The position numbers and the translations under genes were made by a program. Shown here one piece after another: positions 1-44,779 of a stretch of 44,779 nucleotides of DNA. The DNA comes from Pseudomonadota bacterium (lineage in GTDB: Bacteria > Pseudomonadota > Gammaproteobacteria > Burkholderiales > Burkholderiaceae_C). The DNA is taken from NCBI GenBank assembly GCA_018241185.1, contig JAFEEH010000209.1:1-44779 (forward strand), in the 5' to 3' direction. The notes beneath the pieces are model-generated. The model worked only from the letters and a program-made list of their open reading frames with translations. It was not told where the DNA came from and did no database searches. Positions within the stretch are counted from its first letter, which is position 1, and each line of letters opens with the position of its first letter.

Positions 1-129
1 CGGCGCCCTGATCGGCCCCTTCCGGCGGCGTCCTACCGGGGAAATCGGCGCCCGCGAAAGCACCGCGGGCGGCGCGTGCAGATACTGAATCGCGGCTGAA
101 CGAAACAGCCGGCTTCAGGAATCCCAAAG

Positions 130-690
130 ATGCACAACAACAGGATGATGATGGGCGTCGCGCTGCTGGCGCTGGCTGCGACCGGCGCGGCCGCCCAGGG
201 CCGGCAGGACGCTTCGCCTGCCGCATATGTAGAAGGCGGGCAGACCTTGCATGGCAGCGCCAACAGCGAGATGGCAGGAATCGGCGTGATGCTCCCGTGG
301 GCGCCCCACCCGTCGTGGCAGGGCGGCGCACGTTCCTTCTACTGGGACCTCTTCGCCAGCCAGTGGCGCGGACCGTACGGCGGCGAACGTCGAAGCATCT
401 CGCAGATCGGCGCCATCGCCACCTGGCGCTACCGCTTCGACGGCGGCGCCTCGCCCTGGTTCGTCGAGGGCGGCATCGGCGTCAGCGTGATGGACCGGCT
501 CTACCGCACCGACGCGCGCAGCTTCAGCACCGCCTTCCAGTTCACCGAGGCGATCGGCGCGGGCTACAGCTTCGGCGCCAACGGCCAGCACGAGCTGTCG
601 TTGCGGCTGCAGCACTTCTCCAACGCCGGCATCAAGAAGCCCAACCCGGGCGAGAACTTCGTGCGGCTGCGCTACGCCTACCGCTTCTGA
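130..690 (+). CDS. pagL: Lipid A 3-O-deacylase, PagL family (acyloxyacyl hydrolase)
   Basis: The 186-residue product has an N-terminal signal peptide (Met-rich start, hydrophobic stretch, cleavage near AAAQ at about residue 22) and then an outer-membrane beta-barrel-like sequence ending in an aromatic residue (YRF), as is usual for barrel proteins. Near the end is RLQHFSNAGIKKPNPGENF, which carries the PagL catalytic signature: His162 and Ser164, with Glu175 as the likely third member. PagL enzymes remove the 3-O-linked acyl chain from lipid A in the outer leaflet, which alters recognition and permeability. Length matches the family. It is monocistronic; a GC-rich hairpin follows it. Assignment rests on the motif and overall architecture. 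Confidence 0.88.
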   Translation: MHNNRMMMGVALLALAATGAAAQGRQDASPAAYVEGGQTLHGSANSEMAGIGVMLPWAPHPSWQGGARSFYWDLFASQWRGPYGGERRSISQIGAIATWRYRFDGGASPWFVEGGIGVSVMDRLYRTDARSFSTAFQFTEAIGAGYSFGANGQHELSLRLQHFSNAGIKKPNPGENFVRLRYAYRF

Positions 691-723
691 GCTAGGCAGG
701 CTGGGCCATGGCGCCCACGCATC

Positions 724-744
724 GGGCCGCCTACGATGCGGCCC
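724..744. other. Short hairpin between pagL and the DUF3053 gene
   Basis: GGGCCGC and GCGGCCC form a perfect 7-bp stem around a 7-nt loop. There is no T-run, so it may be a weak terminator of pagL or an mRNA structure. It ends about 24 bases before the next start codon. Confidence 0.35.
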
Positions 745-767
745 TTCCAAGAGACGAGGAGCGGAAC

Positions 768-1475
768 ATGCGATCGATGTGGATGCGCCTGGCAGGGGCG
801 TGCGTGCTCGCCCTCGGCCTGGCGCTGGCCGGCTGCGGCAGCAAGGAGCCGGAGCAGCGCGCGGCGTTCATCCAGTTCCTGCAGACCCGCGTGCTCGACC
901 GACCGGGCGTGCGCGTGCCCAAGCCGACCGACGAGCAGAAGAAGCCCTTCGGCGACTACGCGCAGCACTACGCCGTGATCGCCGACTTCAACGAGTCGAT
1001 GAATCAATCGGTGGGCCAGCCGATGGAGGCGGTCATTGCCAAGGGCTCGCCGCGATCGATCGGCGACATCGTGGCGCGGCGCGACGACATCCGCACCGCG
1101 CGCGACGGCATCAAGCAGATGCGTGCCGCGCTCGACGCGAACCTGACCAAGGCCGACGCCGCGCGCGCCGCGCTCCAGCAGCCGGACGACCTGAAGGCGG
1201 TGTTCGACAAGGCCTATGAAAAGACAGTGACGCTGCCCGCAGCCACCTTCCGCGAGGTTTTCCCGGCGCTCGACGCGGTGCTCGGCGGGGCCGTGCGCAT
1301 CGGCGACTACATCGATGCGCACCGCGCCCAGATCCAGATCGCCGGTAACGCGATCACCGTGAGTGACGCGAAGGTGCAGGCCGAACTCAACGCCATGCTG
1401 CAGGAACTCAACGGCCACGCCAACGCGATCAACGCGGCACAGCGCAAGCTGCGCACCGTGGTCAGCGGCAGCTGA
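768..1475 (+). CDS. DUF3053-family lipoprotein (YiaF-like)
   Basis: The 235-residue product opens with a lipoprotein signal: a hydrophobic segment ending in LALAGCGS, with the lipidated Cys near residue 22. The mature part is alpha-helical and hydrophilic, with the FIQFLQTR and PxxxxxQKKxFGDYAxHYxVIxDFN patterns I associate with DUF3053 proteins such as E. coli YiaF, whose function is not established. The ATG at 768 is chosen because a GAGGAG Shine-Dalgarno lies about 8 bases upstream and the signal peptide starts there; an in-frame start at 708 would add an implausible N-terminus. The gene converges on the UdgX gene with a gap of only 6 bases. Confidence 0.8.
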   Translation: MRSMWMRLAGACVLALGLALAGCGSKEPEQRAAFIQFLQTRVLDRPGVRVPKPTDEQKKPFGDYAQHYAVIADFNESMNQSVGQPMEAVIAKGSPRSIGDIVARRDDIRTARDGIKQMRAALDANLTKADAARAALQQPDDLKAVFDKAYEKTVTLPAATFREVFPALDAVLGGAVRIGDYIDAHRAQIQIAGNAITVSDAKVQAELNAMLQELNGHANAINAAQRKLRTVVSGS

Positions 1476-1481
1476 GCGACT

Positions 1482-3038
1482 TCAGCGCGCGGCCTCGAGG
1501 CCGGCGATGTCGCTGGCCTGCGAGAGGTCGTCGAGCCAGGCGCGCCACGCGTCCTCGCGTTCCGCCGGATCGCCGCGCAGCAGGGCCGAGGGATGCAGCG
1601 TGATCAGCACGCGCCGGCCCTCGGGCCCTTCGAGCCACTGGCCGCGCTCGGCCATCACGGCCACGGGCCGGCCCACGAGCGCGCGCGCGGCAGTGGCACC
1701 CAGGGCGATGAAGGCGCGCGGGCGCACTTGCGCGATTTCCGATTCGAGCCAGTGCAGGCAGGCCGCGGCCTCGCGCTGGCCGGGCGTCTTGTGGATGCGC
1801 CGCTTGCCGCGCAGCTCGAACTTGAAATGCTTCACCGCGTTGGTGACGAAGAAGTGCTCGCGCGACCAGCCAAGCTCGGCAACCGCACGGTCGAAGAGCT
1901 GGCCCGACGGTCCGACGAAGGGCCGGCCCACGAGATCCTCCTGCTCGCCGGGCTGTTCGCCCACCACCATCAGCGCCGCATGGATGGGCCCTTCGCCCAT
2001 CACCGACTGCGTGGCGTGCGCGCCAATGGGACATTCGCGGCAGCGCTCGGTCGCGCGCTTGAGCGCAGCCAGCGCCGCCTTCGGATCGTCGGGCAGCGCG
2101 ACGCTGCGATTCGGGTCGAGCGCGCGCGCCTGCTGAAGCGGCTGGACGATGCGGCGTGCCGGCACCGTCGGCGCCGCTTCGACCATGCGGCCCGAGCGCT
2201 CGTGGGCCTGCGCCGTCAGGGGTGCGATGAGCGCGGCCTCGGGCAGGTTGTGCCAGTACTTGACGGGCATCTCCTTGCGCATCATGTCGGTCTTGAGCCG
2301 TGCCGGGTTGAAGATATGCGCGTAGTAGGTGAGCCACAACGCCTCGCCTGCATCGGCGGGCGGCGCATCGGTGCGCGAAGCACCCGGCCCGAAGCTGAGC
2401 TCGCCCGGCGGCAGCGAAGCATCCGGGGCGGCCTGAGGCGATGCTGTCGGATCGCTTGGCACGGGCGTCCACTCCACCGAACGCTCGGGCGTGAGGATGG
2501 CCCAGTGCATCGCCGTGAAGCGGCGCACGAAGAAGGGCGCCACGGCTTCGACGATGTGGTGGTCGGGTTCGAACCAGGCCACATGCAGCGGCGGCTGCCC
2601 TTCGCGCTCGAGCGGACGGAAACGCACGAAGGCCTTCATCTTGTGCAGGTCGCGGCGCACGGCCTGCATCATGTGGCGCGCACGCGTGCGGTCGGCATCG
2701 AGCGGATCGTGGCGCAGCGCACGCTCGTGGACCAGTCGCCACAGCAAGCGGTAGAGCAAGGCGAAGCGGGCCGGATCCTGGTGCAGCACGACCTTCTCGC
2801 ACAGCGTCAGAAACGCGGGCGGCACGACGAAATTCATAGCGCTCTGCGCAGGCGGGACGGGCGCTGCAGGCCTTTTTGCCTCTGAATGCGCGGGGGGCGC
2901 GAAGAGGTCTTCCGCCGCCCCGGCGGGGGTGTGCCACGCGACATCTTCCGGCGGCACCAACTGCGCCAGCAGCCCGCGCGCCTCACGCCGGAAACCGGGC
3001 CAGTCGGTTTCGCTGTCAAGGGTGACGGTGCGGCGCAT
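1482..3038 (-). CDS. udgX: UdgX-family uracil-DNA-binding protein fused to a DUF4130 domain
   Basis: This is a 518-residue two-part protein. Residues 1-260 match the DUF4130 (TIGR03915-type) domain found beside UdgX. Residues about 325-510 are a uracil-DNA glycosylase-fold domain with GEQPGEQED (360-368), the UdgX-specific KRRIH loop (412-416) and a HPS motif (482-484). In characterised UdgX the His of KRRIH forms a covalent link to the uracil site in DNA; it is present here as His416. Cys333, Cys336 and Cys427 are probable Fe-S ligands, and by comparison with family 4 enzymes the remaining position is His404 (inference). The gene lies 104 bases downstream of the radical SAM gene on the same strand. 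Residues about 50-70, a linker, are encoded by a copy of a dispersed repeat. The start at 3038 gives the expected domain N-terminus. Confidence 0.9.
   Translation of the reverse strand: MRRTVTLDSETDWPGFRREARGLLAQLVPPEDVAWHTPAGAAEDLFAPPAHSEAKRPAAPVPPAQSAMNFVVPPAFLTLCEKVVLHQDPARFALLYRLLWRLVHERALRHDPLDADRTRARHMMQAVRRDLHKMKAFVRFRPLEREGQPPLHVAWFEPDHHIVEAVAPFFVRRFTAMHWAILTPERSVEWTPVPSDPTASPQAAPDASLPPGELSFGPGASRTDAPPADAGEALWLTYYAHIFNPARLKTDMMRKEMPVKYWHNLPEAALIAPLTAQAHERSGRMVEAAPTVPARRIVQPLQQARALDPNRSVALPDDPKAALAALKRATERCRECPIGAHATQSVMGEGPIHAALMVVGEQPGEQEDLVGRPFVGPSGQLFDRAVAELGWSREHFFVTNAVKHFKFELRGKRRIHKTPGQREAAACLHWLESEIAQVRPRAFIALGATAARALVGRPVAVMAERGQWLEGPEGRRVLITLHPSALLRGDPAEREDAWRAWLDDLSQASDIAGLEAAR
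2830..2889 (+). repeat. 63-bp-family repeat, copy A, inside udgX
   Basis: Reads AATTCATAGC, then GCGCAGGCGGGACGGGCGCT and a GGCC..TTTTTGCC tail. It matches the copy at 30953-31017 over most of its length but lacks the first half of the GCTAT/ATAGC arm. It lies wholly within the UdgX coding region, in the opposite orientation, and is read in frame as a Pro/Ala-rich linker. No other copy in this window lies inside a gene. Confidence 0.8.
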
Positions 3039-3142
3039 GAACCTCACGCTAGGGGGGGCAAGGGAGCGCGTGTGTAGGTGGCCGGCGCGCGGCGCGGGCA
3101 GCGCAGTCGTGCATCGCCATGCGCTTGCGAGGCAGCGCCGGA

Positions 3143-4420
3143 TCAGGCTTCGAAGAGGCTGCGTTGCACCGGCGGCGGTGCCAGGCGGGCCTTCAGGTCT
3201 TCGGCCTCCAGCACACGGCCGGGTCGATGGTCCGCCAGCACCACGAAGGGCATGACCTTCGCCAGCGGCACGCGCAGGCGCTTGAGGTCGTCGCTGCGCA
3301 GCCGGCGCACGCGACGCGTGGCCAGCAGCTGCTGCACCGTGCGCACGCCCAGGCCGGGCACGCGCCACAGCAGCTCGCGCGGCGCGGTGTTGAGGTCGAC
3401 CGGAAAGCGTTCGCGGTGCGCCAGCGCCCAGGCCAGCTTGGGATCGACATCGAGCGCGAGCATGCCGCCCTGCGCGGGCGCAACGATCTCGCTCGCCTCG
3501 AAGCCGTAGAAGCGCAGCAGCCAGTCGGCCTGGTAGAGCCGGTGCTCGCGCGCCAGCGGCGGCGCCACCAGCGGCAGCGACGAGGACGCATCGGGGATGG
3601 GACTGAAGGCCGAGTAGTACACGCGCCGCAGCCGGTAGGCGCCGTAGAGCTGCGCGCTGCTGGCCAGGATGGCGGCGTCGTCGGTGGCGTCGGCGCCCAC
3701 GATCATCTGCGTGCTCTGGCCGGCGGGCGCGAAACGCGGCGCCGCGGCACGGGCCGGTCGTGCGCGCGGCAGCGACACGGTGGGCGCTGCCTCGGCCTGT
3801 GCCTTCTGCGCCTTGGCTTCGTCGATGTGCACCGTGAGCCGTGCCATCGAGCGGCGGATTGCCGCGCCGTCCTTCTCGGGTGCGAGGCTTTCCAGGCCCT
3901 GCAACGTCGGCAGCTCCACGTTGATGCTCAGCCGGTCGGCGTAGCGGCCGGCCTTGTGCAGCAGCTCGGGGGCCGCATCGGGGATGGTCTTGAGGTGGAT
4001 GTAGCCGCGGAAGTCGTGCTCTTCGCGCAGCACGCGCGCGACTTCGACCACCTGCTCCATCGTGTAGTCGGGGCTGCGGATGATGCCGCTGGAGAGAAAC
4101 AACCCCTCGATGCAGTTTCGGCGGTAGAAATCGAGCGTGAGCTGCACCACCTCGTCGACCGAGAAGCGGGCGCGCGGCACATTGCTGGTGACGCGATTGA
4201 CGCAGTACAGGCAGTCGTACTGGCAGAAATTGGTCAGCAGGATCTTGAGCAGCGAGATGCAGCGCCCGTCGGGCGCATAGCTGTGGCAGATGCCCGAGCC
4301 TTCGGTCGAGCCGATGCCCCGGCCGCCCACCGAGTGGCGCTTCTCGGTACCGCTGGAGGCACAGGAGGCGTCGTACTTGGCCGCGTCGGCGAGGATGGCG
4401 AGCTTGCGCTGAAGAATCAC
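3143..4420 (-). CDS. Radical SAM protein paired with UdgX (putative DNA modification/repair, TIGR03916-type)
   Basis: The 425-residue product begins ILQRKLAILADAAKYDASCASSG, the typical N-terminus of the UdgX-linked radical SAM family. A CxxxCxxC cluster (Cys66, Cys70, Cys73; CQYDCLYC) binds the 4Fe-4S cluster that cleaves S-adenosylmethionine. Residues about 343-376 form a helix-hairpin-helix segment (DLNTAPRELLWRVPGLG), which suggests DNA contact. The substrate is not known. The first possible start after an in-frame stop is GTG at 4420. A LexA-type operator overlaps it, so the mRNA may be leaderless or nearly so; no Shine-Dalgarno is visible. The gene is followed by udgX on the same strand, so the two are probably co-transcribed and induced by DNA damage. 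Confidence 0.9.
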   Translation of the reverse strand: MILQRKLAILADAAKYDASCASSGTEKRHSVGGRGIGSTEGSGICHSYAPDGRCISLLKILLTNFCQYDCLYCVNRVTSNVPRARFSVDEVVQLTLDFYRRNCIEGLFLSSGIIRSPDYTMEQVVEVARVLREEHDFRGYIHLKTIPDAAPELLHKAGRYADRLSINVELPTLQGLESLAPEKDGAAIRRSMARLTVHIDEAKAQKAQAEAAPTVSLPRARPARAAAPRFAPAGQSTQMIVGADATDDAAILASSAQLYGAYRLRRVYYSAFSPIPDASSSLPLVAPPLAREHRLYQADWLLRFYGFEASEIVAPAQGGMLALDVDPKLAWALAHRERFPVDLNTAPRELLWRVPGLGVRTVQQLLATRRVRRLRSDDLKRLRVPLAKVMPFVVLADHRPGRVLEAEDLKARLAPPPVQRSLFEA

Positions 4421-4440
4421 TGGATAAATTTACAGTGATT
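4415..4440 (-). promoter_or_regulatory. LexA (SOS) operator at the start of the radical SAM-udgX pair
   Basis: The sequence has perfect 8-bp inverted arms AATCACTG and CAGTGATT around a 10-nt AT-rich centre. The core at 4420-4435 reads CTGGATAAATTTACAG, the CTG-N10-CAG form of a proteobacterial LexA box; on the minus strand it is CTGT-N8-CCAG. It stands out as AT-rich in a GC-rich region and lies directly on the GTG start, where a bound repressor would block transcription. LexA itself is not in the window, so the assignment rests on consensus and on the DNA-repair role of the genes. Confidence 0.8.
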
Positions 4441-4480
4441 TGGGGGCGCGCGCCAGACCGCCCATCGCCTCGCAGCGGCG

Positions 4481-4747
4481 CTACTGCGCTTTCTTCGAAT
4501 GGCCGGCCGGATCGCTGGAAGCGGGTGCGCCTTCGCCGGACCCAGGCGCGGGCGCCGGCGTGACGGGCTGCACGGCCGCGCCGGCCCCCGTGGGTTCGCT
4601 CGGGTGCGGCGCGCTGCTCGACGCTCCCGGCGAGGCGGCCGCGGGTGGCGTGGCCGCGGGGGGGGCGGCGTCGTTGCCGTTCTTGCCGCAGGCCGTGAGC
4701 GCGACCGCGGTGATGCCGAGAGCGATCAGGCGGGGAAGAGGGGTCAT
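4481..4747 (-). CDS. Small Pro/Ala-rich lipoprotein
   Basis: An 88-residue protein with a lipoprotein signal (LIALGITAVALTACGKNG, lipid-bearing Cys at about residue 20) followed by a low-complexity Ala/Pro/Ser/Gly region and a Lys-rich end. No enzymatic domain is visible. The ATG at 4747 is supported by an AGGAG Shine-Dalgarno about 8 bases upstream. It follows ybhN by 40 bases on the same strand and probably closes the ybhP-clsB-ybhN transcript. Composition suggests an envelope spacer or structural lipoprotein; the specific role is unknown. Confidence 0.7.
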   Translation of the reverse strand: MTPLPRLIALGITAVALTACGKNGNDAAPPAATPPAAASPGASSSAPHPSEPTGAGAAVQPVTPAPAPGSGEGAPASSDPAGHSKKAQ

Positions 4748-4787
4748 GGCTGTCTCCTGAAAAATCGAAAGCCGCGCAGGGCGCGGA

Positions 4788-5831
4788 TCAGATCGGCGCG
4801 GATGCGCCGGTGGTCGCAAGGCGACGCGCCTGCGTCTCCATGGCGAGATAGAGCACCACCGCCACCGCGAGCGGCGCCCAGTAGTACACGGCGCGGTAGC
4901 ACAGCACCGCGGCGATCAGGGCCGTGCTCGTGAGCGGCGGCGCCAGCAGGGCGACGAACACCGCCTCGAGCACGCCCAGTCCCGCAGGCACGCGGGACAT
5001 GAGGCCTGCCACCGCGCCGATCAGCAGCACGCCCAGCGCCATGGGGTAGGGCACGCGGTCCAGCAGCAGCACATGCATCGCCAGGCCCATGACGCCCCAG
5101 TTGGCACACGACAGGGCCAGTTGCACGAAGGCGACGCGCAGGCTGGGCAGTGCGATCTCGTGGCCGCGCACGGTCCATTCGCGCCGGCGCGAGAAGGCAC
5201 ATGCGAGCAGGTAGGCCAGCGACACGGCGACCAGCCCCGCGCCCAGTGCGCGCAAGGCGGTCCGGCCCAGGTGCCAGTCCTCGGGCAGGGCCAGCGGCCA
5301 CAGCAGGAAGGCCAGCCCGGCGAGCAGAAAGTAGCCCAGCCAGTTCGTGAGCATGCTCATCCCGACCACGCGCGTGATCTGCCCGGGCGCCAGGCCGAGC
5401 CGCGAGTACAGGCGCACCCGCATGCCCACCGCGCCCACGATCGTGCCCATGTTCAGGTTGAAGGCGTAACTCACGAAGGTGATCGCCATCACCGTGGGCA
5501 CCGGCAGGCGGTGCCCGGTGTAGTGCCGGCCGACCAGATCGAAGCTCGCGTAGATGAGGTGGCTCAGCGCCGCGAGGGCCGCCGCCACGAGCAGCGTGCG
5601 CAGGGGGTAGGCGCGCATGGTGGCGAACACCTGTTCCCACTCGATGGCGCGCGCCTGGCTCACCAGCAGCACGGCCACGAAGGCAAGAAAGCCCAGCACG
5701 ACCAGGCGCTTGGCCCAGGGCCACCACGGCCGCGCGCGCCAGGCCTGCAGCCGCCGCCCGCCGCCGGTCGGCGCGCGCGCCTCGCCCGTCGGCACGGTAT
5801 TGGATGGCGCGGCGGTGGAGGAAGGCGCCAT
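4788..5831 (-). CDS. ybhN: YbhN-like inner membrane protein (UPF0104 / LPG synthase TM-domain family)
   Basis: The 347-residue protein has about eight hydrophobic segments after a short basic N-terminus, with FNLNMGTIVGAVGMRVRLYSRLG near residues 120-145 and SRVPAGLGVLEAVFVALL near residues 285-305, both characteristic of the lysylphosphatidylglycerol-synthase transmembrane family. E. coli YbhN belongs to this family; its precise transport or flippase role is not settled. It follows clsB by 20 bases in the conserved order ybhP-clsB-ybhN, which suggests that it handles or positions phospholipids related to cardiolipin. The ATG at 5831 gives a soluble N-terminus before the first membrane helix, as in homologues. 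Confidence 0.87.
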   Translation of the reverse strand: MAPSSTAAPSNTVPTGEARAPTGGGRRLQAWRARPWWPWAKRLVVLGFLAFVAVLLVSQARAIEWEQVFATMRAYPLRTLLVAAALAALSHLIYASFDLVGRHYTGHRLPVPTVMAITFVSYAFNLNMGTIVGAVGMRVRLYSRLGLAPGQITRVVGMSMLTNWLGYFLLAGLAFLLWPLALPEDWHLGRTALRALGAGLVAVSLAYLLACAFSRRREWTVRGHEIALPSLRVAFVQLALSCANWGVMGLAMHVLLLDRVPYPMALGVLLIGAVAGLMSRVPAGLGVLEAVFVALLAPPLTSTALIAAVLCYRAVYYWAPLAVAVVLYLAMETQARRLATTGASAPI

Positions 5832-5851
5832 GGCGGCTCGCGTCGGCCGCC

Positions 5852-7102
5852 TCAGGCGGCGTCGGTCTGGGCGACGGACCCGTCGTGCCCGCGCTCGCGC
5901 GGCGGCTCCGTTGGCACGGCGGGCTTGAGCCGCGGCGCATGGCGCGGCAGCCAGCCCGCCCACGAGGGGTACCAGCGCATGAAGTGGAAGACGAAGAAGC
6001 TGCGCACCAGGCGCCAGCCGCTCCATTCGCCCAGCGCATCGACTTCGATCTGCTTGCAGCTGTGGCGCATCAGATGATCGAGCCGCTCGGTCAGCACGCG
6101 GTTGAAGTCCCGGTCGCGGATGATGACGTTGGCCTCGAGGTTGAGCGACAGGCTCAGCGGATCGAGATTGCTCGAACCGACCGTACTCCACACGTCGTCG
6201 ACCACCGCGACCTTGCCATGCAGCGGGCGCTCGCAGTACTCGTGGATCTTCACGCCCGCGTTCAGCAGGTGGTGATACAGCATGCTGGCCGCCGTCTTCA
6301 CGATCGGCATGTCGGGCTCACCCTGCAGGATGAGACGCACGTCGACCCCTCGCCGCGCCGCACGGCGCAGGTCCTTGATGAGCCGGTAGCCGGGAAAGAA
6401 GTAGGCGTTGGCGATGACGATGCGGTGACGCGCCGTGCGGATCGCCGCGCGGTAGTGGCGCTCGATGTCGGTCGTGTGGCGGCGGTTGTCGCGGGTGACG
6501 AACATCACTTCCGATTCGCCGGTCGGCGCGTTCTCCATGTCGGCAGTGCGCTGCAGCCGGCGGCGGAACCACCCTGCACCCTTGCTGCCGCCCACCGCGA
6601 TCGCATGCAGCACGAAGCGGTGGATCTCGCTCACCACCGGGCCCGTCAGCTCCACCGCATAGTCCTGCTTGGCCTTGGGACCGAAGTCCATCACGTGGTC
6701 GGCCGAATAGTTGATGCCACCGACGAAGGCGCGTTGGCCATCGATGACCACGATCTTGCGGTGCATGCGGCGGAACACGTTGAGGCGCTGTCCGAGGAAT
6801 CGCGTGCCTGGATCGAACACCCGCACCCGCACGCCGGCCTGCCCCAAACCGTCGAGGAATTCAGGCGACAGATCGGGCGAGCCGAAGCCGTCGATCATCA
6901 GGTCGACCTTGACGCCACGGCGCGCGGTCTCGCACAGGGCGGCATGCAGTGCCTTGCCGACCTTGTCCTCGAACAGGATGAAGGTCTCGACGACCACTTC
7001 GCGCTCGGCGGCGCGGATGGCCTCGAACACGCGCGGGAAGAACGCTTCACCGTTCTCCAGCAGTTCGACCTGGTTGCCGGCGTACCAGCGACGTTCGCTC
7101 AT
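5852..7102 (-). CDS. clsB: Cardiolipin synthase B (phospholipase D superfamily)
   Basis: The 416-residue protein carries two HKD motifs of the phospholipase D superfamily: HRKIVVIDGQRAFVGGIN in the first half and LHGKVAVVDDVWSTVGSSN in the second. These catalytic His/Lys/Asp sets transfer phosphatidyl groups, in ClsB to make cardiolipin at the inner membrane. The YAGNQVELLENGEAFF opening is typical of ClsB (YbhO). It lacks the two N-terminal membrane helices of ClsA, again as in ClsB. It follows ybhP by 16 bases and precedes ybhN by 20, the same neighbourhood as in E. coli. The last 30 residues are a charged, Pro-rich extension. Confidence 0.93.
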   Translation of the reverse strand: MSERRWYAGNQVELLENGEAFFPRVFEAIRAAEREVVVETFILFEDKVGKALHAALCETARRGVKVDLMIDGFGSPDLSPEFLDGLGQAGVRVRVFDPGTRFLGQRLNVFRRMHRKIVVIDGQRAFVGGINYSADHVMDFGPKAKQDYAVELTGPVVSEIHRFVLHAIAVGGSKGAGWFRRRLQRTADMENAPTGESEVMFVTRDNRRHTTDIERHYRAAIRTARHRIVIANAYFFPGYRLIKDLRRAARRGVDVRLILQGEPDMPIVKTAASMLYHHLLNAGVKIHEYCERPLHGKVAVVDDVWSTVGSSNLDPLSLSLNLEANVIIRDRDFNRVLTERLDHLMRHSCKQIEVDALGEWSGWRLVRSFFVFHFMRWYPSWAGWLPRHAPRLKPAVPTEPPRERGHDGSVAQTDAA

Positions 7103-7118
7103 GGGCGTGCTCCCATCC

Positions 7119-7913
7119 TCATAAATCGATCTCGGCGACCAGCGGCGCGTGGTCGGACAGGTGCGACCAGGGCCGGCGCGGCAGCACCACCGGCGCGTGC
7201 GCCCCGGCATTGCGCACGTAGATGCGGTCCAGCGGCAGCACCGGAAAGCGCGAGGGAAAGGTTCGAGCCGCGCGACCGTTGGCGTGCTTGAACACTTCGC
7301 GCAAACCCGCGCCCTGCTCGAGCACGTCATGCGCGCGATTGCGCCAGTCGTTGAAGTCGCCGGCCACCACCAGGGGCGCTTCGGCTGGCACCTCGTCGCG
7401 CACGATGTGGCACAGCAACTCGAGCTGCTGCTGGCGGTGCGCTTCGGCCAGACCCAGGTGCGCACAGATCACATGCACGTCGACCGTGCGGCCGGGAAGG
7501 CGCAACGCACAATGAAGCAAACCGCGCTTCTCCGGGCCCGCCACCGACACGTCGTGGTTGCGGTGATGCACGATCGGAAACTTCGACAGCACGGCATTGC
7601 CATGGTGGCCGCGCGGGTACACCGCGTTGCGCCCGTAGGCGAACTGCGGCCACATCGTGTCGGCCAGGAATTCGTAGTGCGGCGCTTCGGGCCAGTTGTC
7701 GACCTTCTTCTGGTGCCGCGAATGCGTGCCCAGCACTTCCTGCAGGAAGACGACATCGGCACCCACCGTCCGCACGGCATCGCGCAGCTCGGGCAGGATG
7801 AACTTGCGGTTGAGCGCCGTGAAACCCTTGTGGGTGTTTACCGTCATCACTTTCAGCGACTTGGGTGGCGCGGCGGCAGCCAGCGGCAGATGGGGTTCGG
7901 AGAGGAGTGCCAC
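7119..7913 (-). CDS. ybhP: YbhP-like endonuclease/exonuclease/phosphatase-family protein
   Basis: The 264-residue protein closely follows E. coli YbhP as I recall it: [77 protein letters not shown] and [13 protein letters not shown]. The Glu, Asn/Asp and terminal SDH residues make up the DNase I-like metal-dependent active site. The substrate of YbhP is not established; a phosphodiesterase acting on lipid head groups would fit its constant pairing with clsB. GTG at 7913 is the preferred start because it gives a leader similar in length to E. coli YbhP; an ATG 22 codons on would cut into the first strand. First gene of the four-gene operon. Confidence 0.88.
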
Positions 7914-7947
7914 CCTGCGGGTTGTACGGGGCCTGCCGGATTGCGCA

Positions 7948-8019
7948 TGTAGGAAGGTGTCAGCTTCTTCCCGTCCGAATTTCGCGGATGCCGCCGGGGC
8001 GGTGCGTGACGCTCCTACA
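7948..8019. repeat. Imperfect inverted repeat between ybhP and the small secreted gene
   Basis: TGTAGGA (7948-7954) and TCCTACA (8013-8019) bound a 58-base interior. Matching extends inward with mismatches. It lies in the shared upstream region of two divergent genes and could be a degraded dispersed repeat or a cruciform. No clear promoter elements were found within it. Confidence 0.35.
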
Positions 8020-8133
8020 GCCGCGCGCCGCGCGTCCCGACAGGCAGGTGTCGAGCCCTCTCCTAACTTGAAGTTCTTCCGGTGCCCGGCCATGGCCGCC
8101 TCGGCACGCTTATCCACCTTCCAGGAGCCTCGC

Positions 8134-8556
8134 ATGAAGCCCATCACCCTTCCCGCACTTGTCGCCGCCGGCCTCTTCGCCGCGGCGTCCGCAGCCAGCG
8201 CCCAGACCACCTCGGTGCCCGCGACCCAGCCAGGCGTGGCGGGCCAGGCCAGCACCATGACGCCGGCCGGGGTGCCCAACCCCCCTCAGCGCCCCGACTA
8301 CAGCCAGCCCAACTCGCGCGACGGCGTGCGCATGGGCGCGGTGTGGAACAACCACAACCAGGCCAACACCAACACACCGGCGGGCGAGGCCAGCACGATG
8401 CGCAACAACCAGCCCAACACAACGCCGCAGGTGGGCGTGCGCACCCGGGCGGAGGTGCGCCAGGAGGCACTGCACCAGCCCCGCCCCTTCGGCTATACCG
8501 GCGAGCGACCGACCGTGGCGACCAATCCGATCGACACCACCGGCACGCCGAAGTGA
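8134..8556 (+). CDS. Small secreted Pro/Asn/Thr-rich protein
   Basis: A 140-residue protein with a clean signal peptide ([24 protein letters not shown], cleavage after residue 23). The mature part is low-complexity, rich in Pro, Asn, Gln and Thr, with [20 protein letters not shown] and a later partial echo ([10 protein letters not shown]). It ends TGTPK. No known domain is recognisable. An AGGAG Shine-Dalgarno lies 8 bases before the ATG, and a strong terminator follows. A second small secreted gene at 10720-11040 shares the PGVAG segment and TPK terminus, so they may be paralogues. Periplasmic or extracellular location is inferred from the signal peptide. Confidence 0.72.
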
Positions 8557-8599
8557 CGATGGCGACGCGGAGCCACAGGCCCGCTGTTCGTCGACACCT

Positions 8600-8624
8600 G
8601 CAGCGCTTCGGCGCTGCTTTTTCT
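8600..8624 (+). terminator. Rho-independent terminator after the small secreted gene
   Basis: GCAGCGC-TTCG-GCGCTGC makes a perfect 7-bp stem with a stable UUCG-type tetraloop, followed directly by TTTTTCTT. It starts about 44 bases after the stop codon of the 8134-8556 gene. Confidence 0.9.
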
Positions 8625-8655
8625 TGGGTGTGACCGAATTCGGTCGTGCCCATCA

Positions 8656-8720
8656 GGCAAAAGCCCGCTGCGCTTTGCACGCAGCGAGCTTTTGCCGAGG
8701 GTCGGCCGGCGGGGCCGACC
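8656..8720. terminator. Double stem-loop between convergent genes
   Basis: A long hairpin at 8656-8696 pairs GGCAAAAGC with GCTTTTGCC and CGCTGCG with CGCAGCG, with one C:A mismatch, around a 7-nt loop. A second, perfect 8-bp hairpin (GGTCGGCC/GGCCGACC) follows at 8700-8720. On the minus strand they lie just after the stop of the LTXXQ gene, so they probably terminate it. The first arm may also be a dispersed repeat. Confidence 0.6.
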
Positions 8721-8727
8721 GACGCGC

Positions 8728-9297
8728 TTAGCCCTTGGTCGGGGCCTGGTGGGCGTCGCCGTGTGGACGATGGCCATGGTGGCCATGACCGCGCGGGCCC
8801 ATGCGCAGGCTCTCGGCGTCGAAGGTCTTCTGCTGCGCAGGGGTGAGCTGCGCGTAGAAGGCCTTGGTCGCGTCGGCGCGCTTGGCGAACATCGCGCTGC
8901 GTTCAGCCTGGCGGGCCTGCATGCGGTCGATGCGCTCGGGCGTCGTGAGCTTCTCGAACTCCGCGCGGCGTGCCGCACGGTCTTCGGGCTTTGGCATCGC
9001 CGGCGGCTGCAGCGCCGTCGTGTAGCTGGTCCACGCGCCCTGTTGCTGCGCGTTGAGTTGCAGCTTGTCCTTCAGTGCCGCGAGGCGCTGGGCGCGATGC
9101 TGCTGCATGCGCTCGAAGCGCTGCGCGAAGTTTTTCTTGTGCTCCATGCGCGGCTTGGCGTCCGCAGGGGTCGCGGCGGCCTGGGCCTGGGTGGCCGACA
9201 GCGGCACGTTGGAGGGAGGCGGCGTCTGTGCGGACGCGGCGAAAGCGGCAGAGGCCAGCACACCGGCCCAGACCATCCGTTGGCGAAGAGAGATCAT
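8728..9297 (-). CDS. Periplasmic LTXXQ-motif protein (Spy/CpxP-like)
   Basis: The 189-residue protein has a signal peptide (cleavage after AFAASAQ, about residue 24) and a helical charged mature region with two LTXXQ-type segments: DKLQLNAQQQGAWTSY near residue 80 and AQLTPAQQKTFD near 150. This is the pattern of the Spy/CpxP superfamily of periplasmic chaperone-like stress proteins. The C-terminus is unusually His-rich (GHGHHGHRPHGDAH), suggesting metal binding or sensing. Length fits the family. It faces the small secreted gene tail to tail, separated by strong hairpins. Chaperone or metal-linked stress function is inferred from the fold. Confidence 0.82.
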   Translation of the reverse strand: MISLRQRMVWAGVLASAAFAASAQTPPPSNVPLSATQAQAAATPADAKPRMEHKKNFAQRFERMQQHRAQRLAALKDKLQLNAQQQGAWTSYTTALQPPAMPKPEDRAARRAEFEKLTTPERIDRMQARQAERSAMFAKRADATKAFYAQLTPAQQKTFDAESLRMGPRGHGHHGHRPHGDAHQAPTKG

Positions 9298-9448
9298 GCG
9301 AGTCCTTCCTTTCGTGGAAATGCTGCCGCGATGAAGAGTGCAGCAGGTGAGACGGAGTGTGGAAGGCGCGAATGTCCCGGCCGTGAGGACCGGGTCAACG
9401 CAGCATGATCAAAAGTAAAGATGCCGTGAATGCGTGCGGTCGTGCGGC

Positions 9449-10525
9449 TCACTTGGGCCGCGGGCGCTTCAGGTTGCGGTCAGGCACGCTCAGCCGGCCG
9501 TCGCGCAGTTCGCCCACTGCGTTCGCCACGGCTTGCGCGACGTTGCGCACCTCCTGTTGCAGCGCTTCGTCGGCGTCGAACGTGTCGTGGCTGGTGGCGT
9601 AGGGTTCGTAGTAGCCGAGGTAGCGGTCCAGCCTTGCCTGTTGGCCGGCGTCGATGAGCCCCATCCAATCGAGCCAGTCGCTGAGGTTGCGTCGCAGGCT
9701 TTCGATGCCCGCCACGTCACCGTGGACGACCACGCCGTACACGCGGCCGTCGAGGTGCTTGGGAAAGCCCCAGCCCTGCAGCTCCAGTGCCTTGGCCTCC
9801 TCGGCCTTCTTCCCCTGGGTGCTGGTCGGGTCGGGGTTGCCGCCGTCGGCGCACACCAGGCGGTCGATCATCAGCTTGAGCGGGCTGGTGGCCTGGTACC
9901 AGTGGGTGGGCGTGAGCACGATCACGCCATGGGCGGCAACCCAGCGTTCGTAGATCTCGTTCATCCAGTCGCCGGTCTGGCGCAGTGAATGGTTGGGGTA
10001 GCAGCTGCACGGCCAGTGGCACAGTGGCATGGCAGTGGAAACGCAGCCCTTGCAGGGGTGGATCTGGCGGCCGTATTCGGAGGTCACCAGACTGAGGTCG
10101 AGCAGGTCGACCTCGATGCCCGCGGCCTCCAGTGTCTGCTGCGCCATCAGCGCCATGCGCCAGGTCTTCGACACCTCGCCGGGGCAGGTGCCGTCGTTGC
10201 GGGGTGAGCCGTTGACCAGCAGCACGCGCGAACGCGTGTCGGGCCGGCCCCAGGCCGCCTGGGCGGCGTCGAGTCGGGCCCTGGCCTCCAGCCAGTCGAC
10301 GGACAGGTCGTACTCGGGGTCGGCGTAGCCCGGCCCGGCCTTGCGCGTGACGGGCGATTTGCGGCCTTCGTCATAGGCGTCCCAGGCGATGGCCTCCAGA
10401 CGCACGAGCGCTTCGGCCTCGGCGCCGAAGGCCGGATCCTGGAAGGGCTGCATGAAGCGCAGGTGGAACTCGCTGCGATCGAGGTGGCCAGGTGCCTGGC
10501 CCTTGCGGATGGCTGGGGGTTGCAT
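9449..10525 (-). CDS. Flavodoxin-fold NAD(P)H-dependent reductase with Cys-rich insert
   Basis: The 358-residue protein contains a flavodoxin/FMN-reductase fold from about residue 100: SRVLLVNGSPRNDGTC is the phosphate-binding loop, followed by a segment with HPCKGCVSTAMPLCHWPCSCYPN, then IVLTPTHWYQATSPLKLMIDRL typical of NADPH-dependent FMN reductases. The Cys cluster (six Cys in about 35 residues) could bind metal or an Fe-S cluster and is unlike simple reductases. The N-terminal 95 residues form a helical extension. ATG at 10525 is chosen; a second Met 24 codons later is an alternative. A 17-bp GC palindrome lies 30 bases upstream. The substrate is unknown; quinone or iron reduction is possible. 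Confidence 0.78.
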   Translation of the reverse strand: MQPPAIRKGQAPGHLDRSEFHLRFMQPFQDPAFGAEAEALVRLEAIAWDAYDEGRKSPVTRKAGPGYADPEYDLSVDWLEARARLDAAQAAWGRPDTRSRVLLVNGSPRNDGTCPGEVSKTWRMALMAQQTLEAAGIEVDLLDLSLVTSEYGRQIHPCKGCVSTAMPLCHWPCSCYPNHSLRQTGDWMNEIYERWVAAHGVIVLTPTHWYQATSPLKLMIDRLVCADGGNPDPTSTQGKKAEEAKALELQGWGFPKHLDGRVYGVVVHGDVAGIESLRRNLSDWLDWMGLIDAGQQARLDRYLGYYEPYATSHDTFDADEALQQEVRNVAQAVANAVGELRDGRLSVPDRNLKRPRPK

Positions 10526-10554
10526 GACGGCCGAGTCTGGGCACCGGCATGTCC

Positions 10555-10571
10555 CGGCGCTGCCAGCGCCG
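10555..10571. promoter_or_regulatory. GC palindrome upstream of the flavodoxin-fold gene
   Basis: CGGCGCTG-C-CAGCGCCG is a perfect 8+1+8 palindrome, 30 bases upstream of the ATG at 10525. It could be an operator or an RNA hairpin in the leader. No regulator gene is adjacent. Confidence 0.35.
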
Positions 10572-10719
10572 ACCGCACGCCGCGTGAGACCGCAGCGTGC
10601 CACCGGAGGCGCAACGTCCTACGTCCACGGCGCCGAGCAGACCGCACCGTCTTGACACGCGGTGCCATGCGGCAAGCGCAACCCGGCCCATCCCGGCCAC
10701 TTCCCTCGGAGTTCCACAC

Positions 10720-11040
10720 ATGATGTCTCGTCTTATCGCCCTGGTCGGCACCGCCTGCCTCGTGGCCAGCGTCCATGCGCAATCCAACCCGCCCGGCGTG
10801 GCGGTCCCGCCGAACACCCCCGGCGTGGCCGGCGGCAAATCCGAAAACGCCGCGGAAGCGCGCAAGAACATGCGGCCCCAGGGCGAGGTCAGGCCGCAAG
10901 GTGGTGATCAGCCCCGCACCGCCGAAGGCGGCGGCGTCGGCACCGACCGCGCCGCCATCGCGGGTGAGCGTCGCGCCGAAACGCGCGATCAACGCCGCCC
11001 CGGCAAGCGCAAGACCACGCAGGGCAGCACGCCGAAGTGA
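10720..11040 (+). CDS. Small secreted Pro/Gly/Arg-rich protein
   Basis: A 106-residue protein with a signal peptide (MMSRLIALVGTACLVASVHAQ, cleavage after residue 20 or 21) and a low-complexity mature region rich in Pro, Gly, Arg and Glu. It contains NTPGVAGGKSENA and ends with RKTTQGSTPK. No domain is recognisable. The PGVAG segment and final TPK are shared with the 140-residue secreted protein at 8134-8556. The mature part is strongly basic. It converges on the racemase gene; a copy of the 63-bp repeat lies between them and may act as the shared terminator. Function unknown. Confidence 0.7.
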   Translation: MMSRLIALVGTACLVASVHAQSNPPGVAVPPNTPGVAGGKSENAAEARKNMRPQGEVRPQGGDQPRTAEGGGVGTDRAAIAGERRAETRDQRRPGKRKTTQGSTPK

Positions 11041-11068
11041 ACGCGCAGGCCGCCTGACCGGCCGGCTC

Positions 11069-11131
11069 ATGAGGAAAATCAGCCCTCAGCGCCCGCCACG
11101 CCTGCGCAAGCAGCTATCAAAAGCATAGCAA
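11069..11131 (-). repeat. 63-bp-family repeat, copy B
   Basis: On the minus strand it reads GCTATGCTTTTGATAGC, then TGCTTGCGCAGGCG..GGCGGGCGCT and a GATTTTCC tail, matching the other copies in order and spacing. It fills the space between two convergent genes and ends 1 base before the racemase stop codon region, so it may form the terminator for both. Confidence 0.85.
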
Positions 11132-11132
11132 C

Positions 11133-11864
11133 TCACGACAGCGACTCGAGTTCCCAGGAGACGTTCTGCCATGCCACGCCGAAACCGGCGGGCGTCGACG
11201 TGGCGGGCAGGGCGCCCAGGGCCGTGCGCGCCCATTCGGCGCCTGCCTGCACGCTGTCGATCAGCGGAAACGGCAGTTCAGGTGCGATCTCGGCCGCCAT
11301 TCCCGCGAGGCCGGCACCCCCGAGGATCACGGCATCGGCGTGGAAGCGCGTCGCCGCCTCGCGGCATGCGCTCGCAAGCAGCGTCTTGGCCCCCACCGGA
11401 TCGGCAGCCAGTTGCGCCCCGGTCGGCGCGACCGTGTGCACGCCTGCCAACGATGCGCCGGGCGAGAGCGCGAGCGCCAGCCGCTCGAGCATCGGCTTCC
11501 AGCGTTCGCCCCCGGTCACGACGGCGTAGCGCCCGTGGCGCGCGGCGGCCAGGAAGGACGCTTCGGCCAGGCCGCTCACTGGCACGCCCGCCCCTTCGCG
11601 CAGCGCGAACAGGCCCGGATCGCCGAAGCAGCCGATGAGCACCGCGTCCGCCGGCAGCCCTTGCGCACGTGCCACCGCCCATGCGTCGAGCACGCTGTGC
11701 TGCGCGACGGCATAGGTCGCTTCCGACGAGATGTAGGGCGCGCCGAAGCGGGCCGTGAGGGTGTGCACGGCGAAACCGCCCTGCGCGGCAGCCTGCACGT
11801 GCCGCTGCAGCAGCGCGCTCACGCCGGCCGAGGTATTGGGGTTGATGACGAGCAGCGCTGGCAC
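11133..11864 (-). CDS. Aspartate/glutamate/hydantoin racemase-family protein
   Basis: The 243-residue protein begins MPALLVINPNTSAGVS, the signature opening of hydantoin racemases (COG4126). The first catalytic region, DAVLIGCFGDPGL, carries the expected Cys near residue 79. The second region reads ADAVILGGAGLAGMA, where two-base racemases have Cys in LGCAG; here it is Gly. A standard two-Cys racemization mechanism is therefore doubtful, and the protein may have a different activity. It starts 3 bases after the stop of the second permease gene and is the last gene of the ABC transporter operon. This ties its job to the imported compound, perhaps a hydantoin, amino acid or related nitrogen compound. 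Confidence 0.82.
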   Translation of the reverse strand: MPALLVINPNTSAGVSALLQRHVQAAAQGGFAVHTLTARFGAPYISSEATYAVAQHSVLDAWAVARAQGLPADAVLIGCFGDPGLFALREGAGVPVSGLAEASFLAAARHGRYAVVTGGERWKPMLERLALALSPGASLAGVHTVAPTGAQLAADPVGAKTLLASACREAATRFHADAVILGGAGLAGMAAEIAPELPFPLIDSVQAGAEWARTALGALPATSTPAGFGVAWQNVSWELESLS

Positions 11865-11867
11865 GGT

Positions 11868-12761
11868 TCATCCGCGTCGTCTGGACGCGCGCCGGCCCAG
11901 CAGCGCCGCGCTGCCGAGCGCCACACCCATGACCGCGAACGAGACGATCGTCGTGACGGTGCCCAGCGCATAGATCGAGGGCGTGGTCACGGTCGAAGTG
12001 AGGCCCTGCAGTTCGAGCGGGAGCGTGTTGACGTCGCCGATGGCCTGCGAGGTGCGCGCGATCTCGTCCCAGCTGAGGGTGAAGCCGAACATGCCGATGC
12101 CGATCACCGAGGGGCCGATGAGCGGCAGCACGACGTGCCGGAAGCTCTGCCAGGGCGTGGCGCCGAGGTCGCGTGCAGCTTCCTCGTAGGCCGGGTTGAA
12201 GCGATTGAACACGGCGAACATGATCAACAGGCCGAAGGGCAGCGTCCAGGTGAGGTGCGCGCCCAGCGCCGATGTGAGCAGGCCCAATGCAGTGCCGTAG
12301 TTCTCCAGCGTGCCCTCGGCGCCCATCGCCGTGAGCGCCGACTTGATGCCGGTATCGAGCAGGCGGAATTGCAGGCCGATGCCGAGCGACACGATGATCG
12401 AGGGCATGATGAGGCTGGCCACGGCGACGTAGAACAGCGCGTCGCCGCCCTGGAGCCGCTTGCGGAAGGCCAGGCCCGCCAGCACCGAGAGCACGACGGT
12501 GAAGGCCATCACCACCGCGCCGAGCATCAGCGAGCGCCGGAAGGCCGCACCGATGTCGACCGTGCCCAGCCCTTCGGCCAGCTTGTAGAACCAGTGCAGC
12601 GACACGCCGCGCATCGGAAAGGTGAGGCCGCCTTCCGGCCCCTGGAAGCTCAGCACGAAGATCGTGAACATCGGCCCGTACATGAACACGACGAACAGCG
12701 CGAACACGATCGCCAGCGGCCAGAAGCCGGGGCTGCGCTTGTCGGCGACGCGGGGGGTCAT
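11868..12761 (-). CDS. ABC transporter permease, PotC/PotI-like
   Basis: The 297-residue membrane protein has six hydrophobic segments and the binding-protein-dependent permease (EAA) loop, EEAARDLGATPWQSFRHVVLPLIGPSVIG, that contacts the ATPase. N-terminal WPLAIVFALFVVFMYGPMFTIFVLSFQGPEGG is typical of the PotC branch of spermidine/putrescine-type permeases. It is the second permease of the operon, 148 bases after the first; the gap is filled by an inverted-repeat element. The racemase-like gene follows after 3 bases. The C-terminus is Arg-rich. Confidence 0.92.
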   Translation of the reverse strand: MTPRVADKRSPGFWPLAIVFALFVVFMYGPMFTIFVLSFQGPEGGLTFPMRGVSLHWFYKLAEGLGTVDIGAAFRRSLMLGAVVMAFTVVLSVLAGLAFRKRLQGGDALFYVAVASLIMPSIIVSLGIGLQFRLLDTGIKSALTAMGAEGTLENYGTALGLLTSALGAHLTWTLPFGLLIMFAVFNRFNPAYEEAARDLGATPWQSFRHVVLPLIGPSVIGIGMFGFTLSWDEIARTSQAIGDVNTLPLELQGLTSTVTTPSIYALGTVTTIVSFAVMGVALGSAALLGRRASRRRG

Positions 12762-12766
12762 GGATT

Positions 12767-12895
12767 CGGACTTCCGGACGCAGAAGAAAGACCAAAGTGA
12801 CGCAGAGGACGCAGAAGAGACAGATGAACCATTTCTTGGAGGTCTTCTTTTGCGACCTCTGCGAAACTTTTGCGTCCTCTGCGTCCGGAAGTCCG
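12767..12895. repeat. Element with 18-bp perfect terminal inverted repeats (family 2, copy 1)
   Basis: CGGACTTCCGGACGCAGA at 12767-12784 is the exact reverse complement of 12878-12895. The interior holds further arms with a roughly 11-base rhythm of TGCG/CGCA (TGCGACCTC, TGCGAAACTTT, TGCGTCCTC). No ORF lies in it. It sits inside the operon between the two permease genes. A relative with the same GCGTCC/GGACGC arms lies at 31026-31124. Confidence 0.85.
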
Positions 12896-12909
12896 TTCCC
12901 GCTTTCGCA

Positions 12910-13827
12910 TCACAGCTCCTTGCGGATGTCGACTAGCCGCGTGAGGCCGTAGATGATCATGAGCACGACCGCCAGCAGGATGACCGCGTTTGCGGCGGCC
13001 AGGGGGAACTGCAGGTAGCTGGTCTGCACCTGGATGATCTTGCCGACGGAGGCGATCTGCTGGCCGCCCATGACGCCGATGGTGACGAAGTCGCCCATGA
13101 CGATGGTGATGACGAAGATCGAGCCGATGATGATGCCGGTCTTGGTGAGCGGGACGATCACGTTCCACAGCGTCTGCCAGCCGCTGGCACCGGCATCGGT
13201 GGCGGCTTCGAGCAGGCTGCGGTCGATGCGCATCATCGAATTGAAGATCGGCACGATCATGAACATCGTGTACAGGTGCACGAAGGCCAGCACCACCGAG
13301 AAGTCCGAGAACAGCAGCCACTCGACCGGCTCGTTCACCAGGCCGATGCCCACGAGCGTCTGGTTCACCAGCCCGTTGCGCCCGAGCAATGGCACCCACG
13401 AGATCATGCGGATGACGTTGGAGGTCCAGAAGGGCACGGTGCACAGCACGAACAGCGCGGTCTGCATGCCCGACGAGCGCACGTGAAACGCCAGGAAGTA
13501 CGCGACCGCGAAGCCCAGCACCAGCGTGATCGCCCAGACCAGGAAGCAGAACTTGAGCGTGGACAGATACGTCGACAGCGTGACGCAGAAGTCGCCGTTG
13601 TCGGTGAGGTGCGAGCAGCCCTCGAAGATGCTGAGGTAGTTGCGCAGCGAGACGGCCGGGATCAGCTCGTACTCGTTGAAGTCCCACAGGCTGACCATGC
13701 CGATGAGCAGCAGCGGGACGATGAAGAACAGCAGGAACACCAGCGCGAACGGCGCCGCCTGCCACCACGCGGCGATGGTGTGCAGCGGCCGGGCGGCGGC
13801 GTGAGGGGCGGTGGCGGGGGCGCTCAT
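12910..13827 (-). CDS. ABC transporter permease, PotB/PotH-like
   Basis: The 305-residue membrane protein has six hydrophobic segments. A PotB-like opening (PFALVFLLFFIVPLLLIGMVSLWDFNEYE) is followed by a large periplasmic loop with FEGCSHLTDNGDFCVTLSTYLSTLKF, which includes two Cys. The EAA loop reads LLEAATDAGASGWQTLWNVIVPLTKTGIIIG. It forms the channel with the PotC-like subunit. ATG at 13827 is preferred over an upstream in-frame start at 13896 because it gives the usual length and an AAGAGG motif lies about 13 bases upstream. It is separated from the binding-protein gene by 156 bases holding a strong stem-loop. Confidence 0.92.
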   Translation of the reverse strand: MSAPATAPHAAARPLHTIAAWWQAAPFALVFLLFFIVPLLLIGMVSLWDFNEYELIPAVSLRNYLSIFEGCSHLTDNGDFCVTLSTYLSTLKFCFLVWAITLVLGFAVAYFLAFHVRSSGMQTALFVLCTVPFWTSNVIRMISWVPLLGRNGLVNQTLVGIGLVNEPVEWLLFSDFSVVLAFVHLYTMFMIVPIFNSMMRIDRSLLEAATDAGASGWQTLWNVIVPLTKTGIIIGSIFVITIVMGDFVTIGVMGGQQIASVGKIIQVQTSYLQFPLAAANAVILLAVVLMIIYGLTRLVDIRKEL

Positions 13828-13888
13828 GAAGGAAACGACCTCTTGAAGTCCTGCAATCTGCCAAGGGCGAGCGAAGCGAAACCTGTTC

Positions 13889-13934
13889 GGGGGCACCCGC
13901 GGAACCGGCTTTGCCGGGCCGCTGGGTGCGCCCC
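13889..13934. repeat. Intercistronic nested stem-loop after the binding-protein gene
   Basis: GGGG.CACCC.CGG pairs with CCG..GGGTG.CCCC, and the apex contains CCGGC-TTT-GCCGG. The structure lies between the stop of the binding-protein gene and the next permease. Such structures commonly protect the upstream mRNA and give more binding protein than permease; that function here is inferred. The surrounding text (GGCTTTGCCGGGCCGCTGGGTGC) resembles a repeat I associate with related genomes. Confidence 0.6.
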
Positions 13935-13983
13935 TTGAGGGGGATTCGGCTACACGAAGTGAGCAAGAAACGGGGTGGTCGGG

Positions 13984-15264
13984 TTATGCCGCCACGAACT
14001 CGTTCCACTTGCGAACCATGTACTCGTTCTCGTCCATGACCGCGTTCCAGCAGGCGATGCCGCCCATGCGCTGCTCGTAGCTGCCACCGTCGCGCACGCT
14101 GCCCGCCTTGGCGATCACCACGCCCTGCGGGCTCTTGATGTCCTGCGCGGCGGGCTTGCCTTCCATCCAGTAGGCCCACTCGTAGGGCTCCATCTTGGCT
14201 TTGGCGGTCTCCAGCACGGCGCTGTAGTAGCCCTGGCGGTTGAGGTACGCGCCGGCCCAGCCGTCGAGGAACCAGTTGATGAACTCGTAGGCGCCGTCGA
14301 GCTTCTTGCCCGACAGCGTGGTCGGCAGCCCGAAGCCCGAGGCCCAGGCGCGGTAGCCTTCCTTCAGCGGCTGGAACACGCAGTCGATGCCCTTGCTGCG
14401 CACGGCCGTCACGGCCGGGCTCCACATCGACTGGATCACGACCTCGCCCGAGGCCATGAGGTTGACCGACTCGTTGAAGTCCTTCCACAGCGCACGGAAC
14501 TGGCCGGCCTTCTTGGCCTCGATGAGCGTCTTGATCGTGAGGTCGATCTCGGCCTTGCTCATGTTGCCCTTGTCCTTGTATTTGTGGATGCCCTTGGCCT
14601 CCACCACCATCGCCGCGTCCATGATGCCGATGGAAGGGATGTTCAGGACCGCGGCCTTGCCCTTGAATTCGGGGTTGAGCAGTTCGGCCCAGCTCTCGAT
14701 GGGGCGCTTGATCAGGTCGGGGCGAATGCCCAGCGTGTCGGCGTTGTAGGTGGTGGGGATCAGCGTCATCCACTGCGTGGGCGCCTTGGCGAAGACCTTG
14801 CTCTTCTCGCCTTCCAGGAAGATCACCTTCTTGGGCGCCGTGCCCTGGTCGCCCACGGCCTTGCCGGCCACCATGCCCTGGGTGAAGAGCGGCGTGATCT
14901 TGTCGGCGTTCTTCACGCGCTTGGTGTCGATGCCCTTCAGGTTGCCGGTGGGCACGATCTTCTTGAGCGAGAAGAACTCGGTGTCGATCAGGTCGAAGCT
15001 GTTGGGCGCGGTGACGGCGCGCTTGGTCACGTCGTCGGTGGTCACGGCCACATACTGGATCTCGATGCCGGTGTCGGCCTTGAACTTGTCGGCGATGGCC
15101 TTGTCCTGGTTCACCGCCGTGCCCAGGTAGCGCAGCACCACCTTCTCCTGCGCATGGACGAAGGGCGCGATGCCCGTGGCCAGGATGCCGGCCGTGCCTT
15201 GCAGCAGGGTGCGGCGCTTCAAGGAGGAGGAGGAGCTGCGGTTGTCTTCGTTGGATGCGGACAT
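13984..15264 (-). CDS. Periplasmic solute-binding protein, PotD/PotF-like
   Basis: The 426-residue protein starts with a twin-arginine-type signal (LKRRTLLQGTAGILATGIAPFVHAQ), so it is probably exported folded by the Tat system. The mature part is an extracellular solute-binding protein of the polyamine type: VVLRYLGTAVNQDKAIADKFKADTGIEIQYV at the start, and later EGYRAWASGFGLPTTLSG and NWFLDGWAGAYLNRQGYYSA. It delivers substrate to the permease pair. The start at 15264 is supported by AAGAGGCA about 9 bases upstream. The ligand cannot be read from sequence; polyamine-type proteins also bind amino acids, opines and other nitrogen compounds, and the racemase homologue in the operon argues against a simple polyamine. 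Confidence 0.92.
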   Translation of the reverse strand: MSASNEDNRSSSSSLKRRTLLQGTAGILATGIAPFVHAQEKVVLRYLGTAVNQDKAIADKFKADTGIEIQYVAVTTDDVTKRAVTAPNSFDLIDTEFFSLKKIVPTGNLKGIDTKRVKNADKITPLFTQGMVAGKAVGDQGTAPKKVIFLEGEKSKVFAKAPTQWMTLIPTTYNADTLGIRPDLIKRPIESWAELLNPEFKGKAAVLNIPSIGIMDAAMVVEAKGIHKYKDKGNMSKAEIDLTIKTLIEAKKAGQFRALWKDFNESVNLMASGEVVIQSMWSPAVTAVRSKGIDCVFQPLKEGYRAWASGFGLPTTLSGKKLDGAYEFINWFLDGWAGAYLNRQGYYSAVLETAKAKMEPYEWAYWMEGKPAAQDIKSPQGVVIAKAGSVRDGGSYEQRMGGIACWNAVMDENEYMVRKWNEFVAA

Positions 15265-15325
15265 CGGTGTTGCCTCTTTCGGTGATGGCGGTTGCAAAAA
15301 AGGGGGGAGAAAGGGGGGAAAAGGT

Positions 15326-16444
15326 TCAGAAGGCCACGGCCAGCAGGGCGGCGGCATCGGGCGCGGTGGCGGGATCGACGGCGGGCGGCGGCTCGGGCTG
15401 GCGCTCGCCGGGCCGCACGGCGCCGGGGCCCAACGGACGCGCATGGGCGTCGGCCCAGGTCAGGCGGACGGCGTCGCCCACGGCATAGGGATGGGTGTCG
15501 AAAGCGGCCTCGGCCAGCTGCACCGACACGCCGGCTTTGCCGGGGGGCGCCTCGGCCAGCTGCAGGCCCAGCAGCACGTAGGTGCCCTGGTACTCGACGT
15601 CGGTGACCGTGGCGAGCAGTCCGGACGGCGTGCTGTCGGCCGGCGCGACCTGCATGTGGTCGTTGCGCACCGCGATCGGCCCGGCCGGCGTGAAGAGCAC
15701 GTTGTGGCCGCCCATGAAGCGCGCCACGAATTCGCTGGCCGGGTGGTTGTAGACCTGGTGCGGCGAGCCGACCTGCTCGATCAGGCCGTGGTTCATCACC
15801 ACCATCGTGTCGGCCAGCGCCATCGCCTCTTCCTGCGAGTGCGTGACGTGGACGAAGGTCAGGCCCAGTTCCTTCTGCCAGCGGCGCAGCTCGGCGCGCA
15901 TCTGGATGCGCAGGAAGGGGTCGAGCGCGGACAGCGGCTCGTCGAGCAGCAGCACGCGCGGCTGCGTGATCAGGGCGCGCGCCAGCGCCACGCGCTGCTG
16001 CTGGCCGCCCGAGAGTTCACCGGGCTTGCGCTGGGCAAGATGCCCCATGGCCACGCGGTCGAGCAGGTCCTGCGCGCGCCGGTGGCGCTCGGCCTTGGCC
16101 ATGCCTTTCATCTTCAGGCTGAAGGCCACGTTGTCGAGCGCCGAGAGGTGCGGGAAGAGCGCGAAGCTCTGGAACATCATGGCCGTGCCGCGCTCGGCGG
16201 CCGGCAGGTTGGTGATGTTGCGGTTGCCCTGCAGGATGTCGCCGCTCGTCACCGACTCGTGCCCCGCGATCATGCGCAGCGTGGTGCTCTTGCCGCAGCC
16301 CGAGGGGCCCAACAGGCAGCAGTAGCTGCCGGCCGCGATGCGCAGGTCGATGGCGTCCACCGCCGCCGGCGTGCCGGGCGCATAGCGCTTGGTCAGCGCA
16401 ACGATCTCGACGGCGGCGGGCTCGGGCACGGCGATGGCATCCAT
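15326..16444 (-). CDS. ABC transporter ATP-binding protein, PotA-like
   Basis: The 372-residue ATPase has Walker A GPSGCGKST (46-54), the signature LSGGQQQR (144-151), Walker B VLLLDEP (D168, E169) and a TOBE-type C-terminal domain from about residue 270. It energises import through the downstream permeases. The ATG at 16444 gives the usual N-terminus; an upstream in-frame start would add an unsupported leader. It is the first gene of the minus-strand operon ATPase, binding protein, permease, permease, racemase homologue. The gap to the binding-protein gene is 61 bases. The last 30 residues are Pro/Ala-rich. Confidence 0.93.
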   Translation of the reverse strand: MDAIAVPEPAAVEIVALTKRYAPGTPAAVDAIDLRIAAGSYCCLLGPSGCGKSTTLRMIAGHESVTSGDILQGNRNITNLPAAERGTAMMFQSFALFPHLSALDNVAFSLKMKGMAKAERHRRAQDLLDRVAMGHLAQRKPGELSGGQQQRVALARALITQPRVLLLDEPLSALDPFLRIQMRAELRRWQKELGLTFVHVTHSQEEAMALADTMVVMNHGLIEQVGSPHQVYNHPASEFVARFMGGHNVLFTPAGPIAVRNDHMQVAPADSTPSGLLATVTDVEYQGTYVLLGLQLAEAPPGKAGVSVQLAEAAFDTHPYAVGDAVRLTWADAHARPLGPGAVRPGERQPEPPPAVDPATAPDAAALLAVAF

Positions 16445-16624
16445 TCCGGGCGTTTCGCAAGATGGATGCCAGCGCCCCGACGGGGTACCGTCACCGCCGT
16501 CGCACCAGCCAGGTGCGATCAAGCGCAGGCCCGTATCAACTCGTCATGCTTGCGTATTGACATGCAGGCATGCGCCGAAACAGTGCCTACCCGCCCCGGC
16601 GGTGCGTAGCGATTACGCTCTGAG

Positions 16625-16687
16625 CTCCAAAGTGAAGCGGGCAGCATCGCCCGTCATGCTTGCGGAGACAGCTATGAATTCGATAGC
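16625..16687 (-). repeat. 63-bp-family repeat, copy C (divergent)
   Basis: On the minus strand GCTATCGAATTCATAGC is followed by TGTCTCCGCAAGCATGACGG and a TTCACTTTGGAG tail. The first arm is identical to that of the copy at 37643; the second half differs in detail but keeps length and the TTTGG-like end. It lies between the small membrane protein gene and the ABC operon promoter region. Confidence 0.65.
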
Positions 16688-16707
16688 GATTCGGCGAGGG
16701 TGGCGGT

Positions 16708-16881
16708 TCAAGCGCGCCGCTGCGCCACCCACCGGTGCGCAGCCCGACGCACCGTGCGTGCGGCGACGACGGCGAGGACCGCGAAGAGCCCGCCTGCCAG
16801 CAGCAGCGCCGGCACTGCGCCCAATGCGTGCTCCAGGGCAGGGTAGAGCGCAATGATTAGCCCACCGAGCAGCATGCTCAT
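16708..16881 (-). CDS. 57-residue membrane protein coupled to the carotenoid oxygenase
   Basis: The protein has two hydrophobic segments (LLGGLIIALYPALEHALG and AVPALLLAGGLFAVLAVVAA) and an Arg-rich C-terminus, so probably two membrane helices with the basic tail in the cytoplasm. Its ATG overlaps the stop of the carotenoid oxygenase gene in an ATGA arrangement, which indicates translational coupling and a shared function. No named family is recognised. It may anchor the oxygenase at the membrane where its lipophilic substrate lies; this is inference from the overlap. Confidence 0.65.
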   Translation of the reverse strand: MSMLLGGLIIALYPALEHALGAVPALLLAGGLFAVLAVVAARTVRRAAHRWVAQRRA

Positions 16882-18296
16882 GACACAACCCCGTCGTCGG
16901 CGAACCAGTTTCCATGGAAACCATCTGGCACGCGGTGGGGCAGCGTCGCGAGGCATACCGGGCCGGCGGCCAGCCGCTGCGCGTCGAACACCGCCAGCTC
17001 GCTGGTCTTCATGGCGCCGCGGTAAATCACCGCCAGCAGCCAGCCCTCGCCTTCGGGCGCGTCGGCGCTGCGCGGCACGAAGACCGCTTCGGAGCTGCGG
17101 TCGCCGGAAGGCAGCGCGTACAGCGCGGTGCGGGGTGCGCCGGGCTGGCCGTGGTCCACATGCACCAGCGCGCAAGCCATGCGCAGCTCGCGCTCGTCCC
17201 CCGGCAGATTGCCCACGTACCAGCCGTGGCGGTAGGGCTGGCCGGTGCGCCGCTCGTCGATGCGGGGGAACTCGCCCGACAGCTCGGACAGCACCTGGGG
17301 CACGAAGCGGTGCGCCGGATCGCTGCGGTCGAGGCGCCAGCGCGTCAGCCGGGCCGGTTCGCGCGGGCCGGCGGCAGGCTGGCCGTCGGGCAAGGGAAAG
17401 AGCGGCGGACGCTCGAACTGCATCACGTCGAGGCAGACGCTGTCGCCCTCGTCCCAGGCGTTCATCACGTGGAAGGCGTAGCAAGGCGGGCCCTGCCACC
17501 AGACCAGGTCGCGCACGCTGCCGTCGCGCGGCATCACGCCCACGCGGGTGCCGAGCGCGGGCTCCCAGGCGTAGGCCGGGCGCCCGGTCTCGGCACGCGC
17601 CCGGCTGGCGGCGAGCGGCATGATGGGGAAGACGACATGCCGCGCGGTGATGGCGAAGTCGTGGACCATGCTCGCGTAGGGCGCCTCGAAGGTCTCGAAG
17701 CGCGTCACGCGGCCCGCGGGCGAGAGCACGCCGAAGGCCATGCCGGACGACAGGCGCTCGGGCGTGCCGTAGCCGAAGAACAGCAGCTCGCCCGTGGCCG
17801 GGTCGGCATGCGGGTGCGCCGTGAACGCTTGGCAGGGCAGACCGCCGTCGAAGTCGGTAGGGCCGACAGTGGCCAGGGTGTCGAGCACCACCTCGATGGG
17901 ACGGTGTGCCTCCTCCAGCGCCAGCACGCGGCCGGCGTGGCGCACCACGTGGGTGTTGGCGGCACCGTCGTCGGCGCTGTCCCCGGCCGGGGGCAGCGGT
18001 ACGGCGGCCGAGTTGCGGCCGGTGCGCTGCTCCAGCGCGAGCTGGCCCGTGCGCACCCACCGGTTGCGATAGCTCACACGCCCTGGTTCGATGCGGAAGG
18101 CGTGCAGCATGCCGTCGCCCGAGAACCAGTGCGCGCGCGGATCCGGCACCCAGGGGTTGGGGCCGTTGCGCACCAGCGTGCCCGTGAGACCCGGAGGCAG
18201 CGTGCCCTGCAACGGCAGCGAGGCAATCTCGCATTCGAAGTCGATCGGCGCACGGTTGGTCGGCGGGGCCTTGGGGGAAGGGGTCGCAGCGAGCAT
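16878..18296 (-). CDS. Carotenoid oxygenase (RPE65/CCD superfamily)
   Basis: The 472-residue protein has the four iron-binding His of the family: His161 (TAHPHADPATGE), His212 (MVHDFAIT), His276 (YAFHVMNAWDEGD) and His461 (VPDGFHGNWF). The N-terminal GTLPPGLTGTLVRNGPNPWVPDPRAHWFSGDGMLHAFRI is also typical. These enzymes cleave a double bond of carotenoids, apocarotenoids or lignin-derived stilbenes with Fe(II) and O2. Length fits the family. The substrate is not determined, and no carotenoid biosynthesis gene is in the window. It is divergent from a TetR regulator that probably controls it, and a 57-residue membrane protein overlaps its end. Confidence 0.93.
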   Translation of the reverse strand: MLAATPSPKAPPTNRAPIDFECEIASLPLQGTLPPGLTGTLVRNGPNPWVPDPRAHWFSGDGMLHAFRIEPGRVSYRNRWVRTGQLALEQRTGRNSAAVPLPPAGDSADDGAANTHVVRHAGRVLALEEAHRPIEVVLDTLATVGPTDFDGGLPCQAFTAHPHADPATGELLFFGYGTPERLSSGMAFGVLSPAGRVTRFETFEAPYASMVHDFAITARHVVFPIMPLAASRARAETGRPAYAWEPALGTRVGVMPRDGSVRDLVWWQGPPCYAFHVMNAWDEGDSVCLDVMQFERPPLFPLPDGQPAAGPREPARLTRWRLDRSDPAHRFVPQVLSELSGEFPRIDERRTGQPYRHGWYVGNLPGDERELRMACALVHVDHGQPGAPRTALYALPSGDRSSEAVFVPRSADAPEGEGWLLAVIYRGAMKTSELAVFDAQRLAAGPVCLATLPHRVPDGFHGNWFADDGVVS

Positions 18297-18345
18297 GGAG
18301 TCTCCAAAAATGTTTCGCCGTCCGGCACCGAAGGTTGCCTGGACT

Positions 18346-18366
18346 TATCTTTCCATCGGAAATATA
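18346..18366. promoter_or_regulatory. Candidate TetR operator between the oxygenase and its regulator
   Basis: TAT.TTTCC-ATC-GGAAA.ATA is a near-perfect palindrome, with one mismatch between arms. It is about 50 bases from both start codons, midway in the 122-bp divergent region. A TetR dimer bound here would control both genes. Binding is inferred. Confidence 0.5.
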
Positions 18367-18418
18367 CGAGGGCCATCGACCCTGCGCAAGCAATTTTTTC
18401 CAACGTTAAGATTTACCC

Positions 18419-19150
18419 ATGCCTGCCGCACCCCGCCCGCGCCCCGCCGCCCAGCCCGCCGCCGCGCGCCCGCGTGGCCGGCCGCGCAAGGCCGCCGAAG
18501 CGCCGCGGCCCTACCACCATGGCGCGCTGCCCGAAGCGCTGCTGGCCGCAGCCGAGCGTGTGCTGCAGCGCGACGGCATCGCGGGCCTGGGGCTGCGCGC
18601 CATCGCGCGCGAGGCGCAGGTGTCGCACACGGCGCCCAAGCACCATTTCGGCGACACGGCCTCGCTGCTGAGCCAGCTGGCGGCCGCCGGCTTCTGGCGC
18701 CTGCGCGACGCGATGCTGCAGGCCATGGCGGCGGCGCCCGACGCGCTCGGGCGGCGCAACGCGATCGGCCAAGCCTACGTGCGCTTTGCCTACGACAACC
18801 CGGCGCTGTTCGGCCTGATGTTCCGCAACGAGATCGTCGACGTGCGCCACCCGGGGCTGGCCGAGGCCAGCACGGCGGCGATGCGCGTGATGGCGCCCAC
18901 GGTGCAGGGCGCAGCCGCCATGCCGCCCGAGCAGGCGCTGAGGCTCACAGCGGAAGAAGCGGTGCGGGTCAGCGCGGCCTGGGCCTATGCCCACGGACTG
19001 GCCACGCTGCTCATCGACGGCCGGCTGCGCGGCATCCTCAAGGCCACCGACACGTTCGACGACGCCTGGGCCCTCGCGCAGGCCGCGCTGCAGGCGATGG
19101 GGGCATTGCTGCCGCTGGCGCCCGACGCTCCGGAGCGCTCAACGGCATGA
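18419..19150 (+). CDS. TetR/AcrR-family regulator with WHG-type C-terminal domain
   Basis: The 243-residue protein has a basic Pro/Ala/Arg-rich N-terminal tail (about 30 residues), then a TetR DNA-binding domain: YHHGALPEALLAAAERVLQRDGIAGLGLRAIAREAQVSHTAPKHHFGDTASLLSQLA, helix-turn-helix around residues 60-80. The C-terminal half (YVRFAYDNPALFGLMFRNEI, WAYAHGLATLLIDGRL) matches the WHG-domain TetR subgroup. It probably represses the divergent carotenoid oxygenase gene and itself, with an apocarotenoid or related compound as ligand. No Shine-Dalgarno precedes the ATG, and an AT-rich TTAAGATTTA lies 5-14 bases upstream, so a leaderless mRNA is possible. Confidence 0.9.
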   Translation: MPAAPRPRPAAQPAAARPRGRPRKAAEAPRPYHHGALPEALLAAAERVLQRDGIAGLGLRAIAREAQVSHTAPKHHFGDTASLLSQLAAAGFWRLRDAMLQAMAAAPDALGRRNAIGQAYVRFAYDNPALFGLMFRNEIVDVRHPGLAEASTAAMRVMAPTVQGAAAMPPEQALRLTAEEAVRVSAAWAYAHGLATLLIDGRLRGILKATDTFDDAWALAQAALQAMGALLPLAPDAPERSTA

Positions 19151-19228
19151 ACCACATCCGTTGTGGTGCTTGTCCTGGCTGCGCGGCTGCTGTGCGCTCG
19201 AAACTGCAGCAACGGCCGTGAACGGCGT

Positions 19229-19567
19229 TCAGGGATGCCGACCGCCCAGGCCGGCCAGTACCGAGGCGCCACGCCACCCGCGCCAGAGCCCCACCAGCAC
19301 CAGCGCGATGCCGGCCACGCTCTGCCAGGTCGCGCCCACCCGCAGAACCACCCAGACGCCCAGGGCTGCGATCGCCAAGCCACCGCCCAAGTTCACCAGG
19401 CCGCCCACGGTCCATTGCAGTGCCAGGCCGCGAACCGTCCAGTCCAGGATGCGATCGGCGCCCTTCACACCGAGGCGGTCGGCCAGCACATACAGCCCGA
19501 GCAGCAGCAGCGGGAGAAGCGCGGCCCCGGCGAGGCCCCACACGAGCACGTCGATCAGGCGGTCCAT
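19229..19567 (-). CDS. Small integral membrane protein
   Basis: The 112-residue protein is mostly hydrophobic, with three probable membrane helices: LIDVLVWGLAGAALLPLLLLGLYVLA, VGGLVNLGGGLAIAALGVWVVLRV and SVAGIALVLVGLWRGWRG. No conserved motif is recognised. It lies 54 bases downstream of the glycosyltransferase gene on the same strand and may be the last gene of the exosortase operon, though the gap would allow separate transcription. Function unknown. Confidence 0.65.
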   Translation of the reverse strand: MDRLIDVLVWGLAGAALLPLLLLGLYVLADRLGVKGADRILDWTVRGLALQWTVGGLVNLGGGLAIAALGVWVVLRVGATWQSVAGIALVLVGLWRGWRGASVLAGLGGRHP

Positions 19568-19621
19568 GCCCGGGTGGATTCCCGCTTCAACACGGCATCG
19601 GGGCGGGCACGGCCCGGCAGC

Positions 19622-20896
19622 TCATTCGGCAGCAGGCGGCGCGTAGCGCGCCTTCTCGACGTTGCGCAGCAGGGCCTCGCGCTGCGCGCGTGAAATGCCG
19701 CGGACGCCCTCCGCCACCCACTTCACGCGCTGCGGATCGAGGCTGCCTTCGCGTGCCCAGCGCTCGGCGGCCAGGCCGGGCGCGTGCAGCATCGACGCGA
19801 GCCACACGGCCTGCGCGGGCTCGAGCTTGCTCGCACTGCGCTTGAAGTAGTACTTGGCCGCCGCCTCGGCGCCGCAGACCTTGCCCCAGGGCGCGTTGTC
19901 CAGGTACAGCTGCAGGATGCGGGCCTTGCCCAGCGTCTGTTCCATTTCCACGGCATAGAGCATCTCGCGCAGCTTGCGCTCCAGGCTGCGCTCGCTGCCG
20001 GTCACCAGCATCTTCGCCAGCTGCTGCGTGAGGGTGCTGCCACCGCGGTCGATGCCGCCTTTCTTCTGGTTGCTGTCGAGCGCCGCCGAGAGTTCGACCA
20101 GGTCGTAGCCCGGGTGCTGGAAGAAGCGCTGGTCCTCGGCGGCGATGACGGCGCGCGCCAACCAGCTGTCGGCCGTGAGCCGCGAAGGCGGCCCGCAGGC
20201 CGTGCGCGCGCCGAGCATGGCCTCGGTGCCCAGGCCGGCCACGGTGAACTGCGCCACGCGCGGCTGCAGGCCGAAGCTGCCGGTGGGCTGGACGAAGTGG
20301 CCGCGCAGGCCCAGGGTGCCGCCGATCTGGGCCCGCTGCAGTTCGGGCATGTCGGGCACCAGCACGGCATACCACTGGGCGACGGGGGCGTCGGCCATGT
20401 CGACGTCGACCCGCAGGTCGCGCTGGCTGAGTTTGCCGTCCCAGCGCCCGGTGAGCGCCGGAGGCCGGCCGGCGCCGCCGACGGCCGCTGGCGGCGTGGC
20501 CGACAGCTCGCCGGCCAGGCGGTCGGCGTCGCGGCGCACCGTGACCCGCAAGTCGTCCAGGCGCACCGGCTTGGCGCCCAGGGCGGGCACCACGGCGCTG
20601 CAGGGAGCGCAGCGTGCTTCGAGTTGGTGGCCGGCCTGGTTCCAGGCCAGCTGCACGGGGCCGAAGCGGGTGTCGAGCCGGCGGCCGTCCAGGTGCGGAC
20701 CGAACCACGGCGAGGTGGCCAGCCGCACCAGCGTCGGCACGCCCACCTCCAGCCTGAGCGGGCCGATCGGCAGTTCGGCCGCCCACTCGCCCTTGGCCGG
20801 CGCCAGCGCGATCTTCGCGATCAGCACGAGCGCCACCCCGCCCGTCACCACCAGGGCCAGCAGCCCGTACAGCACCACTCGCAAAGTCTTCTTCAC
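19622..20896 (-). CDS. Monofunctional peptidoglycan glycosyltransferase (GT51) with long N-terminal extension
   Basis: The 424-residue protein has one N-terminal membrane anchor (residues 8-31), a roughly 200-residue beta-rich extension and a GT51 lipid II glycosyltransferase domain from about 235. GT51 motifs are clear: IAAEDQRFFQHPGYD (catalytic Glu254), GGSTLTQQLAKML, RKLREMLYAVEMEQ and KARILQLYLDNAPWG. There is no transpeptidase domain, so it only polymerises glycan chains. The extension (residues 40-230) is not found in ordinary MtgA and may be an AsmA-like or protein-interaction module. It follows the EpsI-like gene by 49 bases on the same strand, linking cell-wall synthesis to the exosortase operon. 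Confidence 0.85.
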   Translation of the reverse strand: MKKTLRVVLYGLLALVVTGGVALVLIAKIALAPAKGEWAAELPIGPLRLEVGVPTLVRLATSPWFGPHLDGRRLDTRFGPVQLAWNQAGHQLEARCAPCSAVVPALGAKPVRLDDLRVTVRRDADRLAGELSATPPAAVGGAGRPPALTGRWDGKLSQRDLRVDVDMADAPVAQWYAVLVPDMPELQRAQIGGTLGLRGHFVQPTGSFGLQPRVAQFTVAGLGTEAMLGARTACGPPSRLTADSWLARAVIAAEDQRFFQHPGYDLVELSAALDSNQKKGGIDRGGSTLTQQLAKMLVTGSERSLERKLREMLYAVEMEQTLGKARILQLYLDNAPWGKVCGAEAAAKYYFKRSASKLEPAQAVWLASMLHAPGLAAERWAREGSLDPQRVKWVAEGVRGISRAQREALLRNVEKARYAPPAAE

Positions 20897-20945
20897 ACGG
20901 CTCCCAATGCACTCGGTCTCGCGTTCCGTCCGTTGGTGGCGACGC

Positions 20946-21515
20946 TCACAGCGGCGTGGCCACCGTCACCGCCTGCCACGGCCCGGAAGAGCGCCCGCTG
21001 GCACCCGCCCAGTACCAGGCCGAAGTGTCGGTGAAAGCGTCGCCCCGGGCGTCCACGATGCGCTCGCACACCCGCAGTTTGGCCTGCCCGCCACGCTCGG
21101 CGTTGAAACAGCGCCACAGCCGCGCCCGGGCGTCCTGCTCGAGGCGCGCCTGCACGATGCGGTAGCCCAGGGCACGGTAGCAATCCGCGGCTGGGTGCAG
21201 CATGCGCGTGGGCCGGTCGACCTGCCGCATCACGAACATGCGCTCGCCGTCGGTCAGGCGTGCGATGGCGCCGGGGAAGTGGGCCGCGAAGCGCAGCTCG
21301 ACTTCGCTGAGCGCCAGCGGGCGCAGTGCAGCACCGTCCCACTGGGAGGGCCATTCCTGCGTGCTGGCCATGCGTGGAGCCGCGTCCTGCGACCGCGCCA
21401 GGCCCAGCAGGCCAAGCGCCAGGCAGCCGAGCATGGCGAGCGCGAAGACCGCCTTGTGCAGCGCACGGTGCACGAAGGTGTTGGCGAAGTAGCGTTCAAT
21501 GGTGCGTATCGACAT
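20946..21515 (-). CDS. EpsI-like exosortase-associated protein
   Basis: The 189-residue protein has one N-terminal membrane helix (AVFALAMLGCLALGLLGLA) and a periplasmic domain resembling EpsI, the usual partner of exosortases: RMLHPAADCYRALGYRI recalls the HxxxxC..GW segment, and SAWYWAGASG closes the domain. Its start overlaps the end of the exosortase gene by 20 bases, so the two are co-translated. EpsI-type proteins are thought to assist exosortase processing or polymer export; the exact action is unknown. Confidence 0.75.
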   Translation of the reverse strand: MSIRTIERYFANTFVHRALHKAVFALAMLGCLALGLLGLARSQDAAPRMASTQEWPSQWDGAALRPLALSEVELRFAAHFPGAIARLTDGERMFVMRQVDRPTRMLHPAADCYRALGYRIVQARLEQDARARLWRCFNAERGGQAKLRVCERIVDARGDAFTDTSAWYWAGASGRSSGPWQAVTVATPL

Positions 21516-22446
21516 GGCGCAGGCCTTGGAAGGTGATGAGTCCGGTCACGGGCGGCAGGGGTGCGGCAACCGGTGCGTGGCGCCGGCCGCGATGCTGCAT
21601 CGCCCAGGCAATGCCGCTGCACACGGCCGCGAGCAGCACGAGGCCCAGCATCTCGTGCGCCCAGGGCGCGAGCGGCCGGCCCGCGCCTTCGAGGCCGACG
21701 AGGATGGCGTTGCGAACCACGTTGCCGGCCAGCACCAGGACGCTGACGGCCGGCAGGCGAGTGAGAAAGCGGCGGTTGTCCACGGGCGCGACGAAGAGCG
21801 CCACCGCGCACGCCGTGAAATACCCCAGCCACACCATCTGCACGCCCGAGCACGGCGCATCGACGATCACGAGCCGGCCGGCGATCCACAGGCTGCTGCC
21901 CTCGCGCATCACCGTGAAGAAGGGCGCCAGCAGCCACTGGCTGGCCTCGGCCGTGACGACGCGCAGCGGGTAGCCGGCGTAGAACTGCAGCGACGACAGC
22001 AGCGGCAGGGCCAGGACCGCCAGTCCGGTGACCGGCAGGCTCGCGACCCGGCGCGGCAGGAAGGCCAGCAGGCCGAAGGCGAAAGCCATCACGGACACCA
22101 GCCCCGTGACCAGCGGCGGCAGCACGGGCAGGCCCGGCACGCCGCCGCGCAACAGCGTCGCCGCCACCGTGCCGAGGCCGGCCAGCGCCAGCCAGCCCAG
22201 GCCGGGCGCCGCGCGCAGGCCGCGCCGGTGCTGCCAGGCGAGCACACCCAGGGCGGCCAGGGCCAGCAACCCGAGCGGATCGTCGGAACCGTCGGCCAGG
22301 CGCATCGCCATCCACACCCAGGTGGGCAGCAGCGCGGCAGCCTGCAGCGCCAGCCAGGCGATGGGCGGCAGGCGGTCGAGGCGGATGCCCGCATCCACCC
22401 AGCGGGGGTGCCGGCGGGCCAGCGAGGCGAGGGACAAGCTGCTCAT
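21496..22446 (-). CDS. Exosortase (transpeptidase-like membrane protease)
   Basis: The 316-residue integral membrane protein has about eight hydrophobic segments and the exosortase catalytic set: Cys199 in VDAPCSGVQMVWLGYF, Arg245 in GNVVRNAILVGLEG and His264 in PWAHEMLGLVLL. Exosortases cut PEP-CTERM-like tails from exported proteins and are the Gram-negative counterparts of sortases. The gene starts 7 bases after the stop of the VIT/vWA gene, whose product carries such a tail, so this is probably a dedicated one-substrate enzyme. The subclass cannot be assigned with certainty from sequence alone; the XrtQ-like group is a possibility. Confidence 0.85.
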   Translation of the reverse strand: MSSLSLASLARRHPRWVDAGIRLDRLPPIAWLALQAAALLPTWVWMAMRLADGSDDPLGLLALAALGVLAWQHRRGLRAAPGLGWLALAGLGTVAATLLRGGVPGLPVLPPLVTGLVSVMAFAFGLLAFLPRRVASLPVTGLAVLALPLLSSLQFYAGYPLRVVTAEASQWLLAPFFTVMREGSSLWIAGRLVIVDAPCSGVQMVWLGYFTACAVALFVAPVDNRRFLTRLPAVSVLVLAGNVVRNAILVGLEGAGRPLAPWAHEMLGLVLLAAVCSGIAWAMQHRGRRHAPVAAPLPPVTGLITFQGLRHVDTHH

Positions 22447-22453
22447 CGCTGCC

Positions 22454-24532
22454 TCAGGCCGTCAGGCGGCGCTTGTCGTGGCGACGGGCACGGCGGCGCA
22501 GCATGGCCAGCATCGACAGCGCGACGGCCACCGCGCCGAAGATCTCGGGCTCGGGCGTGCTGGGCACTTCGGCGCCCAGGGCGTTCTCGCCCACCCCCTG
22601 CGGCAGCGGCAGGGGCTGGTTCACGCTGTCGCTGCCGGCCGTGTTGCGCACCACCTTGTCGACGGCGATGAAGCTGGTGTACTGCGTGAGCAGGCTGTAC
22701 TTGAGGCCCAAGTCGGTGATGGCCTGCTTGTAGCGGTCGCCGGCCTCCAGCGCCTCCTGGTCGGACAGCGCGGCGATGCGGTGGCGCGCCCACAGCGCCC
22801 GCAGCGCGCTGGCGTTCTGCGCCGTGCGGCCGTCGATGCGCAGTTCCTGCTTCCACGGACCGCTGGCGCTCTGGCCCTCGATCGTCACGCCGCCCTTGGG
22901 CTCGCCGCGCCACTTGCCGAACACGATCACCGGCCGCTCGCCGAGCACGTCCGGCAGCTGCTGCGGCTCGACGTCGTACACATCGAGGCCGCCGAAGGTG
23001 GCGCGCACCTTCGTCAGTACGGGCGATTCGACCATGCGGCGAAAGCGCGCCGCCTGCTCGGGCGCCTGCACCGGGTCGGTGATGATGAAGGGCTCGCCCA
23101 TGCCGGCGCGGGCCAGGCCTTCCATGAGGTGACGGTTCACCGACGAGCCGATGCCGAAGGAAAAGAGGTTGGCCTTGTCGAGGTTCCTGCGCACGAGTTC
23201 GAAGGCCTCGCGCTCCACCGTCACGTAGCCGTCGGTCACGACGACGATGCTGCGCGAGACATTCGCGGCCTTGGGTTCGGCGTACACGCGCTTGAGCGCG
23301 GGGATGAGTTCGGTGCTGCCGTTGCCGCTGTAGTTCTTGATGGTGGCCAGGGCCTGCTCGATGTTGGCACGCGTGGCCGGCACGGACTGCGCGTTGAGCA
23401 TCCTGTTGCTGCCCGAGAAGAGCAGCACGTTGAAGGTGTCGCTGGGGCGCAGGCCGCCGATCAGGCGCTCGAGCATCGCCTTGGCGGTGTCGAGCGGAAA
23501 GCCGTGCATCGAGCCCGAGATGTCGACCACGAAGATGTAGTCCCGCGGCGAGATGGCGCTGGCCGCAACCGATTTCGGCGGCTCGACCATCGCCAGGAAG
23601 AAGTTCTCCGCGCCGTCGCCGTTGCCCTTGTAGAGCATCAGGCCCGATTCGATTTTCTCGCCCGCAAGACGGTAGTCGATGACGACATCGCGGTTGTCCA
23701 GCGGGCGCCCATCGGCACGCAGGGCCACGTCGGCGTGGTGGGCCTCGTCGCTGGTCTTCACGTCGATCGCATGGGTGAGCGAGCGCACTTCCTTGATGCC
23801 CATCGGCGTGTCGATCGCGACCTTCATCTTGAACGACGTATTCGGCGCCACGTTGGCACGCAGCGTCGGCTGAGCGACCCACTTTGCCTGTGCGTTCTCC
23901 GACTGCGGGCTGTTGTATCGCGGGCCCACCACGGTCGGGAACACGAACTGGTAGTTGCCGCCCTGCGGCACCAGCAGCTCGGTGTAGCGCAGTTCGACCT
24001 TCACGTCGTCGCCGGGCAGGATGTTGGCGACGTTCATCTGGAACACGTTGGGCAGCTGCTGCTCCAGCAGCGCGGCGGTCTTGCCTTCCTGCTTGGCGGT
24101 CTCGTATTCGATGCGGGCCTGCTGCTTCTCGCGGATCTGCGCCGTGATGAGGCGGTCGGCCAGGCGCACGGTGAGGCCGCCCACGGCCGCCTTCGTGGAT
24201 CCTGGGAACACGTACTTGGCCTCGATCGGGCGCTGGCCTTCGTTGCGGTAGGTCTGGGTGACGGTGACGTCGGCGATCACGCCCGAGATGCGCACGTCGA
24301 CGTCGGTGCCCTTGAGGGGCAGGCGGTCCACGTCCGGCGAGTCGCTCTTGACGAAGAAGTAGGGGCTCTCCGTCTTCTGGCGGGGTGCGGCCTCCTGCGC
24401 GTGCAGCGGCCGGGCCGTCAGCAGGACGAAGCAGGTGGTGGCCAGGCTGACGGTGGCAAGCCAGAGCCAGCGGCCGGCGCGCGGCGCCGTGGCGGCGGAG
24501 GGGATGGGTTCGGTGAGGGTGGCGGCTTCCAT
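22454..24532 (-). CDS. VIT and von Willebrand factor A domain protein with C-terminal sorting tail
   Basis: The 692-residue exported protein has a signal region (about residues 22-45, cleavage near LHAQ), a VIT domain (about 75-200: YRNEGQRPIEAKYVFPGSTKAAV, LEQQLPNVFQMNVANILPGDDVKVELRY) and a vWA domain with a complete MIDAS site starting at DISGS (Asp337, Ser339, Ser341), for metal-dependent ligand binding. The C-terminus has STPEPEIFG, a hydrophobic stretch (AVAVALSMLAMLRR) and an Arg-rich end, the tripartite PEP-CTERM-like layout. It resembles the target proteins of proteobacterial dedicated sortases (TIGR03788-type), but the adjacent enzyme is an exosortase. AAGGAG lies 8 bases before the ATG. 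First gene of the operon, with a CreB-type box upstream. Confidence 0.88.
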   Translation of the reverse strand: MEAATLTEPIPSAATAPRAGRWLWLATVSLATTCFVLLTARPLHAQEAAPRQKTESPYFFVKSDSPDVDRLPLKGTDVDVRISGVIADVTVTQTYRNEGQRPIEAKYVFPGSTKAAVGGLTVRLADRLITAQIREKQQARIEYETAKQEGKTAALLEQQLPNVFQMNVANILPGDDVKVELRYTELLVPQGGNYQFVFPTVVGPRYNSPQSENAQAKWVAQPTLRANVAPNTSFKMKVAIDTPMGIKEVRSLTHAIDVKTSDEAHHADVALRADGRPLDNRDVVIDYRLAGEKIESGLMLYKGNGDGAENFFLAMVEPPKSVAASAISPRDYIFVVDISGSMHGFPLDTAKAMLERLIGGLRPSDTFNVLLFSGSNRMLNAQSVPATRANIEQALATIKNYSGNGSTELIPALKRVYAEPKAANVSRSIVVVTDGYVTVEREAFELVRRNLDKANLFSFGIGSSVNRHLMEGLARAGMGEPFIITDPVQAPEQAARFRRMVESPVLTKVRATFGGLDVYDVEPQQLPDVLGERPVIVFGKWRGEPKGGVTIEGQSASGPWKQELRIDGRTAQNASALRALWARHRIAALSDQEALEAGDRYKQAITDLGLKYSLLTQYTSFIAVDKVVRNTAGSDSVNQPLPLPQGVGENALGAEVPSTPEPEIFGAVAVALSMLAMLRRRARRHDKRRLTA

Positions 24533-24641
24533 GAAGGGCTCCTTGAGATCGGTGTGCGTCGAAGCGCAGCGCCACTGTCGAAGGCCGCCGAGAAGCCAGA
24601 AGGAAGCGCACGAGAAGCGATGTCGAAGCCGCGCGCGCTGT

Positions 24642-24657
24642 GTGAAGTCCGTGTGAA
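24642..24657 (-). promoter_or_regulatory. CreB-type box (cre-tag)
   Basis: On the minus strand this reads TTCAC-ACGGAC-TTCAC, an exact match to the TTCAC-N6-TTCAC direct repeat bound by CreB and its homologue BlrA. It lies between the divergent VIT/vWA gene (110 bases from its ATG) and creD (94 bases from its ATG), so one site could serve both. CreB and CreC are encoded in this window. Confidence 0.8.
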
Positions 24658-24751
24658 GTGGGGGTGCGAAACACTGGCCCGCGGCTTCATACGCGCTTCC
24701 GGCGGCGCACGGACCATCGGCCCCCATCGCATCCACGGAGAGGAAACCAAG

Positions 24752-26260
24752 ATGTTCCAGACCCTTCGCAACTCCGCACTCGTCAAGGTGCTCGCGCTGG
24801 TGGCGCTCACCCTGCTGCTGTGCATCCCGCTGGCCGAGATCGGCTCGCTGATCCGCGAACGCGGCCAGAGCCAGGCCGAGGCGGCCCAGGAGCTGGCGAG
24901 CACGCACGCCGGCGCGCAGACCGTGGCCGGCCCCTTCCTCGTGCTGCCCTGGGTCGAGCAATGGACCGAGACCGAACACAACATCAAGGGCGAGGTGACG
25001 GGCCAGTCGCAGCGCACCAAGGCACGTACCGCCATCGTCTTTCCCGAGCGGCTGAAGATCGACGGCCGCATGACACCCGAAGAACGCTACCGCGGCATCT
25101 TCCGCGTGCTGTTCTACAAGCTCGACGCCACGCTCGACGGTCGTTTCGCCGCCCTGGGACCGGTGCCGAGGCCCACTGAGCGGGGCGGCACCGTGACGCT
25201 GGGCACACCGCAGCTGGCCTTCAGCGTGAGCGACGTGCGCGGCATCGAGGGCTTGCCCGACGCGGCGCTGAGTGGCACGCCGATGCGCTTCCAGCAGGGC
25301 ATCCCCGGCCTGGGCCAGGGGGGTGCGCTCCAGGGCATCCATGCGCCGCTGTCCGGCGAGGCACTGAGCGCGCTGGCGAGCGGCCAGGCGATGGACTTCC
25401 GCCTCGCGTTGAAGCTGGTCGGGCAGGAACAGCTGAGCATCGTGCCGGCGGCCGAGGACACCGAGGCCCATCTGCAATCGCCCTGGCCGCACCCGAGCTT
25501 CGGCGGCCGCTTCCTGGCCAGCGAGCGCACGGTGGGCGACGCCGGCTTCGACGCCCGCTGGCGGGTGTCGGCGCTGGTGAGCGCGGCGCGCACGCAGCTG
25601 TTGCGCCAATGGGCTGCCGAGGCGACGACGCCGGGCGCGGTCGACGTGGCCTGCGCCGGCGGCGACAGCGCGTGCATGGCGGCGGCCACGGCTGCCACGG
25701 CCACCGCACCTGCACGGGCCGACCTGCGCGAGGTCGACAGCTTCGACGTCGCACTGGCGCAGCCCGTCAACGTGTACTTCATGGCCCACCGCGCGGCCAA
25801 GTACGGCGCGCTCTTCATCGGCCTGGTGCTGATGGCCAGCTTCATGTTCGAGCTGTTCCGCCAGCTGCGCCTGCACCCCGTGCAATACGGCCTGGTCGGC
25901 CTGTCCGTGGCACTGTTCTTTTTGTTGCTGGTGGCGCTGTCGGAAAAGCTACCCTTCTGGCAGGCCTATGCGCTGTCCGCCTGCGCGAGCGTGGGGCTGC
26001 TCATGGCCTACTTCAGCGCGGTGTTGCGTGGCTGGCGCCGCGGTGTGGGATTGGGCGCTTTCGTGGCCGTGCTGTATGGCGCGCTGTACGGGCTGCTCGC
26101 CTCGGAGAACAATGCGCTGCTGCTCGGGGCCCTGCTGACCTTCGGCATGCTGGCGCTGTTGATGCTGGTGACACGGAACGTCGACTGGTATGCGCTGTCT
26201 GATGGGAGGGCCCGGCCCGCCGCGCCAGCCGCCGCCACCGGCCCAGCGCTATCGAATTGA
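24752..26260 (+). CDS. creD: CreD-family inner membrane protein
   Basis: The 502-residue protein has one N-terminal membrane helix (LVKVLALVALTLLLCIPLAEIG), a large periplasmic domain (SLIRERGQSQAEAAQELASTHAGAQTVAGPFLVLPW is a CreD hallmark) and a C-terminal block of five or six helices beginning VNVYFMAHRAAKYGALFIGLVLMASFMFELFRQLRLHPVQYGLVG. CreD is the classic output gene of CreBC and affects envelope integrity and beta-lactam response; its biochemical role is unknown. The ATG at 24752 has a GGAGAGGAAACC Shine-Dalgarno region. The last codons (CTA TCG AAT TGA) come from a copy of the 63-bp repeat. The periplasmic domain has an Ala/Thr-rich insert around 310-330. Confidence 0.93.
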   Translation: MFQTLRNSALVKVLALVALTLLLCIPLAEIGSLIRERGQSQAEAAQELASTHAGAQTVAGPFLVLPWVEQWTETEHNIKGEVTGQSQRTKARTAIVFPERLKIDGRMTPEERYRGIFRVLFYKLDATLDGRFAALGPVPRPTERGGTVTLGTPQLAFSVSDVRGIEGLPDAALSGTPMRFQQGIPGLGQGGALQGIHAPLSGEALSALASGQAMDFRLALKLVGQEQLSIVPAAEDTEAHLQSPWPHPSFGGRFLASERTVGDAGFDARWRVSALVSAARTQLLRQWAAEATTPGAVDVACAGGDSACMAAATAATATAPARADLREVDSFDVALAQPVNVYFMAHRAAKYGALFIGLVLMASFMFELFRQLRLHPVQYGLVGLSVALFFLLLVALSEKLPFWQAYALSACASVGLLMAYFSAVLRGWRRGVGLGAFVAVLYGALYGLLASENNALLLGALLTFGMLALLMLVTRNVDWYALSDGRARPAAPAAATGPALSN

Positions 26261-26310
26261 TAGCTGACGGCGCACGCCCCATGGGCGCTGGCGGCCGATT
26301 TCATTCTCAA
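26248..26310 (+). repeat. 63-bp-family repeat, copy D, supplying the creD stop codon
   Basis: GCTATCGAATTGATAGC opens the copy; GCGCACGCCC.ATGGGCGCTG forms the second stem, then GGCCGATTTC. The first arm contains the TGA stop of creD. It ends about 20 bases before the penicillin-binding protein start. Confidence 0.85.
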
Positions 26311-26330
26311 GTTTCGGATTTCTCCTTCCT

Positions 26331-28760
26331 ATGTCTTCCACGTCTCGCCTCTGGTCTCCGCGCGCCAAGCGCATCGCGCTGTGGAGCGCGGCCGGGGTGG
26401 GCGGGGCCATCGCTGCGGGCCTTCTGGCCATCGGCATCGCCCTCGTCCTCATCGCACCGCAGTTACCCGATGTTTCATCTCTGGCCAACTACCAGCCCAA
26501 GCTGCCGTTGCGCGTGTACACCGCTGACGGCGCGCTGATCGGCGAGTTCGGCGAGGAGCGCCGCGAACTGGTCCCGATCGACAAGATCCCACGCGTGCTC
26601 AAGGACGCGGTGCTGGCCACCGAGGACGCGCGCTTCTACCAGCACGGGGGCATCGACACCAAGGGCGTGCTGCGCGCGGTGTTCGCCAATCTCTCGGGCG
26701 GCCGGGCGCAGGGTGCGTCGACCATCACGCAGCAGGTCGCGCGCAACATGTTCCTCACCTCCGAGCGCACCGTGAGCCGCAAGCTCAAGGAGGCGATCCT
26801 GGCCTGGCGCCTGGAGGACAAGCTCACCAAGGACCAGATCCTCGAGATCTACATGAACCAGATCTACCTGGGCAACCGCGCCTATGGCTTCGCGGCCGCC
26901 GCACAAACGTACTTCGGCAAGCCGCTGGAGCAGATCACCGCCGCCGAGGCCGCCATGCTGGCCGGCCTGCCCAAGGCACCCGGCACCAACAACCCGGTGG
27001 CCAACCCGCGACGCGCCGTGGCACGTCAGCAGTACGTGATCCAGCGCATGGTCGAAACCGGCTACCTGAAGCCCGCCGACGCCGAAGCCGCGCGCGCCGA
27101 ACCGCTGAAGCTGCGCGAAGCCAACGACCCCTCGCGCGTGCACGCCGAGTACGTGGCCGAGATGGTGCGCCAGCAGATGGTCGACAAGTTCGGCGATGCG
27201 GCCTACACGCGGGGCCTGAACGTGACGACCACGCTCACCGCTGCCGACCAGAACGCCGCGTACGCCGCGCTGCGCGCCGGCCTGCTCGACTACGAGCAGC
27301 GGCAGCCCTACCGCGGCCCCGAAGGCCTGGTCGCCGACCTGCCCACCGATCCGAAGGCGCTCGACCAGGCCATCGACGAGGCGCTGGCCGACCATCCCGA
27401 CAACGGCGAGCTGGTGGCCGCGGTGGTGCTGGAGGCGGGCCCGAAGAAGATCACCGCGGTGCGCGCCAACGGTGACACGGTCGAGATCACCGGCCGCGGA
27501 TTGCAGCTCGCGCAGCGCGCGCTGAACGACAGGGCGCAGGCACCCGTGCGCATCCAGCGCGGCGCCATCATCCGGCTCGAGCCCAACGGCAAGTCCTGGG
27601 AAGTGGCCCAGCTGCCCGAGGTGGAAGGCGCCTTCGTCTCGCTCGACCCGCGCGACGGGTCCGTGAAGGCGCTGGTCGGCGGCTTCGACTTCAACAAGAA
27701 CAAGTTCAACCACGTCACGCAGGCCTGGCGCCAGCCGGGCTCGAGCTTCAAGCCCTTCATCTACTCGGCCGCGCTCGAGAAGGGCTTCGGCCCGTCGACG
27801 GTGGTGAACGATGCACCGCTGGTGTTCGACTCCGCCGCCACCGGCGGCCAGCCCTGGGAGCCGAAGAACTTCGAAGGTGGCTTCGACGGCCCGATGAGCC
27901 TGCGCACCGCACTGCAGAAGTCGAAGAACCTGGTGACCATCCGCGTGCTCGACGCCATCACGCCGCAGTACGCGCAGGAGTGGATCGGCCGCTTCGGCTT
28001 CGACCCGGCCAAGCACCCGGCCTACCTCACGATGGGCCTGGGCGCCGGCTCGGTCACGCCGATGCAGATGGCCGGCGCCTACGCCGTCTTCGCCAACGGC
28101 GGCCTGCGCGTGCAACCGCAACTGGTGACGCGCATCGCCGACGCGCGCGGCCAGATCATCGAGGAATCGCCGCTGCCGAAGGTCGACGAGGCGCAGCGCG
28201 CCATCCCCGCACGCAACGCCTTCGTGATGGACAGCCTGCTCAACTCGGTGGTGAGGAGCGGCACCGGCTACAAGGCGTACGCGGCGCTCAGGCGCGACGA
28301 CCTGTACGGCAAGACCGGCACCACCAACGATTCCTTCGACGCCTGGTTCGCCGGCTTCCAGCCCACGCGCGTGGGCATTGCCTGGGTGGGCTACGACACG
28401 CCACGGCAATTGGGCGTGCGCGGCGAGACCGGCGGCAGCGTGGCGCTGCCCGTGTGGACCGCCTACATGAAGACCGCGCTCAAGGGCGTGCCGGTCGCCA
28501 AACTGGCCGTGCCCGAAGGCGTGACCGACATCGGCGGCGATTGGGCCTACAACGAATACGCCAACGGCGGCGGCGTGCAGGCGCTCGGCGTGGAGCCCAC
28601 GGCTCCGCTGATGCCGGGCAGCGGCCCCGAGGCCGGCACGGTGCCGGGAATGGGCAGCAACGTGCCGGCGGAGTTGGGTGTGTTCCCCATGGGGCAGCAG
28701 GCCCCTGGGGCGCGGCGCGACTCGCCGGAGCGCAACCGCATCCTGGACCTGTTCCGCTGA
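26331..28760 (+). CDS. mrcA: Penicillin-binding protein 1A (bifunctional class A PBP)
   Basis: The 809-residue protein has an N-terminal membrane anchor (about 20-43), a GT51 domain with catalytic Glu98 (ATEDARFYQHGGID), GASTITQQVARN and KDQILEIYMNQIYLG, and a transpeptidase domain with SxxK at Ser471-Lys474 (PGSSFKPF), SxN at Ser531 (SKN) and KTG at Lys661 (YGKTGTTNDSFDAWF). It polymerises and cross-links peptidoglycan and is a target of beta-lactams. Length is close to that of other PBP1A proteins. It follows creD on the same strand, 70 bases away with the repeat between. Placement beside creD and near creBC fits a wall-stress locus. It converges on the next gene with a gap of 16 bases. Confidence 0.94.
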   Translation: MSSTSRLWSPRAKRIALWSAAGVGGAIAAGLLAIGIALVLIAPQLPDVSSLANYQPKLPLRVYTADGALIGEFGEERRELVPIDKIPRVLKDAVLATEDARFYQHGGIDTKGVLRAVFANLSGGRAQGASTITQQVARNMFLTSERTVSRKLKEAILAWRLEDKLTKDQILEIYMNQIYLGNRAYGFAAAAQTYFGKPLEQITAAEAAMLAGLPKAPGTNNPVANPRRAVARQQYVIQRMVETGYLKPADAEAARAEPLKLREANDPSRVHAEYVAEMVRQQMVDKFGDAAYTRGLNVTTTLTAADQNAAYAALRAGLLDYEQRQPYRGPEGLVADLPTDPKALDQAIDEALADHPDNGELVAAVVLEAGPKKITAVRANGDTVEITGRGLQLAQRALNDRAQAPVRIQRGAIIRLEPNGKSWEVAQLPEVEGAFVSLDPRDGSVKALVGGFDFNKNKFNHVTQAWRQPGSSFKPFIYSAALEKGFGPSTVVNDAPLVFDSAATGGQPWEPKNFEGGFDGPMSLRTALQKSKNLVTIRVLDAITPQYAQEWIGRFGFDPAKHPAYLTMGLGAGSVTPMQMAGAYAVFANGGLRVQPQLVTRIADARGQIIEESPLPKVDEAQRAIPARNAFVMDSLLNSVVRSGTGYKAYAALRRDDLYGKTGTTNDSFDAWFAGFQPTRVGIAWVGYDTPRQLGVRGETGGSVALPVWTAYMKTALKGVPVAKLAVPEGVTDIGGDWAYNEYANGGGVQALGVEPTAPLMPGSGPEAGTVPGMGSNVPAELGVFPMGQQAPGARRDSPERNRILDLFR

Positions 28761-28776
28761 GGGTCTCGGCAGAGGT

Positions 28777-29355
28777 TCAGCGACGCAGCGGCGTGAAGCA
28801 GCCGGCCCGTGCACACGAGGCCGCGCTGCGCCAGTGAATCGCGTTCCAGTCCAGCGGATTGCGCGGCCGGTCGCGGTTCAGGAAGACGCCCGCGCCTGAT
28901 GGCCGCGACCAGCCCACGAGCCGAATGCCGGCCACCGCCTCGTCCTGCGCCGCCGTCGGCGTGCCGAAAGTCTGGAGCAGGTAGCGGGTCGCTGCGCGGT
29001 GCTGCCACCACGGCATGTTGACCACCACCTCGTCGAGCCTGCCATCCTGGAAGAAGAAGGACAGGTAGAGGGTGGGCATGCCGTTGTACCGGTGCGCCTC
29101 GACCCGGCAGCCGCGGCTGCCGGCCACGTTGACGCGGTAGGGACCACAGAGGATCGGCAGGCCCGCGAAGCGTTCGCGCAGATCCGCTTCGGTCCAGCGC
29201 TCCGACAGGTCGTCCAGCGCGAAATCGGCCGGCGGCCTCGGTCGCGAAAAGACGAACTGCGCGTATTCCTCCATGCCGTCGGGCTGCCACCGCCACAAGG
29301 CCGCGACCGCGACGACTGCCGCCAGACCACAGAACAGCGCGACCCTTCGATTCAT
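28777..29355 (-). CDS. Uncharacterised exported or membrane-anchored protein
   Basis: The 192-residue protein has an N-terminal hydrophobic segment (VALFCGLAAVVAVAALW), which could be an anchor or an uncleaved signal. The remaining domain has four Cys (GPYRVNVAGSRGCRVEAHRYNG, AASCARAGCF), FALDDLSERWTEADLRERFAGLP and many Trp residues. No family is recognised. It lies between the penicillin-binding protein gene and creC, 112 bases downstream of creC on the same strand, so it could be an accessory gene of the Cre locus. Function unknown. Confidence 0.7.
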   Translation of the reverse strand: MNRRVALFCGLAAVVAVAALWRWQPDGMEEYAQFVFSRPRPPADFALDDLSERWTEADLRERFAGLPILCGPYRVNVAGSRGCRVEAHRYNGMPTLYLSFFFQDGRLDEVVVNMPWWQHRAATRYLLQTFGTPTAAQDEAVAGIRLVGWSRPSGAGVFLNRDRPRNPLDWNAIHWRSAASCARAGCFTPLRR

Positions 29356-29467
29356 CGTCTACCCCCCTGTCGTGCGGGCCAGTGTCACACGCTCGCACTC
29401 TCGTGCGCCAGAACGATGAACCGCCACGCGCAGTCCGCGTCGAAGACCGCACCTTCGGCGGACGCGC

Positions 29468-30946
29468 TCACAGGCCGATCCGCCCGGAATCCCGTGGCAG
29501 GTGGCTCAGGGGCAGGGTCAAGGTCGCCACCGCGCCACCACCGGCCGCATTGCCCAGCTCGATGCGCCCACGGTGCAGGGTGGCGATCTCCTTGACGAAG
29601 GCCAGGCCCAGCCCGGTGCTCTTCTTCTGGCTGTGCGGCCGCGCCAGCGAATAGAACTTCTCGAACACCTTGTCGCTCGCGTAGTCGGGGATGCCGGGGC
29701 CGTGGTCGCGCACGGTGATGCGCACCTGGCGCGAAGTGGCGGACAGTCCGAGCACGACCTCGCCGCCCACGGGAGAGAAGTCGATGGCATTGGCCAGCAG
29801 GTTGCTCACCGCACGACGCAGCAGGAAGGGATCGCCCTCGGTGGCCGCATCGGCACGCAGCTCGATCCGCACCTGCACCTGACGCAGCGAGGCGGTGGCC
29901 TGCGCGCCGTCGGCCACCTCCTCGAGCAGGGGGCGCAGCGCCACGGGCTCGATGCGGTCGAGCACGCGCCGCGTCTCGAGCGCGGTGAGCTCCATCATGC
30001 GGTCGACGATTTCCTGGATGCGCTGCGTCTCGCGCGCGATATTGGCCAGGAAGCGCTCGCGCTGCACCGGCGGCATGCCTTCTTCCTGCAACAGTTCGGC
30101 CGCGCCGCGGATGGCCGAGAGCGGACTCTTCACCTCGTGCGTGAAAGTCTGGACGTAGTCGGCGACGTAGTTGCGGCCGGTGACCGCATCGCGCATCTCG
30201 TGCACGGCGCCGCGCAGCATGCCGACCCCCTGGCGCACCATGCGCACGGGGTGAAAACCACGCTGCCGCCGCAGCCAGCGCAGGTAATCGGCCGTGAGGC
30301 CGAAGGGCCGTACCAGCCACACCGAGAGGATGAGCGCGAAGACCAGCAGCGCGGCGGCCGAGCCGATGCCCACCCACAGCGTGCGCGTGCGCGCGTCCTC
30401 CACGAACTGCCCGAAGCTCTGCACCGGCTTGCCGACGCTGACCATGCCGACGATCTCGCCGTTCCAGCGCACGGGCGCGCCGACGTACATCACCGAGCTC
30501 AGCGGATCGGACTCGACGTCGCGCGACGAGCGTGCGCCGTACTGGCCCGCGAGCGTGCGGTTGACGTCGCGCCACTGCGAGAAGTCGGCACCGGTGGCGC
30601 GCCCGGTCGAGTCGAAAAGCACGTGCCCCGCGCGGTCGGTGACGTACACGCGCAGTTCCACGCGCCGCTTGTGCAGGTTGTAGATCTGCGCCGAGAACTC
30701 GCGCGCGTAGACGGTGCGGAACAGCGGCTCCAGCCGCGCCGTGTTGATGGCACCAGCCACGACGTCCTGCTCGACCAGGCTGGCGATCAGCTGCGAGGTC
30801 TCGACCAGCGACTCTTCCGCCGACTCGCGGTAGCGCGGGTCGATGTCGCCCATCACGCGGTACAGCAGGAAGCCGATGCCCACCACGTAGATGAGCAGGA
30901 TGCCGATGAAGATGCGGGTGCGGCGCGAAAGCATCAGGCGTGGCAC
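29468..30946 (-). CDS. creC: CreC sensor histidine kinase
   Basis: The 492-residue kinase has two membrane helices (about 11-30 and 190-213) around a periplasmic sensor domain with DIDPRYRESAEESLVETSQLIASLVEQ and DPLSSVMYVGAPVRWNGEIVGMVSVGKP, both CreC hallmarks. The cytoplasmic part has the phosphoacceptor His270 (TFTHEVKSPLSAIRGAAELL) and an ATPase domain (DHGPGIPDYASDKVFEKFYSL, KSTGLGLAFVKEIA). CreC responds to growth conditions and, in some pseudomonads, to penicillin-binding protein inhibition. The first start is GTG at 30946; ATG at 30934 is an alternative and neither has a clear Shine-Dalgarno. Two repeat elements separate it from creB by 207 bases. Confidence 0.93.
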   Translation of the reverse strand: MPRLMLSRRTRIFIGILLIYVVGIGFLLYRVMGDIDPRYRESAEESLVETSQLIASLVEQDVVAGAINTARLEPLFRTVYAREFSAQIYNLHKRRVELRVYVTDRAGHVLFDSTGRATGADFSQWRDVNRTLAGQYGARSSRDVESDPLSSVMYVGAPVRWNGEIVGMVSVGKPVQSFGQFVEDARTRTLWVGIGSAAALLVFALILSVWLVRPFGLTADYLRWLRRQRGFHPVRMVRQGVGMLRGAVHEMRDAVTGRNYVADYVQTFTHEVKSPLSAIRGAAELLQEEGMPPVQRERFLANIARETQRIQEIVDRMMELTALETRRVLDRIEPVALRPLLEEVADGAQATASLRQVQVRIELRADAATEGDPFLLRRAVSNLLANAIDFSPVGGEVVLGLSATSRQVRITVRDHGPGIPDYASDKVFEKFYSLARPHSQKKSTGLGLAFVKEIATLHRGRIELGNAAGGGAVATLTLPLSHLPRDSGRIGL

Positions 30947-30952
30947 GCGTTT

Positions 30953-31017
30953 GCTATAAAACTCATAGCTGCTCGCGCAGGCGGGACGGGCGCTGCGGGC
31001 CGATTTGGCATAAAAAA
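30953..31017 (+). repeat. 63-bp-family repeat, copy E
   Basis: GCTATAAAACTCATAGC opens the copy, followed by TGCTCGCGCAGGCGGGACGG, GCGCTGCGGGCC and GATTTGGCATAAAA. It is one of the most complete copies. It lies between creC and creB, immediately next to a second kind of repeat. Confidence 0.88.
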
Positions 31018-31025
31018 GCGGACCT

Positions 31026-31124
31026 CCATACGCGAAGGACGCAAAGGCTTCGCGAAGCTCGCGAAAGACATCCTTCCGATTTTTTTCGCGTCCTTTGCGT
31101 GACCTTCGCGTCCTTCGCGTACGG
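31026..31124. repeat. Element with 22-bp terminal inverted repeats (family 2, copy 2)
   Basis: CC.TACGCGAAGGACGC.AAGG occurs at 31026-31047 and, as its reverse complement, at 31103-31124, with two mismatches. The interior has further GCGAAG/CTTCGCG arms and a T7 run. It shares GGACGC/GCGTCC and the 11-base GCG rhythm with the element at 12767-12895. It sits inside the creB-creC intercistronic gap. Confidence 0.8.
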
Positions 31125-31153
31125 CTGCCCGTTCCCGATTCCGCACCCGCATC

Positions 31154-31921
31154 TCAAGGCGTCGACCTCGCCGGCAGGTCCTCGTTCAGCGCATAGCCCG
31201 TGCCGCGCAGCGTGCGGATCGGGTCGACCTCGGGCGCCACGGCCTTGAGCTTGGCGCGCAGGGTCTTGATGTGGGCGTCCACGGTGCGGTCGAAGCTGTC
31301 GCTCGCGTCGTCCCACACCATCGACAGCAGCTCGTCGCGCGTGAACACGCGGCCGGGCCGCTGCACGAACAGGCGCAGCAGGCCGTATTCGTAGCGCGAC
31401 AGCTCCAGCGGCCGTCCGTAGTAGCGGATCAGCATGCGCTCGGTGTCGACCACGAAGGGCAGCGGTGCCGACGGTGGTTCCGGCACTGGCGCCGGGGCAG
31501 CAGCAGGCGCCGGGGCAGCCATGCCCGCGCGCTGGCTGCGCCGCAGGATGGTGCGCACCCGCGCCACCAGTTCGCGCGGCGAGAAGGGCTTGGCGATGTA
31601 GTCGTCGGCGCCGAGTTCCAGCCCCACCACCCGATCGATCTCGTCGCTGCGGGCGGTGAGGAAGACCATCGGCACCTCGGCGCCGCCGGTGTTGCGCATG
31701 CGGGCCTGCAGGCGCTTGAACAGTTCGAAGCCGTTCATGTCCGGCAGGCCGACGTCGAGGATGGCCAGCGCCGGCGGCTCGGCCTCGAAGCTCGCGATCG
31801 CCGCCTCGGCCGTGGCGCACCACACAGGCGTGAAGCCGTCGCTCTGCAGCACGTACTGCAGGGTGTCGGCGATGCCGGATTCGTCTTCGGCGATGAGGAT
31901 GCGCGGCCGCGTGCTGGACAT
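31154..31921 (-). CDS. creB: CreB response regulator (OmpR family)
   Basis: The 255-residue regulator has a receiver domain with phosphoacceptor Asp56 (AILDVGLPDMNGFELFKRL) and Lys111 (GADDYIAKPFSPRELVARVRTILRR), an Ala/Pro-rich linker (about 130-155) longer than that in E. coli CreB, and a winged-helix domain (SRYEYGLLRLFVQRPGRVFTRDELLSMVWDDASDSFDRTVDAHIKTLRAKL). The wording of both domains follows E. coli CreB closely. It binds TTCAC-N6-TTCAC direct repeats; such a site lies upstream of creD. It starts 21 bases after the methyltransferase-like gene and precedes creC. Confidence 0.93.
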   Translation of the reverse strand: MSSTRPRILIAEDESGIADTLQYVLQSDGFTPVWCATAEAAIASFEAEPPALAILDVGLPDMNGFELFKRLQARMRNTGGAEVPMVFLTARSDEIDRVVGLELGADDYIAKPFSPRELVARVRTILRRSQRAGMAAPAPAAAPAPVPEPPSAPLPFVVDTERMLIRYYGRPLELSRYEYGLLRLFVQRPGRVFTRDELLSMVWDDASDSFDRTVDAHIKTLRAKLKAVAPEVDPIRTLRGTGYALNEDLPARSTP

Positions 31922-31942
31922 GGCCGCGATCCTACGACGGCG

Positions 31943-32821
31943 CTACCTCAAGTCGTAGCAGCCACCGACGTAGTAGACCTGGTCGCCGTCGCGTTCGAAG
32001 GGCACCTGGATCGGCTGGCCCTCGTTGCGCCAGACGTCGCGCCGCATGTAGCCGGCCGCCTCGAGCTCGTCCTGCAGCTCTTCCCAGGCCTGGATGCGGA
32101 AGGCACGGAAAGCCATCGTGAGGCTGTTGACGGTGTAGAAGGTCTCGCTCGGGTGCACGGCGATGGCATTGAGCAGGATGCGCCGCGGCTTGACGGGCAT
32201 GGCGGCGAGGATCTCGGTCAGCCGCTCGGGAAAGTAGGGCAGCGAGCCGGACGCCAGCAGGATGTCGTTGCCGCTCGCCTCTTCCAGGTCGGTGGTGAAG
32301 CGCAACATGCCCTCGGGCGCGCGGAGGGTGGCCAGTTCGGTCCCGCGCTCGACGACGGGCGGCAGGTCCCACACGGTCCAGCGCAGGCCGTCGGGCAACG
32401 GCAGCACGCGGCGGAAGGCGTAGTACTTGATGCCCACATGGCCGCCCAGCTCGAACACCGTGCGCAGGCCGATGTCGAAGGAGCGTCCCAGCCAGAAGAG
32501 CAGCGGGTAGTCGTCCGGCCGCACCTGGGTGCTGCGCTCCAGGCCCAGCACGATTTCGCCGCCGATCGGCTCGGGCAGGCTGGACGGCAGGTCGGCCGCC
32601 GCCGCCTCGAAGCTCGGGTAGCGGCCCATGAAGAGGCTGTCGCCGGGGTTGTCGAGGAAACGCCGCCGGTACAACCATTTACGCCATTGCCGCAGCGGCG
32701 GCAGGTCGAGCAGGGTCCTGAACCAGCCGAGAAGCGGGACGTCGTGCAGGGCTTCGGCAGCGAACAACGGTGTTCTCCGAAGAGCAAAAGAGTGTGGATG
32801 GGACGGCGAAGCGGATCGCAT
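31943..32821 (-). CDS. Putative methyltransferase, TIGR04325 family
   Basis: The 292-residue protein matches the TIGR04325 putative methyltransferase family by its features: YPSFEAAAADLP near the start, FELGGHVGIKYYAFRRVLPLPDGLRWTVWDLPPVVERG in the SAM-binding region, then FTTDLEEASGNDILLASGSLPYFPE and RRILLNAIAVHPSETFYTVNSL. Members often lie in surface-polysaccharide loci; the substrate is unknown. ATG at 32821 is preferred over a longer open frame. It is upstream of creB on the same strand by 21 bases and may share its transcript, which would place an envelope-modifying enzyme in the Cre operon. Confidence 0.78.
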   Translation of the reverse strand: MRSASPSHPHSFALRRTPLFAAEALHDVPLLGWFRTLLDLPPLRQWRKWLYRRRFLDNPGDSLFMGRYPSFEAAAADLPSSLPEPIGGEIVLGLERSTQVRPDDYPLLFWLGRSFDIGLRTVFELGGHVGIKYYAFRRVLPLPDGLRWTVWDLPPVVERGTELATLRAPEGMLRFTTDLEEASGNDILLASGSLPYFPERLTEILAAMPVKPRRILLNAIAVHPSETFYTVNSLTMAFRAFRIQAWEELQDELEAAGYMRRDVWRNEGQPIQVPFERDGDQVYYVGGCYDLR

Positions 32822-32942
32822 TTTGGCTTGTAGCCTGAAAGTATTCAATGCGAAATTGAGGTTGAGCAGCCCGTCCGCCGGCCCGTGACGGCAAGCTGTG
32901 GCCATTCCACATCGGATTTCCACTTTCATCAGGAGCCTTCAC

Positions 32943-33956
32943 GTGACCCCTCAGGACCAGCGCAGCATCGTCACTCTCTGCCTCATGGCCGCCTTCGTCG
33001 ACGGCGAGAAACACGCCCGCGAGCGCGACGAGGTGCGCCGCATCGCCGACGGGCTGGCCCAGGCCGGCGAGCTTTCGAGCCTGTACCAGGACGTGCTGAT
33101 GAAGCGCATTGCGCTGGCCGATGCCGTGGCCGGCCTGCAGAGCCCCGAGGCGCGCCAGCTGGCCTACGAGATGGCCGTGTGCGTCTGCGACGCCGACGGC
33201 GCCCAGAGCGGGCCGGAGCAGGCCTTCCTGGCCGAGCTCCAGGGTGCCCTGGGCCTGGCCGGCGGCCCGGCGGCGCAGTTCGCCCGGCAAGCCCAGGCCG
33301 TGGCCGACGCGCCGCTGGCGGGCAACGCCGAGGTGGAGGCCATGCTGTCGTCCATCGAGCCCACGGCCGGGGGGCCGGTGCCGGTGCCGGCGACCCTGCC
33401 GGCCACGACGCCCACCCCGGCTGCAGCCCGGGTCGACGAGGCGGCGCTGGACGCGCAGATCCTGCGGGCCTCGATCCTCAACGGCGCGCTCGAACTGCTG
33501 CCCGAGACCCTGTCCACCCTGGCCATCATCCCGCTGCAGATGAAGCTGGTGTACGGCATCGGCAAGGCGCACGGCTACGAGCTCGACAAGGGCCACATCA
33601 AGGACTTCCTGGCCACGGTCGGCGTGGGGTTGACCTCGCAGTACCTGGAGCAGGCAGGGCGCAAGCTGCTGGGCGGCCTCCTCGGCAAGGTGGGCGGCGG
33701 CTTGCTGCGCGGCGTCGGCCGGCAGGCCGTGAGCTCCGGCATGAGCTTCGCCAGCACCTACGCGCTGGGCCACGTCGCCAAGCGCTATTACGCCGGCGGG
33801 CGGCAGCTGTCGACGCAGACGCTCAAGGACGCTTTCGCCGGCGTGGTGCAGGAGGGCCAGGCGCTGCAGTCGCGCTACCTGCCCGACATGCAGGCCCAGG
33901 CACGCACCCTCGACGCCGGGAAGGTGCTGGCCCTGGTGAGGGGCAGCGGCGCCTGA
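32943..33956 (+). CDS. TerB-like / DUF697-like protein
   Basis: The 337-residue protein has an N-terminal helical TerB-like domain (DQRSIVTLCLMAAFVDGEKHARERDEVRRIADGL, AYEMAVCVCDADGAQSGPEQAFLAELQGALGL), an Ala/Pro/Thr-rich linker (about 140-165) and a C-terminal domain with LAIIPLQMKLVYGIGKAHGYELDKGHIKDFLATVGVGLTSQYLEQAGRKLLGG that resembles DUF697, a membrane-associated Gly-rich module. TerB-type domains are linked to envelope stress and metal sensing. The start is GTG at 32943, supported by AGGAG 7 bases upstream; a GTG at 32898 is possible but lacks this. A strong terminator follows. Confidence 0.75.
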   Translation: MTPQDQRSIVTLCLMAAFVDGEKHARERDEVRRIADGLAQAGELSSLYQDVLMKRIALADAVAGLQSPEARQLAYEMAVCVCDADGAQSGPEQAFLAELQGALGLAGGPAAQFARQAQAVADAPLAGNAEVEAMLSSIEPTAGGPVPVPATLPATTPTPAAARVDEAALDAQILRASILNGALELLPETLSTLAIIPLQMKLVYGIGKAHGYELDKGHIKDFLATVGVGLTSQYLEQAGRKLLGGLLGKVGGGLLRGVGRQAVSSGMSFASTYALGHVAKRYYAGGRQLSTQTLKDAFAGVVQEGQALQSRYLPDMQAQARTLDAGKVLALVRGSGA

Positions 33957-33997
33957 GCGCCCACGCATTGGCGACGGAACGTCGCCCTCACGTCTTC

Positions 33998-34024
33998 AAG
34001 CCGGCGCGAGCCGGCTTCTTTTTT
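33998..34024 (+). terminator. Rho-independent terminator after the TerB-like gene
   Basis: AAGCCGGC-GCGA-GCCGGCTT is a perfect 8-bp stem with a GCGA tetraloop, followed by CTTTTTT. It starts about 41 bases after the stop codon. Confidence 0.93.
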
Positions 34025-34082
34025 CCGGGCGTGCACGGCGGGAACGGGCCATGGTCTTTTTTTCCAACGGAGGCTGCCCCCT

Positions 34083-34470
34083 GAATTCATTCTTATGTCT
34101 TCTATTTCTGATTAGTAGTAGTAGCTAAGGGTCGCACTTCGCTGTGGACAGGGCGATTTTTCACAGTGCCGACAGGCAGTTGCGGTGCTCCAACCCCTGT
34201 GCGCACCCGTGCGTCCGTGCTGTCGCGCCGCGGCGAACAACCTGGCGGCGCGCCGTCGCCCTGTGGATAAGCGCCCGCTTGTGCCAGAACTCTCCCCAGA
34301 GTTGTCCTTTGACAGGGGTCCGGAAATCTGGGAAAGGAGGGCCCGCCGGCGGAAATGTGCACTGCACAAAAAATCAGCAGACTGTTGATTCCATTTTGAA
34401 ATCAACAGGTTGCGGAAGCTTTACAACAAAGTGCATGAGTTGCCCACAAAGTTATCCAAGCTTTGTGGGG
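34083..34470. other. Non-coding region with DnaA-box-like sites, TAG repeats and paired inverted repeats (candidate origin or DnaA-binding locus)
   Basis: No credible gene lies between 33957 and 34572. The region holds an AT-rich stretch (34083-34112), four tandem TAG triplets (34113-34124), TGTGGACAG (34143-34151), a perfect DnaA box TGTGGATAA (34262-34270) and TTATCCAAG (34452-34460). It also holds hairpins at 34288-34303 (AACTCT/AGAGTT) and 34356-34368 (TGTGCA/TGCACA). Two inverted repeats share one geometry, 9-bp arms and a 9-nt centre: 34382-34408 (CTGTTGATT/AATCAACAG) and 34443-34469 (CCCACAAAG/CTTTGTGGG, with TTATCCAAG as centre). On the minus strand the order DnaA box, GC-rich spacer, CTACTACTA, AT-rich DNA matches the DnaA-trio layout of bacterial origins. 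dnaA itself is not present. Confidence 0.4.
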
Positions 34471-34572
34471 AGAACCGGGGCGCTTGTGGGCAAGCGGCCG
34501 AGCAGGCGCCGCCGGCCGTGTCCGGCCGCGCGTGAGACGGCTGCAGGACCGGGCCTGGCTTGGCCCGGGGAT

Positions 34573-34992
34573 TCAGAACGCCGGCGTGCCGCCAGCCAGG
34601 TCGTCGAGGATCGGGCAGTCGGGCCGCCCGTCGCCGTGGCAGCAATGGACGAGGTGCGACAGGGTGCGCTGCATGGCCTGCAGGCCGGCGATGCGTGCCT
34701 CGAGGTCGCCCAGGTGCTTTTCCGCGATGCGCTTGACATTGGCGCTGGCGCGGCGGCGGTTGTGCCACAGGCCCACGAGCTCGGCGATCTCGTCCATCGA
34801 GAAGCCCAGGTCGCGGGCGCGCTTGATGAAGCGCAGGGTGTGGATGTCGGCCGCCGTGTACTGGCGGTAGCCGGCCTCGGTGCGGGCGACCGAAGGCAAC
34901 AGCCCCAGCCCTTCGTAGTGGCGCACCATGCGCGCCGACACGCCCGAGCGTTCGGCCGCGACGCCGATGGCCACCGGCGCGGTCGTGGTCAT
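34573..34992 (-). CDS. cueR: CueR-type MerR-family copper regulator
   Basis: The 139-residue protein has a MerR N-terminal helix-turn-helix (AIGVAAERSGVSARMVRHYEGLGLLPSVARTEAGYRQYTAADIHTLRFIKRARDLGFSMDEI), a dimerisation helix and a C-terminal metal loop with Cys118 and Cys126 (CCHGDGRPDCPILDDLAGG), the Cys-x7-Cys spacing of CueR. An extra Cys117 precedes it. It senses Cu(I) and activates copper export genes by distorting promoters with long spacers. It lies 11 bases downstream of copZ on the same strand and across from copA. Matching operators lie between copZ and copA. Confidence 0.92.
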   Translation of the reverse strand: MTTTAPVAIGVAAERSGVSARMVRHYEGLGLLPSVARTEAGYRQYTAADIHTLRFIKRARDLGFSMDEIAELVGLWHNRRRASANVKRIAEKHLGDLEARIAGLQAMQRTLSHLVHCCHGDGRPDCPILDDLAGGTPAF

Positions 34993-35003
34993 GGCCGGTG
35001 TGC

Positions 35004-35216
35004 TCAAGCCGCGTCGTAGCCGGCGTGCACGCGGTAGCCGGCGTCCTCGATGGCGGCGATCAGGTCCTTGCGCGGTTGGGCGCTCAGCACGTCGACGTGG
35101 CCCGTGGGCAGGTCGACGGTGACCTGTGCCTTGGGGTCCACCGTCCACACCGCGTTCTGTACCGACTGGACGCAATGCTGGCAGCTCATGCCTTCGACCT
35201 GGAATTTCTGGCTCAT
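35004..35216 (-). CDS. copZ: Copper chaperone (CopZ-like HMA-domain protein)
   Basis: A 70-residue heavy-metal-associated domain protein with GMSCQHCVQSVQNAV at the start (Cys12, Cys15), which binds one Cu(I), and a beta-alpha-beta-beta-alpha-beta pattern. It passes copper to the divergently encoded CopA. Length equals that of stand-alone CopZ. It is followed by cueR after 11 bases; the two are presumably transcribed together from a CueR-controlled promoter. Confidence 0.93.
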   Translation of the reverse strand: MSQKFQVEGMSCQHCVQSVQNAVWTVDPKAQVTVDLPTGHVDVLSAQPRKDLIAAIEDAGYRVHAGYDAA

Positions 35217-35254
35217 GGGCGGGTTCCTTTCAGTTGACGACGGGAGAAGTCTCA

Positions 35255-35275
35255 ACCTTCCCATCATGGCAAGGT
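35255..35275 (-). promoter_or_regulatory. CueR operator for copZ-cueR
   Basis: ACCTT and AAGGT arms are separated by 11 bases, the CueR/MerR operator form. On the minus strand TTGACC (35271-35276) would serve as the -35 element inside it. It lies about 40 bases upstream of the copZ ATG. Confidence 0.75.
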
Positions 35276-35323
35276 CAAGCGTGCCGGTGCAGATGCCCAA
35301 CCCGGACCCCGCCGACCGCAGGG

Positions 35324-35342
35324 GCTTGACCTTGCCATGATG
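35324..35342 (+). promoter_or_regulatory. Second CueR half-site copy upstream of copA
   Basis: GCTTGACCTTGCCATGATG is an exact inverted copy of 35262-35280. It provides TTGACC as -35 for copA, about 21 bases before the copA ATG. The second arm is degenerate (AGGCC in place of AAGGT). Confidence 0.65.
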
Positions 35343-35363
35343 TGAGGCCTCAGGCTTCGCTCC

Positions 35364-37658
35364 ATGGATGTTTCGATCACCGCTCCCTCCCACGCCCGGG
35401 CGACGCCGACGTCACCGCTGACGCTCGACCTCCGCGTCGACGGGATGACCTGCGCGTCCTGCGTGTCGCGCGTGGAGCGCGCACTGCATCAGGTGCCGGG
35501 TGTGACCGCCGCGAGCGTCAACCTCGCCACCGAAAACGCGCGCGTGCAGGCCACGCCCGTCGATGGCGAGCCGTCCGATGCACTGCGTGCCCGCCTCAGC
35601 CGAGCCGTGCGCGATGCCGGCTATTCGCCACGTGCCGAGGCCGCCGCTGCCGAGGAAGACGCGTCGCCCTGGGCCGGATTCGGCCCCGTCGCGGCCGGGC
35701 TGCTGCTGTGTGCGCCGCTGGTGCTGCCGATGCTGGCCATGCCCTTCGGCCTCGACCTCATGCCGCCGCCGTGGATGCAGCTGCTGCTCGCCGCGCCGGT
35801 GCAGTTCTGGCTGGGAGCGCGCCTCTACCGCGCCGGCTGGCACGCAGCGCGCGCCGGCACCGGCAACATGGACCTGCTGGTGGCGCTGGGCACCAGCGCG
35901 GCCTTCGGTCTGTCGCTGTGGCTGTGGTGGCGCTGGGCCGCCGGCTTGCATGCGGGCCATGGTCAGCCGCACCTGTACTTCGAGGCTTCGGCCGTGGTGA
36001 TCGCGCTGGTGCGGCTGGGCAAGTGGCTGGAAGCACGGGCCAAGCGCCAGGCCACGGCCGCCATCCGCGCGCTGCAGCAGCTGCGGCCCGAGGTGGCGCA
36101 CCTGCGCCGGCAACGCGGGCCCCAGGTGCAAGAGGTCGAGGTCCCGGTGGCCGAACTGCGTGTGGGCGATGTGCTGGTGGTGCGGCCCAACGAGCGCGTG
36201 CCGGCCGACGCGCGCGTGGTCGAGGGGCAATCGGCCGTCAACGAATCGATGCTCACCGGTGAACCGCTGCCGGTGGCCAAGGTGGCAGGTGATCGGCTGA
36301 CCGGCGGCTCGGTGAACGGCGATGGCCGGCTGGTGGCGGAGGTCACGGCCACCGGCGCCGAGAGCGTGCTGGCCCGCATCATCCGTTTGGTCGAGGACGC
36401 GCAGGCGGCCAAGGCGCCCATCCAGCAGCTGGTGGACCGGGTGGCCGCCGTGTTCGTGCCGGCGGGGCCCCCTCTGGCGCTGCTCACCGGGCTGGCCTGG
36501 GGCTGGAGCGGCGCGGGCCTGGAGACGGCTCTGGTGCATGCGGTGGCGGTGCTGGTCATCGCCTGCCCCTGCGCGCTCGGCCTGGCGACACCGGTGGCCG
36601 TGATGGCCGGCACCGGCGTGGCGGCGCGCCACGGCATCCTGGTGAAGGACGCGCGGGCGCTGGAGATCGCCCACCGCGTCGACACGGTGGCCTTCGACAA
36701 GACCGGCACGCTGACGCGCGGCGAACCGGTGCTGCGCGCCCTGGTGTCGCTGGCCGCCCCCGACGATGCGTCGGCACGCGCGCGTGCCCTGCAGGCGGCG
36801 GCCGCGCTGCAGGCCGGCAGCGAGCATCCGCTGGCGCGTGCGGTGGTGCAGGCCGCGCAGGCCGAGCATCTGGCACCGCCGCCGGCCGAGGCAGTGGAGA
36901 ACGTGCCCGGCCGTGGCGTGCAGGGCCGGGTGGACGGCGTGCGCCGCGCCATTGCCAGCCTGCGCTGGTGTGAGGAATTGGGCATCACCGTCGACCTAGT
37001 GCGTGCCGAGGCCTTCATGCGCGAAGGCGCCTCGGTGTCGGTGCTGCTGGCCTTCGACCCCGCGCCGCGCGCCGAGGCGCTGCTGGCCTTCAGCGACGAG
37101 CCCAAGCCCGGGGCGGCCGAGGCCGTGGCCCGCCTGCGCGCGGCCGGCCTGCGCGTGGTGATGATCTCGGGCGACAACCCGGCGGCCGCACGCGCCGTGG
37201 CGCAACGGGTGGGCATCGACCCTGCCGACGTTCGGGCGCAGGTGCTGCCGGGCGACAAGGCGAAGGTCGTGGCCGAACTGAAGGATGGCGATCGCCATAT
37301 CGTGGCGATGGTCGGCGACGGCGCCAACGACGCCCCCGCGCTGGCCGCGGCGGACGTGGGCATGGCGATGGCCAATGGCACCGACGTCGCGATGGAGGCC
37401 GCCGGCATCACGCTGATGCGTGGCGACCTGGCCCTGGTCGGCGATGCGCTGGACCTCTCACACCGCACCGTGCGCAAGATCCGGCAGAACCTGTTCTGGG
37501 CCTTCGCCTACAACGTGGTCGGCGTCCCTTTCGCGGCGCTGGGACTGCTCAGCCCCGTGGTGGCAGGGGCGGCGATGGCGGCGTCGAGCGTGAGCGTGAT
37601 GGCCAACGCGTTGTTGCTGCGGCGCTGGAAGCCCAGGCGTTTGCTATCGAATTCATAG
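35364..37658 (+). CDS. copA: Copper-exporting P1B-type ATPase
   Basis: The 764-residue pump has one N-terminal HMA domain (GMTCASC, Cys30 and Cys33), eight membrane helices, the metal-channel motif CPC (401-403), the phosphorylation site DKTGT (Asp445), the SMLTGE actuator motif and the hinge GDGAND (651-656). It exports Cu(I) from the cytoplasm to the periplasm. It is divergent from copZ-cueR, with CueR sites between. The final residues LLSNS and stop TAG are encoded by a copy of the 63-bp repeat, so the native C-terminus may have been altered by repeat insertion. Confidence 0.95.
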
Positions 37659-37705
37659 CTGCTCGCGCCCATCTCGCGGGCGCTGCGGGACTATTTTCCT
37701 TGAAA
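37643..37705 (+). repeat. 63-bp-family repeat, copy F, supplying the copA stop codon
   Basis: GCTATCGAATTCATAGC, then TGCTC and a GCGCCC/GGGCGC stem with a 7-nt loop, then TGCGGGACTATTTTCC. The copA TAG stop lies in the ATAGC arm. It also fills the gap to the convergent binding-protein gene and may end both transcripts. Confidence 0.88.
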
Positions 37706-37741
37706 GCCGAGGACGCGCGGCGGAACGCGTCGGTGCTTGCC

Positions 37742-38545
37742 TCAGCGCTGTGGCGCGGGCTCGAGGCCCGCCTTGCGAATCGTCGGCGCCGCCTCGGCCG
37801 AGATGTAGTAGCGGATCAGTGCCTTCGCGCCCTCGGGGTTCTTCGCCGTCGTCGAGATGCCGGCCGAGAACACCGTCACCCGCTGCAGCGGCGGCGGCAG
37901 CACGCCGACGAAGTCCGCGCCCGGGATCGGGATCAGCTCGCTGACCTGCTGCAGCCCGAGGGCCGCATCGCCGCGCGCCACCACCGTGGCCACGCGCTCG
38001 CTCAGGATGCGCTTGCTCTTGGGCTTGACCTCGGCCTCGATGCCCAGGTTCTTGAGCATCTCGGTCTCGTAGTAGGTGCCGCTGGCACTGGCCGAGTAAG
38101 CGATCGACGGCGCCGCGAGCAGCGCGCGCTTCACCGCCTCGGGCGTGCTGATGTCGGGCCTGGGCGCGCCCTTCTTCACCGCGAAGCCGATCAGCGAATG
38201 CACGATGTCCACCTGGCTGCCGGGCACCACCTTGCCCTGCGCCACCAGCTGGTCGAGCGCCGAGCGCGCGAGGATCACCACGTCCACCGGTTCGTTGCGC
38301 GCCAGGCGGCTCGGGATCGAGTCGCTGGCGCCGCCCATCGAGGAGCCGTACACCGTCTTGACCTTGTAGCCGGTGCTGCGTTCGAAGCCGGGCTTGAGCT
38401 CGTCCGACGCGGCGGCAAAGCCTCCCGAGGTCATCATCACGATCTCGGGGTTGGCGGGTTTGGGGGGCATGCCCCCGCAGGCGGCGAGAAGGGCGGCGGT
38501 CGCGAGCGACAGGGCGGCGCGGCGGGTCCAGAGCAATCGGGTCAT
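37742..38545 (-). CDS. ModA-like periplasmic substrate-binding lipoprotein
   Basis: The 267-residue protein has a lipoprotein signal (LSLATAALLAACGG; lipid Cys near residue 23) and a type II periplasmic binding fold like that of molybdate-type proteins: VMMTSGGFAAASDELKPGFERSTGYKVKTVYGSSMGGASDSIPSRLARNEPVDVVILARSALDQLVAQG, then IAYSASASGTYYETEMLKNLGI. The GS.G and SASGTYY segments form the anion site. No permease or ATPase gene is adjacent, so it may be an orphan receptor or serve a distant transporter. ATG at 38545 has AAGGAGACC upstream. The 224 bases before it show no gene. Confidence 0.82.
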   Translation of the reverse strand: MTRLLWTRRAALSLATAALLAACGGMPPKPANPEIVMMTSGGFAAASDELKPGFERSTGYKVKTVYGSSMGGASDSIPSRLARNEPVDVVILARSALDQLVAQGKVVPGSQVDIVHSLIGFAVKKGAPRPDISTPEAVKRALLAAPSIAYSASASGTYYETEMLKNLGIEAEVKPKSKRILSERVATVVARGDAALGLQQVSELIPIPGADFVGVLPPPLQRVTVFSAGISTTAKNPEGAKALIRYYISAEAAPTIRKAGLEPAPQR

Positions 38546-38769
38546 GGTCGGTCTCCTTGGGCGAATCGTTGGCAACGACGGATGGTTGCCGTCGACGGCG
38601 GTCAGGGCCATCGTAGGCACCGAAGCTGTCAGTCAGCCGACAGGGCGGGCAGTGTTATCCCGAAGGCGCGCCGGTGCCGGCCGCATGCGCTCATCGATCG
38701 GAGCCCGGTGCAGACCTCAGATCGCGCAGCGCGATGGCCAGCAGCAGCAGCGCGAGGCCCGCCGCCGTG

Positions 38770-39138
38770 TCACGTGCGGGTCGTGCCCACGAAGGTCAAA
38801 CGATTGCCGAAGGGGTCGCGCACCGTCAGCTCGCGCGTGTCCCACGGCGTGGATTCGATGCCGGGGCGGGCGTAGCCGTACTGCCTGGCCGTCAGTTCGG
38901 CATGCAAGCCGTCGATGTCGTCGCAGGCGATGCGCAAGGCGGCGCCGGGGCAGGCATCGCCGTGGTGTTCGGACAGGTGCAGCACACAGGCGTCGCGCGA
39001 CACCTGCAGGTACAGCGGCAGGGCGGGCTCGAAGCGATGCTCCCAATCGATCCTGAAGCCGAGGAAATCGACATAGAACTCGCGCGCCTTGGCCTCGTCG
39101 AAGATGCGCAGGATGGGGGTGACGGCATGCAGTGGCAT
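38770..39138 (-). CDS. Glyoxalase/VOC-superfamily protein
   Basis: The 122-residue protein has the paired beta-alpha-beta-beta-beta modules of the vicinal-oxygen-chelate fold: PILRIFDEAKAREFYVDFLGFRIDWEHRF at the start and LTVRDPFGNRLTFVG at the end. LHLSEHHGDACPG is also seen in bleomycin-resistance-like and dioxygenase-like members. Several His and Glu could bind a metal. The substrate is unknown. It may function as a single-domain dimer. It precedes the ModA-like gene on the same strand but 224 bases away, so it is probably separate. Confidence 0.85.
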   Translation of the reverse strand: MPLHAVTPILRIFDEAKAREFYVDFLGFRIDWEHRFEPALPLYLQVSRDACVLHLSEHHGDACPGAALRIACDDIDGLHAELTARQYGYARPGIESTPWDTRELTVRDPFGNRLTFVGTTRT

Positions 39139-39206
39139 GTGCGCTTTCTAACGCATCCGCACCCTGCCGAAGGTCGCGGCCGCCGCGGGGAGACGGCCGA
39201 GCCTCG

Positions 39207-39467
39207 TCAGCGTACGCCGTCCCGCGCCATCACCTCGTCGATCACGCTGCACATGCGGCCGAGTGTCCAGCCGGCCGGCGCGGCCAGCGGCTCGTCGGGA
39301 ATGCGCAGACGCAGGGCATCCTCGGCCGCACAGACGAAATCGATGCGGCGGCCATTGCAGTCCAGGCCCAGTTCGCCGAAGCCGCTCTCGGGCCGGATCG
39401 CGTCGGGCGGGCACCGGAACTCCTGGGTGAGGATGCGGGCGAGGGTGTGGTAGGTCGGTGTGGTCAC
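39207..39467 (-). CDS. Acyl carrier protein-like protein with Cys at the phosphopantetheine position
   Basis: The 86-residue protein resembles an acyl carrier protein: TLARILTQEFRCPPDAIRPESGFGELGLDCNGRRIDFVCAAEDALRLRIPDEPL. In a normal ACP the segment would be LGLDSL, with Ser carrying 4'-phosphopantetheine. Here the position is Cys37, so standard modification is not expected. GTG at 39467 is the likely start and gives the usual ACP length. It stands alone between the VOC gene and a two-component system. It could be a regulatory or structural relative of ACP; function unknown. Confidence 0.65.
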   Translation of the reverse strand: MTTPTYHTLARILTQEFRCPPDAIRPESGFGELGLDCNGRRIDFVCAAEDALRLRIPDEPLAAPAGWTLGRMCSVIDEVMARDGVR

Positions 39468-39708
39468 GGCGGGCCTCGGACGGGGTGTGGAAACGGGGCG
39501 CAAACCTTGTATGCCAGGTGCATGACACGCGGTGTAGTCCGCCTCCGCGTCGCACGGCCGGCCACTCGCGTTGGGCCCGGGGCGCTGACGCCCGCCTGAC
39601 ACCCCGCTTGTGGGGCCAAAGCCGCTCCTGCTAGTGTCGGGGCGGCGCGGACGCCGCCGCACAATGCCGGGCGCGTCCTTTTGTTCCCTCTCCGCTCGAT
39701 TTCCTCTT

Positions 39709-40401
39709 ATGCGAATCCTCCTGGTCGAAGACGATGCCGTGCTGCGCGACGTGATGCTGCGCAGCCTGGGCGATGCGGGGCACCGCGTGGACCTGGCCCA
39801 GAGCGTGGAAGACGCCGACCACCTGTGGCGGGTGCAGCCCTTCGACGTGGTGCTGCTGGACCTGAACCTGCCCGCGCGCTCGCAACCGGGCAGCGGCATG
39901 GGCAGCGGCCTGACGGTGCTGCGCCAGGCGCGAAGCCGCGGTGACCGCACGCCGGTGCTGGTGCTCACCGCACGCGACCGCACCGAGGAACGCATCGCCG
40001 GCCTCGACGCCGGCGCCGACGATTACCTGGGCAAGCCCTTCGACCTGGCCGAGGTGGAGGCCCGCCTGCGTGCGCTGGCCCGCCGCGCCCAGGGCACCGA
40101 CGACGTGGCGTTGCTGGGCCAGCTCAAGCTGGACCGCAAGGCACGCCGCTTCTCGGTGGGCGGTGCGCCGCTGGACCTGCCCGCCCGCGAGTTCGAGGTG
40201 CTGTGGGAGCTGATGAGCCCGCCGGGCCATGCAGTGAGCAAGCGCACCCTGTCCGACAAGCTGTCCAACTTCGACGAGTCGCTGGGCGACAACGCGCTGG
40301 AGGCCTTCATCTCGCGCCTGCGCAAGAAGCTGGTCGGCAGCGGCGCCGCGATCCGCACGCTGCGCGGCATCGGCTACCTGCTGGAGGCGGAAGCGGCTTG
40401 A
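39709..40401 (+). CDS. OmpR-family response regulator (QseB/TctD-like)
   Basis: The 230-residue regulator has a receiver domain with Asp51 (VVLLDLNLPARSQPGSG) and Lys109 (GADDYLGKPFDLAEVEARLRALARR) and a winged-helix DNA-binding domain (PAREFEVLWELMSPPGHAVSKRTLSDKLSNFDESLGDNALEAFISRLRKKL, IRTLRGIGYLLE). The receiver has an unusual Gly/Ser-rich insert (RSQPGSGMGSG) just after the phosphorylation site. The kinase gene overlaps its stop, so they form one unit. Target genes and signal are unknown. Confidence 0.92.
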   Translation: MRILLVEDDAVLRDVMLRSLGDAGHRVDLAQSVEDADHLWRVQPFDVVLLDLNLPARSQPGSGMGSGLTVLRQARSRGDRTPVLVLTARDRTEERIAGLDAGADDYLGKPFDLAEVEARLRALARRAQGTDDVALLGQLKLDRKARRFSVGGAPLDLPAREFEVLWELMSPPGHAVSKRTLSDKLSNFDESLGDNALEAFISRLRKKLVGSGAAIRTLRGIGYLLEAEAA

Positions 40402-41816
40402 GCGGGCCGCACGCCGCAGCCCCGGGCGCCGCGCGGCGCACGTCGCCGTCGCTGCGCGCGCGGGTGCTGCGGCACGTGATGCTGCCGCTGGCGCTCACCT
40501 GGCTCGCCGGCACGGTGGTCACCTTCACGGTGGCGAGCTACTTCACCCAGCAAGCCTTCGACCGCGCCCTGCTCGACGACGCGTACTCGATCGCGTCCAA
40601 CGTTCGGCCCAGTGCCGACGGCGAGGTGGCGCTGCAACTCACGCCGCGCGAGTTGACGGCCGCGCTCTTCGACCGCGCCGAGAAGGTGTATTTCGGCGTC
40701 CTGCGGCCCGACGGTCGGCAACTGGCCGGCACGCCGATGCCGGCGGTGGCGCTGGCGCCGGGCGAGGCCTTCCATTTCTCCGAGTTCGTCCTCGATGGCC
40801 ACGACGTGCGGGCCGTGACGCTGCGCCACCCGGTGCAGGACCGTCCGGGGGACTACCGCGTGGTGGTGGCGCACACGACCGTCACGCGCGGCGCCCTGGC
40901 CGGCCGCGTGCTGCTCTTCGCGACGCTGCCGCAGGTGCTGCTGCTGGCGCTGCTGGCGGTGTGGCTGTGGCGCGGCATCGCGCGCGACCTGGCGCCGCTG
41001 GCGGCGCTGCAGACCACGCTGGCGCACCGCGACGCGAGCGATCTGTCGCCGGTGGCCGTGCCGCCCACCGCACGCGAGATCGAGCGCGTGGGCGAGGCGG
41101 TGAACGACCTGTTCGTGCGGCTGGACCGCAGCGTGCGCTCGCAGCGCGAGTTCGCGGGCAACGTCGCGCACGAACTGCGCACGCCACTGGCCGGCATCCG
41201 TGCGCTGGCCGACTACGGCCTGGCCAACCCCACGCCCGGTGTGTGGCGCGAGCAGCTGCAGCGCATTGCCGCGAGCGAGGCACGCGCCAGCCACCTGGTC
41301 GACCAGTTGCTGGCGCTGGCGTTGGCCGACGAGAGCGATGCCGTGCTGCAGCGCGAGCCGGTGCGCCTCGACGCGCTGGTGGGCGACACCGTGCTGCGCC
41401 ACCTGGCCAAGGCCGATGCGCGCGGCGTCGACCTGGGCGCGCGCGGCCTGGACGAAGGCGAAGCCAGGGACTTCACCGTGCTGGCGGATGCGGGCCTGAT
41501 CGAAGGCATCCTCGACAACCTGATCGACAACGCGCTGCGCTACGGCGGCAAGACCATCACGCTGGAGCTGGTCGCCACGCCCGCGCGCTGCACGCTGGCG
41601 GTGGTGGACGACGGGCCGGGCATCCCCGAGGCCGCCCAGCGCGATCTGATGCAGCGTTGGGCGCAAGGCCCCGACGGGCAGAAGCTCGGACAGGGCGCGG
41701 GACTCGGGCTGGCCATCGTGGCGCGCTATGCGCAGCTGCTGAAGGCGCCGCTCTCGCTGGCCACCGCCGGGCCGCAGGGCGGGCTGCGTGTGGAGCTGGT
41801 GTTCACCAAGGGTTGA
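40398..41816 (+). CDS. Sensor histidine kinase (TctE/QseC-like)
   Basis: The 472-residue kinase has two membrane helices (about 28-50 and 169-192) enclosing a small periplasmic domain of the type found in TctE-like kinases, a HAMP-like linker, phosphoacceptor His258 (NVAHELRTPLAGIRALADYGL) and an ATPase domain with N and G boxes (LIDNALRYGGK, VDDGPGIPEAAQ, GQGAGLGLAIVARYAQ). TTG at 40398 is the likely start: it overlaps the regulator's stop as TTGA, and GGAGG lies about 10 bases upstream. A later ATG would remove part of the first helix region. Confidence 0.9.
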   Translation: MSGPHAAAPGAARRTSPSLRARVLRHVMLPLALTWLAGTVVTFTVASYFTQQAFDRALLDDAYSIASNVRPSADGEVALQLTPRELTAALFDRAEKVYFGVLRPDGRQLAGTPMPAVALAPGEAFHFSEFVLDGHDVRAVTLRHPVQDRPGDYRVVVAHTTVTRGALAGRVLLFATLPQVLLLALLAVWLWRGIARDLAPLAALQTTLAHRDASDLSPVAVPPTAREIERVGEAVNDLFVRLDRSVRSQREFAGNVAHELRTPLAGIRALADYGLANPTPGVWREQLQRIAASEARASHLVDQLLALALADESDAVLQREPVRLDALVGDTVLRHLAKADARGVDLGARGLDEGEARDFTVLADAGLIEGILDNLIDNALRYGGKTITLELVATPARCTLAVVDDGPGIPEAAQRDLMQRWAQGPDGQKLGQGAGLGLAIVARYAQLLKAPLSLATAGPQGGLRVELVFTKG

Positions 41817-41867
41817 GGCGGCGTGAACGGGGCGCCCATGCCCGTGCCCTCGCCTCACATGAGCATT

Positions 41868-41930
41868 GCTATGTTTTCGATAGCTGCTCGCGCCCGTCCC
41901 GCGGGCGCTGCGGCCCGATTTGGTCTGAAA
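41868..41930 (+). repeat. 63-bp-family repeat, copy G
   Basis: GCTATGTTTTCGATAGC, then TGCTC and a perfect GCGCCCG/CGGGCGC stem with a 5-nt loop, then TGCGGCCCGATTTGGT. It lies between the convergent kinase and ynfA genes and may act as terminator for both. Confidence 0.88.
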
Positions 41931-41940
41931 TCCGAGCGCC

Positions 41941-42291
41941 TCAGCCCGCCCCGCGCGGCGCCAGCATGATGATCGCCATGCCCGCCAGCGCCACGCCGGC
42001 GCCGACCACGTCCCAGCGCGTGGGCGCGATGCCGTCCACCGCCCACAGCCAGCCCAGCGCCACCGCGATGTAGACGCCGCCGTAGGCCGCGTACACGCGC
42101 CCCGCCGCCTGCGGGTGCAGCGTGAGCAGCCAGGCGAAGAGCGCAAGGCTCAACGCGGCCGGCACCAGCAGCCACACCGGGCCGCCCTTGCGCAGCCACA
42201 GCCAGGGCAGGTAGCAGCCCACGATCTCGGCTACGGCGGTGGCGACGAACAGCAGCAGGGTGCCGCCGAAGCGGAGCAGGGCATCGTTCAT
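41941..42291 (-). CDS. ynfA: YnfA-family (UPF0060) membrane protein
   Basis: The 116-residue protein has four membrane helices and the family signature: [97 protein letters not shown]. YnfA resembles small multidrug-resistance exporters in size and topology; a transport role is likely but the substrate is unsettled. It stands alone with a repeat copy just past its stop. Confidence 0.94.
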
Positions 42292-42355
42292 GGAGGCAAT
42301 GATCGCAGTGCGTCGGCGGTGCATTGCCGGACGTCGACGGCCAAGGCCACGTCGG

Positions 42356-42751
42356 CTACGCCTCGCCAGGTGCCCAGTCGGGGCTGAAGCCGCCAAGCGC
42401 CGGGTGGTACATCTCGTCGCCGCTGTGCTGGGTGAACTCGACGTTGAGCCGGTCTTCGCGCAGGCCCAGCAGCTCGATGCAGTGGGCACACAGGGCCTTC
42501 GCGACGTCCATGCGCAGTTCGGCCGGGCGGCCGGCGCGGATGTCGAGCATGAGGATGGCAACCTGGACCGGCGGCTCGCCTTCGGTGGCAATGCGCCACA
42601 GCCCGCCGTCGCCCAGTTCGCGCACGGCCACGGTGATGCGGCGGATGTCGACCGACATCATCCGCGCATAGGTCCGGCTCATGGCATCGGCCAGGCGCTG
42701 CTTGGTGGCGGCCGGGTAGGGGCCGGCGACGTCGAGCTGCAGGTAGGGCAT
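42356..42751 (-). CDS. Tautomerase-superfamily protein
   Basis: The 131-residue protein begins [13 protein letters not shown]; after Met removal the N-terminal Pro would act as the catalytic base, as in 4-oxalocrotonate tautomerase relatives. It holds two beta-alpha-beta units ([59 protein letters not shown]), so it is a fused-dimer form about twice the size of the short enzymes. The HSGDEMYH segment near the end is conserved-looking. The substrate is unknown; such enzymes act on keto-enol compounds from aromatic breakdown. Confidence 0.8.
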
Positions 42752-42795
42752 GGGCGGGTCTCCATGGAGCGCTGCGCGGCGCGATCCGCGATGTT

Positions 42796-42858
42796 GCTAT
42801 TGAATTAATAGCTGCTTGCGCAGGCTGGGCGGGCGTTGCAGGCCTATTTGGCTTGGAA
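42796..42858 (+). repeat. 63-bp-family repeat, copy H
   Basis: GCTATTGAATTAATAGC, then TGCTTGCGCAGGCTGGGCGG, GCGTTGCAGGCC and TATTTGGCTTGGAA. It lies in the 129-base gap between the Old Yellow Enzyme gene and the tautomerase gene, both on the minus strand. Confidence 0.88.
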
Positions 42859-42880
42859 CGCCCGCGTGCCGATGCGGTGC

Positions 42881-43984
42881 TCAGTCCAGCGTCGGGTAGT
42901 CGGTGTAGCCCTTCTCGCCGCCACCGTAGAGGGTGGCCTTGTCGACCTCGTTCCACGGCGCGCCCTCGCGGATGCGGCGCACCAGGTCGGGGTTGGCGAT
43001 GAAGGGCTTGCCGAAGGCGATCAGGTCGTCGCCTTCCTTCACGGCGATTTCGGCCATGGGCAGGTCGTAGCCGTTGTTCACCATCCAGGCCGCGCGGCCG
43101 CCGGCCTCGCGGTAGGCCTGCTTGAGCGCGTCGTAGTCGAAGGGGCGGTCGGGGATCTCGCGCGGGCCGCCGGTCGCGCCTTCGATGATGTGGATGTACG
43201 CCAGGCCGAGCTGCGCCAGCTGCTTGACCACGTACTCGAAGAGCGGCTGCGGGGCGCTGTCGACCACGTCGTTGGCGGGCGTGACGGGCGACAGTCGGAT
43301 ACCGACCTTGCCATGGCCCACGGCGTCGGCCACGGCGCGCGTGACCTCCAGCAGCAGGCGCGCGCGGTTCTCGATCGAGCCGCCGTAGTCGTCGGTGCGG
43401 TGGTTGCTGCCGTCCTTGAGGAACTGGTCGAGCAGGTAGCCGTTGGCGCCGTGGATCTCGACGCCGTCGAAGCCGGCCGTCTCGACCGCGTTGCGTGCGG
43501 CGGCGGCGTAGGTGTGGACGATGCCGGGCAGCTCGGTGACCTTCAGCGCACGGGGATGCGACGTCTCGACGAAGGTCGGCACGCCGTCCTTGATGAGCAC
43601 GGTCTTGGTCTTGGCCGTGATGGCCGACGGCGCGACGGGTGCGCCGCCGTCGGGCTGCAGCTCGGTGTGCGACACGCGGCCGACGTGCCACAGCTGCGTG
43701 ACGATCTTGCCGCCCTTGGCGTGCACGGCACCGGTGACCTTCTTCCAGCCGTCGAGCTGTTCGGTGCCGTACAGGCCCGGCACGTCGGCATAACCCTGGC
43801 CCTGGTGGCTGATGGCGGTGGCCTCGGTGATGAGCAGGCCCGCATCGGCGCGCTGCGCGTAGTAAGTGGCGGTGATGTCGCGCGGGATCGCATTGGGCGA
43901 GCGGTTGCGCGTGAGCGGCGCCATCACGATGCGGTTCTTCAGGTGCAGGTCGCCGGCCTGGACCGGGTCGAAAAGGGTTGGCAT
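42881..43984 (-). CDS. Old Yellow Enzyme-family alkene reductase (NemA-like)
   Basis: The 367-residue flavoprotein is a classical OYE: NRIVMAPLTRNRS with FMN-contacting Thr25, GGKIVTQLWHVGR with Gln97, and HGANGYLLDQFLKDGSNHRTDDYGGSIENRARLLLEV with the substrate-binding His178/Asn181 pair and Tyr183. It reduces activated C=C bonds, quinones and nitro compounds with NAD(P)H. Length fits the family. It is divergent from an MFS transporter; a palindrome between them may be an operator for an absent regulator. ATG at 43984 gives the standard N-terminus MPTLFDPVQAG. Confidence 0.95.
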   Translation of the reverse strand: MPTLFDPVQAGDLHLKNRIVMAPLTRNRSPNAIPRDITATYYAQRADAGLLITEATAISHQGQGYADVPGLYGTEQLDGWKKVTGAVHAKGGKIVTQLWHVGRVSHTELQPDGGAPVAPSAITAKTKTVLIKDGVPTFVETSHPRALKVTELPGIVHTYAAAARNAVETAGFDGVEIHGANGYLLDQFLKDGSNHRTDDYGGSIENRARLLLEVTRAVADAVGHGKVGIRLSPVTPANDVVDSAPQPLFEYVVKQLAQLGLAYIHIIEGATGGPREIPDRPFDYDALKQAYREAGGRAAWMVNNGYDLPMAEIAVKEGDDLIAFGKPFIANPDLVRRIREGAPWNEVDKATLYGGGEKGYTDYPTLD

Positions 43985-44117
43985 GGGCGTGAAGCCTTTC
44001 TTCGCTGAGGTTGTTGTGAGTCTTGGGGCGACCCGGCACGCATGCGAGGCGCCGGGACCCTCCGCCGCGCAGCGTACGCCAGCCTGCGCGGCCTTGCGGC
44101 AGCGGGGTTGACGTTTT

Positions 44118-44130
44118 GTTGCTAGGCAAC
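44118..44130. promoter_or_regulatory. Palindrome between the OYE and MFS genes
   Basis: GTTGC-TAG-GCAAC is a perfect 5+3+5 palindrome about 134 bases from the OYE start and 47 from the MFS start. TTGACG (44108-44113) just upstream could be a -35 element for the MFS gene. No regulator gene is adjacent in the window. Confidence 0.4.
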
Positions 44131-44176
44131 CCCCGACGAGCGGCCCGTGCGCCTGCAGCGCAGAATGCGCCGACCC

Positions 44177-44779
44177 ATGAGCACCGCATCCGATCCTTCC
44201 GCCGTTGCGCCCGCCTCCGCCGCGAGGTCCGTGCTGCTGGCGCTTGGCCTGTCGATGGGCGCGGCGGTGTCGCTGGGCATCACGCGCTTCGCCTACGGCC
44301 TGCTGCTGCCGCCGATGCGTGACGACCTGGGCTGGAGCTACGCGCTCGCGGGTGGCATGAACACTGCGAACGCGCTGGGCTATCTGCTGGGGGCGCTGTG
44401 CACGCCGACGCTGATGCGACGCTGGGGTGCGGGGCGCTTGCTCGTTGCCGGCGCGGTGTTGGCCAGCGTGTTCATGGCCGCCAGCGGCTTCTTCACCGGC
44501 GCCCCGGCCTTGCTCCTGCAGCGCCTGCTCGCGGGCGTCGCGAGTGCGTGGGTGTTCGTGGCCGGGGGTCTGCTGGCCGCGCAACTGGCGGCGAAGCATC
44601 CCGCCCAGTCGGGCTTTCTGCTGGGGCTGTACTACGGCGGCACCGGGCTGGGCATCGTGGTGTCGGCGCTGGGCGTGCCGCCGCTGCTGGCGGCGGCGCG
44701 CGACGTGGCGCACGGCTGGGCCTGGGCCTGGTGGGGCATGGCGGCGCTGTGCCTGGCGGCCACGGCGGTGCTGGTCTGG
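44177..44779 (+). CDS. YbfB/YjiJ-family MFS transporter (partial, runs off the window)
   Basis: The first 201 residues are seen; the gene continues past the window end. After a short polar N-terminus come six or more hydrophobic segments, beginning LLALGLSMGAAVSLGITRFAYGLLLPPMRDDLGWSYALAGGMNTANALGYLLGALCTP, the distinctive opening of YbfB/YjiJ-type major facilitator transporters. A second conserved region reads SGFLLGLYYGGTGLGIVVSALGVP. It is probably an inner-membrane exporter or importer of unknown substrate. It is divergent from the OYE gene. Confidence 0.85.
   Translation, partial: MSTASDPSAVAPASAARSVLLALGLSMGAAVSLGITRFAYGLLLPPMRDDLGWSYALAGGMNTANALGYLLGALCTPTLMRRWGAGRLLVAGAVLASVFMAASGFFTGAPALLLQRLLAGVASAWVFVAGGLLAAQLAAKHPAQSGFLLGLYYGGTGLGIVVSALGVPPLLAAARDVAHGWAWAWWGMAALCLAATAVLVW

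Follow-up and report, generated by a model that had tools for sequence, protein, structure and literature searches.

The window analysed here, a 44,779-nt stretch of DNA from a soil bacterium, carries an operon for a VIT/vWA protein, the exosortase XrtQ, an EpsI-like protein and a GT51 glycosyltransferase. We think it probable that these genes make up a dedicated, single-substrate sorting system controlled by the two-component pair CreBC and acting by the steps proposed below. The features on which this reading draws are as follows.

19622–24532, minus strand: VIT/vWA–XrtQ–EpsI-like–GT51 operon
19622–20896, minus strand: GT51 peptidoglycan glycosyltransferase (PF00912, 147.8 bits; cut-off 27)
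20946–21515, minus strand: EpsI-like membrane-anchored protein (matches XrtT in its C-terminal part only, E 5e-9; 20-base overlap with xrtQ)
21496–22446, minus strand: exosortase XrtQ (NF012182, 373.3 bits; cut-off 270)
22454–24532, minus strand: VIT/vWA target, 692 aa (Pfam VIT, 119.9 bits; VWA_3, 64 bits)
22454–22615, minus strand: C-terminal sorting region of the VIT/vWA target (alignment of tails)
24614–24627, minus strand: second pair of phased half-sites (TTC-N8-TTC), 30 bases downstream of the first box, start to start
24642–24657, minus strand: CreB box TTCACACGGACTTCAC, an exact TTCAC-N6-TTCAC between the VIT/vWA gene and creD, oriented to VIT/vWA
24752–26260, plus strand: creD, optional neighbour (NF008712, 460 bits; cut-off 275), sharing its intergenic region with the CreB box
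26331–28760, plus strand: class A PBP, incidental neighbour (TIGR02074, 607.5 bits; cut-off 508.75)
29468–30946, minus strand: creC, sensor kinase of the XrtQ-type clade (NF008312, 579.2 bits; cut-off 356; tree)
31154–31921, minus strand: creB, response regulator (NF008296, 304.8 bits; cut-off 273)

A Conserved Exosortase Operon

Profile searches of the window recovered every gene that the initial annotation had assigned to the operon and bore out the presence of a divergent creD and of the class A PBP, creB and creC close by. With NF012182, XrtQ scores over the cut-off in 61 of the 399 genomes of the family; the 61-locus counts omit two genomes, G148 and G118, in which XrtQ is split. All 61 sampled loci keep the order VIT/vWA–XrtQ–EpsI-like, so the neighborhood is conserved in relatives, a point that had been set as a test of the original proposal, and GT51 comes next in 59, which upholds its earlier assignment to the same operon as the exosortase. 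The gene order shared across the sampled loci exceeds chance. A second set, the best 80 of 243 relatives with named loci, in which Variovorax predominates, contains VIT/vWA in 79, the EpsI-like gene in 79 and GT51 in 75. A search for RNA families gave no match at the gathering threshold.

XrtQ is an already named family. The Cys199, Arg245 and His264 that the initial annotation had picked out are exactly as described and are invariant in all 41 aligned XrtQ proteins; we take this triad to be of the transpeptidase-like kind, as in ArtA. The protein scores 43.3 bits with the superfamily profile TIGR04178 (cut-off 23) and falls under the cut-off of TIGR02602 (31.8 of 105.55 bits), yet it is the only match to TIGR02602 in the genome at E ≤ 0.001, which leaves the bacterium with one exosortase. 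The EpsI-like protein has no Pfam match at E ≤ 1, including to PF11984 (DUF3485), presumably the EpsI family; that profile matches 2 of 44 aligned proteins (best E 0.19). A structural model of the protein (pLDDT 89.1) has no PDB match at E ≤ 0.001 by Foldseek (best E 0.048). The C-terminal part of XrtT is matched by all 35 EpsI-like homologues, and XrtQ is fused to the EpsI-like protein in 9 of 61 loci, which we count in favor of the preferred explanation.

The GT51 enzyme retains Glu254 and Glu311, presumably the catalytic pair, which are invariant in 43 of 43 sequences, and its model matches the Aquifex peptidoglycan glycosyltransferase 3nb6 (E 4e-11). It scores under the cut-off of the MtgA profile TIGR02070 (138 bits; cut-off 182.65) and carries an additional β-rich N-terminal domain (residues ∼39–220), for which all 26 Foldseek matches at E ≤ 0.001 are peptidoglycan glycosyltransferases or class A PBPs. 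GT51 is missing from two of the 61 sampled loci (L057 and L076), with the contig extending past both, and from four of the best 80 of 243 named loci (L170, L171, L175 and L179) though the contig extends; in a fifth, L165, the contig ends before the GT51 position. No GT51 was detected downstream of XrtQ in genome G707, and in G129 a CreB promoter is followed by GT51 while VIT/vWA, XrtQ and the EpsI-like gene are missing. Because there are XrtQ operons lacking GT51 and a GT51 lacking XrtQ in G129, GT51 and the exosortase are each dispensable to the other, which we count against the preferred explanation.

A Single Predicted VIT/vWA Substrate

The VIT/vWA target contains the MIDAS-like motif DISGSM, and D[IV]SGSM is present in all 58 copies longer than 600 aa. 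By eye, its N-terminus resembles a signal peptide. At the other end is a tripartite tail, VPSTPEPEIFGAVAVALSMLAMLRRRARR, composed of VPSTPEP, a transmembrane helix and an Arg-rich stretch; the motif, helix and basic cluster expected of PEP-CTERM are all present, and the TIGR02595 score is 16.3 bits, neighbors included, for a cut-off of 16. The tail motif V-x-x-[TA]-P-E occurs in 61 of 61 loci.

The initial annotation had proposed a single target, which holds in the host genome: the VIT/vWA tail is the sole TIGR02595 match at E ≤ 1 and the single match to a tail profile of our own (E ≤ 0.1). With the latter, the tail of the operon is top-scoring in each of 48 genomes searched. Further matches at E ≤ 0.001 occur in six of these, in one of which the match covers the first 16 positions only and lies in a second VIT/vWA gene. 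The possibility of many other matching tails, which the initial annotation had named as a refutation, did not hold up, given one in the host genome. For comparison, the available part of PMC3237569 describes twenty or more substrates in many exosortase genomes. Two loci bear on the substrate from opposite sides. In L077, the VIT/vWA protein is reduced to a 203-residue remnant and the CreB box is absent, which we count against the preferred explanation (1 of 61 loci), and in G015 a paralogous VIT/vWA protein has an OmpA domain in place of the tail, which we count for it.

CreB Boxes and an XrtQ-Associated CreC Clade

The consensus TTCAC-N6-TTCAC, as given in the available part of PMC3660660, occurs exactly once in the window, where 0.03 occurrences are expected, and three times in the 5.34-Mb genome. 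An exact box lies less than 500 bases upstream of VIT/vWA in 55 of 59 testable loci and is oriented to VIT/vWA in all 55, with three boxes elsewhere in 1.127 Mb of sampled sequence (two for a reversed-pattern control); the loci are related to one another, and the box counts are not counts of independent events. Among the best 80 of 243 named loci, the box is upstream in 77 of 78, with none elsewhere and none for the control in 1.56 Mb. It is retained where creBC is unlinked, as in G091, with creBC ∼45 kb off. In genomes without XrtQ over the cut-off, the same box precedes creD in 38 of 54 loci, which suggests that CreB uses it as a site throughout the family. The box was not among the observations of the initial annotation.

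Of the 55 sampled loci tagged by the box, 53 have the second half-site pair no more than 90 bases further on (165 of 14,806 control windows have such a pair), as do all 77 tagged loci among the best 80 of 243 named ones. Where XrtQ is not found over the cut-off, the pair is present in all five tagged loci with a CreC of the XrtQ-type clade and in none of the remaining 35. A promoter scan of the intergenic region found none.

CreC is encoded in 60 of 61 XrtQ genomes, the exception being a genome 76% complete, and in 100 of 338 genomes without XrtQ over the cut-off, a raw count that ignores kinship. In a CreC tree, from which 15 of the 61 XrtQ genomes are absent, 47 of 47 tested XrtQ genomes fall in one clade; two further rows labeled XrtQ are remnants (G148, with XrtQ across contigs and under the cut-off, and G334, in which the contig ends within VIT/vWA). 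The tree includes 60 of the 100 CreC loci without XrtQ over the cut-off, the first 20 mostly top-scoring and the next 40 mostly lower, and one of them (G027) has an XrtQ fragment. Eight of the 60 lie within the XrtQ-type clade, which we count against the preferred explanation. The boxes, the co-occurrence of CreC and its clade together make CreBC look like a dedicated regulator, judging from sequence, and so put the two-component partnership proposed earlier on a firmer footing. CreBC is known chiefly from carbon-source and β-lactam responses, and in Pseudomonas the loss of PBP4 is among the conditions that activate it. CreC may sense wall stress in the bacterium studied here, and the product of the operon may repair glycan, as the initial annotation proposed.

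The neighbors on the plus strand are another matter. The class A PBP accompanies 10 of the 61 loci and creD 13, with CreD in 25 of the 61 XrtQ genomes. Both are optional, and the earlier view of them as integral parts of the system does not stand. A CreB box for creD alone was rejected on the same creD counts together with the orientation of the box. A related idea explains the creBC link by positional inheritance, with the operon merely placed in a conserved region and the boxes serving creD; it could appeal to the intergenic region shared with creD here and to the box that serves creD in relatives without XrtQ over the cut-off. We regard it as very improbable, since the box faces VIT/vWA in every tagged locus and creD is so seldom in the stretch, CreD is not found in 36 of 61 XrtQ genomes, the box is retained with distant creBC, and there is an XrtQ-associated CreC clade.

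Proposed Mechanism and Alternatives

In the mechanism that we favor, the XrtQ-associated CreC subfamily would phosphorylate CreB, which would bind the tandem boxes and turn on the operon; the genes, the boxes and their conservation are observed. The VIT/vWA protein would be exported and held in the inner membrane by its VPSTPEP–transmembrane–Arg tail. By analogy with the exosortase/archaeosortase family, XrtQ and the EpsI-like protein may then cut the tail and move the protein onto an envelope acceptor. GT51 should polymerize lipid II, and the acceptor or anchoring place could be nascent peptidoglycan glycan, the weakest step of the scheme; such an acceptor would be one good reason for GT51 to be in the operon. 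The outcome would be an envelope-linked, adhesive or scaffolding MIDAS protein deployed under CreBC-activating conditions.

What XrtQ attaches its substrate to is where the readings diverge. To our knowledge, no acceptor of bacterial exosortase substrates is known. The VIT/vWA protein may be joined to peptidoglycan; in the most specific form of this idea, which we put forward tentatively and hold to be doubtful, XrtQ links its sole substrate covalently to lipid II or nascent glycan that GT51 helps to make, under the specialized CreBC. If true, this would be an inducible, exosortase-based form of Gram-negative wall anchoring and the first bacterial exosortase acceptor identified. A wall-anchored XrtQ substrate would then resemble the inter-α-inhibitor heavy chains, which have a VIT/vWA architecture and a cut C-terminus ester-linked to glycan. 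A serious contender, to which we give somewhat less than an even chance, keeps the same regulated system and takes the acceptor to be a lipid of the membrane or some other small molecule, as for archaeosortase A, with GT51 serving co-regulated wall repair. Some XrtQ operons lack GT51, and G129 keeps GT51 under a CreB promoter without the exosortase, both of which suit this view. According to PMC7157517, the substrates of archaeosortase A carry a lipid anchor, and ArtA fails to cleave them if lipid synthesis lacks PssA or PssD. In Methanosarcina, a lipid-synthesis gene adjoins artA. The same logic of neighbors, applied to GT51, which 59 of the 61 loci contain, points instead to lipid II or glycan, and by eye we recognized no lipid-synthesis gene near XrtQ in the window. 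It is rather unlikely, in our judgment, that XrtQ is simply a protease that frees VIT/vWA to the periplasm or medium without a covalent acceptor. Cutting and releasing is the simplest chemistry, other roles can be imagined for the EpsI-like protein and GT51, and the partial literature covered holds no bacterial exosortase product, but the Cys/Arg/His triad is conserved and, as in ArtA, of the transpeptidase-like kind.

Comparison with Known Systems

Like the XrtQ operon, the proteobacterial dedicated sortase system (TIGR03784/03785/03787/03788) has a single VIT/vWA target, and the two targets are homologous; each system also has a sorting enzyme and a two-component pair to itself. The XrtQ operon differs in having an exosortase, a PEP-like tail rather than LPXTG, CreBC, and the added EpsI-like protein and GT51. 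Membership in the sortase system was rejected, as the window scores under the cut-offs of TIGR03785 (100.1 of 612.2 bits), TIGR03787 (128.8 of 335.7 bits) and TIGR03788, against which the target reaches 421.2 of 551.65 bits (E 7e-126); TIGR03788 is over its cut-off in none of the 399 family genomes. The initial annotation held that an exosortase had replaced the sortase. An exosortase does occupy that position in the operon, but replacement is better seen as convergence, because the VIT/vWA "vault" family had already been reported, in the part of PMC3237569 available, with GlyGly-CTERM, LPXTG and PEP-CTERM tails. There, a cognate sortase adjoins the LPXTG cases; the PEP-CTERM case is from Verrucomicrobium spinosum, and that part of the text makes no link to CreBC, an EpsI-like protein or GT51.

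The XrtN system (TIGR04476/TIGR04477) likewise pairs an exosortase with a VIT-domain target. The VIT/vWA protein of the window has no match to TIGR04477 (cut-off 250) at E ≤ 1. At two loci, L100 and L101, divergent XrtQ relatives adjoin CreBC-like pairs; the L100 target scores 118 of 250 bits with TIGR04477, under the cut-off, and these loci may bridge the XrtQ and XrtN systems. XrtA/EpsH systems share the exosortase and the tripartite PEP tail as far as PMC1569441 was available, whereas the XrtQ genome has one target instead of many and its own two-component regulator. The CreBC–CreD and BlrAB regulons, in the parts of PMC3660660 and PMC2654508 available, share CreB, CreC and TTCAC-N6-TTCAC; the XrtQ type is set apart by an exosortase operon as conserved target, a second half-site pair and a separate CreC clade. 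In the partly available open-licence PMC literature, we found no description of a link between an exosortase, a VIT/vWA protein and CreBC.

The XrtQ operon thus brings the question of exosortase acceptors within reach: with one substrate, one enzyme, a candidate maker of the acceptor and a candidate switch, it becomes a one-operon experiment. CreBC gains a conserved putative target across the 26 genera of our sample over which the operon is spread, and the comparison with the dedicated sortase system reveals another route by which a VIT/vWA protein is given its own anchoring enzyme and two-component switch.

Organization and Conservation of the XrtQ Operon

In the window, four minus-strand genes make up the operon, creD and a class A PBP gene are divergent from it, and the creBC pair is also on the minus strand:

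22454–24532, minus: VIT/vWA protein, first gene
21496–22446, minus: exosortase XrtQ, 373.3 bits against the curated XrtQ model (cut-off 270)
20946–21515, minus: EpsI-like protein, third gene
19622–20896, minus: GT51 protein, fourth gene
24752–26260, divergent from the operon: creD
26331–28760, divergent from the operon: class A PBP
29468–30946, minus: creC
31154–31921, minus: creB

The exosortase residues named in the initial annotation, Cys199, Arg245, and His264, proved correct and are invariant in 41/41 XrtQ sequences. The window's genome (5.34 Mb) yields a single TIGR02602 match at E ≤ 0.001, XrtQ, and a single PEP-CTERM match at E ≤ 1, the VIT/vWA tail. The check for other PEP-like tails, set against the earlier proposal of a single anchored protein, came out in favor of that proposal: the tail profile matches once only in this genome. 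A 192-residue protein with no family match is encoded at 28777–29355, in the gap that separates the class A PBP gene from creC; it is present in 1 of 61 loci, presumably the window itself.

Of 399 family genomes, 61 have an XrtQ above the cut-off, which gave 61 sampled loci (60 fetched plus the window). The order VIT/vWA–XrtQ–EpsI-like is kept in all 61, and GT51 is next in line in 59; it is missing from loci L057 and L076 though the sequence runs on. In one locus (L077, genome G017) only a remnant of the VIT/vWA gene, 203 residues long, is left; the remaining 60 genomes have the gene (TIGR03788, E ≤ 1e-60). In 54/61 loci xrtQ either overlaps the EpsI-like gene or is fused to it, nine of them having a single fused gene. 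Among the named loci (best 80 of 243), which include Xenophilus, Variovorax, Pseudacidovorax, Xylophilus, and Ottowia, VIT/vWA was found in 79/80, EpsI-like in 79/80, and GT51 in 75/80; L143 starts at XrtQ, L165 stops after it, and GT51 is lacking within 4.5 kb in L170, L171, L175, and L179. The EpsI-like protein of the window carries an invariant His-x3-Asp-Cys at residues 107–112 and a second invariant Cys at residue 136, which could be functional.

All 61 sampled loci share a V-x-x-[TA]-P-E motif in the tail, with PEP in 57. A tail-profile search covering 48 of the 61 XrtQ genomes returned the VIT/vWA gene as top match in 48/48, with additional matches (E ≤ 0.001) in six. Second VIT/vWA proteins were also seen. 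That of G015 (L102, 8612–11143) carries a C-terminal OmpA domain instead of the sorting tail; OmpA domains bind peptidoglycan, which hints at a wall location for such proteins. That of G126 (L103, 7892–10276) ends in an apparently plain C-terminal transmembrane segment, and no sorting enzyme was recognized among its adjoining ORFs.

Both active-site Glu residues of GT51 are invariant (43/43) and its structure model matches peptidoglycan glycosyltransferases, so the protein is likely active. An extra N-terminal beta-rich domain has no PDB match. Within that domain is an invariant CxxC (residues 96–99 in the window), and two more Cys, 234 and 341, are nearly invariant.

CreB Boxes and an XrtQ-Type CreBC Pair

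The CreB box consensus is given as TTCAC-N6-TTCAC (PMC3660660). Of the 59 loci that include the 500-base stretch ahead of the VIT/vWA gene, 55 have an exact box there, oriented toward the gene in 55/55; elsewhere in the 1.127 Mb of sampled loci there are three exact boxes, and the reversed-pattern control gives two in all. Three of the four exceptions (L060, L090, L092) have a one-mismatch box at a similar position, and in the fourth the VIT/vWA gene itself is broken. Of the 17 loci whose fetched stretch includes upstream sequence but shows no creB, 14 keep the box. Among the named loci (best 80 of 243), 77 of the 78 having the stretch carry the box, with none elsewhere, and the single exception has a one-mismatch box. 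Whole-genome counts over 60 genomes gave 282 boxes versus 103 for the reversed pattern (medians 4 versus 1), so many boxes outside the operon may be chance. To check that the motif is a CreB site in these bacteria, we examined 60 of the 100 CreC-genome loci without XrtQ over the cut-off: creD is adjacent in 54/60, the box is on its strand in 38 of those, and the 879 kb contain just two further boxes.

CreC is present in 60/61 XrtQ genomes, the exception being 76% complete, and in 100/338 genomes without XrtQ over the cut-off (Fisher 2e-26, relatedness of genomes ignored). Both creB and creC lie within the fetched stretch on the operon's strand in 42/61; CreC may also be distant, ∼45 kb away in G091 and 1.9 Mb in G017. 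CreD is found in only 25/61 XrtQ genomes, so the retention of CreBC in these genomes is not explained by creD.

A CreC tree of 109 sequences, built by a quick method, comprised 46 of the 61 XrtQ genomes, G707 from another family, the remnants G148 and G334, and 60 genomes without XrtQ over the cut-off. A long branch (SH-aLRT 100) separates the 47 XrtQ genomes, unlinked cases included, and both remnants from 52 of the 60 others; the remaining eight group on the XrtQ side. Among the eight, the box of G027 is followed by a truncated XrtQ; L215, L219, and L247 have creD with a box; L226 has creD and no box; and L225 and L234 have neither. In the eighth, G129 (L214, 8961–10591), XrtQ-type creBC and tandem CreB boxes are followed by the GT51 gene, and the VIT/vWA, XrtQ, and EpsI-like genes were not found. 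Loss or decay would be the likely explanation for these eight. In G148 (L109, 1–3291), creB–creC–box is followed by a short VIT/vWA C-terminus remnant and the start of XrtQ.

A second half-site pair, TTC-N8-TTC, occurs ≤90 bases after the first box in 53 of 55 box-bearing sampled loci, compared with 165 of 14,806 control windows of equal length, and in 77/77 box-bearing named loci (best 80 of 243). It starts 30–33 bases past the first-box start in 40/55 sampled and 40/77 named loci, and 30–43 bases past it in 50/55 and 75/77; often there are several pairs, in 11-base phase. Only 5 of 40 box-bearing loci without XrtQ over the cut-off have the second pair, and these are exactly the ones with CreC in the XrtQ-type clade (other box-bearing loci, 0/35). 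These patterns suggest that CreB of the XrtQ-type clade reads a tandem site.

XrtQ-like exosortases (E ≤ 1e-30) occur in 3 of 368 other genomes of a class-wide sample. The order in G707 is creB–creC–box–VIT/vWA–XrtQ–EpsI-like, with GT51 undetected at this locus. G697 and G556 each have an exosortase below the XrtQ cut-off, an EpsI-like gene, and a large PEP-tailed protein, whose VIT domain was recognized by Pfam in G697 and by eye in G556; the CreBC-like pair scores below the CreB and CreC cut-offs in G697 and is recognized by similarity only in G556. In loci L100 (4641–10968) and L101 (1534–8337), from two other families of the class, a CreBC-like pair adjoins genes for a divergent XrtQ relative, an EpsI-like protein, and a large protein that has an N-terminal transmembrane part and a PEP tail.

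Proposed Function and Comparison with Known Systems

Starting from the observed genes, their order, the boxes, the co-occurrence, and the CreC clade, we propose that CreB would activate the operon, that the VIT/vWA protein would be exported and then held by its tail, and that XrtQ with its EpsI-like partner would cut and transfer it. CreBC is reported to be triggered by PBP4 inactivation in Pseudomonas (PMC2654508) and is described as responding to carbon source and oxygen in E. coli (PMC3962086).

The GT51 gene of the operon points to lipid II or glycan as a candidate acceptor, by the reasoning applied in Methanosarcina, where a lipid-synthesis gene beside artA prompted the test of archaeosortase A, whose cleavage is reported to fail without lipid-synthesis enzymes (PMC7157517). 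Counting against a wall acceptor are GT51 without an exosortase in G129 and the exosortase without detected GT51 in L057, L076, L170, L171, L175, L179, and G707.

XrtQ already has a named family in NCBIfam, and earlier work describes VIT/vWA proteins bearing PEP-CTERM tails as well as ones served by dedicated sortases (PMC3237569). In the open-licence literature we found no paper treating XrtQ or tying an exosortase to CreBC or the VIT domain. What appears to be new is that a single-substrate exosortase operon, usually with a GT51 enzyme, is assigned a specialized CreBC pair and a tandem site.
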